Shown piece after piece: positions 1 through 64,000 of a stretch of 64,000 bases of DNA. A program made the position numbers and the translations under genes. The stretch lies in contig NZ_CP015249.1 of the NCBI RefSeq assembly GCF_001632775.1, forward strand, positions 2,274,686 through 2,338,685, given 5' to 3'. The DNA comes from Dokdonella koreensis DS-123. GTDB taxonomy: Bacteria > Pseudomonadota > Gammaproteobacteria > Xanthomonadales > Rhodanobacteraceae. Position 1 is the stretch's first letter. Each line of letters opens with the position of its first letter. The notes below the pieces were generated by a model. The model saw nothing but the letters and a program-made list of their open reading frames with translations, was not told where the DNA came from and did no database searches.

Positions 1-1328
1 TCGGCGAGGCGGCCGAGGATCGGCCGCGGCAGGCCGCGCAGCGCCTGCTCCAGCCGGCGCAGGCCGCCCTGCCCCTTCACCGCCCGCACACGGAAGCCGC
101 AGCTCGGCAGCTCGTCGACCGGCAAGGCGCCGCTGCCGATCTGGCTGCGCATCGGCGCGATGGCGAGCTCATAGCGGTCGCCGAGCGCCGACTGCAGGGC
201 CGGCAGCAGGCGCTGGGCCTGCTGCTCGATCGCCGCAGCCGGGCGCGTCAGGAGGCGCAAGGTCGGCAACCGCTCGGCCAGCCGCTCGGGCACGCGGTAC
301 AGGACCAGTACGGCTTCGAGCGCCGCCAGGGTCGCCTTGCCGGTACGCAGCGCGCGCTTGAGCGGATTCTTCTTGAGGCGCGCGACCAGCTCCCGCCGGC
401 CGGCGACGATCCCGGCCTGCGGTCCGCCGAGCAGCTTGTCGCCGCTGAACGCGACGAGGTCCGCGCCGGCGCCGAGTACCTCGCGCGCAGTCGGCTCCTT
501 CGGCAGGCCCCAGCGCGACAGGTCGACCAGGCTGCCGCTGCCGAGGTCGACGGCGAGCGGCAGCGCATGCGCATGTGCGATCGCGGCCAGTTCCTTCTCC
601 TGCACGCTCGCGGTGAAGCCGCTGATCGCGTAGTTGCTGGCATGCACCTTCATCAGCAATGCGGTCCGCGCGCCGATCGCGCCGGCGTAGTCGTGCGCGT
701 GGGTCCGGTTGGTCGTGCCGACCTCGACCAGCCGGGCGCCGGCGCTGCGCATCACGTCGGGAATGCGGAAGGCGCCGCCGATCTCGACCAGCTCGCCGCG
801 CGAGACGACCACCTCGCGCCGGTTGGCCAGCGTGTTGAGCAGCAGCAGCACCGCCGCGGCATTGTTGTTGACGACGGTGGCCGCTTCCGCGCCGGTGAGC
901 TCGCAGACCAGCGCCTCGACGACGTCGTCGCGGTCACCGCGGCCGCCGGTCGCGAGGTCGAACTCCAGGTTCACGGGCGCCGCGAGCGCGCGCGCAACGG
1001 CGTCGATCGCCACGTCGGGCAACGGCGCCCGTCCCAGGTTGGTATGGAGCACCGTGCCGGTCAGGTTGAAGACGGCGCGCAGGCGCGGCCGCGCCGCGGC
1101 CGCCAGCCGTTCCTCGACCGGCACGGCGATCGCCGCCGTCCCGGCGGCCTCGCGATCGAGCGCACCGGCGAGCGCGCGGGCGCGCAGGTGATCCAGTTCC
1201 GCACGCGCCGCCACCACCACCGGCGTGCGCCCATGCTGGGCGATCAGCGCGACGAAACGCGCCGTGTTCAGCAGCCGGTCGAGCGAAGGCAGGTCGCTGG
1301 CGACGGCCCGGGTCGCTCCGGCGTCCAT
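1..1328 (-). CDS. selA: L-seryl-tRNA(Sec) selenium transferase SelA (C-terminus beyond left edge)
   Basis: PLP enzyme that converts Ser-tRNA(Sec) to Sec-tRNA(Sec) using selenophosphate, in the cytoplasm. About 442 codons are open from the ATG at 1328 to the window edge with no stop; the family is about 460 residues, so only a short C-terminal piece is missing. Visible landmarks are the early [15 protein letters not shown] segment near residues 87-101, a [14 protein letters not shown] stretch near 152-165, and the PLP-lysine motif [14 protein letters not shown] with Lys298. It is the last visible gene of the fdnG-fdnH-fdnI-fdhE-selA unit and starts only 6 bases after the fdhE stop, which fits co-expression with the selenoprotein FdnG. 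selB would be expected beyond the left edge, but that is inference. Confidence 0.95.
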
Positions 1329-1334
1329 CGGCCG

Positions 1335-2297
1335 TCAGGCGTCCGGCTGCCAGAGCAGCGGATTGCCGCTCGCGCGCGCATAGCCCTGCTCGGCCAGCAA
1401 CAGGTCGAGTGCGAGCGTCGCCAGGTCGTCCGCTACCGGGTCGACGTCGGGATCGGCTTCCTGATAGAGGATCTTGCGATAGCCATGACAGCGATCGCAG
1501 GTCTCGGCCCGCACCGCGGTGCCCTGCCCGTGCGCCGCGTCGTCGCCGGCCATGCCGTCGTCGCGGACGAGGGAGCGGTATGCGATGTCCTTGCCGGCAG
1601 CGCCGCAGCGGCTGCACTGCACGCGCACCAGGTGCCACTCGCAGGCGCACAGCGGGCAATGCAGGTAGCGATAGCCGCGGTAGGCCGACTGCGCGCGCAC
1701 GACACTGGCGACCGGCGTGCTGCCGCAGACCGGGCACAGGCCCGGAACGTCCAGCGGCGCGACATCGTCCGCCGCCAGACGGCTCGACATGGCGACCCAG
1801 TGCACCTGCAGCGCCGCCATGAGGAACGGCGCAGCGGCGGCGTCGATCGCGCCGTCGGTCGCGCCCAGCAGGGCATCGGCCTGCGCCTCGACCCAGGCAG
1901 CGGGTGCGCGGCCGACACGGCCGGCCAGCCGCTCCACCTCCGCCGGAAATCCGGACCGGGCGGCCACCGCATCGCCGATCGAGGCCAGCGTCGCGCGCCA
2001 GTGCGCCGACCGCGGCCAGCCGACCGCCGGCACCGGTGGCATGTGATGGCCGCGCGCGACGTCCCGCTGCGCGGGCGTCGGCAACGGGACGTCGACGCCG
2101 GCGAGCGCCGCATGCTGGGCATCGGCCACGACGGCCAGCAGGCGCAGGTAGTCACCGATCGGTGCGGCTTCGGCCAGTTCGCGCAGGCGCGAGGCCCGGC
2201 GCACGAACAGGTCGGTCCGGTCCGGCAGGCGGACGCGCGGAATCGATCGCTGTGCGAGCGTCTCGATCTGACCGGGCTCGAGGATGCGCTGGGCCAT
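1335..2297 (-). CDS. fdhE: Formate dehydrogenase accessory protein FdhE
   Basis: 320-residue cytoplasmic rubredoxin-like protein needed to make respiratory formate dehydrogenase active; it binds iron and acts on the catalytic subunit before Tat export. The C-terminal half carries four CxxC-type pairs (CPVCGS, CPLCAC, CSRCGA, CDRCHG), the known FdhE signature. The N-terminal half is helical and ends with ALQVHWVAMSSRL before the metal-binding part. It follows fdnI in the operon (75-base gap) and precedes selA by 6 bases. The start ATG at 2297 gives a length close to E. coli FdhE (309). Confidence 0.93.
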   Translation of the reverse strand: MAQRILEPGQIETLAQRSIPRVRLPDRTDLFVRRASRLRELAEAAPIGDYLRLLAVVADAQHAALAGVDVPLPTPAQRDVARGHHMPPVPAVGWPRSAHWRATLASIGDAVAARSGFPAEVERLAGRVGRAPAAWVEAQADALLGATDGAIDAAAAPFLMAALQVHWVAMSSRLAADDVAPLDVPGLCPVCGSTPVASVVRAQSAYRGYRYLHCPLCACEWHLVRVQCSRCGAAGKDIAYRSLVRDDGMAGDDAAHGQGTAVRAETCDRCHGYRKILYQEADPDVDPVADDLATLALDLLLAEQGYARASGNPLLWQPDA

Positions 2298-2372
2298 ACG
2301 CGGCTCGGAAGGGCTCGGCGCCTATCCTCGCCGCAAGCGCCTGCGGCGTCCAGCGCTTTGCGTGCCGCCGCG

Positions 2373-3017
2373 CTACTCGCGTTCGCCGCCGCGCATGACC
2401 TGGCGGAACCAGGCGCGGTGGTGCTTCCAGGCCCAGCCGCGGCTGACCGTGCCGCGTGTCATAGCACGCATCGAGCCCTTGACCCAGATCGCGGCGTAGA
2501 TGTGCACCACGATCGCGCAGATCAGCACCGTCGCACAGAAGGCGTGCAGCAGCGAAGCGAACCGGATCACGTCCACCGGGAAGTAGAACGCGAAGTAGGC
2601 GCGCCACATCACGATGCCGGACAGCAGCAGGCCGGCCAGGCAAAGCACGATGAGGTGGAACAGCAGCTTCTGCCCGGCGTTGTAGCGGCCGACCTCCGGA
2701 AGACGGTCCTCCCGGTTGCCGACGACGTCCCTGGCCCGGCGCAGCCAGGCCCAGTCGCGCGCCTCCAGGTGGTTGTAGCGCCACAGCGTCGCGCCGAGAA
2801 CGACGAACGCGAGCACCATGACCAGGCCGATGAACGGGTGCAGGATGCGCGTCCACGGTCCGCCGCCGAACAGCGCGCTCAGCCAGAACAGCGACGGATG
2901 GAACAGCGCCAGGCCCGACAGCGCGAGCAGGACGAAACTGATCGCGACCAGCCAGTGATTGATGCGCATCGCCGGCGCGTAGCGGACGATGTCCTCGTTC
3001 TTGCGCTCGGCGCTCAT
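2373..3017 (-). CDS. fdnI: Formate dehydrogenase-N gamma subunit, cytochrome b556 (FdnI)
   Basis: 214-residue inner-membrane diheme cytochrome b that takes electrons from FdnH and reduces quinone. Four hydrophobic helices can be seen, at about 22-42, 55-77, 120-140 and 155-178. Likely heme histidines are in [23 protein letters not shown] and VVHIYAAIW. Its ATG overlaps the fdnH stop in an ATGA, showing translational coupling. A longer reading frame runs upstream through fdnH but is an artefact. Family length is about 217 residues, so the gene is complete. Confidence 0.94.
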
Positions 3018-3916
3018 GGCGTCTTCTCCAGCTCGCGGCGCGCGGCCTCCTCGTCGTGCTCGTCGGTCTCGTTCGGGCCGATGCCGATGTAGTGCAGGAA
3101 GCCGGCGGCGGCGGTGGCGAGGATCGCGAGCAGGCCGAGCGGCTTGGCCATGCCCTTCCACAGCCCCACCATCGCGCTGATCCGCGGCTGCTCCGGCAGT
3201 CCGCTGTAGAGCTGCGGCTGGTCGGCGTGGTGCAGCACGTACATCACGTGCGTGCCGCCGACGCCGGCCGGATCGTAGAGGCCGGCCTGCTCGAATCCGC
3301 GCGACTTGAGGTCCTCGATGCGTTCGGCGGCATGCTGGTGCATGTCCTCCTTGGTGCCGAACACGATCGCGCCGGTCGGGCAGGTCTTCACGCAGGCCGG
3401 CTCCAGGCCGACGGCGACGCGGTCCGAGCACAGCGTGCACTTGTAGGCCTTCTTGTCCTGCTTGGAGATGCGCGGCACGTCGAACGGGCAGCCGGTCACG
3501 CAGTAGCCGCAGCCGATGCAGTTCTCCTCGTGGAAATCGACGATGCCGTTGGCGTACTGGACGATCGCGCCCGGCGAGGGACAGGCCTTCAGGCAGCCCG
3601 GATCGGCGCAGTGCATGCAGCCGTCCTTGCGGATCAGCCATTCCAGGTCGCCCTTCGGGTTCTCGTACTCGGCGAACCGCATCAGCGTCCAGGAATGCGC
3701 GCTGAGGTCGGCGGGATTGTCGTAGTGCCCGGTGCAGCTGCCGACCTCGTCGCGCAGGTCGTTCCATTCCATGCAGGCGACCTGGCAGGCCTTGCAGCCG
3801 ATGCACTTGCTGACGTCGATCAGCTTGGCGACCTGCCCGGTATGGGCGCCGCGCACCTGCGGCTCGGGCAGGGTCGTCGCCGAGCGACGCACGATATCCA
3901 GCGATTGCAGTGCCAT
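3014..3916 (-). CDS. fdnH: Formate dehydrogenase-N iron-sulfur beta subunit (FdnH)
   Basis: 300-residue electron-transfer subunit carrying four [4Fe-4S] clusters between FdnG and FdnI on the periplasmic side. Cysteine motifs in order are [35 protein letters not shown] and CTLCSDRV...CVKTC. A single C-terminal anchor helix (about 258-280, [20 protein letters not shown]) ends in an acidic tail. There is no signal peptide; the family is exported with FdnG by the Tat route. It lies 8 bases after fdnG and overlaps fdnI by 4 bases. Confidence 0.95.
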
Positions 3917-3924
3917 GCTGCCTC

Positions 3925-6900
3925 CTACACCTTCTCGACCCGGACCAGGAAGGACTTGAACTCCGGCGTCTGCGTGTTCGCGTCACCGACGAACGGCGTC
4001 AAGGTGTTGGCGAGGAAGCCCGGCTTGGCCACGCCGAGGAATCCCCAGTGGATCGGTATGCCGACCGTGTGCACGACCTTGCCCTCGATCGTCAGCGGCT
4101 TGATGCGCTTGGTCACCATCGCCACCGCCTCGATGTGGCCGCGGTTGGAGACCACCCTGACCCGGCTGCCGTTGCCGATGCCCAGTGCGTCGGCCAGCGC
4201 GGCGCCGATCTCCACGAACTGCTCCGGCTGGACGATGGCGTTCAGGCGCACGTGCTTGGTCCAGTAGTGGAAATGCTCGGTGAGCCGGTAGGTGGTCGCC
4301 ACGTGCGGGAACTGGTCCGCCTTGCCGAAGGCGGCCAGGTCGTCGGCGAACACGCGCGCGGCCGGGTTGTTCAGGGCCTGGGCCTGTCCCGGGTTGAGCG
4401 GGTTGGCCGCCAGCGGCGTCTCGAACGGTTCGTAGTGCTCGGGGAACGGCCCTTCGGCCATGCCGGCGCGGGCGAAGAAGCGCGCCACGCCCTCGGGATT
4501 CATGATGAACGGCCCCATGCCGCCGGCCGGGTTCTCGCCGGCGACGAAATCGGGCACGTCGGCGCCGCCCCAGGCGCTGCCGTTCCAGGCGACCAGCGCA
4601 CGCTGCGGATTGAACGGCTTGCCGCTGGGATCGCAGGAGGCGCGGTTGTAGAGCACGCGCCGGTTCGCCGGCCAGGCCCAGGCCCAGTTCAGGGTCTGGC
4701 CGATGCCGGTCGGATCGGCGTTGTCGCGGCGCGCCATCAGGTTGCCGGTCGGCCCCCAGGCGCCGCAGAAGATCCAGCAGCCGCTCGCCGTGCTGCCGTC
4801 GTCGCGCAGCTCGGCGAAGCCGGCGAGCTGTTCACCGGCCTTGCGCATGACCTTGGTCGGGTCCTTCGGATCGGCAAGGTCCTTCAAGGCGCCGCCGGAA
4901 TATTCGCGCGCGAGTTCTTCCGGCGCGGGACTGTGCGGCTGCGCGTACTTCCAGGTCAGGTTGACGATCGGGTCGGCGAACGCGCCGCCGTCCTTGCGGT
5001 ACAGCGCGCGCAGGCGCAGGAACAGGCCGGCCATGATCTCCAGGTCGCTGCGCGCCTCGCCCGGCGGTTCGGCACCTTTCCAGTGCCATTGCAGCCAGCG
5101 CGAGGAATTGGTCAGCGAGCCGTTCTCCTCGGCGAAGCAGGTCGTCGGCAGGCGGAACACCTCGGTCTGGATCGCCGACGCGTCGACGTCGTTGAGCGCG
5201 CCGTGGTTCTTCCAGAACTCGCTGGTCTCCGTGGCGAGCGGATCCATGATCACCAGGTACTTGAGCCGCGAGAACGCCTCGGTCAGCTTGGCCTTGTTCG
5301 GCGCGGCGGCGAGCGGATTGAAGCCCTGGCACAGATAGCCGTTCATCTTGCCCTGGCGCATCAGCTCGTAGGCCTGCAGCATGTCGTAGGGCTTGTCGAG
5401 CTTGGGCAGGTAGTCGAACGCCCAGCGGTTGTCCGCCGTCGCCGCATCGCCCCACCAGGCCTTCATGAAGCTCACGAAGAACTTGCGGTAGTTCTGCCAG
5501 TAGCTGAGCTGGTTCGGCCGCAGCGGCTTGGGCGCGCGCGCGACGATGTAGGCCTCGAAATCCTGTTCCTTCTCGTTCGGCAGCGTCATGTAGCCGGGCA
5601 GCAGGTTGGACATCAGGCCCAGGTCGGTCAGCCCCTGGATGTTCGAATGCCCGCGCAGCGCGTTCATGCCACCACCGGCCACGCCGATGTTGCCGAGCAG
5701 CAGCTGCACCATCGCGCCGGTGCGGATCATCTGCGAGCCGATCGAATGCTGGGTCCAGCCGAGCGCGTACATGATCGTCATCGCGCGCGTCGGCGTCGCC
5801 GTCGAGGCGATCATGTCCCAGATCTGCAGCACCTTGTCCTTCGGCGTGCCGCAGACGCGCTCGACCATCTCCGGCGTGTAGCGTGCATAGTGCTGCTTGA
5901 GCAGGTTGTAGACGCAGCGCGGATCCGTCAGCGTCGGGTCGGTGCGGACGTAGCCGTCCTCGCCGAGCGCGTAGTCCCAGCTCGACTTGTCGTAGCTGCG
6001 CTTGGCCGCGTCGTAGCCCGAGTAGAGGCCGTCGGCGAACGCGAACGCGTCCTTCACGATGAAGGACAGGTCGGTGTAGTTGACGACGTACTCGCGCTGG
6101 ATCGTGTCGTTCGCCAGCAGGTAGTTGATCAGCCCGCCGAGGAAGACGATGTCGGTACCGGTGCGGATCGGTGCGTAGACGTCGGCCACCGAGGCCGAGC
6201 GCGTGAAGCGCGGATCGACGACGATCAGCCGGGCCTTGTTGTGCGCCTTGGCCTCGGTGACCCACTTGAAGCCGCACGGATGCGCTTCGGCGGCATTGCC
6301 ACCCATGATGAGGATCAGGTCGGCATTCTTGATGTCGACCCAGTGATTCGTCATCGCTCCACGGCCAAACGTCGGGGCAAGACCTGCCACCGTCGGGCCG
6401 TGTCAGACACGTGCCTGGTTGTCGAACGCCAGAAGTCCGAGGGAACGGGCCACCTTGTGGGTCAGATAGCCGACTTCGTTGCTCGACGCCGAGGCGGCGA
6501 GCATGCCGGTGGTGAGCCAGCGGTTCACGGTGAGGCCGTCGGCGTTCGTCGCCGTGAAGTTCGCGTCGCGGTCGGCCTTCATCAGGCCGGTGATGCGGTC
6601 GAGCGCCTCGTCCCAGGAGATGCGCTGCCACGTGTCCGAGCCCGGCGCGCGGTACTCGGGATGCTTGAGGCGGCTCTCGCTGTGGATGAAGTCGACCAGG
6701 GCCGCACCCTTCGGGCACAGCGTGCCGCGATTGACCGGGTGGTCCGGGTCGCCTTCGATGTGGAAGATGCTCGCCCGCGCGTTCTTGGCGCCGTCGCCGA
6801 GGCCGTACATCAGCACGCCGCAGGCCACCGAGCAGTAGGGACAGGTGTTACGGGTCTCGGTCGCGCGCGCCAGCTTGAACTGGCGCACCTCCGCGAGCGC

Positions 6901-6993
6901 AGGCCCGGGCGAAAAGCCCATGAGCGCCAGGCTCGAACCCACCAGGGTGGTCCCGGTGATCTTCAAGAACTGGCGTCGAGTCACAGCAGACAT
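3925..6993 (-). CDS. fdnG: Formate dehydrogenase-N alpha subunit, selenocysteine-containing (FdnG)
   Basis: Periplasmic molybdenum bis-MGD formate dehydrogenase, the catalytic subunit of FdnGHI. Read through an in-frame UGA at 6405-6403 as Sec197, it is 1022 residues, against 1015 with Sec196 in E. coli FdnG. The residues around the UGA ([20 protein letters not shown]) match the family active site. The N-terminus is a Tat signal (TRRQFLK plus a hydrophobic stretch ending at ALAEV). A [4Fe-4S] motif [14 protein letters not shown] and [11 protein letters not shown] follow. The start ATG at 6993 has an AGGAGA ribosome site; upstream codons in the same frame lack one. First gene of the fdnGHI-fdhE-selA unit. 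A naive gene call would split it into two pseudogene-like halves (3925-6390 and 6403-6993). Confidence 0.96.
6360..6405 (-). promoter_or_regulatory. bSECIS element directing UGA recoding in fdnG
   Basis: Immediately 3' of the UGA on the minus strand, a lower stem CACGGCC (6402-6396) pairs perfectly with GGCCGTG (6366-6360). The apical part reads GG-U-GGCA-GGUCU-UGCC-CC: a short helix with one bulged U and a GGUCU loop, the two features SelB recognises in the E. coli fdhF and fdnG elements. The placement, bulge and loop all agree with the bacterial type, so function is inferred with high confidence. Confidence 0.93.
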
Positions 6994-7101
6994 GACGTTC
7001 TCCTCGATCGCTTGTCGCGAAACCGGCCTCGCGAATGATCGCTCGGGCAGGCTCGCCGCACTGGCCTCGGATACACACCATCGACGGCATGAAACGGCCC
7101 G

Positions 7102-7107
7102 AGTATA
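7102..7107 (-). promoter_or_regulatory. Possible -10 element upstream of fdnG
   Basis: On the minus strand TATACT lies about 110 bases upstream of the fdnG ATG. It is a good -10 match, but the bases 17 upstream (GGTGGC) are a poor -35, so an activator-dependent promoter or chance are both possible. I looked for and did not find a clear FNR-type site beside it. Confidence 0.3.
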
Positions 7108-7153
7108 GAACAAATCCGCAGCGCCACCGCCCGCACGCGGCGCCTGCGGAGCC

Positions 7154-7189
7154 AGGGTCGCCGCCGCCTCGCGCGGCGGCGGCGACCCT
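7154..7189. terminator. Strong 15-bp GC hairpin between the copper-like cluster and fdnG
   Basis: AGGGTCGCCGCCGCC (7154-7168) and its exact reverse complement (7175-7189) flank a 6-base loop. It lies downstream of the DUF411 gene (minus strand) and upstream of the fdnG promoter region. There is no T-run, so it could be an intrinsic-like terminator, an mRNA 3'-end stabiliser or an insulator between the two units. Confidence 0.55.
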
Positions 7190-7326
7190 CGCGACCGGAC
7201 CTGCGGCCGGGCGCGGAGACCCCCGCCTGCGGGATGCTCCGCGCCTGGCTGCGGGTCCCGGCTACGGACACCCCGATGCCGGCGGCGCCGGGGTCCGCAG
7301 CGTTCGGCGCCGACCGGGCCGGGCGT

Positions 7327-7833
7327 TCAGTGCCGGGCGTACGGCGAGACCGTCCCGTCCCGGCCGACCAGTTCCACCGTGTAGCGCTGCACGGTGCCAT
7401 CGGCCGTCTCCATGCCGGGCGAACCCAGCGGCATGCCCGGCAGCACCAGGCCGCGTGCATCGGGGCGGTCGGCCAGCAGGCGCTGGATGTCGGCGGCCGG
7501 TACATGGCCCTCGACGTAGTAGCCCGCCACTTCCGCGGTGTGGCACGAGCCCTTGCCGAACGGGATGCCCAGGCTCCGCTTCAGTGGTTCCAGGTCGTCC
7601 GATTCACGGACGTCGACAGGAAACCCCGCCGCGCGAAGGTGATCGACCCACAGCGTGCAACAGCCGCAGGTCGGGCTCTTGTGGACCACGACCAGCGGCA
7701 GGCTGGCCGGCACGGTGGACCGGTGCGCCGCCGGCGCCTCGGCCGCCGACGCGGCGGGTGACTGGGACGACACCGGGCCGGCCGCCAGTGCGGCGGCGAG
7801 AAGGACCGTCAGGCCGTAGAGATTCGAATGCAT
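7327..7833 (-). CDS. DUF411 family secreted metal-binding protein
   Basis: 168-residue protein with an N-terminal signal peptide (MHSNLYGLTVLLAAALAAG). The mature domain has the DUF411 signature: VVHKSPTCGCCTLWVDHLRAAGF with a CxCC pair, then GKGSCHTAEVAGYYVEGHVPA and RGLVLPGMPLGSPGME. Family members are found in copper and silver resistance loci and are thought to bind metal in the periplasm; the function here is inferred. The ATG at 7833 is preceded by GAGGAG at good spacing, which favours it over an upstream TTG. Last gene of the copL-to-DUF411 unit, 11 bases after the SnoaL-like gene. Confidence 0.85.
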   Translation of the reverse strand: MHSNLYGLTVLLAAALAAGPVSSQSPAASAAEAPAAHRSTVPASLPLVVVHKSPTCGCCTLWVDHLRAAGFPVDVRESDDLEPLKRSLGIPFGKGSCHTAEVAGYYVEGHVPAADIQRLLADRPDARGLVLPGMPLGSPGMETADGTVQRYTVELVGRDGTVSPYARH

Positions 7834-7844
7834 GGGGGAACTCC

Positions 7845-8354
7845 TCAAGGGGTTTTCTTCGGTCGCGACGACCAGTGGATGTGAACGATGCGCCAGCCCT
7901 GCGGGCCGCGCTTGAGCAGCATCGTTTCAGTACTCGACACGGCGCGCGGCTGGCCGTCCTTCCGGAAACGGATCTCGCTCTCGCTGGCGACCCAGGCCAG
8001 ATCGCCTTCCGTGCGGGCGCGGCGGTGTTCCAGCCGTACCTGCGCGCCCTGCAGGAACGCCGCGTCACTGATGGCATGGTGCTGCAGGTACTGGGCCCGG
8101 TTTCGCTCGGCACCGCCGCTCTCCAGGATCAGGACGTCGGGGTCGAGCAAGGCCGCGATCGTGTCGTAGTCCGCCGCCGCCAGGGCGGTACCGAACCGAT
8201 CCACGATCGCAACGGCAGCCGCGGCGGCAACCGGGACATCCACCTGGGACGGGCCGGACGTCTGCGGTGATGCGTTTCCCGCGAGTGGTGACACCGCGGC
8301 AGCCGCCACGGCGATCGCGATTGCCAGCCGCGCTGCGGCCAGTGGTCGTTTCAT
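7845..8354 (-). CDS. Secreted SnoaL/DUF4440-like (NTF2 fold) protein
   Basis: 169 residues with a hydrophobic leader (MKRPLAAARLAIAIAVAAAAVSP...), so probably periplasmic. The body resembles the SnoaL/DUF4440 fold: IVDRFGTALAAADYDTIAALLDPDVLILESGG, then AWVASESEIRFR and the closing LLKRGPQGWRIVHIHWSSR. Such domains are enzymes or binding proteins; nothing here fixes a substrate. The ATG overlaps the stop of the upstream cytochrome gene (ATGA), so the two are translationally coupled and likely act in one pathway. Confidence 0.8.
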   Translation of the reverse strand: MKRPLAAARLAIAIAVAAAAVSPLAGNASPQTSGPSQVDVPVAAAAAVAIVDRFGTALAAADYDTIAALLDPDVLILESGGAERNRAQYLQHHAISDAAFLQGAQVRLEHRRARTEGDLAWVASESEIRFRKDGQPRAVSSTETMLLKRGPQGWRIVHIHWSSRPKKTP

Positions 8355-9061
8355 CGTTCGCCTCCGGTGGCGTCGTGGTGGGACGGATGCGCGGGCGCGC
8401 GCGTGCCTGGATCGGCACCGGCATCCGGCGCATCGTGGTGCGGCGGCGTGCCGGGCGGGTGCGCGTGCCCGGCGCTGCCCGGGTCGGGCCCGGCATCGCC
8501 CGCGGCCGGGTGCGCATGCGGCTTCGCGCCGGCACCGTGCGAGTGCCCTTCGCTGCGCTCGACCAGCGCCCGGTAGTGCGCGCGATCGAGCGTCGGCAAC
8601 ACCTGGAGCAAGGCGACCATGGCCCAGATGTACTCGTCCTCCATGCTCTTGCCCCAGGCCGGCATGCCCGACGCCTTGATGCCGTGCTTGATGACCCAGA
8701 ACGCCTGGGCCGGCGCGACCGTCACCTGTGTCAGGTCGGGCGGCGCCGGATACAGTCCCCGGCTCAACTCGGTCTCGCCGCTGCCGGGCGAGGCATGACA
8801 GCTCGCACACATCGCCTCGTAGTTGCCGGCGCCCTGTACCACCTTGGCCGGATCATCCAGGTCGGGCACCTCGATGCCTTCGGCATGCCGTGCGATCGAA
8901 TAGGTTCGCACTGCGTCCAGCAGCGCGTACACCGGACGGGTATGCGGCGCGTCGGCCGCCACGTTGTAGAGGCCGGCCCGGACGAAGCCGGCGATCGCCA
9001 GCAGGCCGAGGCCGGTCCCGGCCGACAGCCAGACGAGAGCTCTGCTCATGAGGGGCGTCAT
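8351..9061 (-). CDS. Membrane-anchored monoheme cytochrome c with His-rich tail
   Basis: 236 residues. An N-terminal hydrophobic helix (about 6-25) anchors or exports the protein. The heme site is CASCH, with the likely distal Met in KASGMPAWGKSM, as in small electron-carrier cytochromes. The last ~70 residues are low-complexity and rich in His, Ala, Pro and Gly (SEGHSHGAGAKPHAHP, AHPSHHDATGG), typical of metal-binding tails. The ATG at 9061 is chosen over one 15 bases upstream because GGAGG sits 6 bases before it and because the preceding mini-ORF overlaps it as ATGA. Its neighbours (CopL-like, DUF411) suggest a periplasmic metal or redox role. Confidence 0.85.
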   Translation of the reverse strand: MTPLMSRALVWLSAGTGLGLLAIAGFVRAGLYNVAADAPHTRPVYALLDAVRTYSIARHAEGIEVPDLDDPAKVVQGAGNYEAMCASCHASPGSGETELSRGLYPAPPDLTQVTVAPAQAFWVIKHGIKASGMPAWGKSMEDEYIWAMVALLQVLPTLDRAHYRALVERSEGHSHGAGAKPHAHPAAGDAGPDPGSAGHAHPPGTPPHHDAPDAGADPGTRAPAHPSHHDATGGER

Positions 9062-9159
9062 GACGAACCTCCGCATCGGGATTCGTCAGGAAACAGCGAG
9101 CCGCGCCACCGGGGGCTCGGCCACGGATCGGCGCACGCGCCGAAGGTTGCGATGGACAT
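9058..9159 (-). CDS. Candidate 33-residue mini-ORF coupled to the cytochrome gene
   Basis: ATG at 9159 preceded by GGAG at 5-base spacing; 33 codons containing two cysteines (residues 9 and 29) and two tryptophans; stop overlaps the cytochrome ATG as ATGA. No family is recognised. The good ribosome site and exact overlap with the next gene suggest it is translated, possibly as a leader or coupling peptide. It is short enough to arise by chance in GC-rich DNA. Confidence 0.45.
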   Translation of the reverse strand: MSIATFGACADPWPSPRWRGSLFPDESRCGGSS

Positions 9160-9261
9160 GAAAACTCCGTGAAAAGCGTCGAGGAAAACCGGGCTGTCGT
9201 ACCGGCCGCGAACGGCTCGGGCGCAGGCCCACCAGCACCGGGACGATGCCCGGGGAGACGC

Positions 9262-9675
9262 TCAAACGATCGGAGGTCGGATCACGTGCGGAAGCGGCGG
9301 CGCGGCATGCGCCAGCACGCGGAAGCCGAGGCGGGTGCCCGGCACGCAGACGAGGCCATCGGCCATCGCCGCCGGCACCATGGCCGATGGGCACGAGGCG
9401 CAGGCGCATCCGCAGCCAGACGGATCGCAACACGACGGCGGGGCCGCCTCGTCGCTGCCGGCTGCCGCATCGGCAGGCGCCGCCTGGAACAGCGTTCCGC
9501 GGCCCGCCGGATCCCGGTCATGGCAGGAACCGGCCGGATGTCCCGCCGCGGCCATCGTGCCCTGCCCGGCCGCCAGTCCCGGCGTCCCCTGCAGCGCGGC
9601 GCCGGCCGGACTCGCACCGTTCAGGACGAGTGCGAGCAGCGAGAACACCTGCAGGAGCAGACGAAGACCGGACAT
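9262..9675 (-). CDS. copL: CopL family metal-binding regulatory protein
   Basis: 137-residue secreted protein with a signal peptide (MSGLRLLLQVFSLLALVLNGASPAGA). It has scattered Met/His residues, a cysteine cluster (SCCDPSGCGCACASC) and the C-terminal PPLPHVIRPPI, which is characteristic of CopL proteins of Xanthomonas-type bacteria. CopL is known upstream of copAB, where it is needed for copper-responsive expression. Here copA and copB are absent and a cytochrome/SnoaL/DUF411 set follows instead. Family assignment from the tail and Cys cluster is fairly firm; the role here is inferred. Confidence 0.75.
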   Translation of the reverse strand: MSGLRLLLQVFSLLALVLNGASPAGAALQGTPGLAAGQGTMAAAGHPAGSCHDRDPAGRGTLFQAAPADAAAGSDEAAPPSCCDPSGCGCACASCPSAMVPAAMADGLVCVPGTRLGFRVLAHAAPPLPHVIRPPIV

Positions 9676-10015
9676 GGGCCTACTCTAACCCAAGGTGGGC
9701 GCAGCGCACGCCCGTGTCGCGTCTCACACCGGGAGACCGGCATCGCGCAGCCTTGACGGCAAGCGACCGAGACACCATGAGCATGCCCCCGGACCACGTC
9801 GGCCAAAGCGACGGAATCATCACGCGCAACCAACGGAAACTTAAGCAAGCCGGTGGCATCGACCTGCATCGTGCCTGCCCTGTCCTGGCGAACTTCCCGG
9901 CGAGTCGCCGGTCCGATTCCCCGATCGATCACCGACCTTGCCCTCGTCGCGCCAGCGCCTGCGCCCGCAGATCCGGTCCATCGATAGGTTCACTCCGCGG
10001 AAACAGGAGAACGGC
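9676..10015. other. Intergenic region, no supported gene
   Basis: 340 bases between the minus-strand copL start and the plus-strand GIY-YIG-like gene. Short open frames exist on both strands, but none has a plausible ribosome site or a protein-like composition. Must hold the two divergent promoters; I could not pick convincing -35/-10 pairs. Confidence 0.5.
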
Positions 10016-10729
10016 ATGCTCGACATGTCTCCCGAAGCTCCCTTCATGCCGACCGTCCAGACCGGCTCCGACGCCCATCGTCCCACCATGAGCACGCCCG
10101 CTCCCGACGTGGATGTCCCGGCCGAGGCCGGCTGGCGAACGCTGCGCCGGGGCCGCTGCTTCGTCTACGTGCTGCCTTGCCGCGAGTCGGACGTGCTCAA
10201 GGTCGGCTTCTCGCGTGACCCGCTGGTCCGCCTGCAATCGCTGCATGCGCGCTATTTCGAGGTGTTCGACCTGGACCGCGCGCTCCTGGCGGAAACCGAC
10301 TACGTGCGCGACGCGCGGCGGATCGAGCTGCGATTGAAGCAAGCCCTGTCCGGCGAGGCCACGCCGCCGCCGCTGGTCGTTCGCGAAGCGGCGGGCGGAC
10401 GCACCGAATGGTTCCGCGGCGCATGGCCGCGCGCCGCGGCACTGCTGGAAGGCATCTGCGACGAAGACGGCCACCTGCTGCACCCGCAGCTTTCCGCCTG
10501 GCTGCGCGTACGCTGGTTCCGCGACGCGACGCTCTACGAGTGGTCGCAGCAGGCCTTGCAGCAGCTGGAATTGGCGACGTTCAACGGCGCCCCGGACCTC
10601 GCCCGGAAGCTGCAGCGCGTGCTCAAGAATACGCTCGACGCCTGCCACGCGGTCGGCCTGCGCCTGGAGGGCAAGGTACCGGGCGCGGTCGTGCACTGGT
10701 ACCGCGGCGGCGCCGGCGAAGTCGGCTGA
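10016..10729 (+). CDS. GIY-YIG-like (T5orf172-type) domain protein
   Basis: 237 residues, start chosen at the ATG with AGGAGA 6 bases upstream (an in-frame ATG at 9938 has no such site). The core CFVYVLPCRESDVLKVGFSR followed by DPLVRLQSLHARYFEVFDLD and ETDYVRDARRIELRLKQAL resembles the GIY-YIG fold of the T5orf172 kind: VYV for GIY, KVG for YIG, then a conserved Arg and a later Glu. The C-terminal ~100 residues (from SAWLRVRWFRDATLYEW) are helical and unassigned. Whether it is an active nuclease cannot be told from sequence. It stands alone, convergent with nadD. Confidence 0.65.
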   Translation: MLDMSPEAPFMPTVQTGSDAHRPTMSTPAPDVDVPAEAGWRTLRRGRCFVYVLPCRESDVLKVGFSRDPLVRLQSLHARYFEVFDLDRALLAETDYVRDARRIELRLKQALSGEATPPPLVVREAAGGRTEWFRGAWPRAAALLEGICDEDGHLLHPQLSAWLRVRWFRDATLYEWSQQALQQLELATFNGAPDLARKLQRVLKNTLDACHAVGLRLEGKVPGAVVHWYRGGAGEVG

Positions 10730-10755
10730 ATCCCGGACCGCGCGGCGACGACGCG

Positions 10756-11391
10756 CTAGGTGCGGTACGGCGCCAGCAGGCCCGGATCGGCCAGGACGGC
10801 GTCCGGCACCAGGTAGCGCGGCTCGCGGCCTTCGGCCAGCAGCGCGCGGATGCGACTGGCCGAGAAATCCAGCGGCGTGACGTCGATCTCCAGCACGCCA
10901 CCGGCGGGCCGCCCGCGCAGGCCGTCCACGCCGTCCACACGGCGGCCGCGCGTCTCGCGCTCGAGCGCATCGTCGAGCGGGCCGGCGTAGCCGGGACGCG
11001 GCAACACGCCGACATGGGCCTGTTCGAACAACTCGCGCCAGCGATGCCAGGTGGACAGTCCGGCGAACGCATCGGCGCCCACCAGCAGCAGCAGCGGCCG
11101 CTGCGGGCCGATCTCCCGGCGCAGCTCGACCAGGGTGTCGATCGACCAGGACGGCCCGGCACGCTGCAGTTCGCGCAGGTCCAGCGCCAGGCGATCCTGG
11201 CCGCGCAGCGCGGCGCGCAGCAAGGCGACACGCTGTTCCGGCGACGCGAGCGGCTGGGCACGGTGCGGCGGCACGTTGGCCGGCAACAGGCGCACCTCGG
11301 CGTCGAGCAGCTCCGCGGCTTCCCAGGCCACGCGCAGGTGCGCGTTGTGGACCGGGTCGAACGTGCCGCCGAGGATCGCGAGCGGGCGCAT
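10756..11391 (-). CDS. nadD: Nicotinate-nucleotide adenylyltransferase NadD
   Basis: 211-residue enzyme making deamido-NAD from nicotinate mononucleotide and ATP. The nucleotidyltransferase signature ILGGTFDPVHNAHLRVA is at the N-terminus (GxFDPxHxGH type), and the second motif DVTPLDFSASRIRALLAEG (SxxxIR) is near the C-terminus. The ATG overlaps the holA stop (ATGA). The usual downstream rsfS is missing; the gene after it is the convergent GIY-YIG-like gene. Confidence 0.95.
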   Translation of the reverse strand: MRPLAILGGTFDPVHNAHLRVAWEAAELLDAEVRLLPANVPPHRAQPLASPEQRVALLRAALRGQDRLALDLRELQRAGPSWSIDTLVELRREIGPQRPLLLLVGADAFAGLSTWHRWRELFEQAHVGVLPRPGYAGPLDDALERETRGRRVDGVDGLRGRPAGGVLEIDVTPLDFSASRIRALLAEGREPRYLVPDAVLADPGLLAPYRT

Positions 11392-12413
11392 CACGAGGCG
11401 ATCAGGGCGGCCGCCCGCCGTGGCGAGGCGATGGCGGCGACCAGCCGTTCCAGCTCGCGCCAGACCTCGCCGTCGCGACGTCCCTTGGCGATCGCGTCGA
11501 TCCGCGCCGCCTGCGCCAGGCAGGCCTCCCAGTGTTCCCGCCGCGCGGACTTGAGCGCCCGCCGGTAGAGTGGCTGGCGCGAGTCCCAGACGCGCTCGTT
11601 GCGGAACGCCGGCCCGAGGTTGTCGCCGGCCGCGCTGAGGCGCTGCAGCAGGCGCAGCTGGTTGAGGATCCATCCGAGCAGGGGGATCGCATCCTCGCCC
11701 TCCTCGCGCAGGCCCTCGACGATCCTGAGGGCGCGGGCGACGTCGCCGCCGAGCGCGGCGTCGGTGAGGCGGAAGGCGTCGTAGCGCGCATCGTCGGCCA
11801 CCGCGTCCTCGAGCAGCCCGACGTCGACGCGCCCGTCCGTGGCCAGCAGGGCCAGCTTGTCGATCTCCTGCGCAGCGGCCAGCAGGTTGCCCTCGACGCG
11901 CTCGGCCAGCAGGTCCAGCGCCTCGGGGCTCGCCTGCAGGTTGCGCGAGGCGAAGCGGGCACCGATCCAGCCGGGCAGTTCCTCGCGCTTGAGCGGCCAG
12001 ACCGGCACGAACACGCCGCCGCGCTCGAGCGCGGCCACCCAGGCGCCCTCGTGCTGCTTGCTCCATTCCTGCGCGGTGATCAGCAATACGGTGTCGGGCG
12101 GCGGCGCCTGGCAATAGGCGGTGATCGCCGCCGCGCCGTCCTTGCCGGGCTTGCCGGTCGGCAGGCGCAGGTCGATCAGCTTGCGGCTGGCGAACAGCGA
12201 CAGCGCGCTGCCGGCGCGGGCCAGCTCGTCCCAGTCGAACTTGGCGTCGGCGTCGTAGACCTCGCGTTCGACATAGCCCAGCGCCTTGGCGCGCGCGCGC
12301 AGCGCGTCGGCCGCCTCGATCACCAGCAGGTGCTCGCTGCCGGCCAGCAGGTAGACCGGCCGCAGATCCGGTTCGCCGAGCGTCCGGCGAAACTGGGCCA
12401 GGGTGACGGACAT
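11391..12413 (-). CDS. holA: DNA polymerase III delta subunit HolA
   Basis: 340-residue clamp-loader subunit that opens the beta clamp. N-terminal PVYLLAGSEHLLVIEAADALRA and AKFDWDELARAGSALSLFASRKLIDLRLPTGKPG are typical of HolA, followed by the lid region RNLQASPEALDLLAERVEGNLLAAAQEIDKLALL. Length matches E. coli HolA (343). It sits 16 bases after lptE and overlaps nadD by 4 bases, the usual lptE-holA-nadD order. Confidence 0.95.
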   Translation of the reverse strand: MSVTLAQFRRTLGEPDLRPVYLLAGSEHLLVIEAADALRARAKALGYVEREVYDADAKFDWDELARAGSALSLFASRKLIDLRLPTGKPGKDGAAAITAYCQAPPPDTVLLITAQEWSKQHEGAWVAALERGGVFVPVWPLKREELPGWIGARFASRNLQASPEALDLLAERVEGNLLAAAQEIDKLALLATDGRVDVGLLEDAVADDARYDAFRLTDAALGGDVARALRIVEGLREEGEDAIPLLGWILNQLRLLQRLSAAGDNLGPAFRNERVWDSRQPLYRRALKSARREHWEACLAQAARIDAIAKGRRDGEVWRELERLVAAIASPRRAAALIAS

Positions 12414-12429
12414 CGCGAGCGGCGTGGCC

Positions 12430-12930
12430 TCAGCCGGCGCGGCCGAGCGCGTCGAGCCGGCGCAGGATCGCCTGCACCATCTCGCGCTGCAGCTCCTTGG
12501 TCAGCAGGTCCTGCTCGGCGGCGACGCCGAGGGCCTGCGACGCGTCGAACGTGAAATCGCGCGTCAGGTCGACCACCTGCAGCGGCAGCAGGCCACGGCC
12601 GGCCGCGTCCTCGAGCAGGAACTCCACGTGGTAGCGGATCGTGTACTCGGTGGCGCGCGCGTTGCCGCCGACCGAAAGCACATCGGTGGACAGCGCATTG
12701 GCCGTGATCTTCAGCACCGAGACGCCCGGCTCGACCTGGTCGGCCACCTGCGCGCCGGACCGTGCCAGCGCCTTGGCCAGGTCGCGGCCGAGCGGGCTCA
12801 GGGGATCGGCGCCCTGGATGTGGACGTGCTGCATGCCGGCCGGCAGGTGTGCTTCGCCGCGCAGCTGGAAGCCGCAGGCGGTCAGCAGGACCGTGAGGAG
12901 GACGACGCTGAGGATGCGCTGGACGTTCAT
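12430..12930 (-). CDS. lptE: LPS-assembly lipoprotein LptE
   Basis: 166-residue outer-membrane lipoprotein that plugs the LptD barrel and helps deliver lipopolysaccharide to the cell surface. The signal peptide ends in a lipobox LLTAC with the acylated Cys19, followed at once by GFQLRGEAHLPAGMQHVHIQ, the conserved LptE opening. The ATG at 12930 places this signal peptide at the very start; longer frames upstream are not supported. Confidence 0.93.
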   Translation of the reverse strand: MNVQRILSVVLLTVLLTACGFQLRGEAHLPAGMQHVHIQGADPLSPLGRDLAKALARSGAQVADQVEPGVSVLKITANALSTDVLSVGGNARATEYTIRYHVEFLLEDAAGRGLLPLQVVDLTRDFTFDASQALGVAAEQDLLTKELQREMVQAILRRLDALGRAG

Positions 12931-13045
12931 TGACACCGGGAGCCGGAACCTTGCCTGGAGGGCGAAGCATAGCCGAATCGGTCGCCGCCGCGGCCGCCGG
13001 GCCACGGCCCGGTGCGCCGCCGGACGGTCGCGGCCGGCAGGCCGG

Positions 13046-13915
13046 TCAGATCGTCCTGCCCAGTTGCCGCGCCAGCGCCATCGACGCCTCGGTCCAGTCG
13101 TCGCGGGACTCGGCCGCATAGCGCGCGAACAGCCACAGGCGCAGCCGCTCCGGATCGATCGCCAGCGCATCGGCGAACGCGCCGATCACCTGCGCGGGCC
13201 TGGCGCGCAACCGCGCCTCGCAGTCGATCAGGTGCTGCGTGGCATCGTAGGCGCGGTCGCCGGCGAAGGGCTTGGGGTCGATCACCAGCCACGGCTCACG
13301 CCCGGCGGCGAGCACGTTGCCGGCATGCAGGTCGGTGGCCAGCAGCACGTCGTCTTCGCCGGGCCGCGATAGCATCTCGAACAGTGCCAGGCCGGCCTCG
13401 ACCAGGCCGGCATCGGGCCAGCGCGCGGCATCGGCGCGGGTCTCGGCCGCCCATTTCGCCAGCATGGCCGCCAGCGGCCGGAACGCACCGGCCGGCGGCC
13501 GGCGCCACAGGCGCTGCAGCAGGCCGGCGACCACCGCATCCTGCTCGGCCTCCGGCCGGGCGCGCAGCGCGGTACCCGGCACGCAGCGTTCCAGCAGCAT
13601 CGCCAGTTCCGCCTCGTCCGCCTCCAGGACCCGCACCGCCGCGTCACCGTCCCAGAACGCCAGTGCACGGCTCTCGTGTTCGGCCTCCAGGTGCGGCATC
13701 GCCAGCTTCAGCACCGCATCGGTGCCGTCCTCGCGGACGGCCGGAGCGACCCAGGCGCAGCTGCCCTCTTCACCGTCGAACGGTGCGCCCAGGCGCAGCC
13801 GCCAGCGCCCGGCGACGCTCTGGACCAGGCCGGGCAATGCCGCCAGCCAGGCTTCCCGCGCGGGATCGCCGTGGCAGGTGAGCGACAGGCGCTCGGGGAT
13901 GTGCAGGTGCGACAT
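13046..13915 (-). CDS. APH(6)/hydroxyurea-phosphotransferase-like small-molecule kinase
   Basis: 289 residues with the streptomycin-6-phosphotransferase layout: early GRWRLRLGAPFDGEEGSCAWVAP, the middle AVLKLAMPHLEAEHESRAL, catalytic loop LLATDLHAGNVLAAG (Asp and Asn for Mg-ATP) and the metal motif WLVIDPKPFAGDRAYDATQ. It lies between leuS and lptE, a position normally empty in this conserved cluster, with an 89-base gap to leuS. Substrate is unknown; family members phosphorylate streptomycin or hydroxyurea, but many chromosomal homologues have no proven role in resistance. The ATG at 13915 is chosen over an upstream frame that would overlap the leuS end. Confidence 0.8.
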   Translation of the reverse strand: MSHLHIPERLSLTCHGDPAREAWLAALPGLVQSVAGRWRLRLGAPFDGEEGSCAWVAPAVREDGTDAVLKLAMPHLEAEHESRALAFWDGDAAVRVLEADEAELAMLLERCVPGTALRARPEAEQDAVVAGLLQRLWRRPPAGAFRPLAAMLAKWAAETRADAARWPDAGLVEAGLALFEMLSRPGEDDVLLATDLHAGNVLAAGREPWLVIDPKPFAGDRAYDATQHLIDCEARLRARPAQVIGAFADALAIDPERLRLWLFARYAAESRDDWTEASMALARQLGRTI

Positions 13916-14004
13916 GCGGTCGTGGCAGGCGGGAAGGATGCGCGATCCGCCGGCAGGCGCCGGCGAGCGCCCGCCGCCGGCCGGCGGCGACGGGCGCGTC
14001 ACGC

Positions 14005-16719
14005 TCAGATCACGATGTTGACGATCTTGCCGGGCACGACGATGACCTTCTTCGGTGTCTGCCCCGCGATGAAGGCCACCACCGCGGGCTCGGCCAGCGC
14101 GGCCCGCTCGGCGTCCTCGCGCGACGCGGCCGCCGGGATCTGGATCGTGCCGCGCAGCTTGCCGTTGACCTGCACCGCGAGCGTCACTTCGTCACGCACC
14201 AGCGCGGCCGGGTCGGCGCGCGGCCAGGGCTGGTCGTCGACCACGGTCTGGCCGTGGCCGAGCGCCTGCCACAGCGCATGGCTGACGTGCGGCGTGATCG
14301 GGTTCAGCAGCAGCACGATCGTCTCGAACGCCTCGTGGCGCACCGCCCTGCCCTGGTCGCTCATGTCGCCGAACTTCGCCAGCGCGTTGAGCAGTTCCAT
14401 CAGCGCGGCGATCGCGGTGTTGAACGACTGGCGGCGGCCGAAGTCGTCGCCGACCTTGACGATCGTCTCGTGCACCTGGCGGCGCAGCGCCTTCTGCGCG
14501 GCGTCCAGCGCGGCCGGATCGACCTCCGGGTGGTCCGGCTGCGCGACATGCGCGTGCAGGTCGCGCCACAGGCGCTTGAGGAAGCGCGCCATGCCTTCGA
14601 CGCCGGCCTCGTTCCACTCCAGCGACTGGTCCGGCGGCGCGGCGAACATCGAGAACAGGCGCACCGTGTCGGCGCCGTACTTGTCGACCATCGCCTGCGG
14701 GTCGACGCCGTTGTTCTTGGACTTGGACATCTTCTCGACGCCGCCGACCAGCACCGGCTGGCCGTCGGCCTTCAGCGTCGCGCTGCTGATGCGGCCGCGC
14801 TCGTCGCGGCTGATCGCGATGTCGGCCGGATTGAACCATTCGCGGTTGCCGTCGGCCGCCTCGCGATAGAACGTCTCGGCGACGACCATGCCCTGGCACA
14901 GCAGGTTGGCGGCCGGCTCGTCGCTGTCGACCAGGCCCTCGTCGCGCAGCAGCTTGTGATAGAAGCGGAAGTACAGCAGGTGCAGGATCGCGTGCTCGAT
15001 GCCGCCGATGTACTGGTCGACCGGCGTCCAGTAGCGCGCGCGCTGATCGACCATGTCCGGCGCACCCGGCGAGGTGTAGCGCGCGTAGTACCAGCTCGAT
15101 TCCATGAAGGTATCGAACGTGTCGGTCTCGCGCTCGGCCGGCCCGCCGCAGTTCGGGCAGGTGGTCCTGCGCCATGCCGGGTCCGCCTTGATCGGCGACT
15201 GCACACCGGAGAACGCCACGTCCTCGGGCAGCACCACCGGCAGCTGGTCCTCGGGGACCGGCACCGCATCGCAACTGGCGCAATACACCACCGGGATCGG
15301 GCAGCCCCAGTAGCGCTGCCGCGAGACACCCCAGTCGCGCAGCCGGAAATTGACCTTGCGCGCACCCCGGCCCTCGCGCTCGAAACGGGCGGCCAGTGCA
15401 TCGAAGGCTCCGCGGAAATCCAGGCCGTCGTACTCGCCGGAATTGACCAGCGTGCCGTAGTCGGTGAACGCGCCTTCGGTGACCACCTGGCGCTCGAACT
15501 CGGCCAGGACGTCCAGCTCGCCCGCCGGTTCGACCACGTCGATCGGCCGGCTCTCGCCGAGGGCTGCGCTCATCGGGTCGGCATTGCTGCGCGCATCACG
15601 GCCCAGCTCGCCGATCGCGTCGCGCACGCCGTCGGGAATGATGACGATGCGGATCAGGAGATCGTACTTCGAGGCGAATTCCCAGTCGCGCTGGTCGTGG
15701 GCGGGCACCGCCATGACCGCGCCGGTGCCGTAGTTCATCAGGACGAAGTTGGCGACCCACACCGGAATCGCCTCGCCGGTGACCGGATGGATGGCCTTGA
15801 TGCCGGTGTCCACGCCCCTCTTTTCCTGCGTCTCGATGTCGGCCTCCGCGGTACCGCCGTGGCGGCACTCCTCGATGAAGGCGGCCACCTCGGGACGCGT
15901 GCGTGCCGCTTCCAGCGCCAGCGGGTGCTCGGCCGCCACCGACAGGTAGCTCACGCCCATCAGCGTGTCCGGGCGCGTCGTGAACACCGTCACCGGCGCG
16001 CCGCCGCCGGCGATGTCGAACGCGATCTCCAGGCCCTCGGAACGGCCGATCCAGTTGCGCTGCATCGTCTTGACCGAGTCGGGCCAGCCCGGCAGCGTGT
16101 CCAGGCCGTCGAGCAGTTCCTGCGCGTAGGCCGTGATGCGCAGGAACCACTGCGGGATCTCGCGCTTCTCGACGACGGCGCCCGAGCGCCAGCCGCGTCC
16201 GTCGATGACCTGCTCGTTGGCGAGCACGGTCTGGTCGACCGGATCCCAGTTGACGATCGAGTTCCTGCGGTAGACCAGCCCCTTGCGCATCAGCCGCGTG
16301 AACATGCGCTGCTCGTGGACGTAGTACTCCGGCTTGCAGGTGGTGACTTCGCGCGACCAGTCGTAGACGAAGCCGAGCCGCTTGAGCTGGCCGCGCATGT
16401 GGTCGATGTTGGCGTAGGTCCACCGCGCCGGCGGGACCTTGTTCTTGATCGCCGCGTTCTCGGCCGGCAGGCCGAACGCGTCCCAGCCCATCGGCTGCAG
16501 CACGTTCTTGCCGAGCATGCGCTGGTAGCGGCTGATGACGTCGCCGATCGTGTAGTTGCGCACGTGCCCCATGTGCATGGTGCCACTGGGGTACATGAAC
16601 ATCGACAGGCAGTAGAACGGCTCCTTCGAAGGATCCTCGCTCACCTCGAAGGCGCGGGTGTCGGTCCAGTAGGTCTGTGCGGCGGTTTCGACCGCGTGTG
16701 GATCGTAGGTCTCTTGCAT
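14005..16719 (-). CDS. leuS: Leucyl-tRNA synthetase LeuS
   Basis: 904-residue class I synthetase. The HIGH box appears as [19 protein letters not shown] near residue 40-58, and KMSKS as [16 protein letters not shown]. The CP1 editing domain is present ([22 protein letters not shown], and [15 protein letters not shown] with the editing Asp). The cysteine pairs CASCDAVP and [10 protein letters not shown] form the zinc-binding insert. ATG at 16719 ([11 protein letters not shown]) is chosen over a TTG three codons earlier. It heads the minus-strand run leuS-kinase-lptE-holA-nadD. Confidence 0.97.
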
Positions 16720-17100
16720 GGTCGCCAATACGTGCGGGAGTGCCGCGGTCGTCGGGAAAAAAGTGCGTCAGCCTAGCGCAGCGCGGCGTCGGCGCCAAAT
16801 GAGCCTGCCGTGGCATTCGCGACGCCACCGGTCACCGGCCGGTGATACCTTAGATGTCGCGCCGGTCGATGACCGCATGCGCAGCGGACGCTGGTCGCGT
16901 CCCCGGGGGTGTTCGTCGATCGGCTTGCGCGCTTGGCGGGCACACACCCGACCAGCCGCCCGCTGCCCGCCGGGCACGGCGGCCTTCCTCCCAGGGACAC
17001 ACGTCCGGTTTCGTTTCGGGCGGACCGCCGCCGCGCCGCCGATGTGCCTGCGTTGCCCAGACGTTCCCCGTACTGCCCCTCATCGAACAGGGAGACACCG
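16720..17100. other. Intergenic region between divergent leuS and protease genes
   Basis: 381 bases without a supported gene. It contains a 14-bp perfect palindrome TCACCGGCCGGTGA at 16832-16845 followed by TACCTTAGAT, which could be an operator beside a plus-strand promoter, though GC-rich palindromes are common here. The protease gene is preceded by GGGAG at good spacing. Confidence 0.5.
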
Positions 17101-19365
17101 ATGCACGGCAAGACCCCCGAACCACGGTCCGCGAGGACCAGCACCGCCGTCGCGACGAGCCTGCTGGCGCTGCTGGCGCTCGCGCAAGGCCCGCAGGCCG
17201 ATGCGATCCCGCCCAGCACCGGGCTGCCGACGATCAACTACTGGCGTGACGCCTGCGAAGTCGATGCCGGACTGCCCGAAACCGCCGAACTCAAGCGCGT
17301 GGTGGACGCCACCGCGTTCATCATCGACCCGGCCCTGATCCATTTCCGCGTGGACACCCAGAGCTACGAGATCCAGACCAGCCGCTTCACCGCCTTCGAT
17401 GGCTACACCTTCAGCCCCAGCTCGCATTTCTACGACGAGCAGGTGATCTATTTCGCCGAGGGCCATCCGGGCCGGTCGGCCTTCCTCGTCGGTCCCGACA
17501 GCATCGTGACCACGCCGCACACGGCCTCCTGGGCCGACCTCAACGGCTACTACGTACTGTTCGGCTACGACAGCGTGCCCGACGGCACCGGCGGATGCCT
17601 GGAGCCCGACCTCGCCCACTTCCCGCCCGAGAAGGTGCGCCGGATCAGCGGCCATCTCAACGGCTACGGGGTGTACGGCGACTATCTGGTCGGCTTTCTC
17701 GATCAGCCCGTCCTCGACCGGCCGTTCCTGCGCGTGCGGCGCGACGGCCACGCCGAGATCGGCGACGAAGCGACCGTCGTCGGCCATCCGGCGCGCCTGG
17801 CCAAGAAGATGGACACCGCCGGCCGCATCGCCGGGCTCAGCGGCGATACGCCACTGGTCCAGACCGTCCATACGCTCCGCTTCAGCTCGGGCTCGCCGCT
17901 GTACAACCTGACACGGCAGTACGTGGAACTGGCCGTGGCCTATGGCGGTGGCTGCGCCCGGTACGTCTGCGTCGATCCGAGTTCCAGCGGCTGCCGGGCC
18001 TGGGACCTCGTCTCGCAATGCCCCTCCACGCCGTCCGCGCTCAACAACAGCATCAAGCCCTTCGCCGCGCAGCTCGACCCGCTGACGCTGCAGGTGACGC
18101 CGCTGTCGGTCTACACCAGCGGAATGCCCGGAACCGGCTTCTCGCAGCCGGTCACCACCTACACGCTCGGTGCCCCGGTCGGCGGCGTCTACGCCAGCGC
18201 CACGATCGACTACCGGATCGACCCGCCGGATGCCGCCGCAGGCGGCCCGTACCTCTCGATCCTCTCGTCGATCCCGCTGAGCGGCACGCTGGCCGCAGGC
18301 CAGACCCTGAGCTTCGACGTCGAGGCGGTGATGCCGCCCGCACAGGACTGCGGCATCTTCCCGCGCGAGTTCGCGGTGCACGACCTCACCCACGGGTTCA
18401 CGGACCGGGTGCGCCAGACGCTGGAAGTGGGCTACACGGCGTTCAGCGTGCCGGAACGGCTGCTCGAGCTGGACGGTATCGAGCAGCCCTACCAGGCGAC
18501 ACGCGCGCTGACGATCGAGAACCTGCGTACCACGGCGGCCTCGATCCGGGTCCGGGCCGACCAGGCCTGGCTGACCCTCGACGGGGTCGAGGGAACACCG
18601 ACGCAGCTGCCGCAGCGCGTGCTGACGATTCCCGGTGGCCAGAGCGCGACGGTGATGGTCGGCCTGGCACCAGCAGCCACGGCATTGACACCGAACACGA
18701 CGCACCAGGCCGGCATCGTCGTCGAGAGCACGACCACGACCTGCAACCTGACCGCGCCGATCACGGTCGCCGTCGGGTTCGCGCCCGGTACGCTGACCCT
18801 GCGCCAGGCGGTCGGCGCGGCCGTACCGCCGGCCACGTCGAACGGTCCGCACGACGCATTGGTCTCGAGCATCGACGTGCCCGAAACGTTCTGCATCGAT
18901 CAGGTCGTCGCGCGCTATCACTTCGACCACCTCCCGGGCAGCTACGCGACGACGACCTGGTTGACCGAGAGCGGCTGGCAACTGCAGCGGCCCGGCGGCA
19001 GCGGCCGCTGGACGCCGCTGTGGGACCAGAACATCGCGCCGTCCTGCTCGGGTATCCGGCCCGATCCACCGGAAGAGGTGTGCTATCTGTATTCGGCGTC
19101 CAAGGACGAATGCCTGTTCACCGGCACCGAGCGCCAGCAGGATTGCGAAGTGGTCGCCCTCGGCAACGCGCGACGGCCGGTACTGGCCGCCTGCCCGCCG
19201 ACCGATCCCAGCTGCGAACCCCTGGCCGACCTCGCCGGCCAGCCGGCCCACGGCCTGTGGTCGATGACGATCGACGACCGCATCGTCGACGGCGTGACGC
19301 CGCAGCCGGTCGTTCGCGGCTGGTCGCTCCAGTTCCGCGGAAGCGGGACCTGCACGGGGAAGTAG
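17101..19365 (+). CDS. Secreted trypsin-like serine protease with C-terminal P (proprotein convertase) domain
   Basis: 754 residues. Signal peptide MHGKTPEPRS... then LLALLALAQGPQADA. The 120-280 region reads as a chymotrypsin-fold protease: His140 in VGPDSIVTTPHTA, Asp194 in YGDYLVGFLDQPV (cf. DxALLxLDxPV) and nucleophile Ser263 in RFSSGSPLYN (cf. GNSGSP). The middle part (about 370-580) has Ig-like or BACON-like beta repeats (PDQAWLTLDGVEG-type segment). The last ~150 residues form a P domain (SSIDVPETFCIDQV... GLWSMTIDDRIVDG...VRGWSLQFRG), found in many exported proteases of this order. Many cysteines suggest extracellular disulfides. Start ATG has GGGAGACACC before it. Confidence 0.75.
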   Translation: MHGKTPEPRSARTSTAVATSLLALLALAQGPQADAIPPSTGLPTINYWRDACEVDAGLPETAELKRVVDATAFIIDPALIHFRVDTQSYEIQTSRFTAFDGYTFSPSSHFYDEQVIYFAEGHPGRSAFLVGPDSIVTTPHTASWADLNGYYVLFGYDSVPDGTGGCLEPDLAHFPPEKVRRISGHLNGYGVYGDYLVGFLDQPVLDRPFLRVRRDGHAEIGDEATVVGHPARLAKKMDTAGRIAGLSGDTPLVQTVHTLRFSSGSPLYNLTRQYVELAVAYGGGCARYVCVDPSSSGCRAWDLVSQCPSTPSALNNSIKPFAAQLDPLTLQVTPLSVYTSGMPGTGFSQPVTTYTLGAPVGGVYASATIDYRIDPPDAAAGGPYLSILSSIPLSGTLAAGQTLSFDVEAVMPPAQDCGIFPREFAVHDLTHGFTDRVRQTLEVGYTAFSVPERLLELDGIEQPYQATRALTIENLRTTAASIRVRADQAWLTLDGVEGTPTQLPQRVLTIPGGQSATVMVGLAPAATALTPNTTHQAGIVVESTTTTCNLTAPITVAVGFAPGTLTLRQAVGAAVPPATSNGPHDALVSSIDVPETFCIDQVVARYHFDHLPGSYATTTWLTESGWQLQRPGGSGRWTPLWDQNIAPSCSGIRPDPPEEVCYLYSASKDECLFTGTERQQDCEVVALGNARRPVLAACPPTDPSCEPLADLAGQPAHGLWSMTIDDRIVDGVTPQPVVRGWSLQFRGSGTCTGK

Positions 19366-19385
19366 CCTGCGCCCGGGCCGCAGGC
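19365..19385 (+). terminator. Hairpin directly after the protease stop codon
   Basis: GCCTGCG and CGCAGGC flank CCCGGGC, starting at the last base of the TAG stop. A compact 7-bp GC stem; no T-run follows, so it may stabilise the mRNA end rather than terminate. Confidence 0.4.
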
Positions 19386-19418
19386 CGCCAACCGGCGCCT
19401 GCGGCCGCGACATGCCCT

Positions 19419-19460
19419 CGGCGCCTTCGCTTATGACCGATGCGACGGTCGAAGGCGCCG
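19419..19460 (+). repeat. 11-bp perfect inverted repeat upstream of metN
   Basis: CGGCGCCTTCG (19419-19429) and its reverse complement (19450-19460) are separated by 20 bases that include CTTATGACC. It lies 80 bases before the metN start. It could be a terminator for the protease, a 5' leader structure of metNIQ or an operator. It does not match a SAM riboswitch or a MetJ box array. Confidence 0.4.
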
Positions 19461-19539
19461 TGGCCATGCGGTACCGTAGCGGCGGCAGGCCGGTCCTTCG
19501 CACGACGGCCGGCTGCCGTACCGTTCCGGGATCTTCTTC

Positions 19540-20541
19540 GTGATCGAGTTCAAGTCCGCCCACAAGCACTACCGCGTCGCCGGCGTCGAGCGCGCCGCCC
19601 TGCACCCGCTCGATCTGGCGATCGGCGCCGGCGAGGTGTTCGGCATCATCGGCCGCTCGGGTGCCGGAAAATCCACCTTGCTGCGGCTGGTCAACGGCCT
19701 GGAGCGGCCGAGCGGCGGCAGCGTGCAGGTGGAGGGCGTCGACGTCGGCACCCTCGACGCCGACGGGCTGCGCGCGCTGCGGCGCCGCGTGGGCATGATC
19801 TTCCAGCACTTCAACCTGCTCGCGTCGCGCACCGTGGCCGCGAACGTCGCCTTTCCGCTGCAGCTGGCCGGCCACGACCGCGCCGCGACGGCGCGCCGCG
19901 TCGCCGAACTGCTCGACCGGGTCGGACTCGCCGATCATGCCGGCCACTATCCGGCCCAGCTGTCCGGCGGCCAGAAGCAGCGCGTCGGGATCGCCCGCGC
20001 GCTGGCCTGCGCCCCCGGCATCCTGCTCTGCGACGAAGCGACCAGCGCGCTGGACCCGGAGACGACCGCCTCGGTGCTGCGGCTGCTCGACCAGATCAAC
20101 CGCGAGGACGGCCTGACGATCGTGCTGATCACGCACGAGATGGACGTGATCCGCCGCATCTGCGACCGCGTCGCCGTGCTCGAGGACGGTCGCCTGGTCG
20201 AATCCGGACCGGTCGCCGACGTGTTCCTTCATCCGCGCCACGCGACCACGCAGCGCTTCGTGCAGGAATACGAACACGAGGATCCGGCGACGGCGAAGCC
20301 GGACCGGGCGCCCGGCGTCCGGCGCATCCGCGTCACGCTGCGCGGCGACACGACGCAGGCCCCGTTGCTCGGCCGTGTCGCGCGCGAGACCGGCGTGGAC
20401 TTCGGCCTGGTCGCCGGCCATGTCGACCGGATCAAGGACCTTCCCTACGCGCAGCTGACGCTGGCACTGCACGGCGACGCGGCCGAAGCGGCCGTGCAGC
20501 GGCTGCGCGAAGCCGGTGCGCGCGTGGAGGCGATCGACTGA
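19540..20541 (+). CDS. metN: Methionine ABC transporter ATP-binding protein MetN
   Basis: 333-residue ATPase of the D/L-methionine importer. Walker [11 protein letters not shown]-loop MIFQHFNLL, signature LSGGQKQRV, Walker [13 protein letters not shown] and H-loop ITHEMDV are all intact. The C-terminal NIL domain (from about 265, [28 protein letters not shown]) is the regulatory site where methionine inhibits transport. GTG start. Its TGA overlaps the metI ATG by one base. Confidence 0.95.
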
Positions 20542-21206
20542 TGGACGCGCTGCTCGCCAACATCGACTGGGCCGAGATCGGCCTGGCCAGCCTCGACACG
20601 CTGCTGATGCTCGGCGGCGCCCTGCTGTTCAGCGTACTGCTGGGGCTTCCGCTCGGCGTCGTGCTGTTCCTGACCTCGCGCGGGCAGCTGCTCGAGCACC
20701 GCGTCGTCTACGCGGCGCTCTCGTTCGTCGTCAACGTGCTGCGCTCGCTGCCGTTCATCATCCTGCTGATCGTGATGATCCCGGTGACGCTGCTGCTGGT
20801 CGGCACCTCGCTCGGCGTGGCCGGCGCGATCCCGCCGCTGGTCGCCGGCACCGCGCCGTTCTTCGCGCGCCTGGTCGAGACCGCGCTGCGCGGCGTGGAC
20901 CGCGGCGTGATCGAGGCGAGCCAGGCGATGGGCGCGACGACGCGCCAGATCGTCACCGGCGTGCTGCTGCCCGAGGCGCGCGCCGGCATCATCGCCGGCA
21001 TCACCGTCACGGCGGTGGCCCTGGTCTCGTATACGGCGATGGCCGGCGTCGTCGGCGCCGGCGGCCTCGGCGACCTGGCGATGCGCTTCGGCTACCAGCG
21101 GTTCCAGACCGACGTCATGATCGTGACCGTGGTGTTGCTGCTGGTCCTGGTGCAGCTCCTGCAGATGCTCGGTGACGCCCTGGTGGCGCGCTACAGCCGG
21201 CGCTGA
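20541..21206 (+). CDS. metI: Methionine ABC transporter permease MetI
   Basis: 221-residue inner-membrane permease with five predicted helices. The coupling loop EASQAMGATTRQIVTGVLLPEARAG is the EAA motif that docks MetN. VNVLRSLPFIILLI is typical of MetI. Translationally coupled to metN through TGATG. Confidence 0.95.
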   Translation: MDALLANIDWAEIGLASLDTLLMLGGALLFSVLLGLPLGVVLFLTSRGQLLEHRVVYAALSFVVNVLRSLPFIILLIVMIPVTLLLVGTSLGVAGAIPPLVAGTAPFFARLVETALRGVDRGVIEASQAMGATTRQIVTGVLLPEARAGIIAGITVTAVALVSYTAMAGVVGAGGLGDLAMRFGYQRFQTDVMIVTVVLLLVLVQLLQMLGDALVARYSRR

Positions 21207-21296
21207 CATCGGTTATATGCTTGTGCCTGCCGGCCATGACGCCAGCCCGGCACGCCCACGACAATACCGCGCCCCCTCCCCGACCGCCGATCTGCC

Positions 21297-22070
21297 ATGA
21301 AACGATTCGCCCTGGTGCTGGCCGCCCTGCTGGCCGCCACGTCCGCCGCCGCCGAGAAACTGACGGTGGCCGCGACCGCGGTGCCGCACGCGCAGATCCT
21401 GGCCTTCGTCAAACCGGTCCTGGCCGCCGAGGGCGTCGAGCTGGAGGTGAAGGTCTTCACCGACTACGTCCAGCCCAACGTGCAGGTGGCCGAGAAGCGC
21501 CTGGACGCCAACTATTTCCAGACCGGGCCGTACCTGGAGGAATTCAACAAGGGCAAGGGCACGCAACTGGTACCGGTGGTCGGCGTGCACATCGAGCCGC
21601 TGGGTGCGTACTCGAAGAAGCACGCCAGCCTCGACGCCGTGCCGGAGGGCGCCACCGTGGCGATCCCGAACGAGGCCAGCAACGGCGGCCGCGCCCTGCT
21701 GCTGTTGCAGAAGGCCGGCCTGGTCACGCTCAAGCAGCCGGGCAACCCGCTGTCGAGCCTGCGCGACATCACCGCCAATCCGCGCAAGCTCAAGTTCCGC
21801 GAACTGGAAGCGGCCATGCTGCCGCGCCTGCTCGGCCAGGTGGACCTGGCGCTGATCAATACCAACTACGCGCTCGACGCCAAGCTCGATCCGACCCGCG
21901 ATGCGCTGGCGATCGAGGACGGCCGCTCGCCCTACGTCAACTTCCTGGTGGCGCGTCCCGACAACCGCGACAGCCCGGCCGTGCGCAAGCTGGCGGCAGC
22001 GCTGACCAGCCCGGCGGTCCGGGACTTCATCGCCACGCAGTACCACGGCGCGGTCCTGCCGGCGTTCTGA
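21297..22070 (+). CDS. metQ: Methionine-binding protein MetQ (NlpA family)
   Basis: 257-residue periplasmic substrate-binding protein. Signal peptide MKRFALVLAALLAATSAAAE; mature part starts KLTVAATAVPHAQILAFVKP. Family motifs include VFTDYVQPNVQVAEKRLDANYFQ and AIPNEASNGGRALLLLQKAG. Unlike E. coli MetQ there is no cysteine at the cleavage site, so it is predicted to be soluble rather than a lipoprotein. Third gene of metNIQ after a 90-base gap. Confidence 0.92.
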   Translation: MKRFALVLAALLAATSAAAEKLTVAATAVPHAQILAFVKPVLAAEGVELEVKVFTDYVQPNVQVAEKRLDANYFQTGPYLEEFNKGKGTQLVPVVGVHIEPLGAYSKKHASLDAVPEGATVAIPNEASNGGRALLLLQKAGLVTLKQPGNPLSSLRDITANPRKLKFRELEAAMLPRLLGQVDLALINTNYALDAKLDPTRDALAIEDGRSPYVNFLVARPDNRDSPAVRKLAAALTSPAVRDFIATQYHGAVLPAF

Positions 22071-22369
22071 GCGCCGGGCGCAGCCGCCCCCGCGGTCGCG
22101 ACCGGGCGGCCGCACGCCGCCCCGCGGCACCACCGCATCGCGTCCGCGGTCGGCATCCGTCAAGCCGCCGCAATCAATCCGGCGCTATCCTGCCCGTGCG
22201 AGTGTGCGCGGGATCCGGTTCCGGCCAACGCGCGAGCGGACCCCGATCGCCCCGGCGGCGTCGATCCGCTCCCGGCGCGGCGCCGATCCACGGCCCGCCC
22301 ATCATCTCGCCCGTTGCCGCCGGCCCGGCTGGCGGCGTTCCTCCCCGGCAACCCTAAGGAGTGACGACG

Positions 22370-22873
22370 ATGATTCCCGATACCAAGACACCGCTGGCGC
22401 TGTACAAGGCCAATCTCGACCTGGCCCTGCGCGTCGGCCGCCTGCTCAGCGAACACCGGCGCCAGTGGGCCCGCCAGGGCCTGGCCCGTGTCGACGAGGC
22501 GGTGAACCGGACGCTGCGCGAGTCCGAGCGCGCCTTGGCCGCCGGCGACTGGGAGCAGCTCTCCAAGCTGCCCGGCGACGGCTTCTGGGCTTCGATACAG
22601 GCCGATGCCGACGCGCTGCAGGCATCGACCGATGCCGCCCTCGCCCAGCAGTCGAGCTTCGCCAACGGCCTGCAGGAGGCGGTCGACGCCTGGCAGGCCG
22701 CCTGCGGCGAGGCGATTCGCGAAGCGGGCGTCGCGCTGCCGACGACGACCGGCTTCGAGGACTTCCTCAAGGTGTTCACCACGGCGACCCGGACCGAGGT
22801 ACCGCCGGCGGCCGCAGCCACGAAGGCCGGCCCGGCGGCGGCAGCGGCGAAGAAGCCGGCGCGCCGCAAGTGA
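22370..22873 (+). CDS. Phasin family protein
   Basis: 167-residue amphipathic helical protein resembling phasins, which coat polyhydroxyalkanoate granules (LALYKANLDLALRVGRLLSEHRRQW, then repeated heptad-like Ala/Gln/Leu stretches and an Ala/Lys-rich tail KKPARRK). AAGGAG 8 bases upstream fixes the ATG. No phaC or phaR is in the window, so a granule role is uncertain; related proteins also act as general surface-active or stress proteins. Confidence 0.75.
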   Translation: MIPDTKTPLALYKANLDLALRVGRLLSEHRRQWARQGLARVDEAVNRTLRESERALAAGDWEQLSKLPGDGFWASIQADADALQASTDAALAQQSSFANGLQEAVDAWQAACGEAIREAGVALPTTTGFEDFLKVFTTATRTEVPPAAAATKAGPAAAAAKKPARRK

Positions 22874-22910
22874 TCGCCGCCTGCGCCGTGCCGCCGCCCC
22901 GGCGCAGGAT

Positions 22911-23381
22911 TCAGGCGCGATGGTACGGGTGGCCCGCCAGCAGCGAGCAGGCGCGATAGAGCTGCTCGGCCACCACCAGGCGCACCAGCATGTGCGGCAG
23001 CGTCAGCGGCCCCAGCGACCAGGTCTGCTGGGCCCGCGCGAGCACCTCGGGCGCATGGCCGTCGGGTCCGCCGATCAGGATCGCCAGGTCGCGGCCGTGC
23101 ATGCGCCAGGCACCCAGCTGTGCGGCCAGCTGCTCGCTGGACCAGGGCTTGCCACGCCCGTCGAGCGCGACCACATGCACCTCCCTGGCCAGCGCGCCGA
23201 GGACGGCCTGGCCTTCCTCGGCGATGGCGCGGGCCGGGTCGCGGCCCTTGCCGCGACTGCCGAGCGGGATCTCGACCAGATCGAGCGGCAGCTCGCGCGA
23301 AAGCCGCTTGCGGTACTCGGCGAAACCCTCGGCGACCCACGCCGGCATGCGCTCGCCGACCGAGATGAGGCGGGTGCGCAT
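22911..23381 (-). CDS. rlmH: 23S rRNA (pseudouridine-1915-N3)-methyltransferase RlmH
   Basis: 156-residue SPOUT methyltransferase, exactly the usual family length from the ATG at 23381 (MRTRLISVGERMPAWV). The knot region shows LAILIGGPDGHAPEVL and the C-terminus LTLPHMLVRLVVAEQLYRA...HPYHRA, as in E. coli RlmH. It follows rsfS by 10 bases. Confidence 0.96.
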   Translation of the reverse strand: MRTRLISVGERMPAWVAEGFAEYRKRLSRELPLDLVEIPLGSRGKGRDPARAIAEEGQAVLGALAREVHVVALDGRGKPWSSEQLAAQLGAWRMHGRDLAILIGGPDGHAPEVLARAQQTWSLGPLTLPHMLVRLVVAEQLYRACSLLAGHPYHRA

Positions 23382-23391
23382 GAGGCGGCGG

Positions 23392-24081
23392 TCAGACCGC
23401 GGCGGCTTCCTGGCGGCTGTCGCCGTCGACCGACCACAGGCGTTCCAGGCCGTAGAACTCGCGTGCACGCGGCAGCATGATGTGGACGACGATGTCGCCC
23501 AGGTCCACCAGGACCCACTCGCCCTCGCGCTGGCCTTCCACGCCGAGCGGCGGCAGGCCGGCCTTCTTGGTCTGCTTGATCACCTCGTCGGCGATCGACT
23601 TGACGTGACGGCTCGAGGTGCCGCCGGCGACGACGATGATGTCGGCGATCGACGTGCGGCCGGCGACGTCCAGCTCGACGATGTCGCGTGCCTTCAAGTC
23701 GTCCAGCGCCTTGACGACGACATCGCGCAGGCGGGCGACGACGTCGGTCTCGCGGGCCGGCTTGGGCTGCGTGCGCTGGCGCGGCGCCTTCGGCACGGCG
23801 GCGGACTTGGCGGCGGCTGCGCGCGCTGGCGATTTCACGGCCGGCGCCTTGGCTGCCGGCGGCTTGGCCCGTGCGGACGTCCTGGCGGGCGCCTTCTTGG
23901 CAGCGGTCCGGGGCGCGGCAGCAGCGGTCTTGCGCACCGTCTTGGTCTTGGCGGCGGCACCGGCCGCTGCGGTCGTGCGGGCACTGCTGCGCACGGCGGA
24001 GGTCTTCTTCGGGGAGGCGGTGGCCTTGGCGGCCTTGGTTGCGGGAGCGGCCTTGGCGGGCCGTGGAGTCTTTGCGGTCAA
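23392..24081 (-). CDS. rsfS: Ribosomal silencing factor RsfS with long Lys/Ala-rich N-terminal extension
   Basis: 229 residues. From about 114 onward it is a normal RsfS (VVARLRDVVVKALDDLKARDIVELDV..., HVKSIADEVIKQTKKAG, WVLVDLGDIVVHIMLPRAREFYGLERLW), which binds ribosomal protein L14 and blocks subunit joining in stationary phase. The first ~112 residues are almost only Ala, Lys, Arg, Pro, Thr and Ser with 17 Lys and 11 Arg, like a histone-H1-type tail. No ATG exists upstream of the domain; the frame opens with TTG at 24081. The family is usually 105-140 residues, so the extension is odd; an internal start nearer the domain cannot be ruled out. Confidence 0.88.
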   Translation of the reverse strand: MTAKTPRPAKAAPATKAAKATASPKKTSAVRSSARTTAAAGAAAKTKTVRKTAAAAPRTAAKKAPARTSARAKPPAAKAPAVKSPARAAAAKSAAVPKAPRQRTQPKPARETDVVARLRDVVVKALDDLKARDIVELDVAGRTSIADIIVVAGGTSSRHVKSIADEVIKQTKKAGLPPLGVEGQREGEWVLVDLGDIVVHIMLPRAREFYGLERLWSVDGDSRQEAAAV

Positions 24082-24329
24082 GTGGGGACAGCCTCGGGCT
24101 TGGCGCCGCGCCGGAAGTGACGCGCCGGCAGTATAGAGCGTGTCTTGGCCTTTGAGCTCTCGGCCGTTGAGCGGCGCGCGGGGACACCGGCACGGTAAAC
24201 CGGCGCGGAACCGTGCCGGACGGCTTCGCGGACGGACGCGGCAGGGCGTCCGGCGATGCCACCCCGGTGGCGCGGCGTGCCGCGCTGGAGCTGGTGACCG
24301 CCTCGATGTTCGCCGGTCGACTAAATGTA

Positions 24330-24358
24330 TTGCACACCATAAGATATCGCGCTATTCA
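24330..24358 (+). promoter_or_regulatory. Predicted promoter of the gpx-ohrR pair
   Basis: TTGCAC (24330-24335), 17-base spacer, TATTCA (24353-24358), about 30 bases before the gpx ATG. This is the only AT-rich patch in the 307-base gap 24082-24388, which otherwise holds no gene that I can support. An OhrR operator would be expected to overlap it, but I see no clear palindrome. Confidence 0.55.
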
Positions 24359-24388
24359 TCCCGTCCCCTCAACGCCCCGGAGCCACCG

Positions 24389-24940
24389 ATGACCCAGAAC
24401 CTCTACGACATTCCCGTGAAGCGGATCGACGGCAGCGACGCCACGCTGGGCACCTCGCGCGGCAAGGTGCTGCTGATCGTCAACGTGGCGTCCAAGTGCG
24501 GACTGACGCCGCAGTACGAAGGGCTCGAACGGCTCCACCGCGCGCGGCAGGCCGACGGGCTGGACGTGCTCGGCTTCCCCGCCAACGACTTCAACGGCCA
24601 GGAGCCCGGCAGCGAGGCGGAAATCGCCAGTTTCTGCTCGACCAACTACGACGTCAGTTTCCCGCTGTTCTCGAAGATCTCGGTCGTCGGTGCCGGCAAG
24701 CACCCGCTCTACCTCCGGCTGACCGCCGACCAGCCGCAGGCCACCGGCGAAGGGCCGATGCGCGAGCGCCTGCAGGCCTATGGCATCGCCCCCAACCCGG
24801 CGCCGGAAGTGCTGTGGAACTTCGAGAAGTTCCTGGTCGCCCGCGACGGCCGCGTGGTCGAGCGCTTCGCGCCCGACGTCACCGCCGACGACCCGCGGCT
24901 GGTCGCCGCGGTCGAGCGCGAGCTCGCCCGGCCGGCATGA
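24389..24940 (+). CDS. Glutathione peroxidase family protein (Cys type)
   Basis: 183 residues of the GPx/BtuE family, which reduce organic and hydrogen peroxides using thioredoxin or glutathione. Peroxidatic Cys37 in VNVASKCGLTPQYEGLERLH, the FPANDFNGQEPGSEAEIASFC motif with a likely resolving Cys, and the WNFEKFLVARDGRVVERFAP end are intact. The protein lacks a signal peptide, so it is cytoplasmic. The MarR/OhrR-type gene follows 46 bases downstream on the same strand. Confidence 0.93.
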   Translation: MTQNLYDIPVKRIDGSDATLGTSRGKVLLIVNVASKCGLTPQYEGLERLHRARQADGLDVLGFPANDFNGQEPGSEAEIASFCSTNYDVSFPLFSKISVVGAGKHPLYLRLTADQPQATGEGPMRERLQAYGIAPNPAPEVLWNFEKFLVARDGRVVERFAPDVTADDPRLVAAVERELARPA

Positions 24941-24986
24941 CCGCGCCGACGTCGCTGCGCGGGCGCGGTGCCGCAGGGACACGGGC

Positions 24987-25451
24987 ATGACCGCCCGGCC
25001 GCCCCGCGCCGCGCCGCTCGAACGCCAGCTGTGCTTCTCGCTGTACACGGCGGTCGCGCGGCTGACGCGGCGCTACCGCCCGCTGCTCGCGCCGCTGGGC
25101 CTCACCTATCCGCAGTACCTGGCGATGCTCGCGCTATGGGAGCGCGCGCCGCGCAGCGTCGGCGAGCTGACCGACGCGCTGGGGCTCGACGTCGGTACCT
25201 CGAGTCCGCTGCTGAAACGGCTCGAGCGCGCCGGCCTGGTCCGGCGCGAGCGCGACCGCGCCGACGAACGGCGCGTCATGGTCACGCTCACCGACAGCGG
25301 CCGCGCCCTCGAAGCGGCGGCGGCCGCGATCCCGGCGCAGCTGGCCTGCGCCATCGATCTGCCCGCCGCCGAGTTGGCCGCCCTCAAGCAGGCGGTGGAT
25401 CGCTTCGGCGCCGCGCTCCGGCAGGGCGCGGACGAGACCGTCGCGCCATGA
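24987..25451 (+). CDS. OhrR-like MarR family organic-peroxide regulator
   Basis: 154 residues. N-terminal LERQLCFSLYTAVARLTRRY carries Cys16 in the position of the redox-sensing Cys of Xanthomonas OhrR, followed by the winged helix (SVGELTDALGLDVGTSSPLLKRLERAGLVRRERDRADERRV in segments). OhrR represses until the Cys is oxidised by organic hydroperoxide. No ohr gene is next to it; the partner is the GPx gene just upstream. Confidence 0.85.
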   Translation: MTARPPRAAPLERQLCFSLYTAVARLTRRYRPLLAPLGLTYPQYLAMLALWERAPRSVGELTDALGLDVGTSSPLLKRLERAGLVRRERDRADERRVMVTLTDSGRALEAAAAAIPAQLACAIDLPAAELAALKQAVDRFGAALRQGADETVAP

Positions 25452-25463
25452 CCCTGCAAGCGC

Positions 25464-28013
25464 TCACGGCGCGTCTGCGGCCACCGGCGCGGCGGCATCG
25501 GTCTCGGCGGTCTCCGGATAGAGACCCTGCCACCACTGCGGCTCGCCCTTGAGGCCGCGGTCGAACCAGGCCAGGATCGTGTCCCACCACAGGTAACGTT
25601 TCTCGCGATCGAGGATGTGGTGGTCCTGGCCGGCGACCTCGACCATCTCCACCTCCTTGCCGAGCAGCTTCAGCGCCGTGTACATCGTCCGACTCTCGCC
25701 GGGCGGCACGTTGGTGTCGGCATCGCCGGTCAGCAGCAGCAGCGGCGTGGTGATGCGGTCGGCGTGATAGACCGGGCTGTGCTCGACGTAGAGCTCGCGG
25801 TTGTTCCACGGGAAGCTGCCGCGGCTGGCGACGCCGCTGTAGCCGTAGCCCCACCAGCCCTCGCCCCAGTAGCCGGTCAGGTCGCTGATGCCGGCATGGG
25901 CGATCGAGGTCGCGAACAGGTCGGTCCTCGTGGCCAGGAGCATCGTCATGAAGCCGCCGTAGCTGGCGCCGATGTTGCCGATCCGCTTGGGGTCGACGAA
26001 CGGGTGCGCGGCGACGAACGCGCGCGTGCCCTCGATGATGTCGTCGGCGGCGTAGTCGCCCCAGGCGTTGACGTGCAGGGCCGAGTAGCGCTGCCCGTAG
26101 CCGATCGTGCCGCGCGGCTGCAGCACGTAGACGACGTAGCCGTTGGCGGCCCACAGGTGGAACGGATAGCGGCCGGTGAACTGGCGGTTCACCGGTGTCG
26201 TGCCGCCGTAGTAGTAGACGATCAGCGGGTAGCGGCGCGCGGTGTCGAAGTCCGGCGGCAGGTAGTAGCGGCCGTCGATCGTGTCGCCGGCGCTGTTGGC
26301 GAAGGTCCAGTCGCGCACCTCGCCGAAGCGCACCTGCGCGTAGTCGCTGCGCGCCGAATCGACCAGCACCCGCGCCTTGTTGCGCGCCAGGTCCACCACG
26401 TTCACGCGTTGCGGGACGGCCGCGCCGGTGCCGTAAAGCGCCAGCACCGGATCACGGCCGGTCGAGACGGCCAGGCCGTCGACGAGGTCGACGCCGGTAT
26501 CGACGCGCTCGAAGCGGCCCGCTCCGGCGCGATAGCGATACAACGGCGTGCGATCGCCCTCGACGACGTTCAGCAGCAGGTCGCCGCCGGCCAGCCGGGT
26601 CAGGCCGGTGATCGCCGGCGTGAAGTCGCGGCTGACGCTGCGCGCACGCGCGCCGTCGGCGGCGAGGCGGTAGAGCTGGCCGTCGAAGCTGTTCGGCACG
26701 ACCTCGGCCGGCAGCGTGCTGCCGTCGCCGATCGGCAGGTCGGGGCCGGACAGCAGCCAGTAGCCGTCCGCCGCCGCGTCGCCGGCGAACAGCGCGCCGT
26801 CGAGCGTCCGCAGCGTGGCGATGTCGCGGCGCGCGAGATCCGGCAGCGTCAGCTCGAACAGCCGGAACTGGCTGTGCGGCGGCTCGGCGTAGTCGATCAG
26901 GCGCTCGGACAGCAGTAGCCGGCGGCCGGACGGATCGACGTCGAGCAGATTGACCGACGTCTTGCCGGCCGTCAGCGGCCGCACCAGGCCGGACGCGATG
27001 TCGATCTGGAACAGCTGGCTGTTGTCGCGGAAGGTCTTCCAGCGGTCCTCGAGGCCGCGCAGGCGCTTGACCTTGGCGTCCTTGGCGTCGAACGGCCGTG
27101 TCCATTCGAACAGGAGCGAGCCCGAGTCCGGATGCCAGCGCCAGTCGCCGATGGAGTCGTGCTCGGCCAGCAGCCGCGCTTCGCCACTGCGCACGTCGCG
27201 CAGCCACAGCTGCTTGTCCTGCTGCAGCGCCAGCCAGCGGCCGTCCGGGCTCCAGGCCACGGCCGCGGGGATCGGGCCGGTCCATTGCTGGACGATGCCG
27301 CCATCGGCCAGGTCGCGGATCTCGAGCCGTCGCAAATCCGCCTTGGCGACCTCGTCGCGGCCGCCGAAGGCCAACGCCAGGCGCTTGCCGTCGGGCGAGA
27401 TCGCCAGCTTCGACACCGTCTGCGCGTTCGTCAGCAGTTGCGCCGAGACGCGCCGCGCCGGTTGCAGGTGCACAGTGACGCGGTCGTGCGCGGCCTTGCC
27501 GAGCCAGCGCAGGCGCGGCGCATCCTTTCCGTCGCGGCCGCGATGCAGCAGCCACACCGCATGGCTGCCGGTGGGCAGCTTCAGTTCCACCGCCGCGTCC
27601 TTGACCGCCTGCACCTGGCCGTCGCGCCAGACCACCGGCTTGCGCAGGCCGTCGAGCGCGAGGCGCCCTTCGACGTAGCGCGAAGCCTCCAGGTTGACCG
27701 ACCACAGCCACAGCGCATCGGCGCCGTCGAGCGCGGCCGGATCGGCGGACTGCCAGCGCAGCGTGCGCCCGAAGACGGGCACCTCGCCGCCGGCTTTCGG
27801 CAGGCCGGCGCGCGCCAGCTGCATCGCCAGTGCACGCTCGAGTTCGTCGAGCTTGGCATCGGCCGCGATCGCCGCGGTCGAGACCGGCAGCGGCCCGAGC
27901 GCGAGCACCTGCCCGACCGGTGATTCGGTGCCCGCCGCGCTCTTGTCGGGCGCCGCGCCGGCGGTGGACATCAACAACGCAAACAACACGACGACACGCA
28001 ACAAGTGCTTCAT
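25464..28013 (-). CDS. S9 family prolyl oligopeptidase-type serine peptidase (secreted)
   Basis: 849 residues, signal peptide MKHLLRVVVLFALLMSTAGA. The N-terminal two thirds form a WD40-like/beta-propeller (repeated LAISPDGKRLALAFGG, VAWSPDGRWLALQQD, DVDPSGRRLLLSE). The C-terminal alpha/beta hydrolase has the nucleophile in GNIGASYGGFMTMLLATRT, the Asp in LLLTGDADTNVPPGESRTM and the His in VAGQDHHILDREKRY. The family cleaves short peptides or dipeptides, presumably in the periplasm. GGAG before the ATG at 28013 supports the start. Its stop lies only 12 bases from the convergent ohrR stop. Confidence 0.92.
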   Translation of the reverse strand: MKHLLRVVVLFALLMSTAGAAPDKSAAGTESPVGQVLALGPLPVSTAAIAADAKLDELERALAMQLARAGLPKAGGEVPVFGRTLRWQSADPAALDGADALWLWSVNLEASRYVEGRLALDGLRKPVVWRDGQVQAVKDAAVELKLPTGSHAVWLLHRGRDGKDAPRLRWLGKAAHDRVTVHLQPARRVSAQLLTNAQTVSKLAISPDGKRLALAFGGRDEVAKADLRRLEIRDLADGGIVQQWTGPIPAAVAWSPDGRWLALQQDKQLWLRDVRSGEARLLAEHDSIGDWRWHPDSGSLLFEWTRPFDAKDAKVKRLRGLEDRWKTFRDNSQLFQIDIASGLVRPLTAGKTSVNLLDVDPSGRRLLLSERLIDYAEPPHSQFRLFELTLPDLARRDIATLRTLDGALFAGDAAADGYWLLSGPDLPIGDGSTLPAEVVPNSFDGQLYRLAADGARARSVSRDFTPAITGLTRLAGGDLLLNVVEGDRTPLYRYRAGAGRFERVDTGVDLVDGLAVSTGRDPVLALYGTGAAVPQRVNVVDLARNKARVLVDSARSDYAQVRFGEVRDWTFANSAGDTIDGRYYLPPDFDTARRYPLIVYYYGGTTPVNRQFTGRYPFHLWAANGYVVYVLQPRGTIGYGQRYSALHVNAWGDYAADDIIEGTRAFVAAHPFVDPKRIGNIGASYGGFMTMLLATRTDLFATSIAHAGISDLTGYWGEGWWGYGYSGVASRGSFPWNNRELYVEHSPVYHADRITTPLLLLTGDADTNVPPGESRTMYTALKLLGKEVEMVEVAGQDHHILDREKRYLWWDTILAWFDRGLKGEPQWWQGLYPETAETDAAAPVAADAP

Positions 28014-28366
28014 GGGGCTCCGGGAACAAGCGGCAACGGAAAAGCCCGCGGCACGGACCAGAAGTCCGGCGGGACGCGCCAACTTAGCGCAAGACGTAGG
28101 CCCCGGCCACCGGCCCGCCGGACCCGCCCGATGCCGTGATCGTGACGGCGACCGCGGCATCGGCGCGCCCCGGCGGCGGCTCCGGCCGCGCGGCGAATCG
28201 TGCGAAGATTCGTCCCGGGGCCGCCGTCGGTGGCCCGGGCCGTCGATTGCACGATCGGCGGCAGGAACCCTTCTACGCCCGATGACAGCAGCGCCACCGC
28301 GGATACGTCCCCAAACCTCGCCCGAAGGACACGCGCCCGCCGCGGTGTCCGCGTAGGCCCGTGCGC
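28014..28366. other. Divergent intergenic region
   Basis: 353 bases between the S9 peptidase and the CadC-like regulator, which point away from each other. No gene, tRNA or clear operator seen; both promoters should be here. Confidence 0.5.
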
Positions 28367-30772
28367 ATGGCCGAGCCTATCGACGGGACCGGATCGCCGG
28401 CCGCTGCATCCGACCCGCAGCGGTTGCGCAGCGGCGAGTACCGGATCGATCTCGCCGCCCGCGGCATCCGGCGCAACGACGTCGCGGTGGAGGTGGAAGC
28501 CAAGGTCTTCGACCTGATCGCGCTGCTGATCGCCCATCCCGATCGGGCGCTGAGCAAGCGCGAGATCGGCGATGCCCTCTGGCCCGACCGCGCGGTGACC
28601 GATGCCGCGCTCTCGCAGCTGCTGCGCAAGGCACGCCGCGCGCTCGGCGACGACGGCGAGGCCCAGGCCTCGATCCGCACCGTGCACGGCCGCGGCCTGC
28701 AATGGGTCGGCGCGCTCGAAGCGGACGAGGATCCCAACCCGCCGCAGGCAGCAGCGGCCGAGACGACCGCGACGATGCCGGCATCGGCGGCGGCGCCGCG
28801 GCGCCGGCTGCCGTACTGGCTGCTCGGCGGCCTGGTCGTTGCCGTGCTCATCGCGACAGCGGTGCTGATGTGGCCCGCATCGCGGCCGCCGGCCGCCGTG
28901 CCGACAGCGGCGCCGGTACGGATCGTGCTGCTGCCGACCGTCGAGCGCAGCGGCAGCGCCGATCTGGCCTGGGTGCGCAACGGCCTGACCGGCTTGATCG
29001 GCAGCCTGCTCGGCGATCGCAGCGGCATCGAGATCCTGGCACCGCCCGATGCCTTCGGCGACCCCGCCGTCCATCCGCCGGAAGACGCCGATACGCGCCG
29101 GCGCCTGCGCGAGGCGTCCGGCGCGACGCATGCCGCATTCACCGAGCTGCGTACGCTCGGCCCGCTGGTCGAGCTGGACCTGCGCGTGGTCGCGCTCGAC
29201 AGCGGCGTGGAGTACCGCGAAGTCCTGCGCGGCAGCACGCCGGCGGCGATCGCGGTCGATGCCGCGGCACGCGTGCGCCAGCGCCTCCAGCAACCGCTGC
29301 CGGACGGCGCCGTCGCCGCGGCCGCAACGGCCGAGATACAGGATCCGTTCGTCGCCGAAGCCTATGCGCGCGGCATCGATGCGCAGATGCGCGGCGACCA
29401 GACGGGCGCCAAGAAGTACTTCGACATCTGCCTCGACCACGATCCGGCCCTGCTGTGGCCGCGCCTGCACCTGGCGGCTGCGCAGATCGCCACCGACGAG
29501 GTCGACAGCGGCGTCGCCAACGCCGAGCGCGTCGCCGAGACCGCGCGCCGGCGCGGCCTGGTCGCGCCCTACCTGCAGGCGACCCGGCAGCTGGCCAGCG
29601 TCGCGTTCCGGCGCGGCGACATCGAGGCGGCCGCGACCCGTCTCGATGCCGCGCTGGCGGACCTGCACGAGCCCCTGCCCGCCCTGGCGCAGATCGACCT
29701 GCTGGTGGCCTATGGCTCGATCGAGAGCGAGCGCGGCCGGCGCCGTGAAGCACGCGAGCGGTTCGACGAGGCGCTGGCGCGCGCACGCGCGCTGGGCGAC
29801 CGCCGGCGCGAGGCCAGCGCGCTGTTCAACCTGGCCGTGGTCGAGAACGCCGAGGGCGACGCGGAAGCGGCGATCGCGCGGCTGCGCGCCGCACTGGATG
29901 CGGCCCGCGCCGGCGGCGACGGCGGCCTGGAAGCGGCCATCCTGCTCAATCTCGGCGGTGCCGAGCACAATGCCGGCCGGTCGCTCGATGCCGCGACGCT
30001 GCTGCAGCAGGGCCTGCGGCTGGCGCGCGAGCGCGCCGATCGCCAGGTGCAGGTGTTCAGCGCCATCGGCCTGGGCTGGGTGCTGAACGCCTTCGAGCGC
30101 ACCGCCGATGCCGGCGCACTCGGCGAAGCGGTGCTGCGCCATGCCGAGCACGAGGGCAATGCCTACTGGGAAGCCGAGGCGCGCTGGCTGCTGTCGGCGC
30201 TGGCAGCCCGGCGCAAGGACTGGACCGGGGCGCTCGACCAGCTCGAGCGCGCCCGCGCGCTCTACGCCGCGCGCGGCATGCAGCGCAACGTCGGCCAGGT
30301 CCTCGCCGAGACCGTGCAGACTGCCGGCCATGCCGGAGAGGCCGCCCGCGCGCATGCGGCCGCCGAGGCCTACCGCCGGCTGGCGGACGAGGCGACCGAC
30401 GCCCGGCCGCTGGCCGAGCGCCTGCCGCTGATCGACGCCCAGCTGCGCCACGTCGACGGCGATGCCGCCGGCGCGACCGACGCGCTGGCCGCCTTCGTGG
30501 CCGGCCGCGGCACCGACCGCGGTCCGGTCACCCAGGCCGCCGTGTTCGAGCTGGGCCGCTGGCAGCTCGACCTCGGCCGCAGCGAGGCGACGCTGGCGCT
30601 GCCGGCGCTGACGACCTGGCTCGCCGACCAGCCGGCCGCGATCGCGTTGCGCGTCGACGCCCTGCGCGCCGCCGGCCGGGCAGCCGAAGCCGACGCGGCG
30701 CAGGCCCGCCTCGATGCGCTACGGCATTCGCCGCAGCTGGATCTGCCGGCCGCGCTGCGGACGATTCCCTAG
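28367..30772 (+). CDS. CadC/ToxR-like membrane regulator with C-terminal TPR domain
   Basis: 801 residues. N-terminal OmpR/PhoB-type winged helix (about 20-115: VEVEAKVFDLIALLIAHPDRALSKREIGDALW...RTVHGRGLQWVG), a linker, one membrane helix (about 145-168, LPYWLLGGLVVAVLIATAVLMW), then a large periplasmic part with tandem TPR-like helical repeats from about 330. This is a one-component sensor that would bind DNA from the membrane. An ATG at 28367 is preferred to a GTG two codons earlier. Divergent from the S9 peptidase, which may be a target (inference only). Confidence 0.85.
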   Translation: MAEPIDGTGSPAAASDPQRLRSGEYRIDLAARGIRRNDVAVEVEAKVFDLIALLIAHPDRALSKREIGDALWPDRAVTDAALSQLLRKARRALGDDGEAQASIRTVHGRGLQWVGALEADEDPNPPQAAAAETTATMPASAAAPRRRLPYWLLGGLVVAVLIATAVLMWPASRPPAAVPTAAPVRIVLLPTVERSGSADLAWVRNGLTGLIGSLLGDRSGIEILAPPDAFGDPAVHPPEDADTRRRLREASGATHAAFTELRTLGPLVELDLRVVALDSGVEYREVLRGSTPAAIAVDAAARVRQRLQQPLPDGAVAAAATAEIQDPFVAEAYARGIDAQMRGDQTGAKKYFDICLDHDPALLWPRLHLAAAQIATDEVDSGVANAERVAETARRRGLVAPYLQATRQLASVAFRRGDIEAAATRLDAALADLHEPLPALAQIDLLVAYGSIESERGRRREARERFDEALARARALGDRRREASALFNLAVVENAEGDAEAAIARLRAALDAARAGGDGGLEAAILLNLGGAEHNAGRSLDAATLLQQGLRLARERADRQVQVFSAIGLGWVLNAFERTADAGALGEAVLRHAEHEGNAYWEAEARWLLSALAARRKDWTGALDQLERARALYAARGMQRNVGQVLAETVQTAGHAGEAARAHAAAEAYRRLADEATDARPLAERLPLIDAQLRHVDGDAAGATDALAAFVAGRGTDRGPVTQAAVFELGRWQLDLGRSEATLALPALTTWLADQPAAIALRVDALRAAGRAAEADAAQARLDALRHSPQLDLPAALRTIP

Positions 30773-30993
30773 CGTGACCCGGCCCCGATACCGGCGCAGC
30801 GCCGGGCCCGATGCGCGACGGGCCGGTGCGCGGGCATCCGTCGTAAGTCGCCGGACGGGGGGCCGCGGAACAAAAAACCAGCCCGATCAAGGCACAAGTC
30901 AGAACTTTCCGCGCCTTCGTCATGATCCCGTCAAGATTCTCCAGGCCCGATGCGCTGCAATCGAGCCTCCGTCACCAACCCAAGGGCGCTTCC

Positions 30994-31467
30994 GTGATCC
31001 GCAGAATCCTCCTCGTTCTCATCCTCGCGCTGGCCAGCGCCGGTGCGAGCGCCGCTCCCCTGAGCTGGCGCCTGGACATGCCGTCGACCGCGAACAACTC
31101 GTTCCTGTGGGGATGGCTCGGCGACGAATTCGGACCGTTCACCGGCAGCGTGACCGCGACCAAGGTCGTCATCACCTACACCACGACCGGCGACGAGGAT
31201 GCCGCCGACTTCTACTTCACGTTCGACGTGCCGACGCTGTCGGACCAGACCTGGATCCATTTCAACGGCAAGGATCTGGGTTGGTCGGGCACCGGCACGT
31301 TCAAGATCGAGCTCGAGTCCAAGGACTACAACGGCGAGATCCGGCCGGGCCGCTTCGGCGCGGAGATTACCGGCGGCGGCACCCTGATCGACTCCTACCT
31401 CGAGCTGACGATCGACGGCGAGCGTGCCGACCCGATCTATACGGACGGTTTCGACGAGGAGTTCTAG
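30994..31467 (+). CDS. Secreted protein of unknown function with acidic C-terminal DGFDEEF
   Basis: 157 residues from the GTG at 30994, which follows AAGGGCG and starts directly at a signal peptide (IRRILLVLILALASAGASAA). An in-frame ATG at 30922 would put 24 odd residues before the signal and lacks a ribosome site. The mature part is beta-rich (TATKVVITYTTTGDEDAADFYFTFDVP). It ends YTDGFDEEF, reminiscent of the short DGF-type tails seen on exported proteins of this order. No family recognised. Confidence 0.7.
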   Translation: MIRRILLVLILALASAGASAAPLSWRLDMPSTANNSFLWGWLGDEFGPFTGSVTATKVVITYTTTGDEDAADFYFTFDVPTLSDQTWIHFNGKDLGWSGTGTFKIELESKDYNGEIRPGRFGAEITGGGTLIDSYLELTIDGERADPIYTDGFDEEF

Positions 31468-31662
31468 CCCCACGATGCCGCGGGCCGGTTGACGCGCCCG
31501 CGGCGCGATCGGGCAGAGGGGCAGCCCCTCTCATTCCGCAGTCGCGGACGTACCGCAGCGCCGCGGCCCGCGGCACGGCCCTCGCGGACGCGCCGCCAGG
31601 GCGATCCCGAGTCGCAGCCGGCAGGATGCGTCAGCCGGGGCCGGGCATGCGGCCGCCCGCTC

Positions 31663-32367
31663 TCAGCGCACCGGCAGGTCGAACACCAGCACCTCGGCGG
31701 CACGACCCTGCCCGATCGAGATCGACCGTTGTGCCCGGTAGCGCAATGCGTCGCCGGCGCCCAGAGGGTAGCCGTCGACGACCACCTCGCCGCGTGCGAC
31801 GTGGACGTAGCCCAGGCGGCCAGGCGCGAGCGACAGCTCGGCCCGCTCGTCGCCGTCGAACAGCCCGCTGTAGAGGCAGGCATCCTGGTGGATGCGCACC
31901 GATCCGTCGCGTCCGTCGGGACTGACGATCCGGCGCAGGCGCCCGCGCCTGTCCACGGCGTCGAAATGCGTCTGCTCGTAGGACGGCGGCAGGCCCTGCA
32001 CCGCGGGCAGGATCCAGATCTGCAGGAAATGGGTCCGGCCGGAGGGAGCGTGGTTGAACTCCGAATGGATCACGCCGCTGCCGGCGCTCATGCGCTGGAC
32101 GTCGCCGGGCACGATGCAGGCGCTGTTGCCCATCGAGTCCCGCTGCCCGAGTGCCCCATCCAGCACGTAGTTGATGATCTCCATGTCGCGATGGCCGTGC
32201 CGGCCGAAGTCGCGCCCGGCGTCGATCCGCGCCTCGTTGATGACGCGCAACGGCCCCCAGTGCACGTGCCCGGGATCGTGGTAGCCGCCGAACGAGAAGC
32301 TGTGCCAGGAATCGAGCCCGCCGTGCTCGGCGTGGCCCCGCTCGCAGGCCGGACGCAGGAGGATCAT
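31663..32367 (-). CDS. Pirin family protein (bicupin)
   Basis: 234 residues. The N-terminal cupin holds the iron ligands of pirins: HGHRDMEIINYVLDGALGQRDSMG and GSGVIHSEFNH. The start ATG at 32367 (MILLRPACERGHAEHGG) matches family starts. Bacterial pirins act as redox sensors or quercetin dioxygenases; which applies here cannot be told. Stands alone. Confidence 0.9.
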   Translation of the reverse strand: MILLRPACERGHAEHGGLDSWHSFSFGGYHDPGHVHWGPLRVINEARIDAGRDFGRHGHRDMEIINYVLDGALGQRDSMGNSACIVPGDVQRMSAGSGVIHSEFNHAPSGRTHFLQIWILPAVQGLPPSYEQTHFDAVDRRGRLRRIVSPDGRDGSVRIHQDACLYSGLFDGDERAELSLAPGRLGYVHVARGEVVVDGYPLGAGDALRYRAQRSISIGQGRAAEVLVFDLPVR

Positions 32368-32507
32368 CGAGGTATCCGGATGAAGTGCCAGGCCATCACG
32401 ATGGCGCCGGCACCTGCCCGGATCAGCCCGTGCGACGTCGATTGACTGTCGCTGCCGGAACAACAATCACGCGTCGATCAGGCCCGACGCGCGAACGACC
32501 GCGGCAT

Positions 32508-33026
32508 TCAGAACGTGACGCCGACCATGAACAGCGTCTCGCCGAGGTTGCGTCCGCCGAACACGTTGCCGTTGGAGACGTGCCGCACCATCAGCGCGAC
32601 GTGGTCGCCCTGCCAGCCGAGCGAACTGACGAACTGGCCGTGGCTGCTGAGCGCCTCGGTCGTCCGGCCGGCGTAGCCGACCTGGAACGAGACGAACGCG
32701 CGCTTCCACCAGTCGACCAGGCTGACGCCCACCGCCGCGACGGCGACGTTGCGATCCAGCTCCGCGCGCTGGTCACGCGCGCCGATCCATCCCAGCGACG
32801 CCACCGGCCGCCAGGTGAAGCGTCCGGTCTGCCGGCGCTCACCGGCCACGTCCAGGTACGCGGCCGGCGTCCAGTAGCGATCCGACGCGGTCACGCTCGA
32901 GCCGGCGTACACGGTGTAGTCGGCCGCATCGGCCGGCGGCGCCATCGCCGTGGCGCCCAGTGCCACACCCAGCAGCATCGCGGCACGGCCTGCAAGCTCC
33001 CGGCGGGAGCGCTTGATCGAAGACAT
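32508..33026 (-). CDS. PagL-like lipid A 3-O-deacylase (outer membrane)
   Basis: 172 residues with a signal peptide (RRELAGRAAMLLGVALGATAMA...). The rest alternates polar and hydrophobic residues like an 8-strand outer-membrane barrel and ends in VGVTF with C-terminal Phe. The segment VRHVSNGNVFGGRNLGE holds His149, Ser151 and Glu163; the H-x-S and the Glu 14 residues after His match the catalytic triad spacing of P. aeruginosa PagL (His126, Ser128, Glu140). PagL removes the 3-linked acyl chain of lipid A. Start ATG at 33026 is chosen over longer upstream frames. Confidence 0.75.
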   Translation of the reverse strand: MSSIKRSRRELAGRAAMLLGVALGATAMAPPADAADYTVYAGSSVTASDRYWTPAAYLDVAGERRQTGRFTWRPVASLGWIGARDQRAELDRNVAVAAVGVSLVDWWKRAFVSFQVGYAGRTTEALSSHGQFVSSLGWQGDHVALMVRHVSNGNVFGGRNLGETLFMVGVTF

Positions 33027-33176
33027 CGGGAAACCCTTGTTGTGATGGATGCGACACCCTGCGCTGCCCTCGCCCAGCACCGGCATGGCGGCCTGCCACG
33101 AGGCCGTGCGCGGACGCGATGACACGCGTACGCGCCAGCGTAGTGGGGCGCATGATCCAAACCTCAACCCCTCGGT

Positions 33177-33210
33177 TGCAACGACGAAGGTCGATGGTGC
33201 CGTCGTTGCA
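33177..33210. repeat. 10-bp perfect inverted repeat in the pagL-like/SDR spacer
   Basis: TGCAACGACG (33177-33186) and CGTCGTTGCA (33201-33210) with a 14-base loop, in the divergent spacer between the PagL-like gene and the SDR gene. Arms are centred 24 bases apart, suiting a dimeric regulator on two or more helical turns; a leader hairpin is also possible. Confidence 0.45.
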
Positions 33211-33300
33211 GCCGAACGCGACTGCACGACGCACCGTCCCCGAGGGCCGTCGCCGCCGCCCTGCTAGACTCGCGTCTTTTCGATCGGGAGGAACCGGCAG

Positions 33301-33990
33301 ATGCAGCTCGAAGGCAAACGGATCGTGGTCACCGGCGCGTTCGGCAGTCTCGGCAGCGCCGTGGTCCAGGCCGCGCTGGCCGCTGGCGCCCGCGTCGCGG
33401 CCGTCGATCGCGCCGAAACGCCGCCGCCGGCGATCACCGGTGCCGAGGCCTTCGGCGGTATCGATCTCGGCGACGACGCGCAGGTCGATGCGGTATTCGA
33501 GCGCATCGGCGCCCGCCTCGGCGGCATCGACGCCCTGGTCAACATCGCCGGCACCTTCCGGTGGGAGACGCTCGCAGGCGGCAACCTGGCGACCTGGGAC
33601 CTGCTCTACGCGGTCAACCTGCGCACCGCCGTTGCCGCCAGCAAGGCCGCGCTGCCGCAGCTGCGCGCCGGCGGTGATGGCCGCATCGTCAACATCGGCG
33701 CGGCCGCGGCGGCCCGCGCGGGCGCCGGCATGGGCGCCTATGCCGCCTCGAAGGCCGGCGTCGCCCGGCTGACCGAAGCGCTGGCCGAGGAACTCAAGGA
33801 CCAGGGCGTCACGGTCAACGCGGTCCTGCCGAGCATCATCGACACCCCGCAGAATCGCGCGGACATGCCCGAGGCCGACTTCAGCCGGTGGGTGGCCCCG
33901 GCGGACCTGGCCGGCGTCATCGTGTTCCTGCTGTCGGCCCAGGCCCGTGCGATCACCGGCGCGCTGATCCCGGTCAGCGGGCGGGTCTGA
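33301..33990 (+). CDS. Short-chain dehydrogenase/reductase
   Basis: 229-residue classical SDR. Cofactor loop VVTGAFGSLGSAVV (TGxxxxxG), NIAG at 85-89 region (LVNIAGTF), catalytic YAASK (AYAASKAGVARL) with the Ser upstream replaced by an Ala-rich stretch (NIGAAAAARAGAGMG), and the C-terminal ITGALIPVSGRV. The missing obvious catalytic Ser is unusual. GGAGG precedes the ATG. Confidence 0.9.
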   Translation: MQLEGKRIVVTGAFGSLGSAVVQAALAAGARVAAVDRAETPPPAITGAEAFGGIDLGDDAQVDAVFERIGARLGGIDALVNIAGTFRWETLAGGNLATWDLLYAVNLRTAVAASKAALPQLRAGGDGRIVNIGAAAAARAGAGMGAYAASKAGVARLTEALAEELKDQGVTVNAVLPSIIDTPQNRADMPEADFSRWVAPADLAGVIVFLLSAQARAITGALIPVSGRV

Positions 33991-34009
33991 ACCGGCCCTT
34001 CGGAATCCT

Positions 34010-34038
34010 TTGCATTCAATGCGTTCGGACGGTATGAT
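34010..34038 (+). promoter_or_regulatory. Strong predicted promoter of rpmJ
   Basis: TTGCAT (34010-34015), a 17-base spacer and TATGAT (34033-34038), 40 bases before the rpmJ ATG. The palindrome GCATT-C-AATGC (34012-34022) overlaps the -35, a possible operator. Confidence 0.75.
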
Positions 34039-34078
34039 TCCGCGTCTTTTTTAGCCAGATGTCGCCCGAGGCCATTCC

Positions 34079-34204
34079 ATGAAAGTGCTGTCGTCCCTCA
34101 AGTCCGCCAAGTCGCGGCACCGTGATTGCAAGGTCGTCCGCCGTCGCGGCAAGATCTTCGTGATCTGCAAGAGCAACCCGCGGTTCAAGGCGCGCCAGCG
34201 CTGA
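34079..34204 (+). CDS. rpmJ: 50S ribosomal protein L36, zinc-free (C-minus, YkgO-like) type
   Basis: 41-residue basic protein starting [11 protein letters not shown] and ending NPRFKARQR. The zinc form of L36 has four metal ligands (three Cys and one His); here only two Cys remain (17 and 30), so it is the C-minus type that works without zinc. Has its own promoter and terminator, so it is a single-gene unit rather than part of the alpha operon. Confidence 0.95.
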
Positions 34205-34239
34205 TCCGCCGTTCCGCGGCGTGCCGCCGCAGAACCAGC

Positions 34240-34270
34240 GACAAGGCCGCGCGAGCGGCCTTTGTCGTTT
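34240..34270 (+). terminator. Rho-independent terminator after rpmJ
   Basis: GACAAGGCCGC, loop GCGA, GCGGCCTTTGTC with one bulged T, followed by GTTT; 35 bases after the rpmJ stop. Confidence 0.75.
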
Positions 34271-34389
34271 CCGGGGCCACGCACGACGACCCATGTCATG
34301 GAAGTCGCCGTAGGGTTCTGCTACAAAGCCTGACGCCGGATCGCGGTCGCCGGCCACGAACCTACATAAATAAATCATGAGGTTGGGCC

Positions 34390-34695
34390 ATGAACCTAAA
34401 GTACATTGTCGGTACGTCGCTGCTCGCCGGGCTGTGCCTGGCCAGTCTGCCGCCGGCGCGCGCCGAGAGCCTGCTGCTCCGGAACGTCGAGCGCGAGCAC
34501 GGCCGCGACCTGCCGCGCCGGGGCCTGTCGATGGCCGAGGTCGAGCGCCGCTACGGCACGCCGCTCGACAAGCTGCCGACCGCCGGCGGCGGCCAGCCGC
34601 GCCAGCCGCCGATCAATCGCTGGCGCTACAGCGACTACACCGTCTACTTCGAGCGCGACCGCGTCATCCACGCCGTCGCCAACCCGGCCTCCTGA
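34390..34695 (+). CDS. Small secreted protein, function unknown
   Basis: 101 residues with a clear signal peptide (MNLKYIVGTSLLAGLCLASLPPARA). The mature part has MAEVERRYGTPLDKL and a beta-strand pair WRYSDYTVYFERDRVIHAV, loosely like small SmpA/OmlA-type periplasmic domains, but the match is weak. It ends one base before the agmatine deiminase ATG, so the two are likely co-transcribed. Confidence 0.75.
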   Translation: MNLKYIVGTSLLAGLCLASLPPARAESLLLRNVEREHGRDLPRRGLSMAEVERRYGTPLDKLPTAGGGQPRQPPINRWRYSDYTVYFERDRVIHAVANPAS

Positions 34696-34696
34696 A

Positions 34697-35737
34697 ATGA
34701 CCGACAGCTCCCTGCGCCTGCCTGCGGAATGGGAACCGCAGGCAGCGATCCTGATCGCCTGGCCGCATGCCGGCACCGACTGGGCGCCGCGCCTGGCCGA
34801 GGTCGAGACCACCTATGTCGCACTGGCCAGTGCGATCGCGCGCTTCCAGACCGTGGTGATCTGCGTCGCCGATGCGCAGGTGCGCGATCGCGCCGCCGCG
34901 CTGCTGGCCGGCGCCGGCGTCGACCCCGGCCGGATCCGCTGGGTGCCGATCCCGTACGACGATACCTGGCTGCGCGACAGCGGCCCGATCACGCTGACCG
35001 ACGGCAGCCGCTTCGTGCTCGCCGATTTCCGCTTCACCGGCTGGGGCGGCAAGTTCGAGGCCGGCCGCGACGACCGCCTGGTCGAGGGCCTGGTCGAACG
35101 CGGCCTGTTCCACGCGGCGACCCACCAGCGCATCGACTGGGCGCTGGAAGGCGGCGCCATCGAGTCCGACGGCCAGGGCACGCTGCTGACGACCTGGAAC
35201 TGCCTCGAGCATCGCCACGGCAGCCAGCGCCGCGATGCGATCGCCGGTACGTTGCGCGAGACGCTCGGCGTCGATCGCGTGCTGGCGCTCGAGTACGGCT
35301 ATCTCGAGGGCGACGATACCGATGCGCACATCGACACGCTGGCGCGCCTGGCCCCGCACGAGGCGATCGTCTACCAGGCCTGCGACGACACCGGGGACAG
35401 CCATCATGCCGAGCTGGAGCGGATGGCCGACGAACTGGTCGCGCTGCGCACCGAGGCCGGCCGCCCGTACCGGCTGCACGCGCTGCCCTGGGCGCGGCCC
35501 ATCGTCGACGGCGATCGCCGGCTCGCCGCCAGCTATGCCAACTACCTGATCGTCAACGATGCCGTGCTGGTGCCTGCCTACGAGGATCCGGCCGACAGCG
35601 CCGCCGCGGCGATCATCGGCGCCGCGCATCCCGGCCGCACCGTGGTGCCGATTCCGTGCCGGCCGCTGATCTGGCAGAACGGCAGCCTGCACTGCGTGAC
35701 GATGCAGCTGCCGGCCGGGGTGCTCGCGCCGGCCTGA
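34697..35737 (+). CDS. aguA: Agmatine deiminase
   Basis: 346-residue guanidino-modifying enzyme that turns agmatine into N-carbamoylputrescine on the way to putrescine. Catalytic parts are DDTWLRDSGPI, the ALEGGAIESDGQG segment and the Cys nucleophile in WQNGSLHCVTMQLP near the C-terminus; DDTDAHIDTLARL carries the His. No aguB (carbamoylputrescine amidase) is next to it. Start follows the small secreted gene by one base. Confidence 0.93.
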   Translation: MTDSSLRLPAEWEPQAAILIAWPHAGTDWAPRLAEVETTYVALASAIARFQTVVICVADAQVRDRAAALLAGAGVDPGRIRWVPIPYDDTWLRDSGPITLTDGSRFVLADFRFTGWGGKFEAGRDDRLVEGLVERGLFHAATHQRIDWALEGGAIESDGQGTLLTTWNCLEHRHGSQRRDAIAGTLRETLGVDRVLALEYGYLEGDDTDAHIDTLARLAPHEAIVYQACDDTGDSHHAELERMADELVALRTEAGRPYRLHALPWARPIVDGDRRLAASYANYLIVNDAVLVPAYEDPADSAAAAIIGAAHPGRTVVPIPCRPLIWQNGSLHCVTMQLPAGVLAPA

Positions 35738-35775
35738 TCCGGCCAGCGCCGGACTGCACGCCGCCGGCGCGACCC

Positions 35776-36603
35776 TCAATGACGCATCAGCACCGGCACC
35801 TGCGCATGCGCGAGCACGTGCCGCGTCGCACCGCCGAAGGCCCATTCGCTGAAGCGGCTGCGGCCGTAGGCCCCCATCACCAGCAAGTCCGCGCCGCAGG
35901 CCGCCACCGCATCCAGCAAGGCGTGACCGGCACGCTCGTCGGCGGTGTCCAGGTTCTGCCGCTCGATCCCGATGCCGTGCCGCTCCAGGTGTTCGGCTAT
36001 GCTGAAAGGCGGCTTGTAGCCCGCGCCCGTGTACACATCGCGGCGATCGCCGCACAGCAGGACGACCCGGCGCGCGAGGCGCAGCAACGGAATCGCCGCG
36101 TGGATCGCGCGCACCGCCTCGGGTGCGCCGTTCCAGGCCAGGGCGACGCAATCCGGTCCGGTGCCGGGAGCGACGACGGACGGAACGACCAGGCACGGCG
36201 TTCCGACCTGCAGCAGCAGCGTGGCCAGGGTCTGCGGCGTGCCCCAGAGCATTTCGTCGTCGCGTTCCACCACCAGCAGGTCGTGCCAGTTGCAGATCTG
36301 GCCCAGCGTATCGGGAAGATAGCCCTCGGCGACCTGCCAGGCCGTGCGCTGCACGCCGCGCTCGCGCGCCCAGTCGGCGAACGCCTGCCGCGCCTGGAGC
36401 GCACCGTGCTCCATCGCCTGCGCGTTCTCGATCATCACCGAAAGCAGCGCCGGCGAGCCGTAGGGCGGCATCATGTAGAGCGGCGACGGATAGACATAGG
36501 CACCGGTCAGCGACGCGTCGAGCGCGGCGGCGATGCGGGCGGCGTATTCGGCGCCTCCGGTCCATGTCGTGAAACGGCTCAGGTGCACTAGGATGTCGCG
36601 CAT
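35776..36603 (-). CDS. Universal stress protein (tandem Usp domains)
   Basis: 275 residues with two Usp halves. The C-terminal half holds the ATP-binding motif LLVMGAYGRSRFSEWAFGGATRHVL (G-2x-G-9x-G type). The N-terminal half starts MRDILVHLSRFTTWTGGAEYAARIA and lacks a clear motif. ATG at 36603 follows GGAG. An FNR/ANR-type box 66 bases upstream suggests induction under low oxygen. Confidence 0.9.
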   Translation of the reverse strand: MRDILVHLSRFTTWTGGAEYAARIAAALDASLTGAYVYPSPLYMMPPYGSPALLSVMIENAQAMEHGALQARQAFADWARERGVQRTAWQVAEGYLPDTLGQICNWHDLLVVERDDEMLWGTPQTLATLLLQVGTPCLVVPSVVAPGTGPDCVALAWNGAPEAVRAIHAAIPLLRLARRVVLLCGDRRDVYTGAGYKPPFSIAEHLERHGIGIERQNLDTADERAGHALLDAVAACGADLLVMGAYGRSRFSEWAFGGATRHVLAHAQVPVLMRH

Positions 36604-36668
36604 GGCCAACTCCGGAACGGTGAGCAGCAGGGAACGACGCCACGGTAGCGCACCCGCGGCAACGCCCC

Positions 36669-36682
36669 CTGATCTGGATCAA
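36669..36682. promoter_or_regulatory. FNR/ANR-type box upstream of the universal stress gene
   Basis: CTGATCTGGATCAA matches the consensus TTGAT-N4-ATCAA at 9 of 10 fixed positions. Centre is about 41 bases from the start site predicted after a weak -10 (TACCGT, minus strand, 36647-36642), the class II activation position. Confidence 0.7.
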
Positions 36683-36867
36683 GTGCGCGCCACGCCGTCC
36701 GGCGACGGCACGGCGCCGACTGCGCCTCGGCCGCTCGCCGGCGCCGCCGGACGGCCCGCCTCGAGGCGCCGCGCCGCGGCCGGGCCCACCACCGCCGGCG
36801 AAACGCGGAGGCATTCGCGCAACACCCTGTCGGCATCCCGGCGCCTGCCGATGCGGCCGTCACGCCG

Positions 36868-38592
<1,725 letters not shown>

Positions 38593-38608
38593 CGGCCGGG
38601 AAACGGTC

Positions 38609-41098
38609 CTAGCCGTCACTCCCGGGACTGTCGTTCCCCGGGCTGCCACCGGCGGAGCCGCGCAGGCGCGCCGGACGCGACCGCCGCGCCGTGGCATCGC
38701 TGCGGGTTCCGTCGACGACCAGCAGCAGGCTCAGCAGCGTGGCCAGCAACCAGACCCAGGGGCGCTGGTACCAGGGCATCGGCCGATGGATCGGGAGCGT
38801 CGCCGGCGGCGAGGACCAGGGCCCGCCCTCGCTGCGCGCCTGCACCTCGAACAGGTGCTGTCCCCAGGGGATCGACGGATAGACGATCGTCTGGTTGCGG
38901 CCGGCATCGATCCAGTCGTCGTTGACGCCGGACAGGCGGAAGCGGAAATGCGTGCGCTCCGGCGCGCTCAGGTCCACCGCCGTATAGCCGATCTCCAGGT
39001 TCTGCGATGCGGCGTCGAGCTGCAGCGGGCCGGCCAGCGGCTGGTCGTGGCCGGCGATCGCGACGCGTTCGATCAGGGCCTGCGGTGCCGGCGCGACGCG
39101 CTCGCGCACCCGGGCCGGATCGACCATCGCGAAGCCTTCGACCAGTGCGAACCAGAGCCGCCCGTGCGCGTCGCGATGGCAGGCGCCCTGGGTCCCGCCA
39201 TTGATCTCCGCCGGGATCAGTCCGTCGCCGACGGTGAAACCGACCGTCTCGATCGAACGGCCGTCCGCTGCCACCGCCGACAGCAGGGAGACGCCGCGGT
39301 TGCCGCCGAACCAGAGGCGGCCCTCGTCGTCGGCCAGGATGCACGAGACGGTGTCGTCGAACAGGCCGTTGCCGCGGTTGTAGCGATCGACCTTGCCGCC
39401 GCGGATGCGATTGAGGCCGCCGCCATAGGTACCGACCCAGAGCACGCCGGCGCGGTCCTCGTACACCGCGCGCGCGAACCGGCTGGACAGCCCCTGTGCC
39501 GGTGTCCAGCGTTCGAGGATGCGCTCGCCGTCGATCCGCACGACACCCTGGTCGCTGACGACCCACAGGCCGCCGCTGTGCGCCGCGACGATCTGGTTGG
39601 CCGCCATGCCCTCCAGTGCCGCCACCGGGCGGCCCGCCCCGCCGCCGCCTGCGGCATCGCGCTCGAGCACCACGGTGCTGCGGGCCACGGCGACCCAGAA
39701 ATCGCCCTCCGCCGTCTCGTGGATCGCCCGGATCGACGGGCCGGCCGGCCAGGATGCGACCGGCTCGACCGTATCCGCGCCGGGCCGGATGCGGCCGAGG
39801 AAGCCATCGCTGGTACCGACCCAGATGCCGCCGGCACGATCACGTGCCAGCGTCTCGGCGCATTCGCTGCCGATGGCCGCTCGCAGCGGAACGGTCTCGA
39901 TGCGACCATCGGCCCGCCACCGGCGCAACCCGCTGCACGACAATGCGAACCACAGGTCGCCTGCCGCATCGTCGGCCACCGCGCGTGCCGGCCGGTTCAT
40001 CGCGGCCTGCGGATCGGCCATCAGGCCGATCCAGGGCTCGCGCAGGCGGAACAGGCCCTTGTTGTGGCTGCCGATCCACAGGTTGCCGTGGTCGTCGAAC
40101 AGCAGGCTGACCATGAACATCGGCGGCAGGCCCTCGACCGGCTGCGGCACACCCGCGCCGTCCTCGTGCAGCAGCTGCCCGTCGAGCGTCCCCAGCCACA
40201 GGCGGCCGTGCGCGTCCTCGATGAGGTTGTTGACGCGACGCCGTTCCCACAGGTGCCAGCGCCCGCTGGCCGGCTCGAACCGGAACAGGTCCGTGTCGGT
40301 GGCGACCCACAGGTCGTCGCCGGTGGCCTTCAGCACCACCACGTGGCGACTGCCGTCGGGCAGCGCCACCGGATCGAGCCGGTCGCCGGCCACGACCGCC
40401 AGGCCATTGAAACCGCCGGCATAGATCGTCCCGTCGCGCGTCTGCGCCAGCAGGTCGTAGCGGACGGTCTCGCCCCGCAGCGGCGCGCGCTCGCGCAGAG
40501 TCGCCATGTCGATGCCGAGGACGCCGTCGCTGCTGGCCACCCACAGGCTGCCGTCGGCGCCTTCGACGAAGGCGCTGGCCTGGCAGATGCCGCGGCACGC
40601 CGCCAGGCTGCGGAAGACGCCGTCTTCGTACAGGCTGATGCCGGCGTCCTGGGTGCCGATCCACAGCCGCCCGCGGCGATCCTCGTGCAGCGCCAGTATC
40701 CGGTCGCTGGAGGGGCCGCTGCCGGTCGCGGCGTTCTCGGTCGCCGGCCGCACCTCCTGATGTGCGCGAAACACCTTGAAGCGGCGCCCGTCGAACTGGG
40801 CCAGGCCGCCGTGGGTCGCCACCCAGAGGTGGCCGTCGCGCCGCTGCAACAGCGCGTTGACGCCGTTCTGCGGCAACCCGTCGTCGCCGCTGTAGCGCTG
40901 GATGACGGCGGCATGCGTAGGGGCGACGCGCAAGGCCGCAACGGCCGGCGACACCGATACCGCGACCGCCAGTGCCAGCAGCCAGCCGGCCAGCCGGCCC
41001 CCGATGCCGCGTACCGCGCGACGTTCCCGGGCGGCCATTGCAGCCGTCGTCACCCGGGCCCGACCGGCCCGCCATCGGCTGCAGGCCGCGCCGCGCAT
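38609..41098 (-). CDS. Periplasmic two-component-type beta-propeller protein lacking an output domain
   Basis: 829 residues. Signal/leader then about fourteen propeller repeats of the Reg_prop type (GHLWVATHGGLAQFDG, GRLWIGTQDAGISLYEDG, NLWIGSHNKGLFRL, GVLWVGTYGGGLNRI), a Y_Y_Y domain (about 700-780: ENLEIGYTAVDLSAPERTHFRFRLSG) and one membrane helix (WVWLLATLLSLLLVV). After the helix only ~35 basic/Gly-rich residues remain: no kinase, GGDEF or HTH. In related proteins an output domain follows here. The ATG overlaps the recD stop by one base (TGATG). It ends 16 bases from the convergent hybrid kinase. Confidence 0.9.
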   Translation of the reverse strand: MRGAACSRWRAGRARVTTAAMAARERRAVRGIGGRLAGWLLALAVAVSVSPAVAALRVAPTHAAVIQRYSGDDGLPQNGVNALLQRRDGHLWVATHGGLAQFDGRRFKVFRAHQEVRPATENAATGSGPSSDRILALHEDRRGRLWIGTQDAGISLYEDGVFRSLAACRGICQASAFVEGADGSLWVASSDGVLGIDMATLRERAPLRGETVRYDLLAQTRDGTIYAGGFNGLAVVAGDRLDPVALPDGSRHVVVLKATGDDLWVATDTDLFRFEPASGRWHLWERRRVNNLIEDAHGRLWLGTLDGQLLHEDGAGVPQPVEGLPPMFMVSLLFDDHGNLWIGSHNKGLFRLREPWIGLMADPQAAMNRPARAVADDAAGDLWFALSCSGLRRWRADGRIETVPLRAAIGSECAETLARDRAGGIWVGTSDGFLGRIRPGADTVEPVASWPAGPSIRAIHETAEGDFWVAVARSTVVLERDAAGGGGAGRPVAALEGMAANQIVAAHSGGLWVVSDQGVVRIDGERILERWTPAQGLSSRFARAVYEDRAGVLWVGTYGGGLNRIRGGKVDRYNRGNGLFDDTVSCILADDEGRLWFGGNRGVSLLSAVAADGRSIETVGFTVGDGLIPAEINGGTQGACHRDAHGRLWFALVEGFAMVDPARVRERVAPAPQALIERVAIAGHDQPLAGPLQLDAASQNLEIGYTAVDLSAPERTHFRFRLSGVNDDWIDAGRNQTIVYPSIPWGQHLFEVQARSEGGPWSSPPATLPIHRPMPWYQRPWVWLLATLLSLLLVVDGTRSDATARRSRPARLRGSAGGSPGNDSPGSDG

Positions 41099-42831
41099 CA
41101 CGGCGCCACCAACCGCTCGCGCAGGCCGCCGTGACGGCGGACCGGGCGCGCCAGCGCGGCGTGCAGGCTGTCGGCGGTCGCCCAGACTTCGGCCGAGCGG
41201 CGCGCGCGCGAGACACCGGTATAGACCAGTTCACGCGTCAACACCGGATGGTCGGCCGCCGGCGGAAGCACGACGGCGACGTCGGTGTACTCCGATCCCT
41301 GGCTGCGATGGATCGTGATCGCCCAGGCGCTCTCGTGCACCGGCAGCATGTGCGGTGCGAAGCTGCGCAACGCCGTCGCGCCGTCGCGATCGCCGACCTC
41401 GAACCAGACCCGCGGCCCGTCGGGTCCGTCCAGCACCACGCCGACGTCGCCGTTGAACAGGCCACTGGCGTAGTCGTTGCGGGTGACGATCACCGGGCGG
41501 CCACGATGCCACGGCCGCTGCGGGTCGAACCCGTGCCGGCGCGCCAGGCCCCGTGCGACCTGCAGGTTGACGCCGTGCACGCCGAACGGCCCTTCGCGCA
41601 GCGCGCACAGGATCTGCGCTTCGCGCAGCGCCGCCAGCGCCGGACCGGGCGCCACGTCCGGTGCGAACAGGACATCGAACGCGGCAGCGTGGCGGGCGAT
41701 CCAGCCCTCGACCGCCGCTCCCAGCGCGCGCGCGTCCGGGCAGGCACGCCAGGCCAGGCCGTCGCCGCCGGTCGTTCCTCCGGCTGCGTCCAGCCACGTC
41801 GCATCGCCCGCACGCACGGCGTCGATGCCGCGCTGCAGGGCGTCGCCGGCACGCCAGACGTGCGTCAACTCGACGACGTGTCCGGCCAGGGCGGGCGCGC
41901 TGGCGACGATGTCGGCCAGGACCGACCCGGCGTCGACCGACGCGAGCTGCCCCGGATCGCCCAGCAGGATCAGCACGGCGCCGGGCCGCAGCGCATCCAC
42001 GAGCTGGCGCATCAGCGCCAGGTCGATCATCGAGGCCTCGTCGACGACCACGATGTCGGCCGCCAGCGGATCGGCCGGTCCGTGGACGAAGGCATTGGCG
42101 TCGGGCCGGTAGCCGAGCAGCCGGTGCAGGGTCTGCGAGCGCTCGTGCGGAATGGCGTCGAGCAGCGCGGCCAGCCCCGAACCGGGCGGCAGGCTGCCGG
42201 CCAGCCCCTGCTTGCCCTGTGCGATCGCCTGGGCCAGCCGCCGCGCGGCCTTGCCGGTCGGCGCGGCCAGCGCGACGGTCGGCCGCGTGCCGGCTACGGC
42301 GGCCTCGCGCAGCAGCATCAGCAGTATGCGCACCACGGTGGTCGTCTTGCCGGTACCGGGACCGCCGGTCAGCACGAACAAGCGGCTGCCGACGACGCCG
42401 GCGGCCGCTTCGCGCTGGAGTGCCGTCGCCTGCGGATCGTCGCCGGCGAACAGCGCGGCGAGGTCGCCGGTGCGGTCGAATGCCGGGTGCGGCCGGCGGC
42501 GCTCGATGCGCCGGCGGAGCGCCTCGGCGAGCACCGCTTCATGCCGCCAGCTGCGCCAGGCGTAGAAGCGTGTCGCGTCGAGCACGAACGCGGTCGGCTG
42601 CTCCGCGCTGCCGTCGCCGACCCAGGGCTGGCCGCGCAGCGCGGCCAGGTCGGCCGCCGAGAACGGCTCGCCGTGCGGCGGCTCGTCCAGGCGCGCGCAG
42701 GCGTGCCCCTGCCCTTCGGCCGCGCTGGCTTCCAGTGCGGCGCGAGCCAGCAGCGCCGACCCGGTACGCTCCAGCACCCAGCGCGCCAGGGCGGTGTCGA
42801 TCGCGCGCGGCGCAACCGGCGCGCTGGTCAC
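41098..42831 (-). CDS. recD: Exodeoxyribonuclease V alpha subunit RecD
   Basis: 577-residue 5'-3' SF1B helicase of the RecBCD repair enzyme. Walker A is TGGPGTGKTTTVV, motif II VVVDEASMIDLALM, later motif SAWAITIHRSQGSEYTDVAVVLP and VYTGVSRAR. GTG start overlaps the recB stop as GTGA. A longer upstream frame is not used because it lies inside recB. Confidence 0.95.
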   Translation of the reverse strand: MTSAPVAPRAIDTALARWVLERTGSALLARAALEASAAEGQGHACARLDEPPHGEPFSAADLAALRGQPWVGDGSAEQPTAFVLDATRFYAWRSWRHEAVLAEALRRRIERRRPHPAFDRTGDLAALFAGDDPQATALQREAAAGVVGSRLFVLTGGPGTGKTTTVVRILLMLLREAAVAGTRPTVALAAPTGKAARRLAQAIAQGKQGLAGSLPPGSGLAALLDAIPHERSQTLHRLLGYRPDANAFVHGPADPLAADIVVVDEASMIDLALMRQLVDALRPGAVLILLGDPGQLASVDAGSVLADIVASAPALAGHVVELTHVWRAGDALQRGIDAVRAGDATWLDAAGGTTGGDGLAWRACPDARALGAAVEGWIARHAAAFDVLFAPDVAPGPALAALREAQILCALREGPFGVHGVNLQVARGLARRHGFDPQRPWHRGRPVIVTRNDYASGLFNGDVGVVLDGPDGPRVWFEVGDRDGATALRSFAPHMLPVHESAWAITIHRSQGSEYTDVAVVLPPAADHPVLTRELVYTGVSRARRSAEVWATADSLHAALARPVRRHGGLRERLVAP

Positions 42832-45800
42832 GACACGCTCTCCGGCTGGCCGGCGAATGCCGCATCGAGCGCGAGGATCAGCCGTGCCGGCCAGCGGCGG
42901 CGCCACACGCCGTGGCGCAGGTCGGTGGCCGCATCGTCCAGGCCGATCGCGCGGACGAACAGGTACCAGCTCTCGCCGAGATGGCGCTCCGGGGCGTAGT
43001 CGCGGATGCGCTGGCGCAGGTAGCGATGCAGGGCCACGGTGTAGAGCAGCGCCTGCAGGCCGTAGTGGTGATCGGCCATCGCCGCGTCGAGCCCGGCGCC
43101 GCGATAGCGCGACAGGCGCGCACCCAGCCAGTTGGTCTTGTAGTCGAGCACGTGATAGCGCCCGCCGGCCTCGAACACCAGGTCGGCGAAGCCGGTCATC
43201 AGGCCGTCGAGCCGCACCGCATCCAGCGTCGGCGGTATCGCCGCGGATTCGCCGTGGGCGACGCACAGCGCCCGCAGCTGCGCCATGCCGACGCGGTGCA
43301 CCGGGAACTGGAACTCGAACTCGGCCACGCGCGCCGAATCGGCGAGCCGGTCCAGGCGCAACCCGTCGCCCAGGTCGCTCGACCGGACCCGGTCGATCAT
43401 CCGGCCGGTCGCGTCGAGCAGGCCGGCCTCATCGATGGTACGCCCCACCCCGAGCGCACCGAGCGCGTCCCGCAGCCGCTCGCGCTGGGCCGGCCAGAAC
43501 CGCCCCGGCGGCGCGTGCTCGAGCAGGTCGTGCACGGCATCGCCGAAACGCGGCCCGCGCAGGGCCGCCAGCGCCAGCAGGCGCTCGTCGTCGGCCTCGA
43601 TGTCGCCGGCGAACGCATCGGCATCCGGCGCGGGGACAGCGGCTTCGTCCGCAGCGCCCGGCTCCGCCACCGTCGCCGCGCTGCGCAGCAGGCCACTGAA
43701 GCTGTGCAGCCAGCGCGGGGGCCGCAGGGCCGGCAACGGTGCCTGCACCGCGCGCCGGCGCACCCGGGTATCGGCCGTGCGGTAGTACGGCACCGGACCG
43801 GCGAACGGCGGCTCCGCCGCCACGCCCGGCAAGGCCGCAGCCAGCGCCTCGAGCGCCGCGCGCTCGCGCGCATCGGACGGCCCGGCGTCGCCGGCGGCCG
43901 GCACGGACGCACCGGCCGGCGCCGCGGATGCGTGCCCGAGCGCCTGCAGGACCTCGCCGACCAGGACCTCGATCGCCGCCGCGTCATACGCGTCCCCGGT
44001 GTCCTCGTCGCCGGGCCGTGGCCTGCCGTGATCCAGCCAGTAGACATGCACGGCGTACTTGGCGCGCGTCAGCGCGACGTAGAACAGGCGCAGGCGCTCC
44101 TCCAGTTCCTCGCGCCGGTGCACCAGCCGATGCGCGGCGAACCGGTCCGAGCCGAGGTCCATGCACAAGCGGCCGGCGGCGTCGTGGAAGCGCAGCACCG
44201 ACGGCGCGGCGCGGCTGCGCGAACGCCAGGCCAGCGGCAGGAACACCAGCGGGTACTCCAGGCCCTTGCTGGCGTGGACGGTCAGCAGCTGCACGCGCTC
44301 GGCATCGCTCTCGATGCGCAGGCGGCGCGCGTCGGCCGCCTCGACATCGCCGCCGGCGTCGTGGCGCATCGCCGCCAGCCAGGCCAGCAGCCCGTCCAGG
44401 CCGTGGTGCGCACTCTCCTGCTCGGCCAGCAGCTCGCCGAGGTGGCGCAGGTCCGTGACCAGCCGTTCGCCGTCCGCAGCGGCCAGCAGGCGCGGCGCCT
44501 GGTCCGCCAGGATGGCACCGACCAGGGCCAGGACGCCGCGCTCGCGAACCTGCTCGCGCCAGGCGGCGAACCGCTCCAGCTCGCGCTCGAACGCCGGCAC
44601 GTCGGCCTCCCAAGCGGCGAAGCGGGCGTAGTCGGCTCCCAGCACGCGCGTCGCCAGCGCGCCGCGCACCGCCGGTGCGTCGCCCGGATCGCGGACCGCG
44701 CCGAGGATGCGTTCCAGGTCCGCCGCCGCCTCGCTCTCGAACACGCTGCCGCGGCCGCTGCCGACACAGGGCACGCCGCGCGCCAGCAGCCGCTCGCGCA
44801 GCGCGGCCACCTCGGCATGGGTCGACAGCAGCACGGCGATGTCGCCCGGCCCCACGCGGCGGCCGTCGATGGCGTGATCGCCGCCGAGCAGTTCGGCGAT
44901 GCGGTTGGCGCAATCGTCCAGTGCCAGCGCCTCCAGCCGGCCCTGCGCCTGCAATGCGCGCCCGCGCTCGTCGACGGCCTCGCCGCGGAACCGGTGGAAC
45001 ACCAGCGGTGCCGCCGCCGGGCGGCCGTCGATCGTGTAGGCGGCGCCGTCGGACCTGTCGGCGGAACGGACCGGCTGGTAGCGGATCGGCACGGTGCCGA
45101 AGCCCCCCGAGGTGTGCGCATAGAACGCATTGAGCGCCGCCACCAGGCGGCCGCTGGAACGGTGGTTGGTCGCCAGCGAGCAGCGCAGGCCGGCGCTGCG
45201 GCCGGCATCCAGGTAGGCGGCGATGTCGCCGCCACGGAACGCGTAGATCGCCTGCTTCGGGTCGCCGATCATCACCAGCCTGCCGCGCGCCGCGCCCGCG
45301 GCATCGCGATAGATGCGGTCGAAGATCGCGAACTGGCGCCGGTCGGTGTCCTGGAACTCGTCGACCAGGGCGGCCGGGAATGCCTCGAACAGCCGGTCGG
45401 CCAGCCGCGCGTCCGCATCGGCGCCGCAGAGCCGCTGGTACACCCGGTCGATCAGCATCGAGAAGGTCTGCACGCCGCGACGGCGTGCGCGCAGCGGCAG
45501 CTCGCGCTCGCAGAACGCATGCGCCTCGGCGCACAGCGCCGGAACCGCGTGCTCGCGCGCGGCGCGCAGCGCCTGGGCGGTGGCAGCCAGCAGCCGGATG
45601 CACGGTTGCTCGTCCAGGGCGAGCCGGCGTGCCTTGTTCTGCAAGGTCGCGCAGGCATCGCCGGCGATGCGTGCCAGCGCCGTGTCGTCCAGCGCCACCA
45701 GGTACCGGCTCGGCTGCGCGGCGCCGGCGATGCCCTCGATCACGGCACGGGCGGCCTTCCTGGTGCCGTTCCAGGCGATCGCATCGGCGTCGGCCAGCAG

Positions 45801-46523
45801 GTGCCGCAACGGCACCTGCAACGCCTGCGCATCGTCCAGGCGCTCCAGCCCGGCGCGCAGCGCCTCCAGGTCCGGCGGTGGCGGCGCCAGCAGGCGCGCT
45901 GGACCGGCGGCGCGGATGACCGCCACCGTATGCTTGAGGCCGTCCAGCCCCAGCGCCAGCATGCCGGCGATGCCCGGCTCGTCCTCCGCCGCGGTCAGCA
46001 CGCGCTGCCGCCAGAAGTCCTCGACGCACTCGCCCGCCAGCGAGTCCTCGTCGACCAGCGGATCGCCAGCGAACGTCGCACCGCTCTCGAGCGGGTGGTC
46101 GCGCTGGATGCGCTGGCACAACGCATGGATCGTCGAGATCGGCGCGCGATCGATGTCCGCACGCGCCAGCCGGATCCGCCGCAGGCACTGGCGCAGCTTG
46201 GCCGCATCGACGGCCAGCGTCGCCAGATGCTCGGCCAGCGGATCATCGACGGGCAGCGGCTGGCCGGCCGCGATCCGCTCCAGGATGCGCTGCGCCTGGA
46301 CCAGCCGCAGCCGCAGCCGCTCGCGCAGCTCCTGCGCCGCCGCGTCGGTGAAGGTCGCGACCAGGATCTGCTCGACGCCCAGGCCGGTCTCGAGCAGCAG
46401 GCGCAGGTAGATCAGGCCGATGTGATAGGTCTTGCCGGTCCCGGCGCTGGCTTCGATCAGCACGCGGCCGGCCAGCGGCATGCCGCGCCAGTCCAACGGG
46501 GCCAGCGGCTCGACCGCGCTCAC
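42828..46523 (-). CDS. recB: Exodeoxyribonuclease V beta subunit RecB
   Basis: 1231-residue UvrD-type helicase and nuclease. Walker A in LIEASAGTGKTYHIGLIYL, motif II VDEFQDTDRRQFAIF, motif III DPKQAIYAFRGGD, motif V LLTVHASKGLEYPLVFLP. The C-terminal PD-(D/E)XK nuclease shows GFADLVFEAGGRYHVLDYKTNW with the catalytic Asp and Lys. GTG start overlaps the recC stop in a GTGA. Length is close to E. coli RecB (1180). Confidence 0.96.
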   Translation of the reverse strand: MSAVEPLAPLDWRGMPLAGRVLIEASAGTGKTYHIGLIYLRLLLETGLGVEQILVATFTDAAAQELRERLRLRLVQAQRILERIAAGQPLPVDDPLAEHLATLAVDAAKLRQCLRRIRLARADIDRAPISTIHALCQRIQRDHPLESGATFAGDPLVDEDSLAGECVEDFWRQRVLTAAEDEPGIAGMLALGLDGLKHTVAVIRAAGPARLLAPPPPDLEALRAGLERLDDAQALQVPLRHLLADADAIAWNGTRKAARAVIEGIAGAAQPSRYLVALDDTALARIAGDACATLQNKARRLALDEQPCIRLLAATAQALRAAREHAVPALCAEAHAFCERELPLRARRRGVQTFSMLIDRVYQRLCGADADARLADRLFEAFPAALVDEFQDTDRRQFAIFDRIYRDAAGAARGRLVMIGDPKQAIYAFRGGDIAAYLDAGRSAGLRCSLATNHRSSGRLVAALNAFYAHTSGGFGTVPIRYQPVRSADRSDGAAYTIDGRPAAAPLVFHRFRGEAVDERGRALQAQGRLEALALDDCANRIAELLGGDHAIDGRRVGPGDIAVLLSTHAEVAALRERLLARGVPCVGSGRGSVFESEAAADLERILGAVRDPGDAPAVRGALATRVLGADYARFAAWEADVPAFERELERFAAWREQVRERGVLALVGAILADQAPRLLAAADGERLVTDLRHLGELLAEQESAHHGLDGLLAWLAAMRHDAGGDVEAADARRLRIESDAERVQLLTVHASKGLEYPLVFLPLAWRSRSRAAPSVLRFHDAAGRLCMDLGSDRFAAHRLVHRREELEERLRLFYVALTRAKYAVHVYWLDHGRPRPGDEDTGDAYDAAAIEVLVGEVLQALGHASAAPAGASVPAAGDAGPSDARERAALEALAAALPGVAAEPPFAGPVPYYRTADTRVRRRAVQAPLPALRPPRWLHSFSGLLRSAATVAEPGAADEAAVPAPDADAFAGDIEADDERLLALAALRGPRFGDAVHDLLEHAPPGRFWPAQRERLRDALGALGVGRTIDEAGLLDATGRMIDRVRSSDLGDGLRLDRLADSARVAEFEFQFPVHRVGMAQLRALCVAHGESAAIPPTLDAVRLDGLMTGFADLVFEAGGRYHVLDYKTNWLGARLSRYRGAGLDAAMADHHYGLQALLYTVALHRYLRQRIRDYAPERHLGESWYLFVRAIGLDDAATDLRHGVWRRRWPARLILALDAAFAGQPESVS

Positions 46524-49500
46524 GATGACGCTCCGTCCGGTCCGGCGCCGTCGTCGCGCAGCAGCACGCTGCGGTGCGGGTCGAGCACCGTGCAGATCGT
46601 CGCGACCGCGGCGGCGAACGCATCGCCCGCCGGCGTCGCCGGATCGAACAAGGCCAGTCCGCGCGCCAGCAGGCCGGCGTAGCCCGGCGCATAGTCGCGC
46701 TCGCCGCGTTGCCAGCCCGCATCGTCGCCCAGCCACTGGCGCTGCGCGCGGACCCGGCGTTCGCCAGGTACGGCACCGGCATGGGCCCAGGCGGTGCGCG
46801 GGAAGAACAGCAGCGGCCGTTCGCGGCGCGTCCGCCACAGCTCGACCAGCCGGCCGAGGCCCGCCTCCAGCTCGGCCGGCTGCTGCGCCAGGATCGCGGC
46901 CAGCAGCGGCGGGATGCCGGCACGTGGCCGCCCGCTCGGGCCACCTTCGACGAAGACCGCGCGCGCGGGCGGATCCGGCGCCAGCCGCAGCGCCGCCCAC
47001 TCGACATACAGCGGCAGCAGGTCGCGAAAATCGGCCGGGCGCGCCGGCTGGGCGTCGAACAGCAGCAGCTCGCCGCCGGCGCTGCGAAACAGGCGCTGGC
47101 TGCGGCCGGTCAGGCGCCGCTCGCCGGCGAGCACGAGATCGACGGCGCGGGGTTCACGCGCCAGCGGCCCACCGCCGATGGCCTCGCGCGCCGCCTGCAG
47201 GGCGGCGACGGCGGCGGCACGCGCGGAGGCGTAGGTGCGCACGCCCGGCGCGCCCGCCGGCAGCAGTCCGGCGCGTGCCAGCCAGTCCGGTGCCGTGGTG
47301 GGGATCCCGGCGGCGTCTTCGGCCAAGGCATCGAATAGCAGCCGGCGATCGAAGCGATCCAGCGCGGCGACGCCGCTCTCGAGCGGCTCGTGATCGGGCC
47401 AGGCCGCCGCATCGGCGGCCGCCAGGCTGATGCCCGCGCCGCGCAGCAGCAGTTCGCGCGACGGGTCGCGCCAGTAGCGCACCAGCGCGGCCAGCGTCGC
47501 CTCCTCGTCGGGCTGCACCGGCAGCGCCGGCAGCGCGGCCAGGTCGAGGAACCGCGACTCCGGCGGTTGCGTCGCGGGCGGTGCCAGGTACGTCCGGTCA
47601 TACGAGTACAGGCGCGCATCGTGCAGCGGCCGGCCCTCGGCGTCGCGCTCGTAGTAGCGCGGATCGAACGGCTGCAACGGATGCGTGACGCGCCACGGGC
47701 GGGCGGTCGCATCGTCCTCGGCCAGGCCGTGCGCCTCGTCGAGGAACAGCAGCAGCTCGGCCAGCGGCGCGGCCGGATTGCGCGGGCGGCCGTCGTGCAC
47801 GCCGATGCCGACGTAGCTGACGTGCAGGCGCTGCCGCGCCGCCATCAGGGCTTCGAGGAACAGGTAGCGGTCCTCGCTGCGCGTATCGCGATCGCCGCGA
47901 CGCGGATGCGCGGCCATGCGGTTGAGTCCCGAGTCGCCGCCGGCCCGCGGGAACTCGCCCTCGTTCATGCCGAGCAGGCAGACCATGCCGAACGGAATCG
48001 AGCGTTGCGGCACCAGGCCGCAGAACGTGACGCCGCCGAGCAGGAACGGCTGGCGCTCGGGCACCGCCTGCAACTGCCCGCGCAAGGCATCGCGGACCAC
48101 GCGCCACGGCTGGGGCAGCGTCAGCTGCGCCTCGCGCGCCTGCGCGGCCAATGCGGCGACCTGCCGGCGCAGCGCGTCGATCGCCGCGACCTCGGCCGTG
48201 TCGGCCGGGTCCGGCAGGAACAGTGCATCGATGCAACCGAGCAGCCAGTCCCTCCAGCCCGCGAGCGGCCGCGGCACGGCCATCGCGTCGCGCAACCGCC
48301 GCAGTTCGCCGAGCAGGTGGTCGAGCTGGCCGAGCGCCTCGACCGCGCCGCCGCCGACACCGGCCAGCGGCAGCATGCCGTCGAGCAGGACGCGCTCGCC
48401 GTCGGCACCGAGCAGGAGCCCGGCATAGAGCCGGTCGAAGCCGAAGCGCCACGAGTTGGCGTCGATCGGCGCACCGCCGGCTTCGGCCTTGGCCGCGGCG
48501 TCCAGGCCCCAGGCGACGCGCGCACGGTGCAGCCATTTCTCGACCGCTTCGCGCCCGGCGGGATCGATCGCGAAGCGCCGCGCGATCGCCGGCACGTCGA
48601 GCAGGTCCATGACCTCGCTGACCGTGAACCGGCTTTCGGCCAGGTCGAGCAGGCCGTCGAACGCGGCGATCGACGGATGCTGGCGCGCCAGGCCGACATC
48701 CGAAAGATGCCAGGGGACGTGGTGCGGGTCGGCGCGATATTGTGCCGGCGCGCCGAACACCGCCGCGACGTACGGCGCATAGGCGGCGATGTCCGGCGCC
48801 ATCACGACGATGTCGCAGTGCGCGAGCGCGGGATCGTCGGCCAGGGCGCGCAGGATCGCATCCTTGAGCACCTCCAGCTCGCGCAGCCGGGTGTGGCAGG
48901 CGTGCACGCGCAGGCTGGCGTCGTCGAGCGGCGGCAGACGACCGGCATCGCCCGCCAGCTCCGGCTGCAAACGGCGGATGCTCGCCTGCAGTCGCTCCAG
49001 CAGCGGCACGCCGGCGACATCGGCATCGTCCTCGTCGGCCGGATCGCGCTCCTCGATCGCGTCACCGTCGTCCAGCGCCAGGCAGAAGTCCTGCGCGATG
49101 CGGCCGAGCGCGACCAGCAGGGGATGGCCGACCTCGTAGTAGAGCGCGTCCGGATCGTCCTCCAGGCGCAGCAGGTCGCGCTGCCGCCGCAGCTCGGTCC
49201 AGTGCTCGCGGCACGGATCGGGAAAATACAGGTGCACCGGCTGGTGCACGGCCAGCGCGCGCAGCGCGGCCAGGACATCGGGCGGCAGGTGGCTGACGCC
49301 GAAGACGTGCAGCGGCCCCTGCCCGCCCGTGCCGCGCGCCAGGAGGCGCGCCAGCGGGGCCGCCCGCCGCGCGCGATGCGGCGCGGCGCCCGGCTGCAAG
49401 GCGCGCCACAACTGGGCCTGCCAATCGCCGGCGGCCTGGGGCGCGTCGGCTTCCCAGGCCAGGATCCAGTCGGCGCGGTAGATCAGGTACTGGGTATAGA

Positions 49501-49966
49501 CACCGGCCAGGTGTTCGGCCAGCTGGAAGCTGCGGCGTGCCGCGTCGTCGCCTTCGAGGTAGGCGCGAATCGGTGCGGCGTCGATCTGCGGCAGCGCGGC
49601 CAGGATGCGCCAGCGCAGCACCTCGCCGTGCCAGGAGGCGCCGGGCGCTCCGCTCGCGCCGAGCAGCGCATCGGCGGTCCGCTCGAACCACTGCCACGGC
49701 AGCGGCATGTCGAAGTTGGCGGCGATGCCGTCGCCGCCGGCGTCCGGCCGCCGCGCGAACTCGCCGAGCAGCCAGCGCTTGAGACCGGGGTGCGCGACCA
49801 GCACCGTCTGCGGCCGCAGAGGATCGTCCGGTCGCTGGGCTTCCAGTTCGCGCGCGAGACGCTCGGCCAGGCGTTCGATGCGGCTGGCGCGATGGACGAT
49901 CAGGCCGCTGCCGTTCCAGCTCATCGGCGGAGCGCTCGTTTCGCCGGACACCGCGACGGCATCCAT
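46520..49966 (-). CDS. recC: Exodeoxyribonuclease V gamma subunit RecC
   Basis: 1148 residues (E. coli 1122), the Chi-recognition subunit of RecBCD. Landmarks are LIVHRASRIERLAERLARELE near the start, QTVLVAHPGLKRWL, FGVSHLPPDVLAALRALA and FCGLVPQRSIPFGMVCLLGMNEGEFPR. Two start codons are possible, ATG 49966 and ATG 49924 (MSWNGSGLIVHR); neither has a clear ribosome site, and the shorter one fits family alignment as well. First gene of recC-recB-recD, all joined by 4-base or 1-base overlaps. Confidence 0.94.
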   Translation of the reverse strand: MDAVAVSGETSAPPMSWNGSGLIVHRASRIERLAERLARELEAQRPDDPLRPQTVLVAHPGLKRWLLGEFARRPDAGGDGIAANFDMPLPWQWFERTADALLGASGAPGASWHGEVLRWRILAALPQIDAAPIRAYLEGDDAARRSFQLAEHLAGVYTQYLIYRADWILAWEADAPQAAGDWQAQLWRALQPGAAPHRARRAAPLARLLARGTGGQGPLHVFGVSHLPPDVLAALRALAVHQPVHLYFPDPCREHWTELRRQRDLLRLEDDPDALYYEVGHPLLVALGRIAQDFCLALDDGDAIEERDPADEDDADVAGVPLLERLQASIRRLQPELAGDAGRLPPLDDASLRVHACHTRLRELEVLKDAILRALADDPALAHCDIVVMAPDIAAYAPYVAAVFGAPAQYRADPHHVPWHLSDVGLARQHPSIAAFDGLLDLAESRFTVSEVMDLLDVPAIARRFAIDPAGREAVEKWLHRARVAWGLDAAAKAEAGGAPIDANSWRFGFDRLYAGLLLGADGERVLLDGMLPLAGVGGGAVEALGQLDHLLGELRRLRDAMAVPRPLAGWRDWLLGCIDALFLPDPADTAEVAAIDALRRQVAALAAQAREAQLTLPQPWRVVRDALRGQLQAVPERQPFLLGGVTFCGLVPQRSIPFGMVCLLGMNEGEFPRAGGDSGLNRMAAHPRRGDRDTRSEDRYLFLEALMAARQRLHVSYVGIGVHDGRPRNPAAPLAELLLFLDEAHGLAEDDATARPWRVTHPLQPFDPRYYERDAEGRPLHDARLYSYDRTYLAPPATQPPESRFLDLAALPALPVQPDEEATLAALVRYWRDPSRELLLRGAGISLAAADAAAWPDHEPLESGVAALDRFDRRLLFDALAEDAAGIPTTAPDWLARAGLLPAGAPGVRTYASARAAAVAALQAAREAIGGGPLAREPRAVDLVLAGERRLTGRSQRLFRSAGGELLLFDAQPARPADFRDLLPLYVEWAALRLAPDPPARAVFVEGGPSGRPRAGIPPLLAAILAQQPAELEAGLGRLVELWRTRRERPLLFFPRTAWAHAGAVPGERRVRAQRQWLGDDAGWQRGERDYAPGYAGLLARGLALFDPATPAGDAFAAAVATICTVLDPHRSVLLRDDGAGPDGASS

Positions 49967-50003
49967 GGTGTGACGGGCGATGCGGACGCGACGATCCACC
50001 GCC

Positions 50004-50333
50004 TCATCGGCACACATCCGTACCGGCCGCCGGCGCGCGCCGCGCACGCCGGCCGCGCGCCTGGCCCGGCGGCGCTGCCGACGCCGGATCATCCAGCGCC
50101 GCCACGCGATCGAGCAGCCCCCGATGGGCCAGCACCGCCGGCCATCCGCCCAGCGAGACCTCGATGCCGCCGTGCTCCAGGCGGATCAGCGTGGCGAGGC
50201 TGATGCACGCCTCGGCGGCCAGCGCGCGCTGGGTCCAGCCGCGCGCGAGCCGCGCCTGGCGGGCCAGCCCGCCCAGGTGACGGCCGGTGGCCAGGATCTG
50301 GGGACCGGCGAGACCGGCTTCTTTACGACGCAT
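50004..50333 (-). CDS. XRE-family helix-turn-helix protein
   Basis: 109 residues with a HTH region (LGGLARQARLARGWTQRALAAEACISLATLIRLEHG), similar to regulators that accompany HipA-type kinases, followed by a basic Arg/Ala-rich tail. No toxin or kinase lies next to it; recC starts 37 bases downstream. It could autoregulate or influence recCBD. Start ATG at 50333. Confidence 0.75.
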   Translation of the reverse strand: MRRKEAGLAGPQILATGRHLGGLARQARLARGWTQRALAAEACISLATLIRLEHGGIEVSLGGWPAVLAHRGLLDRVAALDDPASAAPPGQARGRRARRAPAAGTDVCR

Positions 50334-50435
50334 CGCTCGAATCGGGGTCGAAGCGGTGCGCGGAAAGTAGCATAGAAGCAATCTTGTGAAGAGGACCGCG
50401 CCGCGCCTCCACCGGCCAACGGACGACCGCCCCGT

Positions 50436-50837
50436 TCAGAGCTGGGCGATCCACTGCCTGACGATGCCGAGCACGGCGGCCTCGTGCGACGCCAGCTCCT
50501 CGGCGGACGCCAGTGTCAGCACGCAGCGATCGCTCGCGGGCCAGGCGAGCAGCCCCTCCGGATCGTCGATCGCGAACGCGCGGGTATTGCTCTTCGCCGT
50601 CGCACCCGTGTGCAGGATGAGCTGGATGTTCTTCGGCGGATACAGCCTGAAGGTCGCGAAGTGGTCGTCGAGCCTGAAGCTCGGTGCGTTCCACTTGATC
50701 GCCTCCGTGATGCGCCGGTCCAGCCCGAGAATCAGCGCGCGAAGGCGTTCGATGCCGGCCTTGTGCGGATGATCCAGCGTCGCCAGCAGCTCCGTCACGC
50801 ACCCGGCGCCCGCGGCCTTGGGTTTGAGCGTTGCCAT
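50436..50837 (-). CDS. DUF1801 domain protein
   Basis: 133 residues. The family core is seen in LRALILGLDRRITEAIKWNAPSFRL and FATFRLYPPKNIQLILHTG; members are small cytoplasmic proteins of unknown function, often near AHSA1 and ArsR genes, as here. Start ATG at 50837. Confidence 0.85.
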   Translation of the reverse strand: MATLKPKAAGAGCVTELLATLDHPHKAGIERLRALILGLDRRITEAIKWNAPSFRLDDHFATFRLYPPKNIQLILHTGATAKSNTRAFAIDDPEGLLAWPASDRCVLTLASAEELASHEAAVLGIVRQWIAQL

Positions 50838-50899
50838 CGTGCGATGCCCTCTTGCGTCGATGCCCGGTCGTGCGAACCCGGACCCGCGGTGTTCGAAAC

Positions 50900-50939
50900 G
50901 CGAACCCCGAGGTGCCTCGAGCGGGCACCCCGGGTTCGC
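50900..50939. terminator. Hairpin between the AHSA1 and DUF1801 genes
   Basis: GCGAACCC (50900-50907) pairs with GGGTTCGC (50932-50939), and the inner GGTGCC pairs with GGCACC (one mismatch region). On the minus strand it lies 20 bases after the AHSA1 stop and is followed by GTTTCG; a likely but imperfect terminator. Confidence 0.5.
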
Positions 50940-50960
50940 TCCCTGCGTCGTGCCGAAGCC

Positions 50961-51458
50961 TCAGCCGGCCAGCGCCGCGGCCAGCTTCTCGAACGACTGG
51001 CGCCAGCCGGTATCGGCATGGGGAGCCATCATCTCGGTGTACGGACCGTCGATCAGGACGACCCGGGTGCGTTCCGGGCCTTCGGCATGGAACTCGATGC
51101 GCGTGATGGTGCGCTCCACCAGTCCCATCTGGGGCTGCGGATCGGACGACAGCACCAGCAGCTCCGGCGCCTTGATCTCCAGCACGCGGGGTGAGTCGGG
51201 AAACTCCGCGCCCACGGCGACGCCCATGCCGGCCGCGATCGCGGGATCGTCGAGCACCATGATCTTGTGGTGGCGGCCGCCCACCTGCGGCTCGATCACC
51301 AGCCGGTCCCGCGGCGTGTGGAAGCCATCCGGTCCCCACCACAGCGCGATCAGTTCGGGATCCACGAAGGCCTGGAACACCCGCTCGCGCGGCGCCGGGA
51401 AGACGCGCGTGATTTCGAGGATGCGACGGGCCTGATCGGTGGGCTGCGGTCGATTCAT
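50961..51458 (-). CDS. AHSA1/SRPBCC family protein
   Basis: 165 residues of the START-like fold: ITRVFPAPRERVFQAFVDPELIALWWGPDGF at the start, VGGRHHKIMVL, and the closing ADTGWRQSFEKLAAAL. Such proteins bind hydrophobic ligands; those paired with an ArsR regulator are common and largely unstudied. It begins 3 bases after the ArsR gene's stop. Confidence 0.9.
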   Translation of the reverse strand: MNRPQPTDQARRILEITRVFPAPRERVFQAFVDPELIALWWGPDGFHTPRDRLVIEPQVGGRHHKIMVLDDPAIAAGMGVAVGAEFPDSPRVLEIKAPELLVLSSDPQPQMGLVERTITRIEFHAEGPERTRVVLIDGPYTEMMAPHADTGWRQSFEKLAAALAG

Positions 51459-51461
51459 GTC

Positions 51462-51875
51462 CTATCTCCTGTCTGGCTTGCGTCGAGGTCCACGCGCGCG
51501 ATGCGGCTTCGCATCCCCGGCGTGGTCCGGGATCGGCTCGTGCTTGCGCAGCGCCTGCGCCTCCAACAGGGCGCCGAGGCGATCGAGGCGTCCCTCCCAG
51601 AGGGCGCGGCGGCTGGCGATCCAGCGCTCGGCCTGCAACAGGCCCCGCGGATCGAGCTGGCAGGTGCGAACGCGCCCGACCTTGCGTGTCGTCACCACGC
51701 CGCAGTCCTCCAGCACCTGCAGGTGCTGTGCAACTGCAGCCAGGCTCATCGGCAGCGGGCGCGCCAGCTCGCTGACCGCAGCCGGCCCCTGGCTCAGCCG
51801 CTCGATCAGTTCGCGGCGGGTACCGTCGGCGAGCGCGTGGAAAAGACGATCGATGGTGGCGGATTGCTCAAGCAT
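51462..51875 (-). CDS. ArsR-family winged-helix repressor
   Basis: 137 residues. HTH in FHALADGTRRELIERLSQGPAAVSELARPLPMSLAAVAQHLQVLEDCGVV; no metal-site cysteines of the ArsR/SmtB kind except a lone Cys, so it probably senses something other than metal. Basic C-terminal tail. A perfect 6-6-6 palindrome covers its own start codon. Confidence 0.9.
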   Translation of the reverse strand: MLEQSATIDRLFHALADGTRRELIERLSQGPAAVSELARPLPMSLAAVAQHLQVLEDCGVVTTRKVGRVRTCQLDPRGLLQAERWIASRRALWEGRLDRLGALLEAQALRKHEPIPDHAGDAKPHRARGPRRKPDRR

Positions 51876-51884
51876 TGACTTGAG
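51867..51884. promoter_or_regulatory. Probable autoregulatory operator over the arsR-type start codon
   Basis: CTCAAG-CATTGA-CTTGAG, an 18-bp palindrome whose centre contains the ATG (minus strand, 51875-51873). A second short dyad AAGT-GCGT-ACTT lies at 51911-51922. Binding there would block translation or transcription start. Confidence 0.65.
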
Positions 51885-52009
51885 TATTGCGGCGGCGCCA
51901 CCGGATAGTCAAGTGCGTACTTTAGTGATGCCGTTGCCGCCCCTGGGTATCGGACGACCCGGGCAGCCCCGTCGCGCTGGCGGAGGTCGTGGCGTGCGCC
52001 ACGCGTGGG

Positions 52010-53383
52010 TCAGGAGCCACTGCCGTCGTGCGCATCGCCACCGGCCGCCGGCGTGGCGCTCGCCGGCGGCGACGCCGTGTACCGTGCTTGCGCGCGCCCC
52101 AGCCAGAGGCCCAGCGCGGCCCAGACCAGCGCCAGCGGCACGACCACGCTGACCAGTCCACCCAACGCCAGCCCGAGTCGGCCGAGTGCACCTTCGGTCT
52201 GCGCACCCACGACGTCGCCGGCGCGGTAGATGAAGGTGTCCACGAAAGCCTTGGCCTTGTACTTGTCCTCGCGGCCGACCACGGTGAACAGCGCCTCGCG
52301 CGCCGGCCGGGTGATGCCGCGCTGCACGGCGCGATTGGCCGCCTCCAGCAGGATCAGCACCACGAACGAGCCGTAGATCGCCAACCCGATGAAGCCGAGC
52401 GCGGTAGCCACCGGCAGGATCGCCAGCGCCACGCCGAGGCCGAAGCGCTTGATGATCTTTCCGGTCAGGGTGAACTGCAGGACCAGCACCGCGACCTGCG
52501 TCCACATGTCGATGTTGCCGAGGATCGCCGCGCGTGCGTCCGTGCTGTCCGACACCGCTGCGACCATCTGCAGGCGGGTGAAGTAGATGAACGTCGCCAG
52601 GACCGTCATCAGCAGGATGTATCCGGCGATGCCGGTCAGATAGGACGACCGGAACACCGCCCGCAGGCCCGCCCAGGCACTGCCGCCGATGCGCTCGGCC
52701 TCGCTCGCCAATCCGGCCGTGGCGGCGGGCGCGTCGGGGCCGGTCCGGTCAGGCGCCAAACGCACGAGCAGCCAGGCCATGACCAGGGCGATCAGCAGGA
52801 ATCCGCCGGCGACCAGAAGCAGGTTGGGCGTACCCAGCGGCTGGGCCAGTTGCGCGGTGAGCCACGGTCCGAAGATCGCGCCGAGCGTGCCGCCGACCGA
52901 GATCAGGGCGAAGAAGCGCTTGCCTTGATCGCTGGTGAAGCGGTCGGCCAGCAGCGCCCAGAACACCATCGTCACGAACAGATTGAATACGCTGAACCAG
53001 ACGTAGAACACCTGGCCGCTGCGCTGGCCTACCGCGCCGGGCGCGAACATCAGCAACGCCCAGAAACCCACCAGGCTCAGCACGAAGAAGCCGTAGGTCG
53101 CGCCGATGAACTGCAATCGCCGCAGGCGACTGACTAGCCAGCCGTACAGCGGGTTTACCGCCAGCGTGACCAGAGCCGTGCCGATGAACAGCCATCGGAT
53201 ACTCTCGATGCCGCGCTCCATGCCCAGCGCATCGCGCGCCGGCCGCAGCAGCATCAGTGCGGTCAGCACGCAGAAGAAGAACAGCGCCACGATCAGTACC
53301 GGCCCGATCTCCTCGCGGCGGAGGTTGAACAGGGTCTGCAGCAGGCGTGGACGGTGCGGGGCGGATGTCGTGGTTTGGTTCAT
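52010..53383 (-). CDS. ATP/ADP-translocase-like (NTP exchange) membrane transporter
   Basis: 457 residues with about eleven or twelve hydrophobic helices. The N-terminal LRREEIGPVLIVALFFFCVLTALMLLRPARDALG and FVTMVFWALLADRFTSDQGKRFFALISVGGTLGAIFGPWL match the NTP/NDP exchange (TLC) family as found in free-living Xanthomonas-type bacteria, where the substrate is not established. MFS-like folding and a C-terminal low-complexity tail (PPASATPAAGGDAHDG). Sits between the ArsR pair and the SDR gene; no shared operon is evident. Confidence 0.75.
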   Translation of the reverse strand: MNQTTTSAPHRPRLLQTLFNLRREEIGPVLIVALFFFCVLTALMLLRPARDALGMERGIESIRWLFIGTALVTLAVNPLYGWLVSRLRRLQFIGATYGFFVLSLVGFWALLMFAPGAVGQRSGQVFYVWFSVFNLFVTMVFWALLADRFTSDQGKRFFALISVGGTLGAIFGPWLTAQLAQPLGTPNLLLVAGGFLLIALVMAWLLVRLAPDRTGPDAPAATAGLASEAERIGGSAWAGLRAVFRSSYLTGIAGYILLMTVLATFIYFTRLQMVAAVSDSTDARAAILGNIDMWTQVAVLVLQFTLTGKIIKRFGLGVALAILPVATALGFIGLAIYGSFVVLILLEAANRAVQRGITRPAREALFTVVGREDKYKAKAFVDTFIYRAGDVVGAQTEGALGRLGLALGGLVSVVVPLALVWAALGLWLGRAQARYTASPPASATPAAGGDAHDGSGS

Positions 53384-53467
53384 GGGAGAGGTTCCTGGCT
53401 CGAAGCACGCCGGTGCCCGGTCCGACAGCGGAAGATCGGGACGCGCGGCGGCGACGGCGGCGCGTGA

Positions 53468-54580
53468 TCAGCGGACGGGAGACGGGAACCGCGTGCCGCT
53501 GAGTTCTTCGCTGACCACCCACAGCTGGGCGGCTGCTCGGGTATCCGCCGCCGCGGGGGGCACCTTGGCGAAGCCGAGCGGACCACGCGCTTCCATCATG
53601 CCGGTAGGCCCGTAGTAGGCCCCGCCCTGCGCATCCTGCGCGGTGGCAGCATACAGCGTCGGCAATGCGCCCCGCGCGGCCGGCTGGAACAGAAACGACA
53701 GGTTGCGACGGACGAACCCCGATACGCCGCCGCGATTGGCCAGCAGGTTGGTGCGCGAGACGCCCGGATGGGACGCGATGCTCCGGAGGCCCCAGCCTGC
53801 CGCATCGCTGCGGCGTTGCAGTTCAAGGGCGAACATCAGGCAGGCCAGCTTCGATTGGCCGTAGGCGGCAGCCGGATCGTAGGCGTGTTCGAATTGCAGA
53901 TCCGGGAAGTTGATGGCCGCGCCACCGCGGGCGGCGGCGATGCTGGACAAGGTGACCACGCGGGGGGCATCGGCCTTCTGCAACAGCGGCAGCAACTGCC
54001 CGGTCAGGGCGAAATGGCCCAGGTAGTTGACGGCGAACTGCATTTCGAACCCGTCCGCCGACGTGCCCCGCTCCGGCGGCTCCATGAGCCCCGCATTGTT
54101 GATCAGGCCGTCGAGGCGCGGCAGCGTCGCCGAGAGGCGCTCGCTCAGCCTGTGGACCGAGGCCAGGTCGGCCAGGTCGAGCGATTCGAAGCGCACCTGT
54201 GCGCCGGGTGTTTCCTGCCGGATGCTGGCGATCGCTTCCTCGCCTTGCGCCGGATTGCGCGCCGCGATCAGGACCTGCGCACCGGCGGCCGCCAGGGCCT
54301 TGGCGCTTTCGTATCCGATGCCGCTGGTTCCGCCCGTGACCAGGAAGATGCGCCCCTCCTGGGAAGGCATGTCGGCCAGGCTCCAATCCGGCTTGGGCCG
54401 TCCCTGCACCATCGAACCGTCCGCCGCGCATGCGGAGAGGAACAGCGCGCCCAGGGCGGCGAGACAGCTTCGCCACCGGGAATACAGGGGGCGCGCTTTG
54501 GCGTCCGGAGTCGCAACGCCGGCGAAGACCGTGGTACTGCCATATCGAGAGGGAGTTGCGGACGCTGTGCGCTGGGTCAT
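53468..54580 (-). CDS. SDR oxidoreductase with N-terminal lipoprotein-like signal
   Basis: 370 residues. The SDR domain begins near 75 (IFLVTGGTSGIGYESAKAL; NNAGLMEPPERG; Ser/Tyr/Lys in SSIAAA and YGQSKLAC), similar to retinol-dehydrogenase-like enzymes. The first 56 residues include SCLAALGALFLSACAADGS, which looks like a lipobox, so the enzyme may be exported. Alternatively Met57 (ATG at 54412) gives a normal cytosolic start. Divergent from a TetR gene across a dyad-rich spacer. Confidence 0.85.
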   Translation of the reverse strand: MTQRTASATPSRYGSTTVFAGVATPDAKARPLYSRWRSCLAALGALFLSACAADGSMVQGRPKPDWSLADMPSQEGRIFLVTGGTSGIGYESAKALAAAGAQVLIAARNPAQGEEAIASIRQETPGAQVRFESLDLADLASVHRLSERLSATLPRLDGLINNAGLMEPPERGTSADGFEMQFAVNYLGHFALTGQLLPLLQKADAPRVVTLSSIAAARGGAAINFPDLQFEHAYDPAAAYGQSKLACLMFALELQRRSDAAGWGLRSIASHPGVSRTNLLANRGGVSGFVRRNLSFLFQPAARGALPTLYAATAQDAQGGAYYGPTGMMEARGPLGFAKVPPAAADTRAAAQLWVVSEELSGTRFPSPVR

Positions 54581-54616
54581 GCTCTTTGCCTGGCTGGGGG
54601 AAGGAAGTAAGCTAGG

Positions 54617-54664
54617 TGCATAAATAAATGCATCAGGTGCAATAATTTATTGCACTAAGTGCAA
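54617..54664. promoter_or_regulatory. Operator cluster between SDR and tetR-type genes
   Basis: Three dyads in 48 bases: TGCAT-N6-ATGCA (54617-54632), the 9-1-9 palindrome GTGCAATAATTTATTGCAC (54637-54655) and TTGCAC-TAA-GTGCAA (54650-54664), which overlap and share GTGCAA. Very AT-rich for this genome. Fits TetR dimers controlling both divergent genes. Confidence 0.75.
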
Positions 54665-54686
54665 ATATGCAAGAGGCCATCCAAGA

Positions 54687-55298
54687 ATGTCGGAAATCCT
54701 TCCCCGCACGGGCGTTGCGCCCACAGAAGGCTTGCGGGAGCGCAAGCGCCGCGAGACACAGCAACGCATCGCCGAGGTCGGCCAGCGCCTGTTCCTCACC
54801 CAGGGTTACGACAGCACGACGCTGGACGCGATCGCGGCAGAGGCCGGCATCTCGCGTCGCACCTTCTTCTCGTACTTCAAGTCGAAGGACGACATCATCC
54901 TGTTCTGGATGGACGCCGGTTTGGCCAGCCTGATTGCGGACCTGCTGAAGACCTCGCCTGACGTGCCGCCGCTCGATGCCGTTCGCGACATCATGGTCAA
55001 GCACATCGCGAGCAGTACCACCGAGCAGATGACCGCCATCGACAATCTCATGCTGTCGAGAGAGTCGCTGCTTGCGCGCAAGCAGGCGTACTACGCGGAG
55101 CAGGAGCAGGCGCTCTTCAAGGCGCTGTGCGAGGTCTGGCGGCAGCCCGAGCGCCGTCCGGCGCTGCGGATGGTGGCGATGGTGTCCATCGGCGCGATGA
55201 AGGTCGCGCTCCAGGCTTGGAGGGAACAGACCGGTCCGCGAAAGCCCGCGGCCAGGTTCCTGCGGGATGCCTTCGACAGTCTGAAATCCGAGCTTTGA
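54687..55298 (+). CDS. TetR family transcriptional regulator
   Basis: 203 residues. HTH in RRETQQRIAEVGQRLFLTQGYDSTTLDAIAAEAGISRRTFFSYFKSKDDIIL, with the rest an unassigned ligand-binding domain. Divergent from the SDR gene with the operator cluster between, so SDR is the probable target. ATG at 54687 chosen by spacing. Confidence 0.92.
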   Translation: MSEILPRTGVAPTEGLRERKRRETQQRIAEVGQRLFLTQGYDSTTLDAIAAEAGISRRTFFSYFKSKDDIILFWMDAGLASLIADLLKTSPDVPPLDAVRDIMVKHIASSTTEQMTAIDNLMLSRESLLARKQAYYAEQEQALFKALCEVWRQPERRPALRMVAMVSIGAMKVALQAWREQTGPRKPAARFLRDAFDSLKSEL

Positions 55299-55485
55299 CC
55301 GCGCACGCGGATCGAAGCGGGATCGAAGGGGGCCGAGCCCCGTGCCGGCTGCGCTGTCTGGTCGCAAGCGTGCGCTCAGGGCGACGGGCCGACGATCCGT
55401 TGACCTGAAGGCGCGGGAGCCCGACGTGATCGCGGTCGCGCCTCACTGCATCGCCCCCGGGATGGAGACACGGAAGGCCGGAAAC

Positions 55486-55508
55486 GAAAAAGCCACCCGA
55501 AGGTGGCT
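55486..55508 (-). terminator. Rho-independent terminator of tRNA-Arg
   Basis: On the minus strand AGCCACC-TTCG-GGTGGCT followed by TTTTC; a 7-bp stem capped by a stable UUCG loop, 84 bases after the tRNA 3' end. Confidence 0.8.
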
Positions 55509-55591
55509 CTTTCGATGTTTCGACCCGCTACGGTTCCGTAGCTGGGCGCATCAGTCAACCGAAACGCAACCGGCTGATTTTACTGCTAAAA

Positions 55592-55668
55592 TGGCGCGCC
55601 CGGAGAGATTCGAACTCCCGACCACCAAGTTCGTAGCCTGGTACTCTATCCAACTGAGCTACGGGCGC
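55592..55668 (-). tRNA. tRNA-Arg (anticodon ACG)
   Basis: 77 bases with encoded CCA. Acceptor GCGCCCG pairs with CGGGCGC; anticodon stem CCAGG/CTTGG around loop CTACGAA gives ACG; T-arm GGTTCGAATC-type sequence is present (GAGTTCGAATCTC). It reads CGN arginine codons after A34 deamination. Confidence 0.95.
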
Positions 55669-55743
55669 ATGAAACGAAAAACATCCCTCGAACGTTCTTG
55701 AAGGCCGCGGCGCCGCCGCGACCCGCCGCTCGACGGGGCGCGA

Positions 55744-55772
55744 ATTATTCTTCGTACGCGGCGATTCGTCAA
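55744..55772 (-). promoter_or_regulatory. Promoter of tRNA-Arg
   Basis: TTGACG (minus strand, 55772-55767), 17-base spacer, AATAAT (55749-55744), followed by a GC-rich discriminator as in stable-RNA promoters. About 75 bases before the tRNA. Confidence 0.8.
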
Positions 55773-55917
55773 CACCTCGTCATGAATTGACCGCGCGCCG
55801 CCGCACAGTGTTCGTCCATCGTGAGCGCGGCCGCGCAGGCGATCGCGCATGCACGCATGGATCGATCCGGACGGATCGACGACAATCGCGCGCCCTCATC
55901 GCCAAGGCCGTGCCGAC

Positions 55918-57111
55918 ATGACCTACCCCGCCCAGCAACGCCTCGAGTCCGAGCTCGAATCGATCCGCGAACAAGGCCTCTACAAGGCCGAGCGCGTGAT
56001 CGCCACGCCGCAGTCGGCGGCGATCCGCACCACCGACGGGCGCGAGGTGCTCAATTTCTGCGCGAACAACTACCTCGGCCTCGCCGACGACCCGCGCATC
56101 ATCGCCGCCGCCAAGAACGCGCTGGACACGCACGGCTTCGGCCTGGCCAGCGTGCGATTCATCTGCGGCACGCAGGACCTGCACAAGCAGCTCGAGGCGA
56201 CGATCTCGCGCTTCTTCGGCACCGAGGACACGATCCTCTACACCAGCTGCTTCGACGCCAACGGCGGGCTGTTCGAGACCGTGCTCGGCGAGGAGGACAC
56301 GGTGATCTCCGATGCCCTCAACCATGCCTCGATCATCGACGGCATCCGCCTGTGCAAGGCCGAGCGGCGCCGCTACGCCAACGGTGACATGGCCGAGCTG
56401 GAGCGCCACCTGCAGGAAAGCCAGGGGCGGCGCACGCGTCTGGTCGCCACCGACGGCGTGTTCTCGATGGACGGCTACATCGCCAAGCTCGACGAGATCG
56501 TCGCGCTGAAGAAGAAATACGGCGCGCTGCTGATGGTCGACGATTCGCACGCGACCGGCTTCGTCGGCCCGACCGGCCGTGGCTCGGCCGAGCTGCACGG
56601 GGTGATGAGCGAGGTCGACGTCTTCACCTCGACGCTCGGCAAGGCGCTCGGCGGCGGCTCCGGCGGCTTCACCACCGGCCGCAAGGCGATCATCGACCTG
56701 CTGCGCCAGCGCTCGCGACCGTACCTGTTCTCCAACACGCTGCCGCCGCCGCTGGTCGCCGCCTCGATCGAGGTGTTCGAGATGCTCTCGGCGTCGACCG
56801 CGCTGCGCGACCGCGTCGACGACAACGCACGCCACTTCCGTCAGCGCATGAGTGAGGCGGGCTTCGACCTCAAGCCCGGCAACCACCCGATCGTCCCGGT
56901 GATGCTCTACGACGCCAAGCTCGCGCAGCGCTTCGCCGCCGAGCTGCTGGAAGAAGGCATCTACGTGATCGGCTTCTTCTTCCCGGTGGTGCCGCAGGGC
57001 CAGGCGCGCATCCGCACGCAGATGAGCGCCGCGCACACGCGCGAGCAGATCGACCAGGCGGTGGACGCGTTCATCCGCGTCGGCCGCCGGCTCGGCGTGA
57101 TCGCGGCCTGA
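55918..57111 (+). CDS. kbl: Glycine C-acetyltransferase (2-amino-3-ketobutyrate CoA ligase)
   Basis: 397-residue PLP enzyme of threonine degradation. The conserved start [61 protein letters not shown] and PLP-lysine [14 protein letters not shown] are intact. The threonine dehydrogenase gene (tdh) that normally accompanies it is not in the window. Confidence 0.95.
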
Positions 57112-57153
57112 CGCCCCGCTACTGGCCGGTGGCGCCGCGGCGCGCCGGCCGGC

Positions 57154-58794
57154 TCAGCCGCGCTCGCGCCAGCCCGAGGTGATCGGGTAGCGGCGCTCGC
57201 GGCCGAACGCACGGCGCGAGACCTTCGGGCCGGGCGCCGCCTGGTGGCGCTTCCACTCGTTGACGCGCACCAGGCGCAGCACGTGGTCGACGGTGGCCGG
57301 GTCGAAGCCGGCGTCGACGATGTCCTGGCGCGACTGCTCCTGGTCCACGTAGCGGAACAGGATCGCGTCGAGGACGTCGTACGGCGGCAGCGAGTCCTGG
57401 TCGGTCTGGTTCTCGCGCAGCTCGGCCGATGGCGGCCGGTCGATCACCGCCTGCGGGATCACCGGCGCGCCGCCGATCGTGTTGCGCCAGCGCGCCAGCG
57501 CGAACACCTCGGTCTTGTACAGGTCCTTGATCGGCGCATAGCCGCCGCACATGTCGCCGTAGATGGTCGCGTAGCCGACCGCGTACTCGCTCTTGTTGCC
57601 GGTGGTCAGCAGCAGGCCGCCGAACTTGTTGGCCAGCGCCATCAGGATCGTGCCGCGGCAGCGCGACTGCAGGTTTTCCTCGGTCAGGTCGGCCGCGCGG
57701 CCGGCGAACAGCGGCGCCAGCGCCTGCACGAAGCCGTCGAACGGCGCGCCGATCGGCACCGTCTCCAGGCGCACGCCCTGCGCGCGCGCCTGCTCGGCGG
57801 CCAGGTCGTTGCTCTGGCCGGAGGTGTAGCGCGACGGCAGGCGTATCGCGGTGACGTTGCCGGCGCCGAGCGCGTCGACCGCGACCGCCAGCACCAGGGC
57901 CGAGTCGATGCCGCCGGACAGGCCGACCCAGACCCGCTCGAAGCCGTTCTTGGCGCAGTAGTCGCGCGTGCCGCGCACGATCGCACGCCAGGCCAGCGCG
58001 TCGCGGCTCTCGTCGCCGTCGGCCGGCCAGCCGCGCGGCGCGAACTTGCGCGTGGCCGGGTCGTAGTCGGCGAGCAGCCAATGGTCCTCGAACGCGCGCG
58101 CGGCCGGATGGATGAAGCCATCACCGTCGGCCAGCACCGAGGCGCCGTCGAACACGACCGCGTCCTGGCCGCCGACGACGTTGAGGTAGGCCAGTGCCAC
58201 GCCGGTCTCGGCCACCCGCGTGGCCAGCAGCGCGTCGCGCTGGGCGTGCTTGTCGCGCTCGAACGGCGAGGCGTTCGGCACCACCACCAGCTCGGCGCCG
58301 GCGGCGGCGGTGGTCGCCAGCGGCTCGGCGAACCACAGGTCCTCGCAGATCACCAGGCCGACCGCGACGCCGCCGACGTCGACCACGCACGGGCCGCCGT
58401 CGGGATCGACGTCGAAGTAGCGGCGCTCGTCGAACACGGCGTAGTTGGGCAGTTCGCGCTTGCGATAGGTCGCCTCGATGCAGCCGTCGCGCAGCACGCT
58501 GGCGGCGTTGTAGACGATCGATCCCGCGCTCTGCGGCCAGCCGACGACGGCGACGATGCCGACCGCGGCCTGCGCGATCGCGGCGACCGCCGTCTCGCAT
58601 TCGGCGAGGAAGCTCGGCCGCAGCAGCAGGTCCTCCGGCGGGTAGCCGCTGACCGCCAGTTCGGGGAAGACGACCAGGTCGGCCTGGTGCCGATCGCGCG
58701 CCTCGGCGATCAAGGCGGCGATGCGGGCGGCATTGGCGGCCACGGCGCCGACCGGGAAATCGAACTGGGCGAGAGCGATGCGGAACGAAGCCAT
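57154..58794 (-). CDS. nadE: Glutamine-dependent NAD+ synthetase
   Basis: 546 residues. N-terminal nitrilase/amidase domain: FPELAVSGYPPEDLLLR (Glu), KRELPNYAVFDE (Lys) and VGLVICEDLW (Cys). The C-terminal synthetase has the PP-loop WVGLSGGIDSALVLAVA and TTGNKSEYAVGYATIYGDM. Together they feed ammonia from glutamine to deamido-NAD, the product of NadD. Start ATG at 58794 gives MASFRIALAQ; an ATG three codons earlier is also possible. Confidence 0.95.
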   Translation of the reverse strand: MASFRIALAQFDFPVGAVAANAARIAALIAEARDRHQADLVVFPELAVSGYPPEDLLLRPSFLAECETAVAAIAQAAVGIVAVVGWPQSAGSIVYNAASVLRDGCIEATYRKRELPNYAVFDERRYFDVDPDGGPCVVDVGGVAVGLVICEDLWFAEPLATTAAAGAELVVVPNASPFERDKHAQRDALLATRVAETGVALAYLNVVGGQDAVVFDGASVLADGDGFIHPAARAFEDHWLLADYDPATRKFAPRGWPADGDESRDALAWRAIVRGTRDYCAKNGFERVWVGLSGGIDSALVLAVAVDALGAGNVTAIRLPSRYTSGQSNDLAAEQARAQGVRLETVPIGAPFDGFVQALAPLFAGRAADLTEENLQSRCRGTILMALANKFGGLLLTTGNKSEYAVGYATIYGDMCGGYAPIKDLYKTEVFALARWRNTIGGAPVIPQAVIDRPPSAELRENQTDQDSLPPYDVLDAILFRYVDQEQSRQDIVDAGFDPATVDHVLRLVRVNEWKRHQAAPGPKVSRRAFGRERRYPITSGWRERG

Positions 58795-58909
58795 GCAGTG
58801 CATTCGGGCAAGCGGCGGAACCGACATGATACTGCCGCGGGCGCTTGGGGTTCTCGCCGCGGAACTGCGTATGAGGCCGATGCCCTGCCCAATCGCGGAA
58901 TGCCCGTTC

Positions 58910-60649
58910 ATGACCACGCCCATCGCTTCCCTGCCCGGCCCGTGGCGCTTCATCCTGCCGCTCGCGGCCTGCGCCTGCGTGCCCGCACACGCCGCCGAGT
59001 ACTTCCTGGTCGGCGACGTCAACGCGCAGTCGCGCTGCCAGTTCAGCTCGATCCAGGCCGCCCTCAACGCCGCGGCGGCGAACGGCCCCGGCCTCGACTA
59101 CGTCATGGTCGCCAACGACGCCGCCTATTCCGGCCAGGCGCTGCAGGTCGGCGCGCAATCGGTGCTGATCGAGGGCGGCTACGCCAACTGCGATCTCGAC
59201 GTGGACGCAGGGCAGCCGTTCGCCGACATCGCCGGCAACGGCAGCGATCCGGTCATCCGCATCGAGCCCTCCGCCCCGGGCAACTACGACGTGCGCCTCA
59301 GCCATCTGCGCATCCGCGGCGGTGGTCGCAACGACCTCAACGGCGGCGGCGTGCGCCTGCGGACCTCGACCAATGCGCACGTCGCGCTGTCGCTGGACAA
59401 CACCGAGGTCACCGGCAACCGCGCGCAGGCCGGTGGCGGCCTGCATGTGGAGCGCGCCGGCAGTCCGGCCGGCAGCCTCGGCGTGACGCTCAATCCCGGC
59501 ACGCGGATCCACGCCAACACCACGGCGAGCAGCGGCGGCGGCATCAGCCTGTGGAGCGGCAACCTGTTCATCGCGGCCCACGAGGTGCGCATCGACGACA
59601 ACGTCGCCGGCGGTGCCGGCGGCGGCATCGCGACCCTGCCGGGCAGCTTCATCGCGGTCGGCAACCCGAACATCGACGTGTGGCCGGGACGCAAGGACGT
59701 GACCGGCGCACGGATCGAGAACAACCGCGCCGCCACCACCGGCGGCGGCCTCTACCTGTCCGGCGCCGGCACGACGATGGAGGCGCGCGAGCTGATCGTC
59801 GACGGCAACCGCGCCGAGTTCAGCGGCGGCGGCGTTACGGTCGCCAACGGTGCGGTGCTGACGATGATGCGCGAGTCGATGAACGCGTTCGGCTGGTACT
59901 GCCCGCGCGACCGCGATTGCACGCGCATCGGCGACAACCAGGTCGCCGACGGCATCACGACCGGCGCCAACGGCGGCGCAGTGGCCGTCTACGGCGATTC
60001 GCGCGCGTATCTGATCCAGACCCTGGTGCGCGACAACCGCGCGCAGGACGGCTCGGCGATCCTGGTCGACGGTGCCGGCTTCGTGCGCACCGAGGGCACG
60101 GTATTCACCGGCAATCGCTCGTACGACCAGCCCGGCCAGACCGGCGCCCTGATCCGCACGCGCTACACCTTGCCGAGTGCGGCGCCGGACCTGCGCGTCA
60201 CGTTCTCCACGTTCGTCGGCAACCAGCGCCTCGCGACCGACGGCAACCTGCGTCCCGCGATCGACGTCGTCGGCATGCAGGGCACCAGCCTGCAGCTGTT
60301 CAGCTCGGCCGTCTTCGACGGCGGCGTGACGATGTACAACAAATGGGGTGCCGACTGCGTGGTCGCGGGCGTGACCGCCAGCTTCACCACCAACGGCATC
60401 ATCGCGCGGCCGACCTACACCGATCGTCCCTACGAGCGGATCTTCGTCGCGCCGGGCCGCCGCGACTGGCAGCCGCGCTTCGATTCGCCGCTGACCGACG
60501 TCTGCGACACGCTCAACGCCACGCCCGAGTACCGCGATCGCGACCTGCGGCCGCGCTGCCGCGACGATGCCAAGCCGGACCGCTGGGGCACCTGCGACAT
60601 CGGCGCATGGGAGAACGACCAGCTCTTCGCGAACGACATGGACGGATGA
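58910..60649 (+). CDS. Secreted right-handed beta-helix protein (polymorphic outer-membrane-like)
   Basis: 579 residues with a signal peptide (PLAACACVPAHAAEY). The body repeats short GGG-turn units, typical of parallel beta-helices (VRLSHLRIRGGGRNDLNGGGVRLR, TEVTGNRAQAGGGLHV, ARIENNRAATTGGGLYLSG, ANGGAVAVYGDSRAYLI). Cysteines and the end WENDQLFANDMDG suggest surface location. Divergent from nadE. Exact function not known. Confidence 0.75.
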   Translation: MTTPIASLPGPWRFILPLAACACVPAHAAEYFLVGDVNAQSRCQFSSIQAALNAAAANGPGLDYVMVANDAAYSGQALQVGAQSVLIEGGYANCDLDVDAGQPFADIAGNGSDPVIRIEPSAPGNYDVRLSHLRIRGGGRNDLNGGGVRLRTSTNAHVALSLDNTEVTGNRAQAGGGLHVERAGSPAGSLGVTLNPGTRIHANTTASSGGGISLWSGNLFIAAHEVRIDDNVAGGAGGGIATLPGSFIAVGNPNIDVWPGRKDVTGARIENNRAATTGGGLYLSGAGTTMEARELIVDGNRAEFSGGGVTVANGAVLTMMRESMNAFGWYCPRDRDCTRIGDNQVADGITTGANGGAVAVYGDSRAYLIQTLVRDNRAQDGSAILVDGAGFVRTEGTVFTGNRSYDQPGQTGALIRTRYTLPSAAPDLRVTFSTFVGNQRLATDGNLRPAIDVVGMQGTSLQLFSSAVFDGGVTMYNKWGADCVVAGVTASFTTNGIIARPTYTDRPYERIFVAPGRRDWQPRFDSPLTDVCDTLNATPEYRDRDLRPRCRDDAKPDRWGTCDIGAWENDQLFANDMDG

Positions 60650-60660
60650 GCGGTGCGGCG

Positions 60661-62835
60661 CTAGAGATCGCGTACCAGCCGGAAGCCGATGTCGTCGTAG
60701 CCGCGGTCCGGCGCCAGCGGGCGCTCCGACGGCGCGTCGGCGGCCGTATTCCGGTCCCGCCACGATCCACCGAGCGCGATCCGCTGCTCGCAACGCCCGC
60801 CCTGCGCAGCGGTGCAGTCGGCGGTCCATTCGCTCGCATTGCCGCGCAGGTCGTTGAGACCCAGCGCATTGGCCGGCTCGCTGCCGGTCGCCGCGGTGCC
60901 GCGCCGGGCGGTATCGCAGGCCTGTCCGGCGGCGCACGCCGCGGCCGGTCCCGGCCGTGCGGCGTGGCGCCACTCGGCCCGGGTCGGCAGGCGATAGGTC
61001 CTGCCGGTCCGCGCGCTCAGCCAGCGCGCATAGGCATCGGCATCGTCCGCGCTGACGCACACCACCGGCTCGTCGTCCTTCTGCGCGAAGCCGGGGTCGC
61101 GCCAGTCGCGCCGGTCGAGCAGACGCAACGGCGAGAGCCGGTTGCGGCAGCGGGTCGCCGCGCGTCCCGAGGCGGCGGCGAAGCGTGCGTAGTCGCCACG
61201 GCTGACCTCGTCGCGCATCACCAGCAGCGGCGCGGCCAGTGTCGAGCCGGCGATGCGCCGCGGCACGAAGATCACCGGCGGCCCGCCCGTGTCGCGCAGC
61301 AGCGAGCCGGCCTGCAGCAGGTCGGCGGCACGCAGCTGCAACGCCTGCACGGCGTCGCCGTCCGCACCGGTTTCGCGGGCGAAATCCAGCCAGGCGATCG
61401 CCGCCGCGCGCTCGTAGCCGCGCAGGCTCGCCTCGGCCTGCGCCAGCGCCGCCTGGCGCGCCTGCAGCTCCACGGCCAGGAAGGCCGGCGCCTGGCGCAG
61501 GCCGGACTGGTCGGCCAGCAGGACCGCCTGACGGTAGCGCTCGCGCGTCCCGTCCAGGTCGCCCCTGCGCGCGCGCTCGGCCAACGGCACGGCCAGGGAG
61601 GCCAGCACGGTCTCCAGACCGGCCCGTGCGTCGGCATTGTCCGGATCGCCCGCCAGCAGGTTCAGGTAGGTTTCCGCCGCGTTCGCGCCGGCCGGTGCCA
61701 GCAGGTGACCGGCGGCCAGTTGCTCGCGCGCCTGCCCGAGCGCGCCGTCGATCGCCGCCGGCACCTCGTCCGGTGCAGCGGCAGGCGCCACCGGCGCCGG
61801 TTCCAGCTCCGCCGCCGCGTGCGGCGTGGGCGCCAGCAACGGTGCCAGCAGCCAGCCCGGCACCGCGATCAGCGCAAAGCCGAGCACGACCAGCAGCAGC
61901 GGCCGGTACCAGGGCCGGGCATCCAGCCATGCCGGCAGGACGCCCTGCCGGCGCAGACGACGCTGGACCCCGTCGAGCGCGCGCTGCATCGCCTGGGCGT
62001 TGCGGTAGCGCTGCTCGGGCTGCTTGGCCAATGCGCGGTCGATGAATGCCTGCCAGTGTGCCTTGTCCGGCGGCAGGCGCGGTATCGGGTCCTGCGCGTG
62101 CATCAGCGCGAGGCCGAGTGAATCGGCGCAGCGGAACGGCAGCTCGCCGGTCAGGAGCTCGTAGGTCAGCACACCGAGGCTGTAGAGGTCGGCCCGGCCA
62201 TCGATGGCACCGCCGCGGGCCTGCTCCGGACTCATGTGCGCACTGCTGCCGAGCGCGAACCCGTCGCTGGTGACACGCGGCGAGCCGCTGCGCTGCGACA
62301 GCGCGATGCCGAAATCGGCCAGCTGCGGCCGGTCGGCGTTGTCGAACAGGACGTTCTCGGCCTTGACGTCGCGATGGACGATGCCGCGCGCATGCGCATA
62401 GCCGAGCGCGTCGAGCAGCACGCGCAGCAGCTCGATCAGGCCCTCCTCGTCCGCGCGGTAGTCGCGCTCGCCGAGGTCGCCGCGCGCCAGGTACGGCATC
62501 ACGTAGTACAGGTCGCCGCTCTGCGTGCGCCCCACCTCGTGGATGCCGACGATGCCCGGATGCTCGAGCTTAGCGATGACGCGCGCCTCGTTCTCGAAGC
62601 GCATGGCCTGTGCCTCGTCGAGCGCGCTGGAGGGACGCATCACCTTGATCGCGACTTCGCGATCCAGCGACTCCTGCACCGCCAGGTAGACCACCGCCAT
62701 GCCGCCGCGGCCGAGCTGGCGGACCAGCCGGTAGCCGGCAATGCGCGGCGATTCCGCGCGGCGCGGCACTGGATCGGAAGGTGAATCCGTAGTCGAGGTT
62801 TGCATCAGACGCTGCCGGATCGGACCCGACGCCAT
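60661..62835 (-). CDS. Membrane Ser/Thr protein kinase fused to a formylglycine-enzyme-like (sulfatase-modifying factor) domain
   Basis: 724 residues. Hanks kinase at about 35-290: GRGGMAVVY loop, Lys64 (VAIKVM), HRDVKAENV with Asp156, DFG at Asp174, APE-like MSPEQA. A membrane helix at about 310-335 (YRPLLLVVLGFALIAVPGWLLAPLL), a helical/coiled linker, and from about 515 a C-type-lectin-like FGE/sulfatase-modifying fold (PLLVMRDEVSRGDYARFAAASG, LPTRAEWRHAARPG, GNASEWTADC, GGSWRD, GFRLV). The FGE domain lacks an obvious Cys pair for true formylglycine catalysis, so it is more likely a binding domain. ATG 62835 or the Met at 62805. Confidence 0.9.
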   Translation of the reverse strand: MASGPIRQRLMQTSTTDSPSDPVPRRAESPRIAGYRLVRQLGRGGMAVVYLAVQESLDREVAIKVMRPSSALDEAQAMRFENEARVIAKLEHPGIVGIHEVGRTQSGDLYYVMPYLARGDLGERDYRADEEGLIELLRVLLDALGYAHARGIVHRDVKAENVLFDNADRPQLADFGIALSQRSGSPRVTSDGFALGSSAHMSPEQARGGAIDGRADLYSLGVLTYELLTGELPFRCADSLGLALMHAQDPIPRLPPDKAHWQAFIDRALAKQPEQRYRNAQAMQRALDGVQRRLRRQGVLPAWLDARPWYRPLLLVVLGFALIAVPGWLLAPLLAPTPHAAAELEPAPVAPAAAPDEVPAAIDGALGQAREQLAAGHLLAPAGANAAETYLNLLAGDPDNADARAGLETVLASLAVPLAERARRGDLDGTRERYRQAVLLADQSGLRQAPAFLAVELQARQAALAQAEASLRGYERAAAIAWLDFARETGADGDAVQALQLRAADLLQAGSLLRDTGGPPVIFVPRRIAGSTLAAPLLVMRDEVSRGDYARFAAASGRAATRCRNRLSPLRLLDRRDWRDPGFAQKDDEPVVCVSADDADAYARWLSARTGRTYRLPTRAEWRHAARPGPAAACAAGQACDTARRGTAATGSEPANALGLNDLRGNASEWTADCTAAQGGRCEQRIALGGSWRDRNTAADAPSERPLAPDRGYDDIGFRLVRDL

Positions 62836-62922
62836 TGGAAGCGCCGGAACAGTTCCGCCACTCCCTGCCAGCCCAGAGAGTAACCTACTCGGCGCGTCCA
62901 GGAGATCCGCAGCCCACCGCTG

Positions 62923-63552
62923 TCAACGGACCAGCAACCCGGTGGCCTCGACCCGGCGAACGCCCCATACGCCCTGGACCAGTTCTATCGCCAGGTCGCG
63001 GGCAGCGGCCGATCGCTCCGGCCCTTCCAAGGTCACCACACCGGCCCGGCTGCCCACCTGGATGTCGCAGCTGCCGGTCCCGGGAGAGGCGCGCAGGGTG
63101 GTGGCGACGGTATCGGAGATCCACGCATCGGAACGGATCCGGGCGGCTTCGCGCCCCTGCACCCGCGCCTGCGCCTGGTCCCGGGCGATGTCGGTGATCG
63201 GTGCCCAGTCGATGACGTCCAGCCGGTTGTCGACGTCGAGAACACCACGGGTATCGCCGGCGAGGCGGCCGGCCAGTCCTTTCTGCGCCTGGCTGCGGAC
63301 CAGCCCGCGCAGGAGGACCTTTCCGTTCACGGTCAGGACCTGGATTTCGTCGGCGTCGATCCGTGAGTGGCCTGCCAGCTTGAGCAGGATCGACGCGGTG
63401 ACCATCGCGTCGCCGGGCACCTCCTCGCACTCGGCGGAGCCGGCCGTCGGAAGCGATGCCGGCGGCGCAGCGATCGCGGCGCCGCTGAATGACCCGGCCA
63501 GCACCAACAAGGCCAGGCCGAGTCCGCGGTGACGGGTAGCGCAGAGCGTCAT
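62923..63552 (-). CDS. Periplasmic BON-domain protein (OsmY-like)
   Basis: 209 residues with signal peptide LGLALLVLAGSFSGAAIA. Two BON domains: about 48-118 (AMVTASILLKLAGHSRIDADEIQVLTVNGKVLLRGLVRS) and about 140-205 (DAWISDTVATTLRASPGTGSCDIQVGSRAGVVTLEGP). BON domains bind phospholipid and help protect the envelope. ATG at 63552. Confidence 0.85.
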   Translation of the reverse strand: MTLCATRHRGLGLALLVLAGSFSGAAIAAPPASLPTAGSAECEEVPGDAMVTASILLKLAGHSRIDADEIQVLTVNGKVLLRGLVRSQAQKGLAGRLAGDTRGVLDVDNRLDVIDWAPITDIARDQAQARVQGREAARIRSDAWISDTVATTLRASPGTGSCDIQVGSRAGVVTLEGPERSAAARDLAIELVQGVWGVRRVEATGLLVR

Positions 63553-63578
63553 GTCCAGTTCCTCGGGCAACCATCCAT

Positions 63579-63603
63579 GAAAAAGCCCGGTCGAAACCGG
63601 GCT
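63579..63603 (-). terminator. Rho-independent terminator after the small charged ORF
   Basis: Minus strand AGCCCGGT-TTCG-ACCGGGCT followed by TTTT; 8 bases after the small ORF stop and upstream of the BON gene. Same UUCG design as the tRNA-Arg terminator. Confidence 0.8.
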
Positions 63604-63611
63604 CGTGATGT

Positions 63612-63767
63612 TCAACGTCGATTGATCGGCAGTTCCGTCTTTGCCGGTGCGTGCTTGGGCTCGGGCATCGACGGCGGCGTGTCGGGCGCCACCTTCTTGT
63701 CGATCGGCGTGTTGACGGGACGACGGTCTTGATGGTTGGGCTTGCTGGTGTTTTCGTGCTTGTTCAC
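63612..63767 (-). CDS. Small hydrophilic protein, function unknown
   Basis: 51 residues from a GTG with GGAG 8 bases upstream; rich in Lys, Pro, Asn and His, no hydrophobic segment, probably disordered. Bounded by its own terminator, which supports it being expressed as a separate unit. No family recognised. Confidence 0.55.
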   Translation of the reverse strand: MNKHENTSKPNHQDRRPVNTPIDKKVAPDTPPSMPEPKHAPAKTELPINRR

Positions 63768-63923
63768 GTGATGATCTCCATTCAGGGCCGGTTGCGGCCA
63801 ACGCATCCCTGCAGGCGAGGCGCACCGCGATTCCGCGGCGGCCCCGGGTCCTTGGCGGACGCGGGATCCATCCCATGCCCGTGTGGTTCATGGCGGACGC
63901 CGGACTGCGGCGCCGTCTTGGTC

Positions 63924-64000
63924 TCAATGCCGGATCGGCACGATGACCTTGTCGATCGGGTAGATCACACCGTTGCTCGACGGCAGCTCGGCCAACGAGA
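63924..64000 (-). CDS. Fasciclin (FAS1) domain protein, C-terminus only
   Basis: The last 24 codons read ...SSNGVIYPIDKVIVPIRH, matching the FAS1 closing motif (SNGVIHVIDxVLLP). The gene starts beyond the right edge. FAS1 proteins are usually secreted adhesion-like domains. Confidence 0.8.
   Translation of the reverse strand, partial: SLAELPSSNGVIYPIDKVIVPIRH

Follow-up and report, generated by a model that had tools for sequence, protein, structure and literature searches.

A selenocysteine-decoding gene block with a predicted formate dehydrogenase selenoprotein in Dokdonella koreensis, and two block lineages in Rhodanobacteraceae

Results

Organization of the gene row

The locus analyzed here begins within the first 7 kb of a 64,000-nt stretch of the Dokdonella koreensis DS-123 genome (hereafter, the window) and extends beyond its start. 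It consists of the genes fdnG-fdnH-fdnI-fdhE-selA-selB-selC-selD, which follow each other on one strand and span 10,351 bp from the start of fdnG to the end of selD (Table 1). For selB, selC and selD, all located just outside the window, a single match over the cut-off was detected in the genome, which is one 4.45 Mb contig, and the complete bacterial Sec-decoding set (selA, selB, selC and selD) is present. The first-pass annotation of this DNA had grouped fdhE, selA and a SECIS-bearing selenoprotein gene as a single unit and had proposed searching the genome for the remaining machinery. The same-strand row was recovered, and the three additional genes all adjoin its selA end, ruling out an orphan UGA without decoding machinery. 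We found no match to the selenouridine gene ybbB in this genome; in the controls, 7 of 14 genomes produced a match, one of them over the cut-off.

Table 1. Features of the selenocysteine block, numbered by window position unless the contig is named
Feature	Coordinates	Strand	Basis
fdnG, catalytic alpha subunit of a membrane-bound formate dehydrogenase (N/O type), selenoprotein	3925..6993	-	ORF reading and TIGR01553
In-frame UGA (Sec197)	6403..6405	-	Alignment with X196 of 1KQF; TGA in relatives
Bacterial SECIS (Rfam RF01989, SECIS_3), UGA included	6350..6408	-	Covariance model, fold, pairing across relatives
fdnH, iron-sulfur beta subunit	3014..3916	-	TIGR01582, 468.8 bits
fdnI, cytochrome b gamma subunit	2373..3017	-	TIGR01583, 178.7 bits; 4-nt overlap with fdnH
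fdhE, formate dehydrogenase accessory protein	1335..2297	-	TIGR01562, 270.4 bits
selA (470 aa)	1..1328, 85 bases more past window start	-	4-nt overlap with selB
selB	contig 2272682-2274604, outside window	-	421 bits
selC, tRNA-Sec, anticodon TCA	contig 2272550-2272641, outside window	-	76.9 bits
selD	contig 2271328-2272383, outside window	-	424.7 bits

The junctions within the row comprise gaps of 8 nt (fdnG/fdnH), 75 nt (fdnI/fdhE), 6 nt (fdhE/selA), 40 nt (selB/selC) and 166 nt (selC/selD), and 4-nt overlaps at fdnH/fdnI and selA/selB. Judging from this spacing, the row is probably co-transcribed as one operon, and the 166-nt gap preceding selD could hold a promoter.

Upstream of fdnG, no sigma-70-like promoter was matched at 6980-7400, in a type of scan that is weak in DNA this G+C-rich, and the gap contains a terminator-like site on the minus strand (7130-7118). 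FNR-like sites, sought with a scan likewise weak in G+C-rich DNA, were absent from 6994-7326; in the window as a whole, 13 matches were obtained with two mismatches allowed, against a chance mean of 3.0, two of them inside fdnG. Farther upstream on the same strand (7327-9076) are genes for a DUF411 protein, a SnoaL-like protein and a cytochrome c with a cbb3-type domain.

An in-frame UGA at the active-site position of FdnG

The fdnG gene, for which the coordinates in the first-pass annotation were exact, reads on the minus strand (6993-3925) as 1022 residues with a single in-frame TGA, codon 197 (6405-6403). The product matches TIGR01553 over its full length with 1476.9 bits (cut-off 814.2), and among solved chains, the top score goes to chain A of the E. 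coli formate dehydrogenase FDH-N (1KQF), with which residues 4-1021 align. Residue 197 pairs with the letter X196 of this chain in the motif V-X-H-G-P-T-V; we take X196 to be selenocysteine, the Mo ligand, and with this assumption, the earlier placement of the UGA at the active-site position of the family agrees with the alignment. Thus, the window encodes a full-length homologue of the alpha subunit of E. coli FdnGHI with the special residue at the same place. In E. coli, the sel genes are not known to lie beside fdnGHI. The N terminus of FdnG carries what is presumably a Tat-type signal motif.

Across relatives, TGA occupied this site in 88 of the 88 rows that cover it (87 distinct loci; 101 loci examined), a set chosen by selB in which L030 and L102 are one place and L086 is an enzyme of 39% identity. 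Because these loci were picked by selB, a scan of the family Rhodanobacteraceae, with up to three candidates scored per genome, provides a less biased test. TIGR01553 exceeded its cut-off in 54 of the 233 family genomes, and each of these matches, three of which are partial (G020, G058 and G210), contained exactly one stop, TGA. Homologues with Cys or Trp at this position, the case that the first-pass annotation had named as evidence against its reading, were not encountered: among the matches listed, 0 of the 54 over the cut-off lacked the TGA. The weaker listed matches, below the cut-off, presumably represent either other enzymes of the molybdopterin type or the C-terminal parts of fdnG genes that are split (G020, G210, G058). 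A weak formate-dehydrogenase-like match (G197:C2:26086-26910; 143 bits, below the cut-off) has one TGA inside and comes from a genome without selB over the cut-off.

A bacterial SECIS element following the UGA

The Rfam model SECIS_3 matched the minus strand at 6408-6350 with 85.3 bits (E 7e-19; gathering score 63), the sole match in the 4.45 Mb genome; among 14 control genomes, E. coli alone matched. The minimum-energy fold contains the 7-bp apical stem, the bulged U and the GGUCU loop that had been described after the UGA from the sequence, so that both the drawn hairpin and the model search proposed as its check held up. The folding energy was ambiguous, with z -2.14 for a 56-nt stretch, equalled or bettered by 4 of 200 shuffles, and z -0.30 for a 39-nt stretch, equalled or bettered by 74 of 200. 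Folding energy by itself is weak evidence for a SECIS, and the covariance score together with the kept pairing is stronger. Over 44 distinct 59-nt rows, counted with L086 left out, the SECIS_3 pairs were formed in 661 of 704 cells, compared to 630 in the highest of 1000 shuffles. The apical stem was paired in 308 of 308 cells, one of its pairs being seen as A-U, C-G and G-C, and the outer pairs 8-48 and 15-42 were often broken across the 44 rows. Changes on both sides of a pair numbered 3 against a shuffle mean of 2.5, a measure that does not separate the SECIS from the shuffles.

Given that UGA is a stop codon in table 11, fdnG could, in principle, be a decayed gene that ends at a true stop. 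Against this reading, which we consider exceedingly improbable, stand the 1022 residues that continue with no break other than the one UGA and align with 1KQF almost from end to end, the identical codon at the identical place in all 88 rows, along with the one TGA in each of the 54 family matches, and the presence of a SECIS and the complete Sec machinery. We treat fdnG as a predicted selenoprotein gene.

Enzyme subtype

The first-pass annotation had specified the enzyme as FDH-N. The enzyme can be assigned to the N/O type of formate dehydrogenases, and its gamma subunit, FdnI, scores under the cut-offs of both subtype models: 203.2 bits with the FDH-N model NF007558 (cut-off 339) and 226 bits with NF007924 (cut-off 341), which we take to be the FDH-O type gamma model. 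That the enzyme is instead of the aerobic FDH-O type, not the nitrate-linked FDH-N, is quite possible, if somewhat short of an even chance. The higher of the two gamma scores, the gap upstream of fdnG without an FNR-like site, and the name fdoGHI given to the homologous alphaproteobacterial cluster in the sections of PMC8124441 considered here all point in this direction, but neither gamma score reaches its cut-off, and the solved chain that the alpha subunit matches best is E. coli FDH-N, although none of the 17 listed chains is named FDH-O.

Distribution of the layout and of the trait

We compared gene order in 100 distinct loci, namely, the best 80 of 191 confirmed SelB places, 20 family loci and the window's own, minus one duplicate (L102, the same place as L030), a sample biased to close SelB relatives. 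In 83 of the 100, fdnG-fdnH-fdnI-fdhE-selA-selB-selC occur in this order on one strand, and 26 of these 83 also carry selD downstream on the same strand, as in the row described here. The other 17 loci include eight that are short, ending before fdnG, three without a same-strand selC, and six missing at least one gene within reach. The sampled organisms include Stenotrophomonas, Lysobacter, Burkholderia, Caballeronia, Achromobacter, Pandoraea, Comamonas, Roseomonas, Mesorhizobium and Microvirga. The first-pass view that clustering of this kind is uncommon in such organisms finds no support here: this is the usual layout in the sampled gamma-, beta- and alphaproteobacterial selB loci, and related layouts are described in the sections considered here of PMC1794560, PMC5029168 and PMC8124441.

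The patchy part is possession of the Sec trait, not the layout. SelB exceeded the cut-off in 52 of the 233 Rhodanobacteraceae genomes (2 of 10 in the genus Dokdonella), and these 52 all fall within the 54 with FdnG over the cut-off. The two additional genomes, G023 and G210, are drafts of about 320 contigs each that have fdnG with the TGA and selD over the cut-off, and no selB over the cut-off. G210 carries fdnG and selD on one contig, with a tRNA-Sec and fragments of selB in two frames next to selD; its block is therefore present but frame-broken. In G023 (L158), a genus-mate of D. koreensis, fdnGHI occupy a 6.4-kb contig and selD another, with no tRNA-Sec within 1.5 kb of selD; our guess is that the absence of selB here reflects a draft gap, the alternative being a loss in progress.

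Two block lineages within one family

Within Rhodanobacteraceae, membership in which follows the codes of the genome collection, two types of the block could be distinguished. Type A, to which the D. koreensis block belongs, combines a same-strand selD with a SelB 58-70% identical to that of D. koreensis. In type B, represented by nine fetched loci, SelB identity to the D. koreensis protein is 44-46%, and 8 of the 9 loci have selD on the other strand. In the trees for SelB, SelA and FdnG, type A groups with Stenotrophomonas and Lysobacter (Xanthomonadaceae) and with Betaproteobacteria. Type B falls among Alphaproteobacteria in the SelB, SelA and SelD trees, and its FdnG forms a neighboring branch, placed between the alphaproteobacterial sequences and all others. 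The gene trees, thus, conflict with the organism grouping, and a single family clade was rejected by the AU test for SelB (p 2e-48), FdnG (1e-49) and SelA (1e-58), with the groups named after the identities had been seen. These were quick trees without bootstrap, built from 46 loci picked out of the 101 fetched. Rows were removed when a gene was missing or when coverage was at most 80% in one run and at most 75% in the other run and the AU tests, and the frameshifted fdnG of G020 was dropped, leaving 46 rows for selB, 46 for selA, 41 for fdnG, 44 for fdhE and 31 for selD.

Rejection of a single clade implies that one or both of the block types present in the family were acquired from elsewhere, so that transfer of the block into or within Rhodanobacteraceae, as read from these trees, appears well supported. 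This conclusion applies at the family level, not to this species specifically. Hence, of the earlier suggestion that the block could have moved as a unit, the part that stands is the family-level one, and specific arrival in D. koreensis is not borne out.

For the D. koreensis lineage itself, vertical descent from a family ancestor, with loss in most relatives and no transfer into this lineage, has a probability that we place just under even. The nearest kin of the D. koreensis proteins in the FdnG, SelA and SelB trees are family type A members. In favor of descent, all 7 complete family A loci fetched from outside the genus have the identical order and strand, selD included (3 more end early); the genus-mate G020 has its block in the matching position, flanked by chaA and nadD-holA; and no odd base composition or compositional step is apparent, the block having a GC of 0.700 and the window 0.715. 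The rejection of one family clade for SelB, FdnG and SelA argues against descent throughout the family, again with groups that were named after seeing the identities. Within the block, GC is 0.67-0.68 for fdnGHI and 0.73-0.74 for fdhE-selA-selB.

Type A is not one clade in FdnG, the sequences of Stenotrophomonas, P. boreopolis, Lysobacter and Dokdonella sp. BIN16 branching inside. The BIN16 FdnG (L102, the same as L030; G036) is 87-88.5% identical to those of Stenotrophomonas and P. boreopolis and 81% to that of D. koreensis. The closest relatives of the BIN16 FdnH, FdnI, FdhE, SelA, SelB and SelD, among the ten rows compared, are family A rows. In BIN16, the client fdnG with its SECIS was apparently exchanged under the resident machinery, although this is a metagenome-assembled genome and could be chimeric.

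Insertion site in genus-mates

G020 is the only genus-mate with selB over the cut-off. In that genome, fdnG and fdnH are each split over two frames (L101 10100-13163 and 9190-10085), by assembly error or decay. The chaA-like calcium/proton antiporter gene (L009 12221-13312), convergent with selD, occurs, among the 10 genus genomes, only in D. koreensis and G020, the two with selB over the cut-off, and may have come with the block as part of the same gained stretch. Comparison of 7 genus-mate stretches around holA/nadD revealed no clean empty site, and none of the 7 matches the block-side neighborhood of the window beyond nadD. Gene order beside nadD varies among genus-mates: 3 of 6 share with L148 one other order near nadD, and three do not. 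The M13 peptidase gene is a poor site marker owing to paralogues. Also beside nadD, at 10019-10729, is a gene for a T5orf172-domain protein (22.6 bits, cut-off 20), with a relative at the same place in G020.

Discussion

The row in D. koreensis is almost certainly a self-sufficient cassette for selenocysteine decoding, with a single client known within the scope of a genome-wide hairpin search that used the SECIS_3 model alone. It belongs to the gamma/beta branch of the fdnGHI-fdhE-selABC(D) block, which is widespread and has moved between proteobacteria. Going by the known roles of these gene families, SelD would make selenophosphate, and SelA would turn Ser-tRNA(Sec), made on the selC tRNA, into Sec-tRNA(Sec). 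SelB would then carry Sec-tRNA(Sec) to the ribosome and bind the fdnG mRNA at the hairpin immediately downstream of UGA 197, whereupon this UGA would be decoded as Sec. With FdhE assisting maturation, FdnG, FdnH and FdnI would assemble into a membrane formate dehydrogenase, exported by the Tat route, with quinone as its electron acceptor.

Blocks of this kind, including their horizontal transfer, are already in print, and that of D. koreensis is an ordinary member; a search of open-access PMC returned no paper linking Dokdonella with selenocysteine. The comparisons that follow apply to the sections of each paper considered here. PMC1794560 describes selA-selB-selC operons with a neighboring fdhA in Alpha-, Beta- and Pseudomonadales Gammaproteobacteria and argues for transfer together with the client gene; the D. 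koreensis row is like these in its core genes, its one selenoprotein client and the evidence of block transfer, but in Pseudomonadales, selD shares an operon with ybbB, whereas selD here is part of the row and ybbB was not found in the genome. According to PMC1273633, selD is rarely contiguous with a selA-selB operon. In PMC5029168, transfer donors and recipients, Pseudomonas to Marinobacter being an example, have selD and a formate dehydrogenase gene near the rest of the set or within one operon, and organisms without any other selenium trait are reported to have received more transfers. The D. koreensis block shares with these cases a selD that is part of the row, a single client in the form of a formate dehydrogenase and a patchy distribution, and differs in the lineages involved.

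A further parallel, in gene content, in the proposed transfer and in the family Rhodanobacteraceae itself, is in PMC8124441, where an fdoGHI-selABCD cluster of Rhizobiales is thought to have moved between three classes and where an alpha-like SelB is noted in Dyella and Luteibacter (Rhodanobacteraceae), so that the alpha-like character of type B is already in print for these two genera. The D. koreensis block differs from this alpha-like type in that its SelB is 44-46% identical to those of the nine alpha-like family loci fetched, its selD is on the same strand, and its selB and selC are separated by 40 nt, whereas those of the alpha-like type overlap. Slightly more notable than the rest are the complete row with selD and the coexistence of two block lineages in one family.

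Taken together, these observations suggest, tentatively and with a likelihood that approaches but does not reach even, a minimal and self-contained 10-kb module that combines expansion of the genetic code with a single client, of which the family holds two separately derived versions, and in which, in BIN16, fdnG alone was later swapped for a Stenotrophomonas-like copy. Because the module brings its own selD, it would need no selenium metabolism in the recipient. The locus is a clean case in which the machinery for UGA recoding and its only detected client are contained in one 10-kb stretch, and the presence or absence of the block over a single family (52 of 233 genomes with selB) provides a natural test bed for gain and loss of the 21st amino acid.
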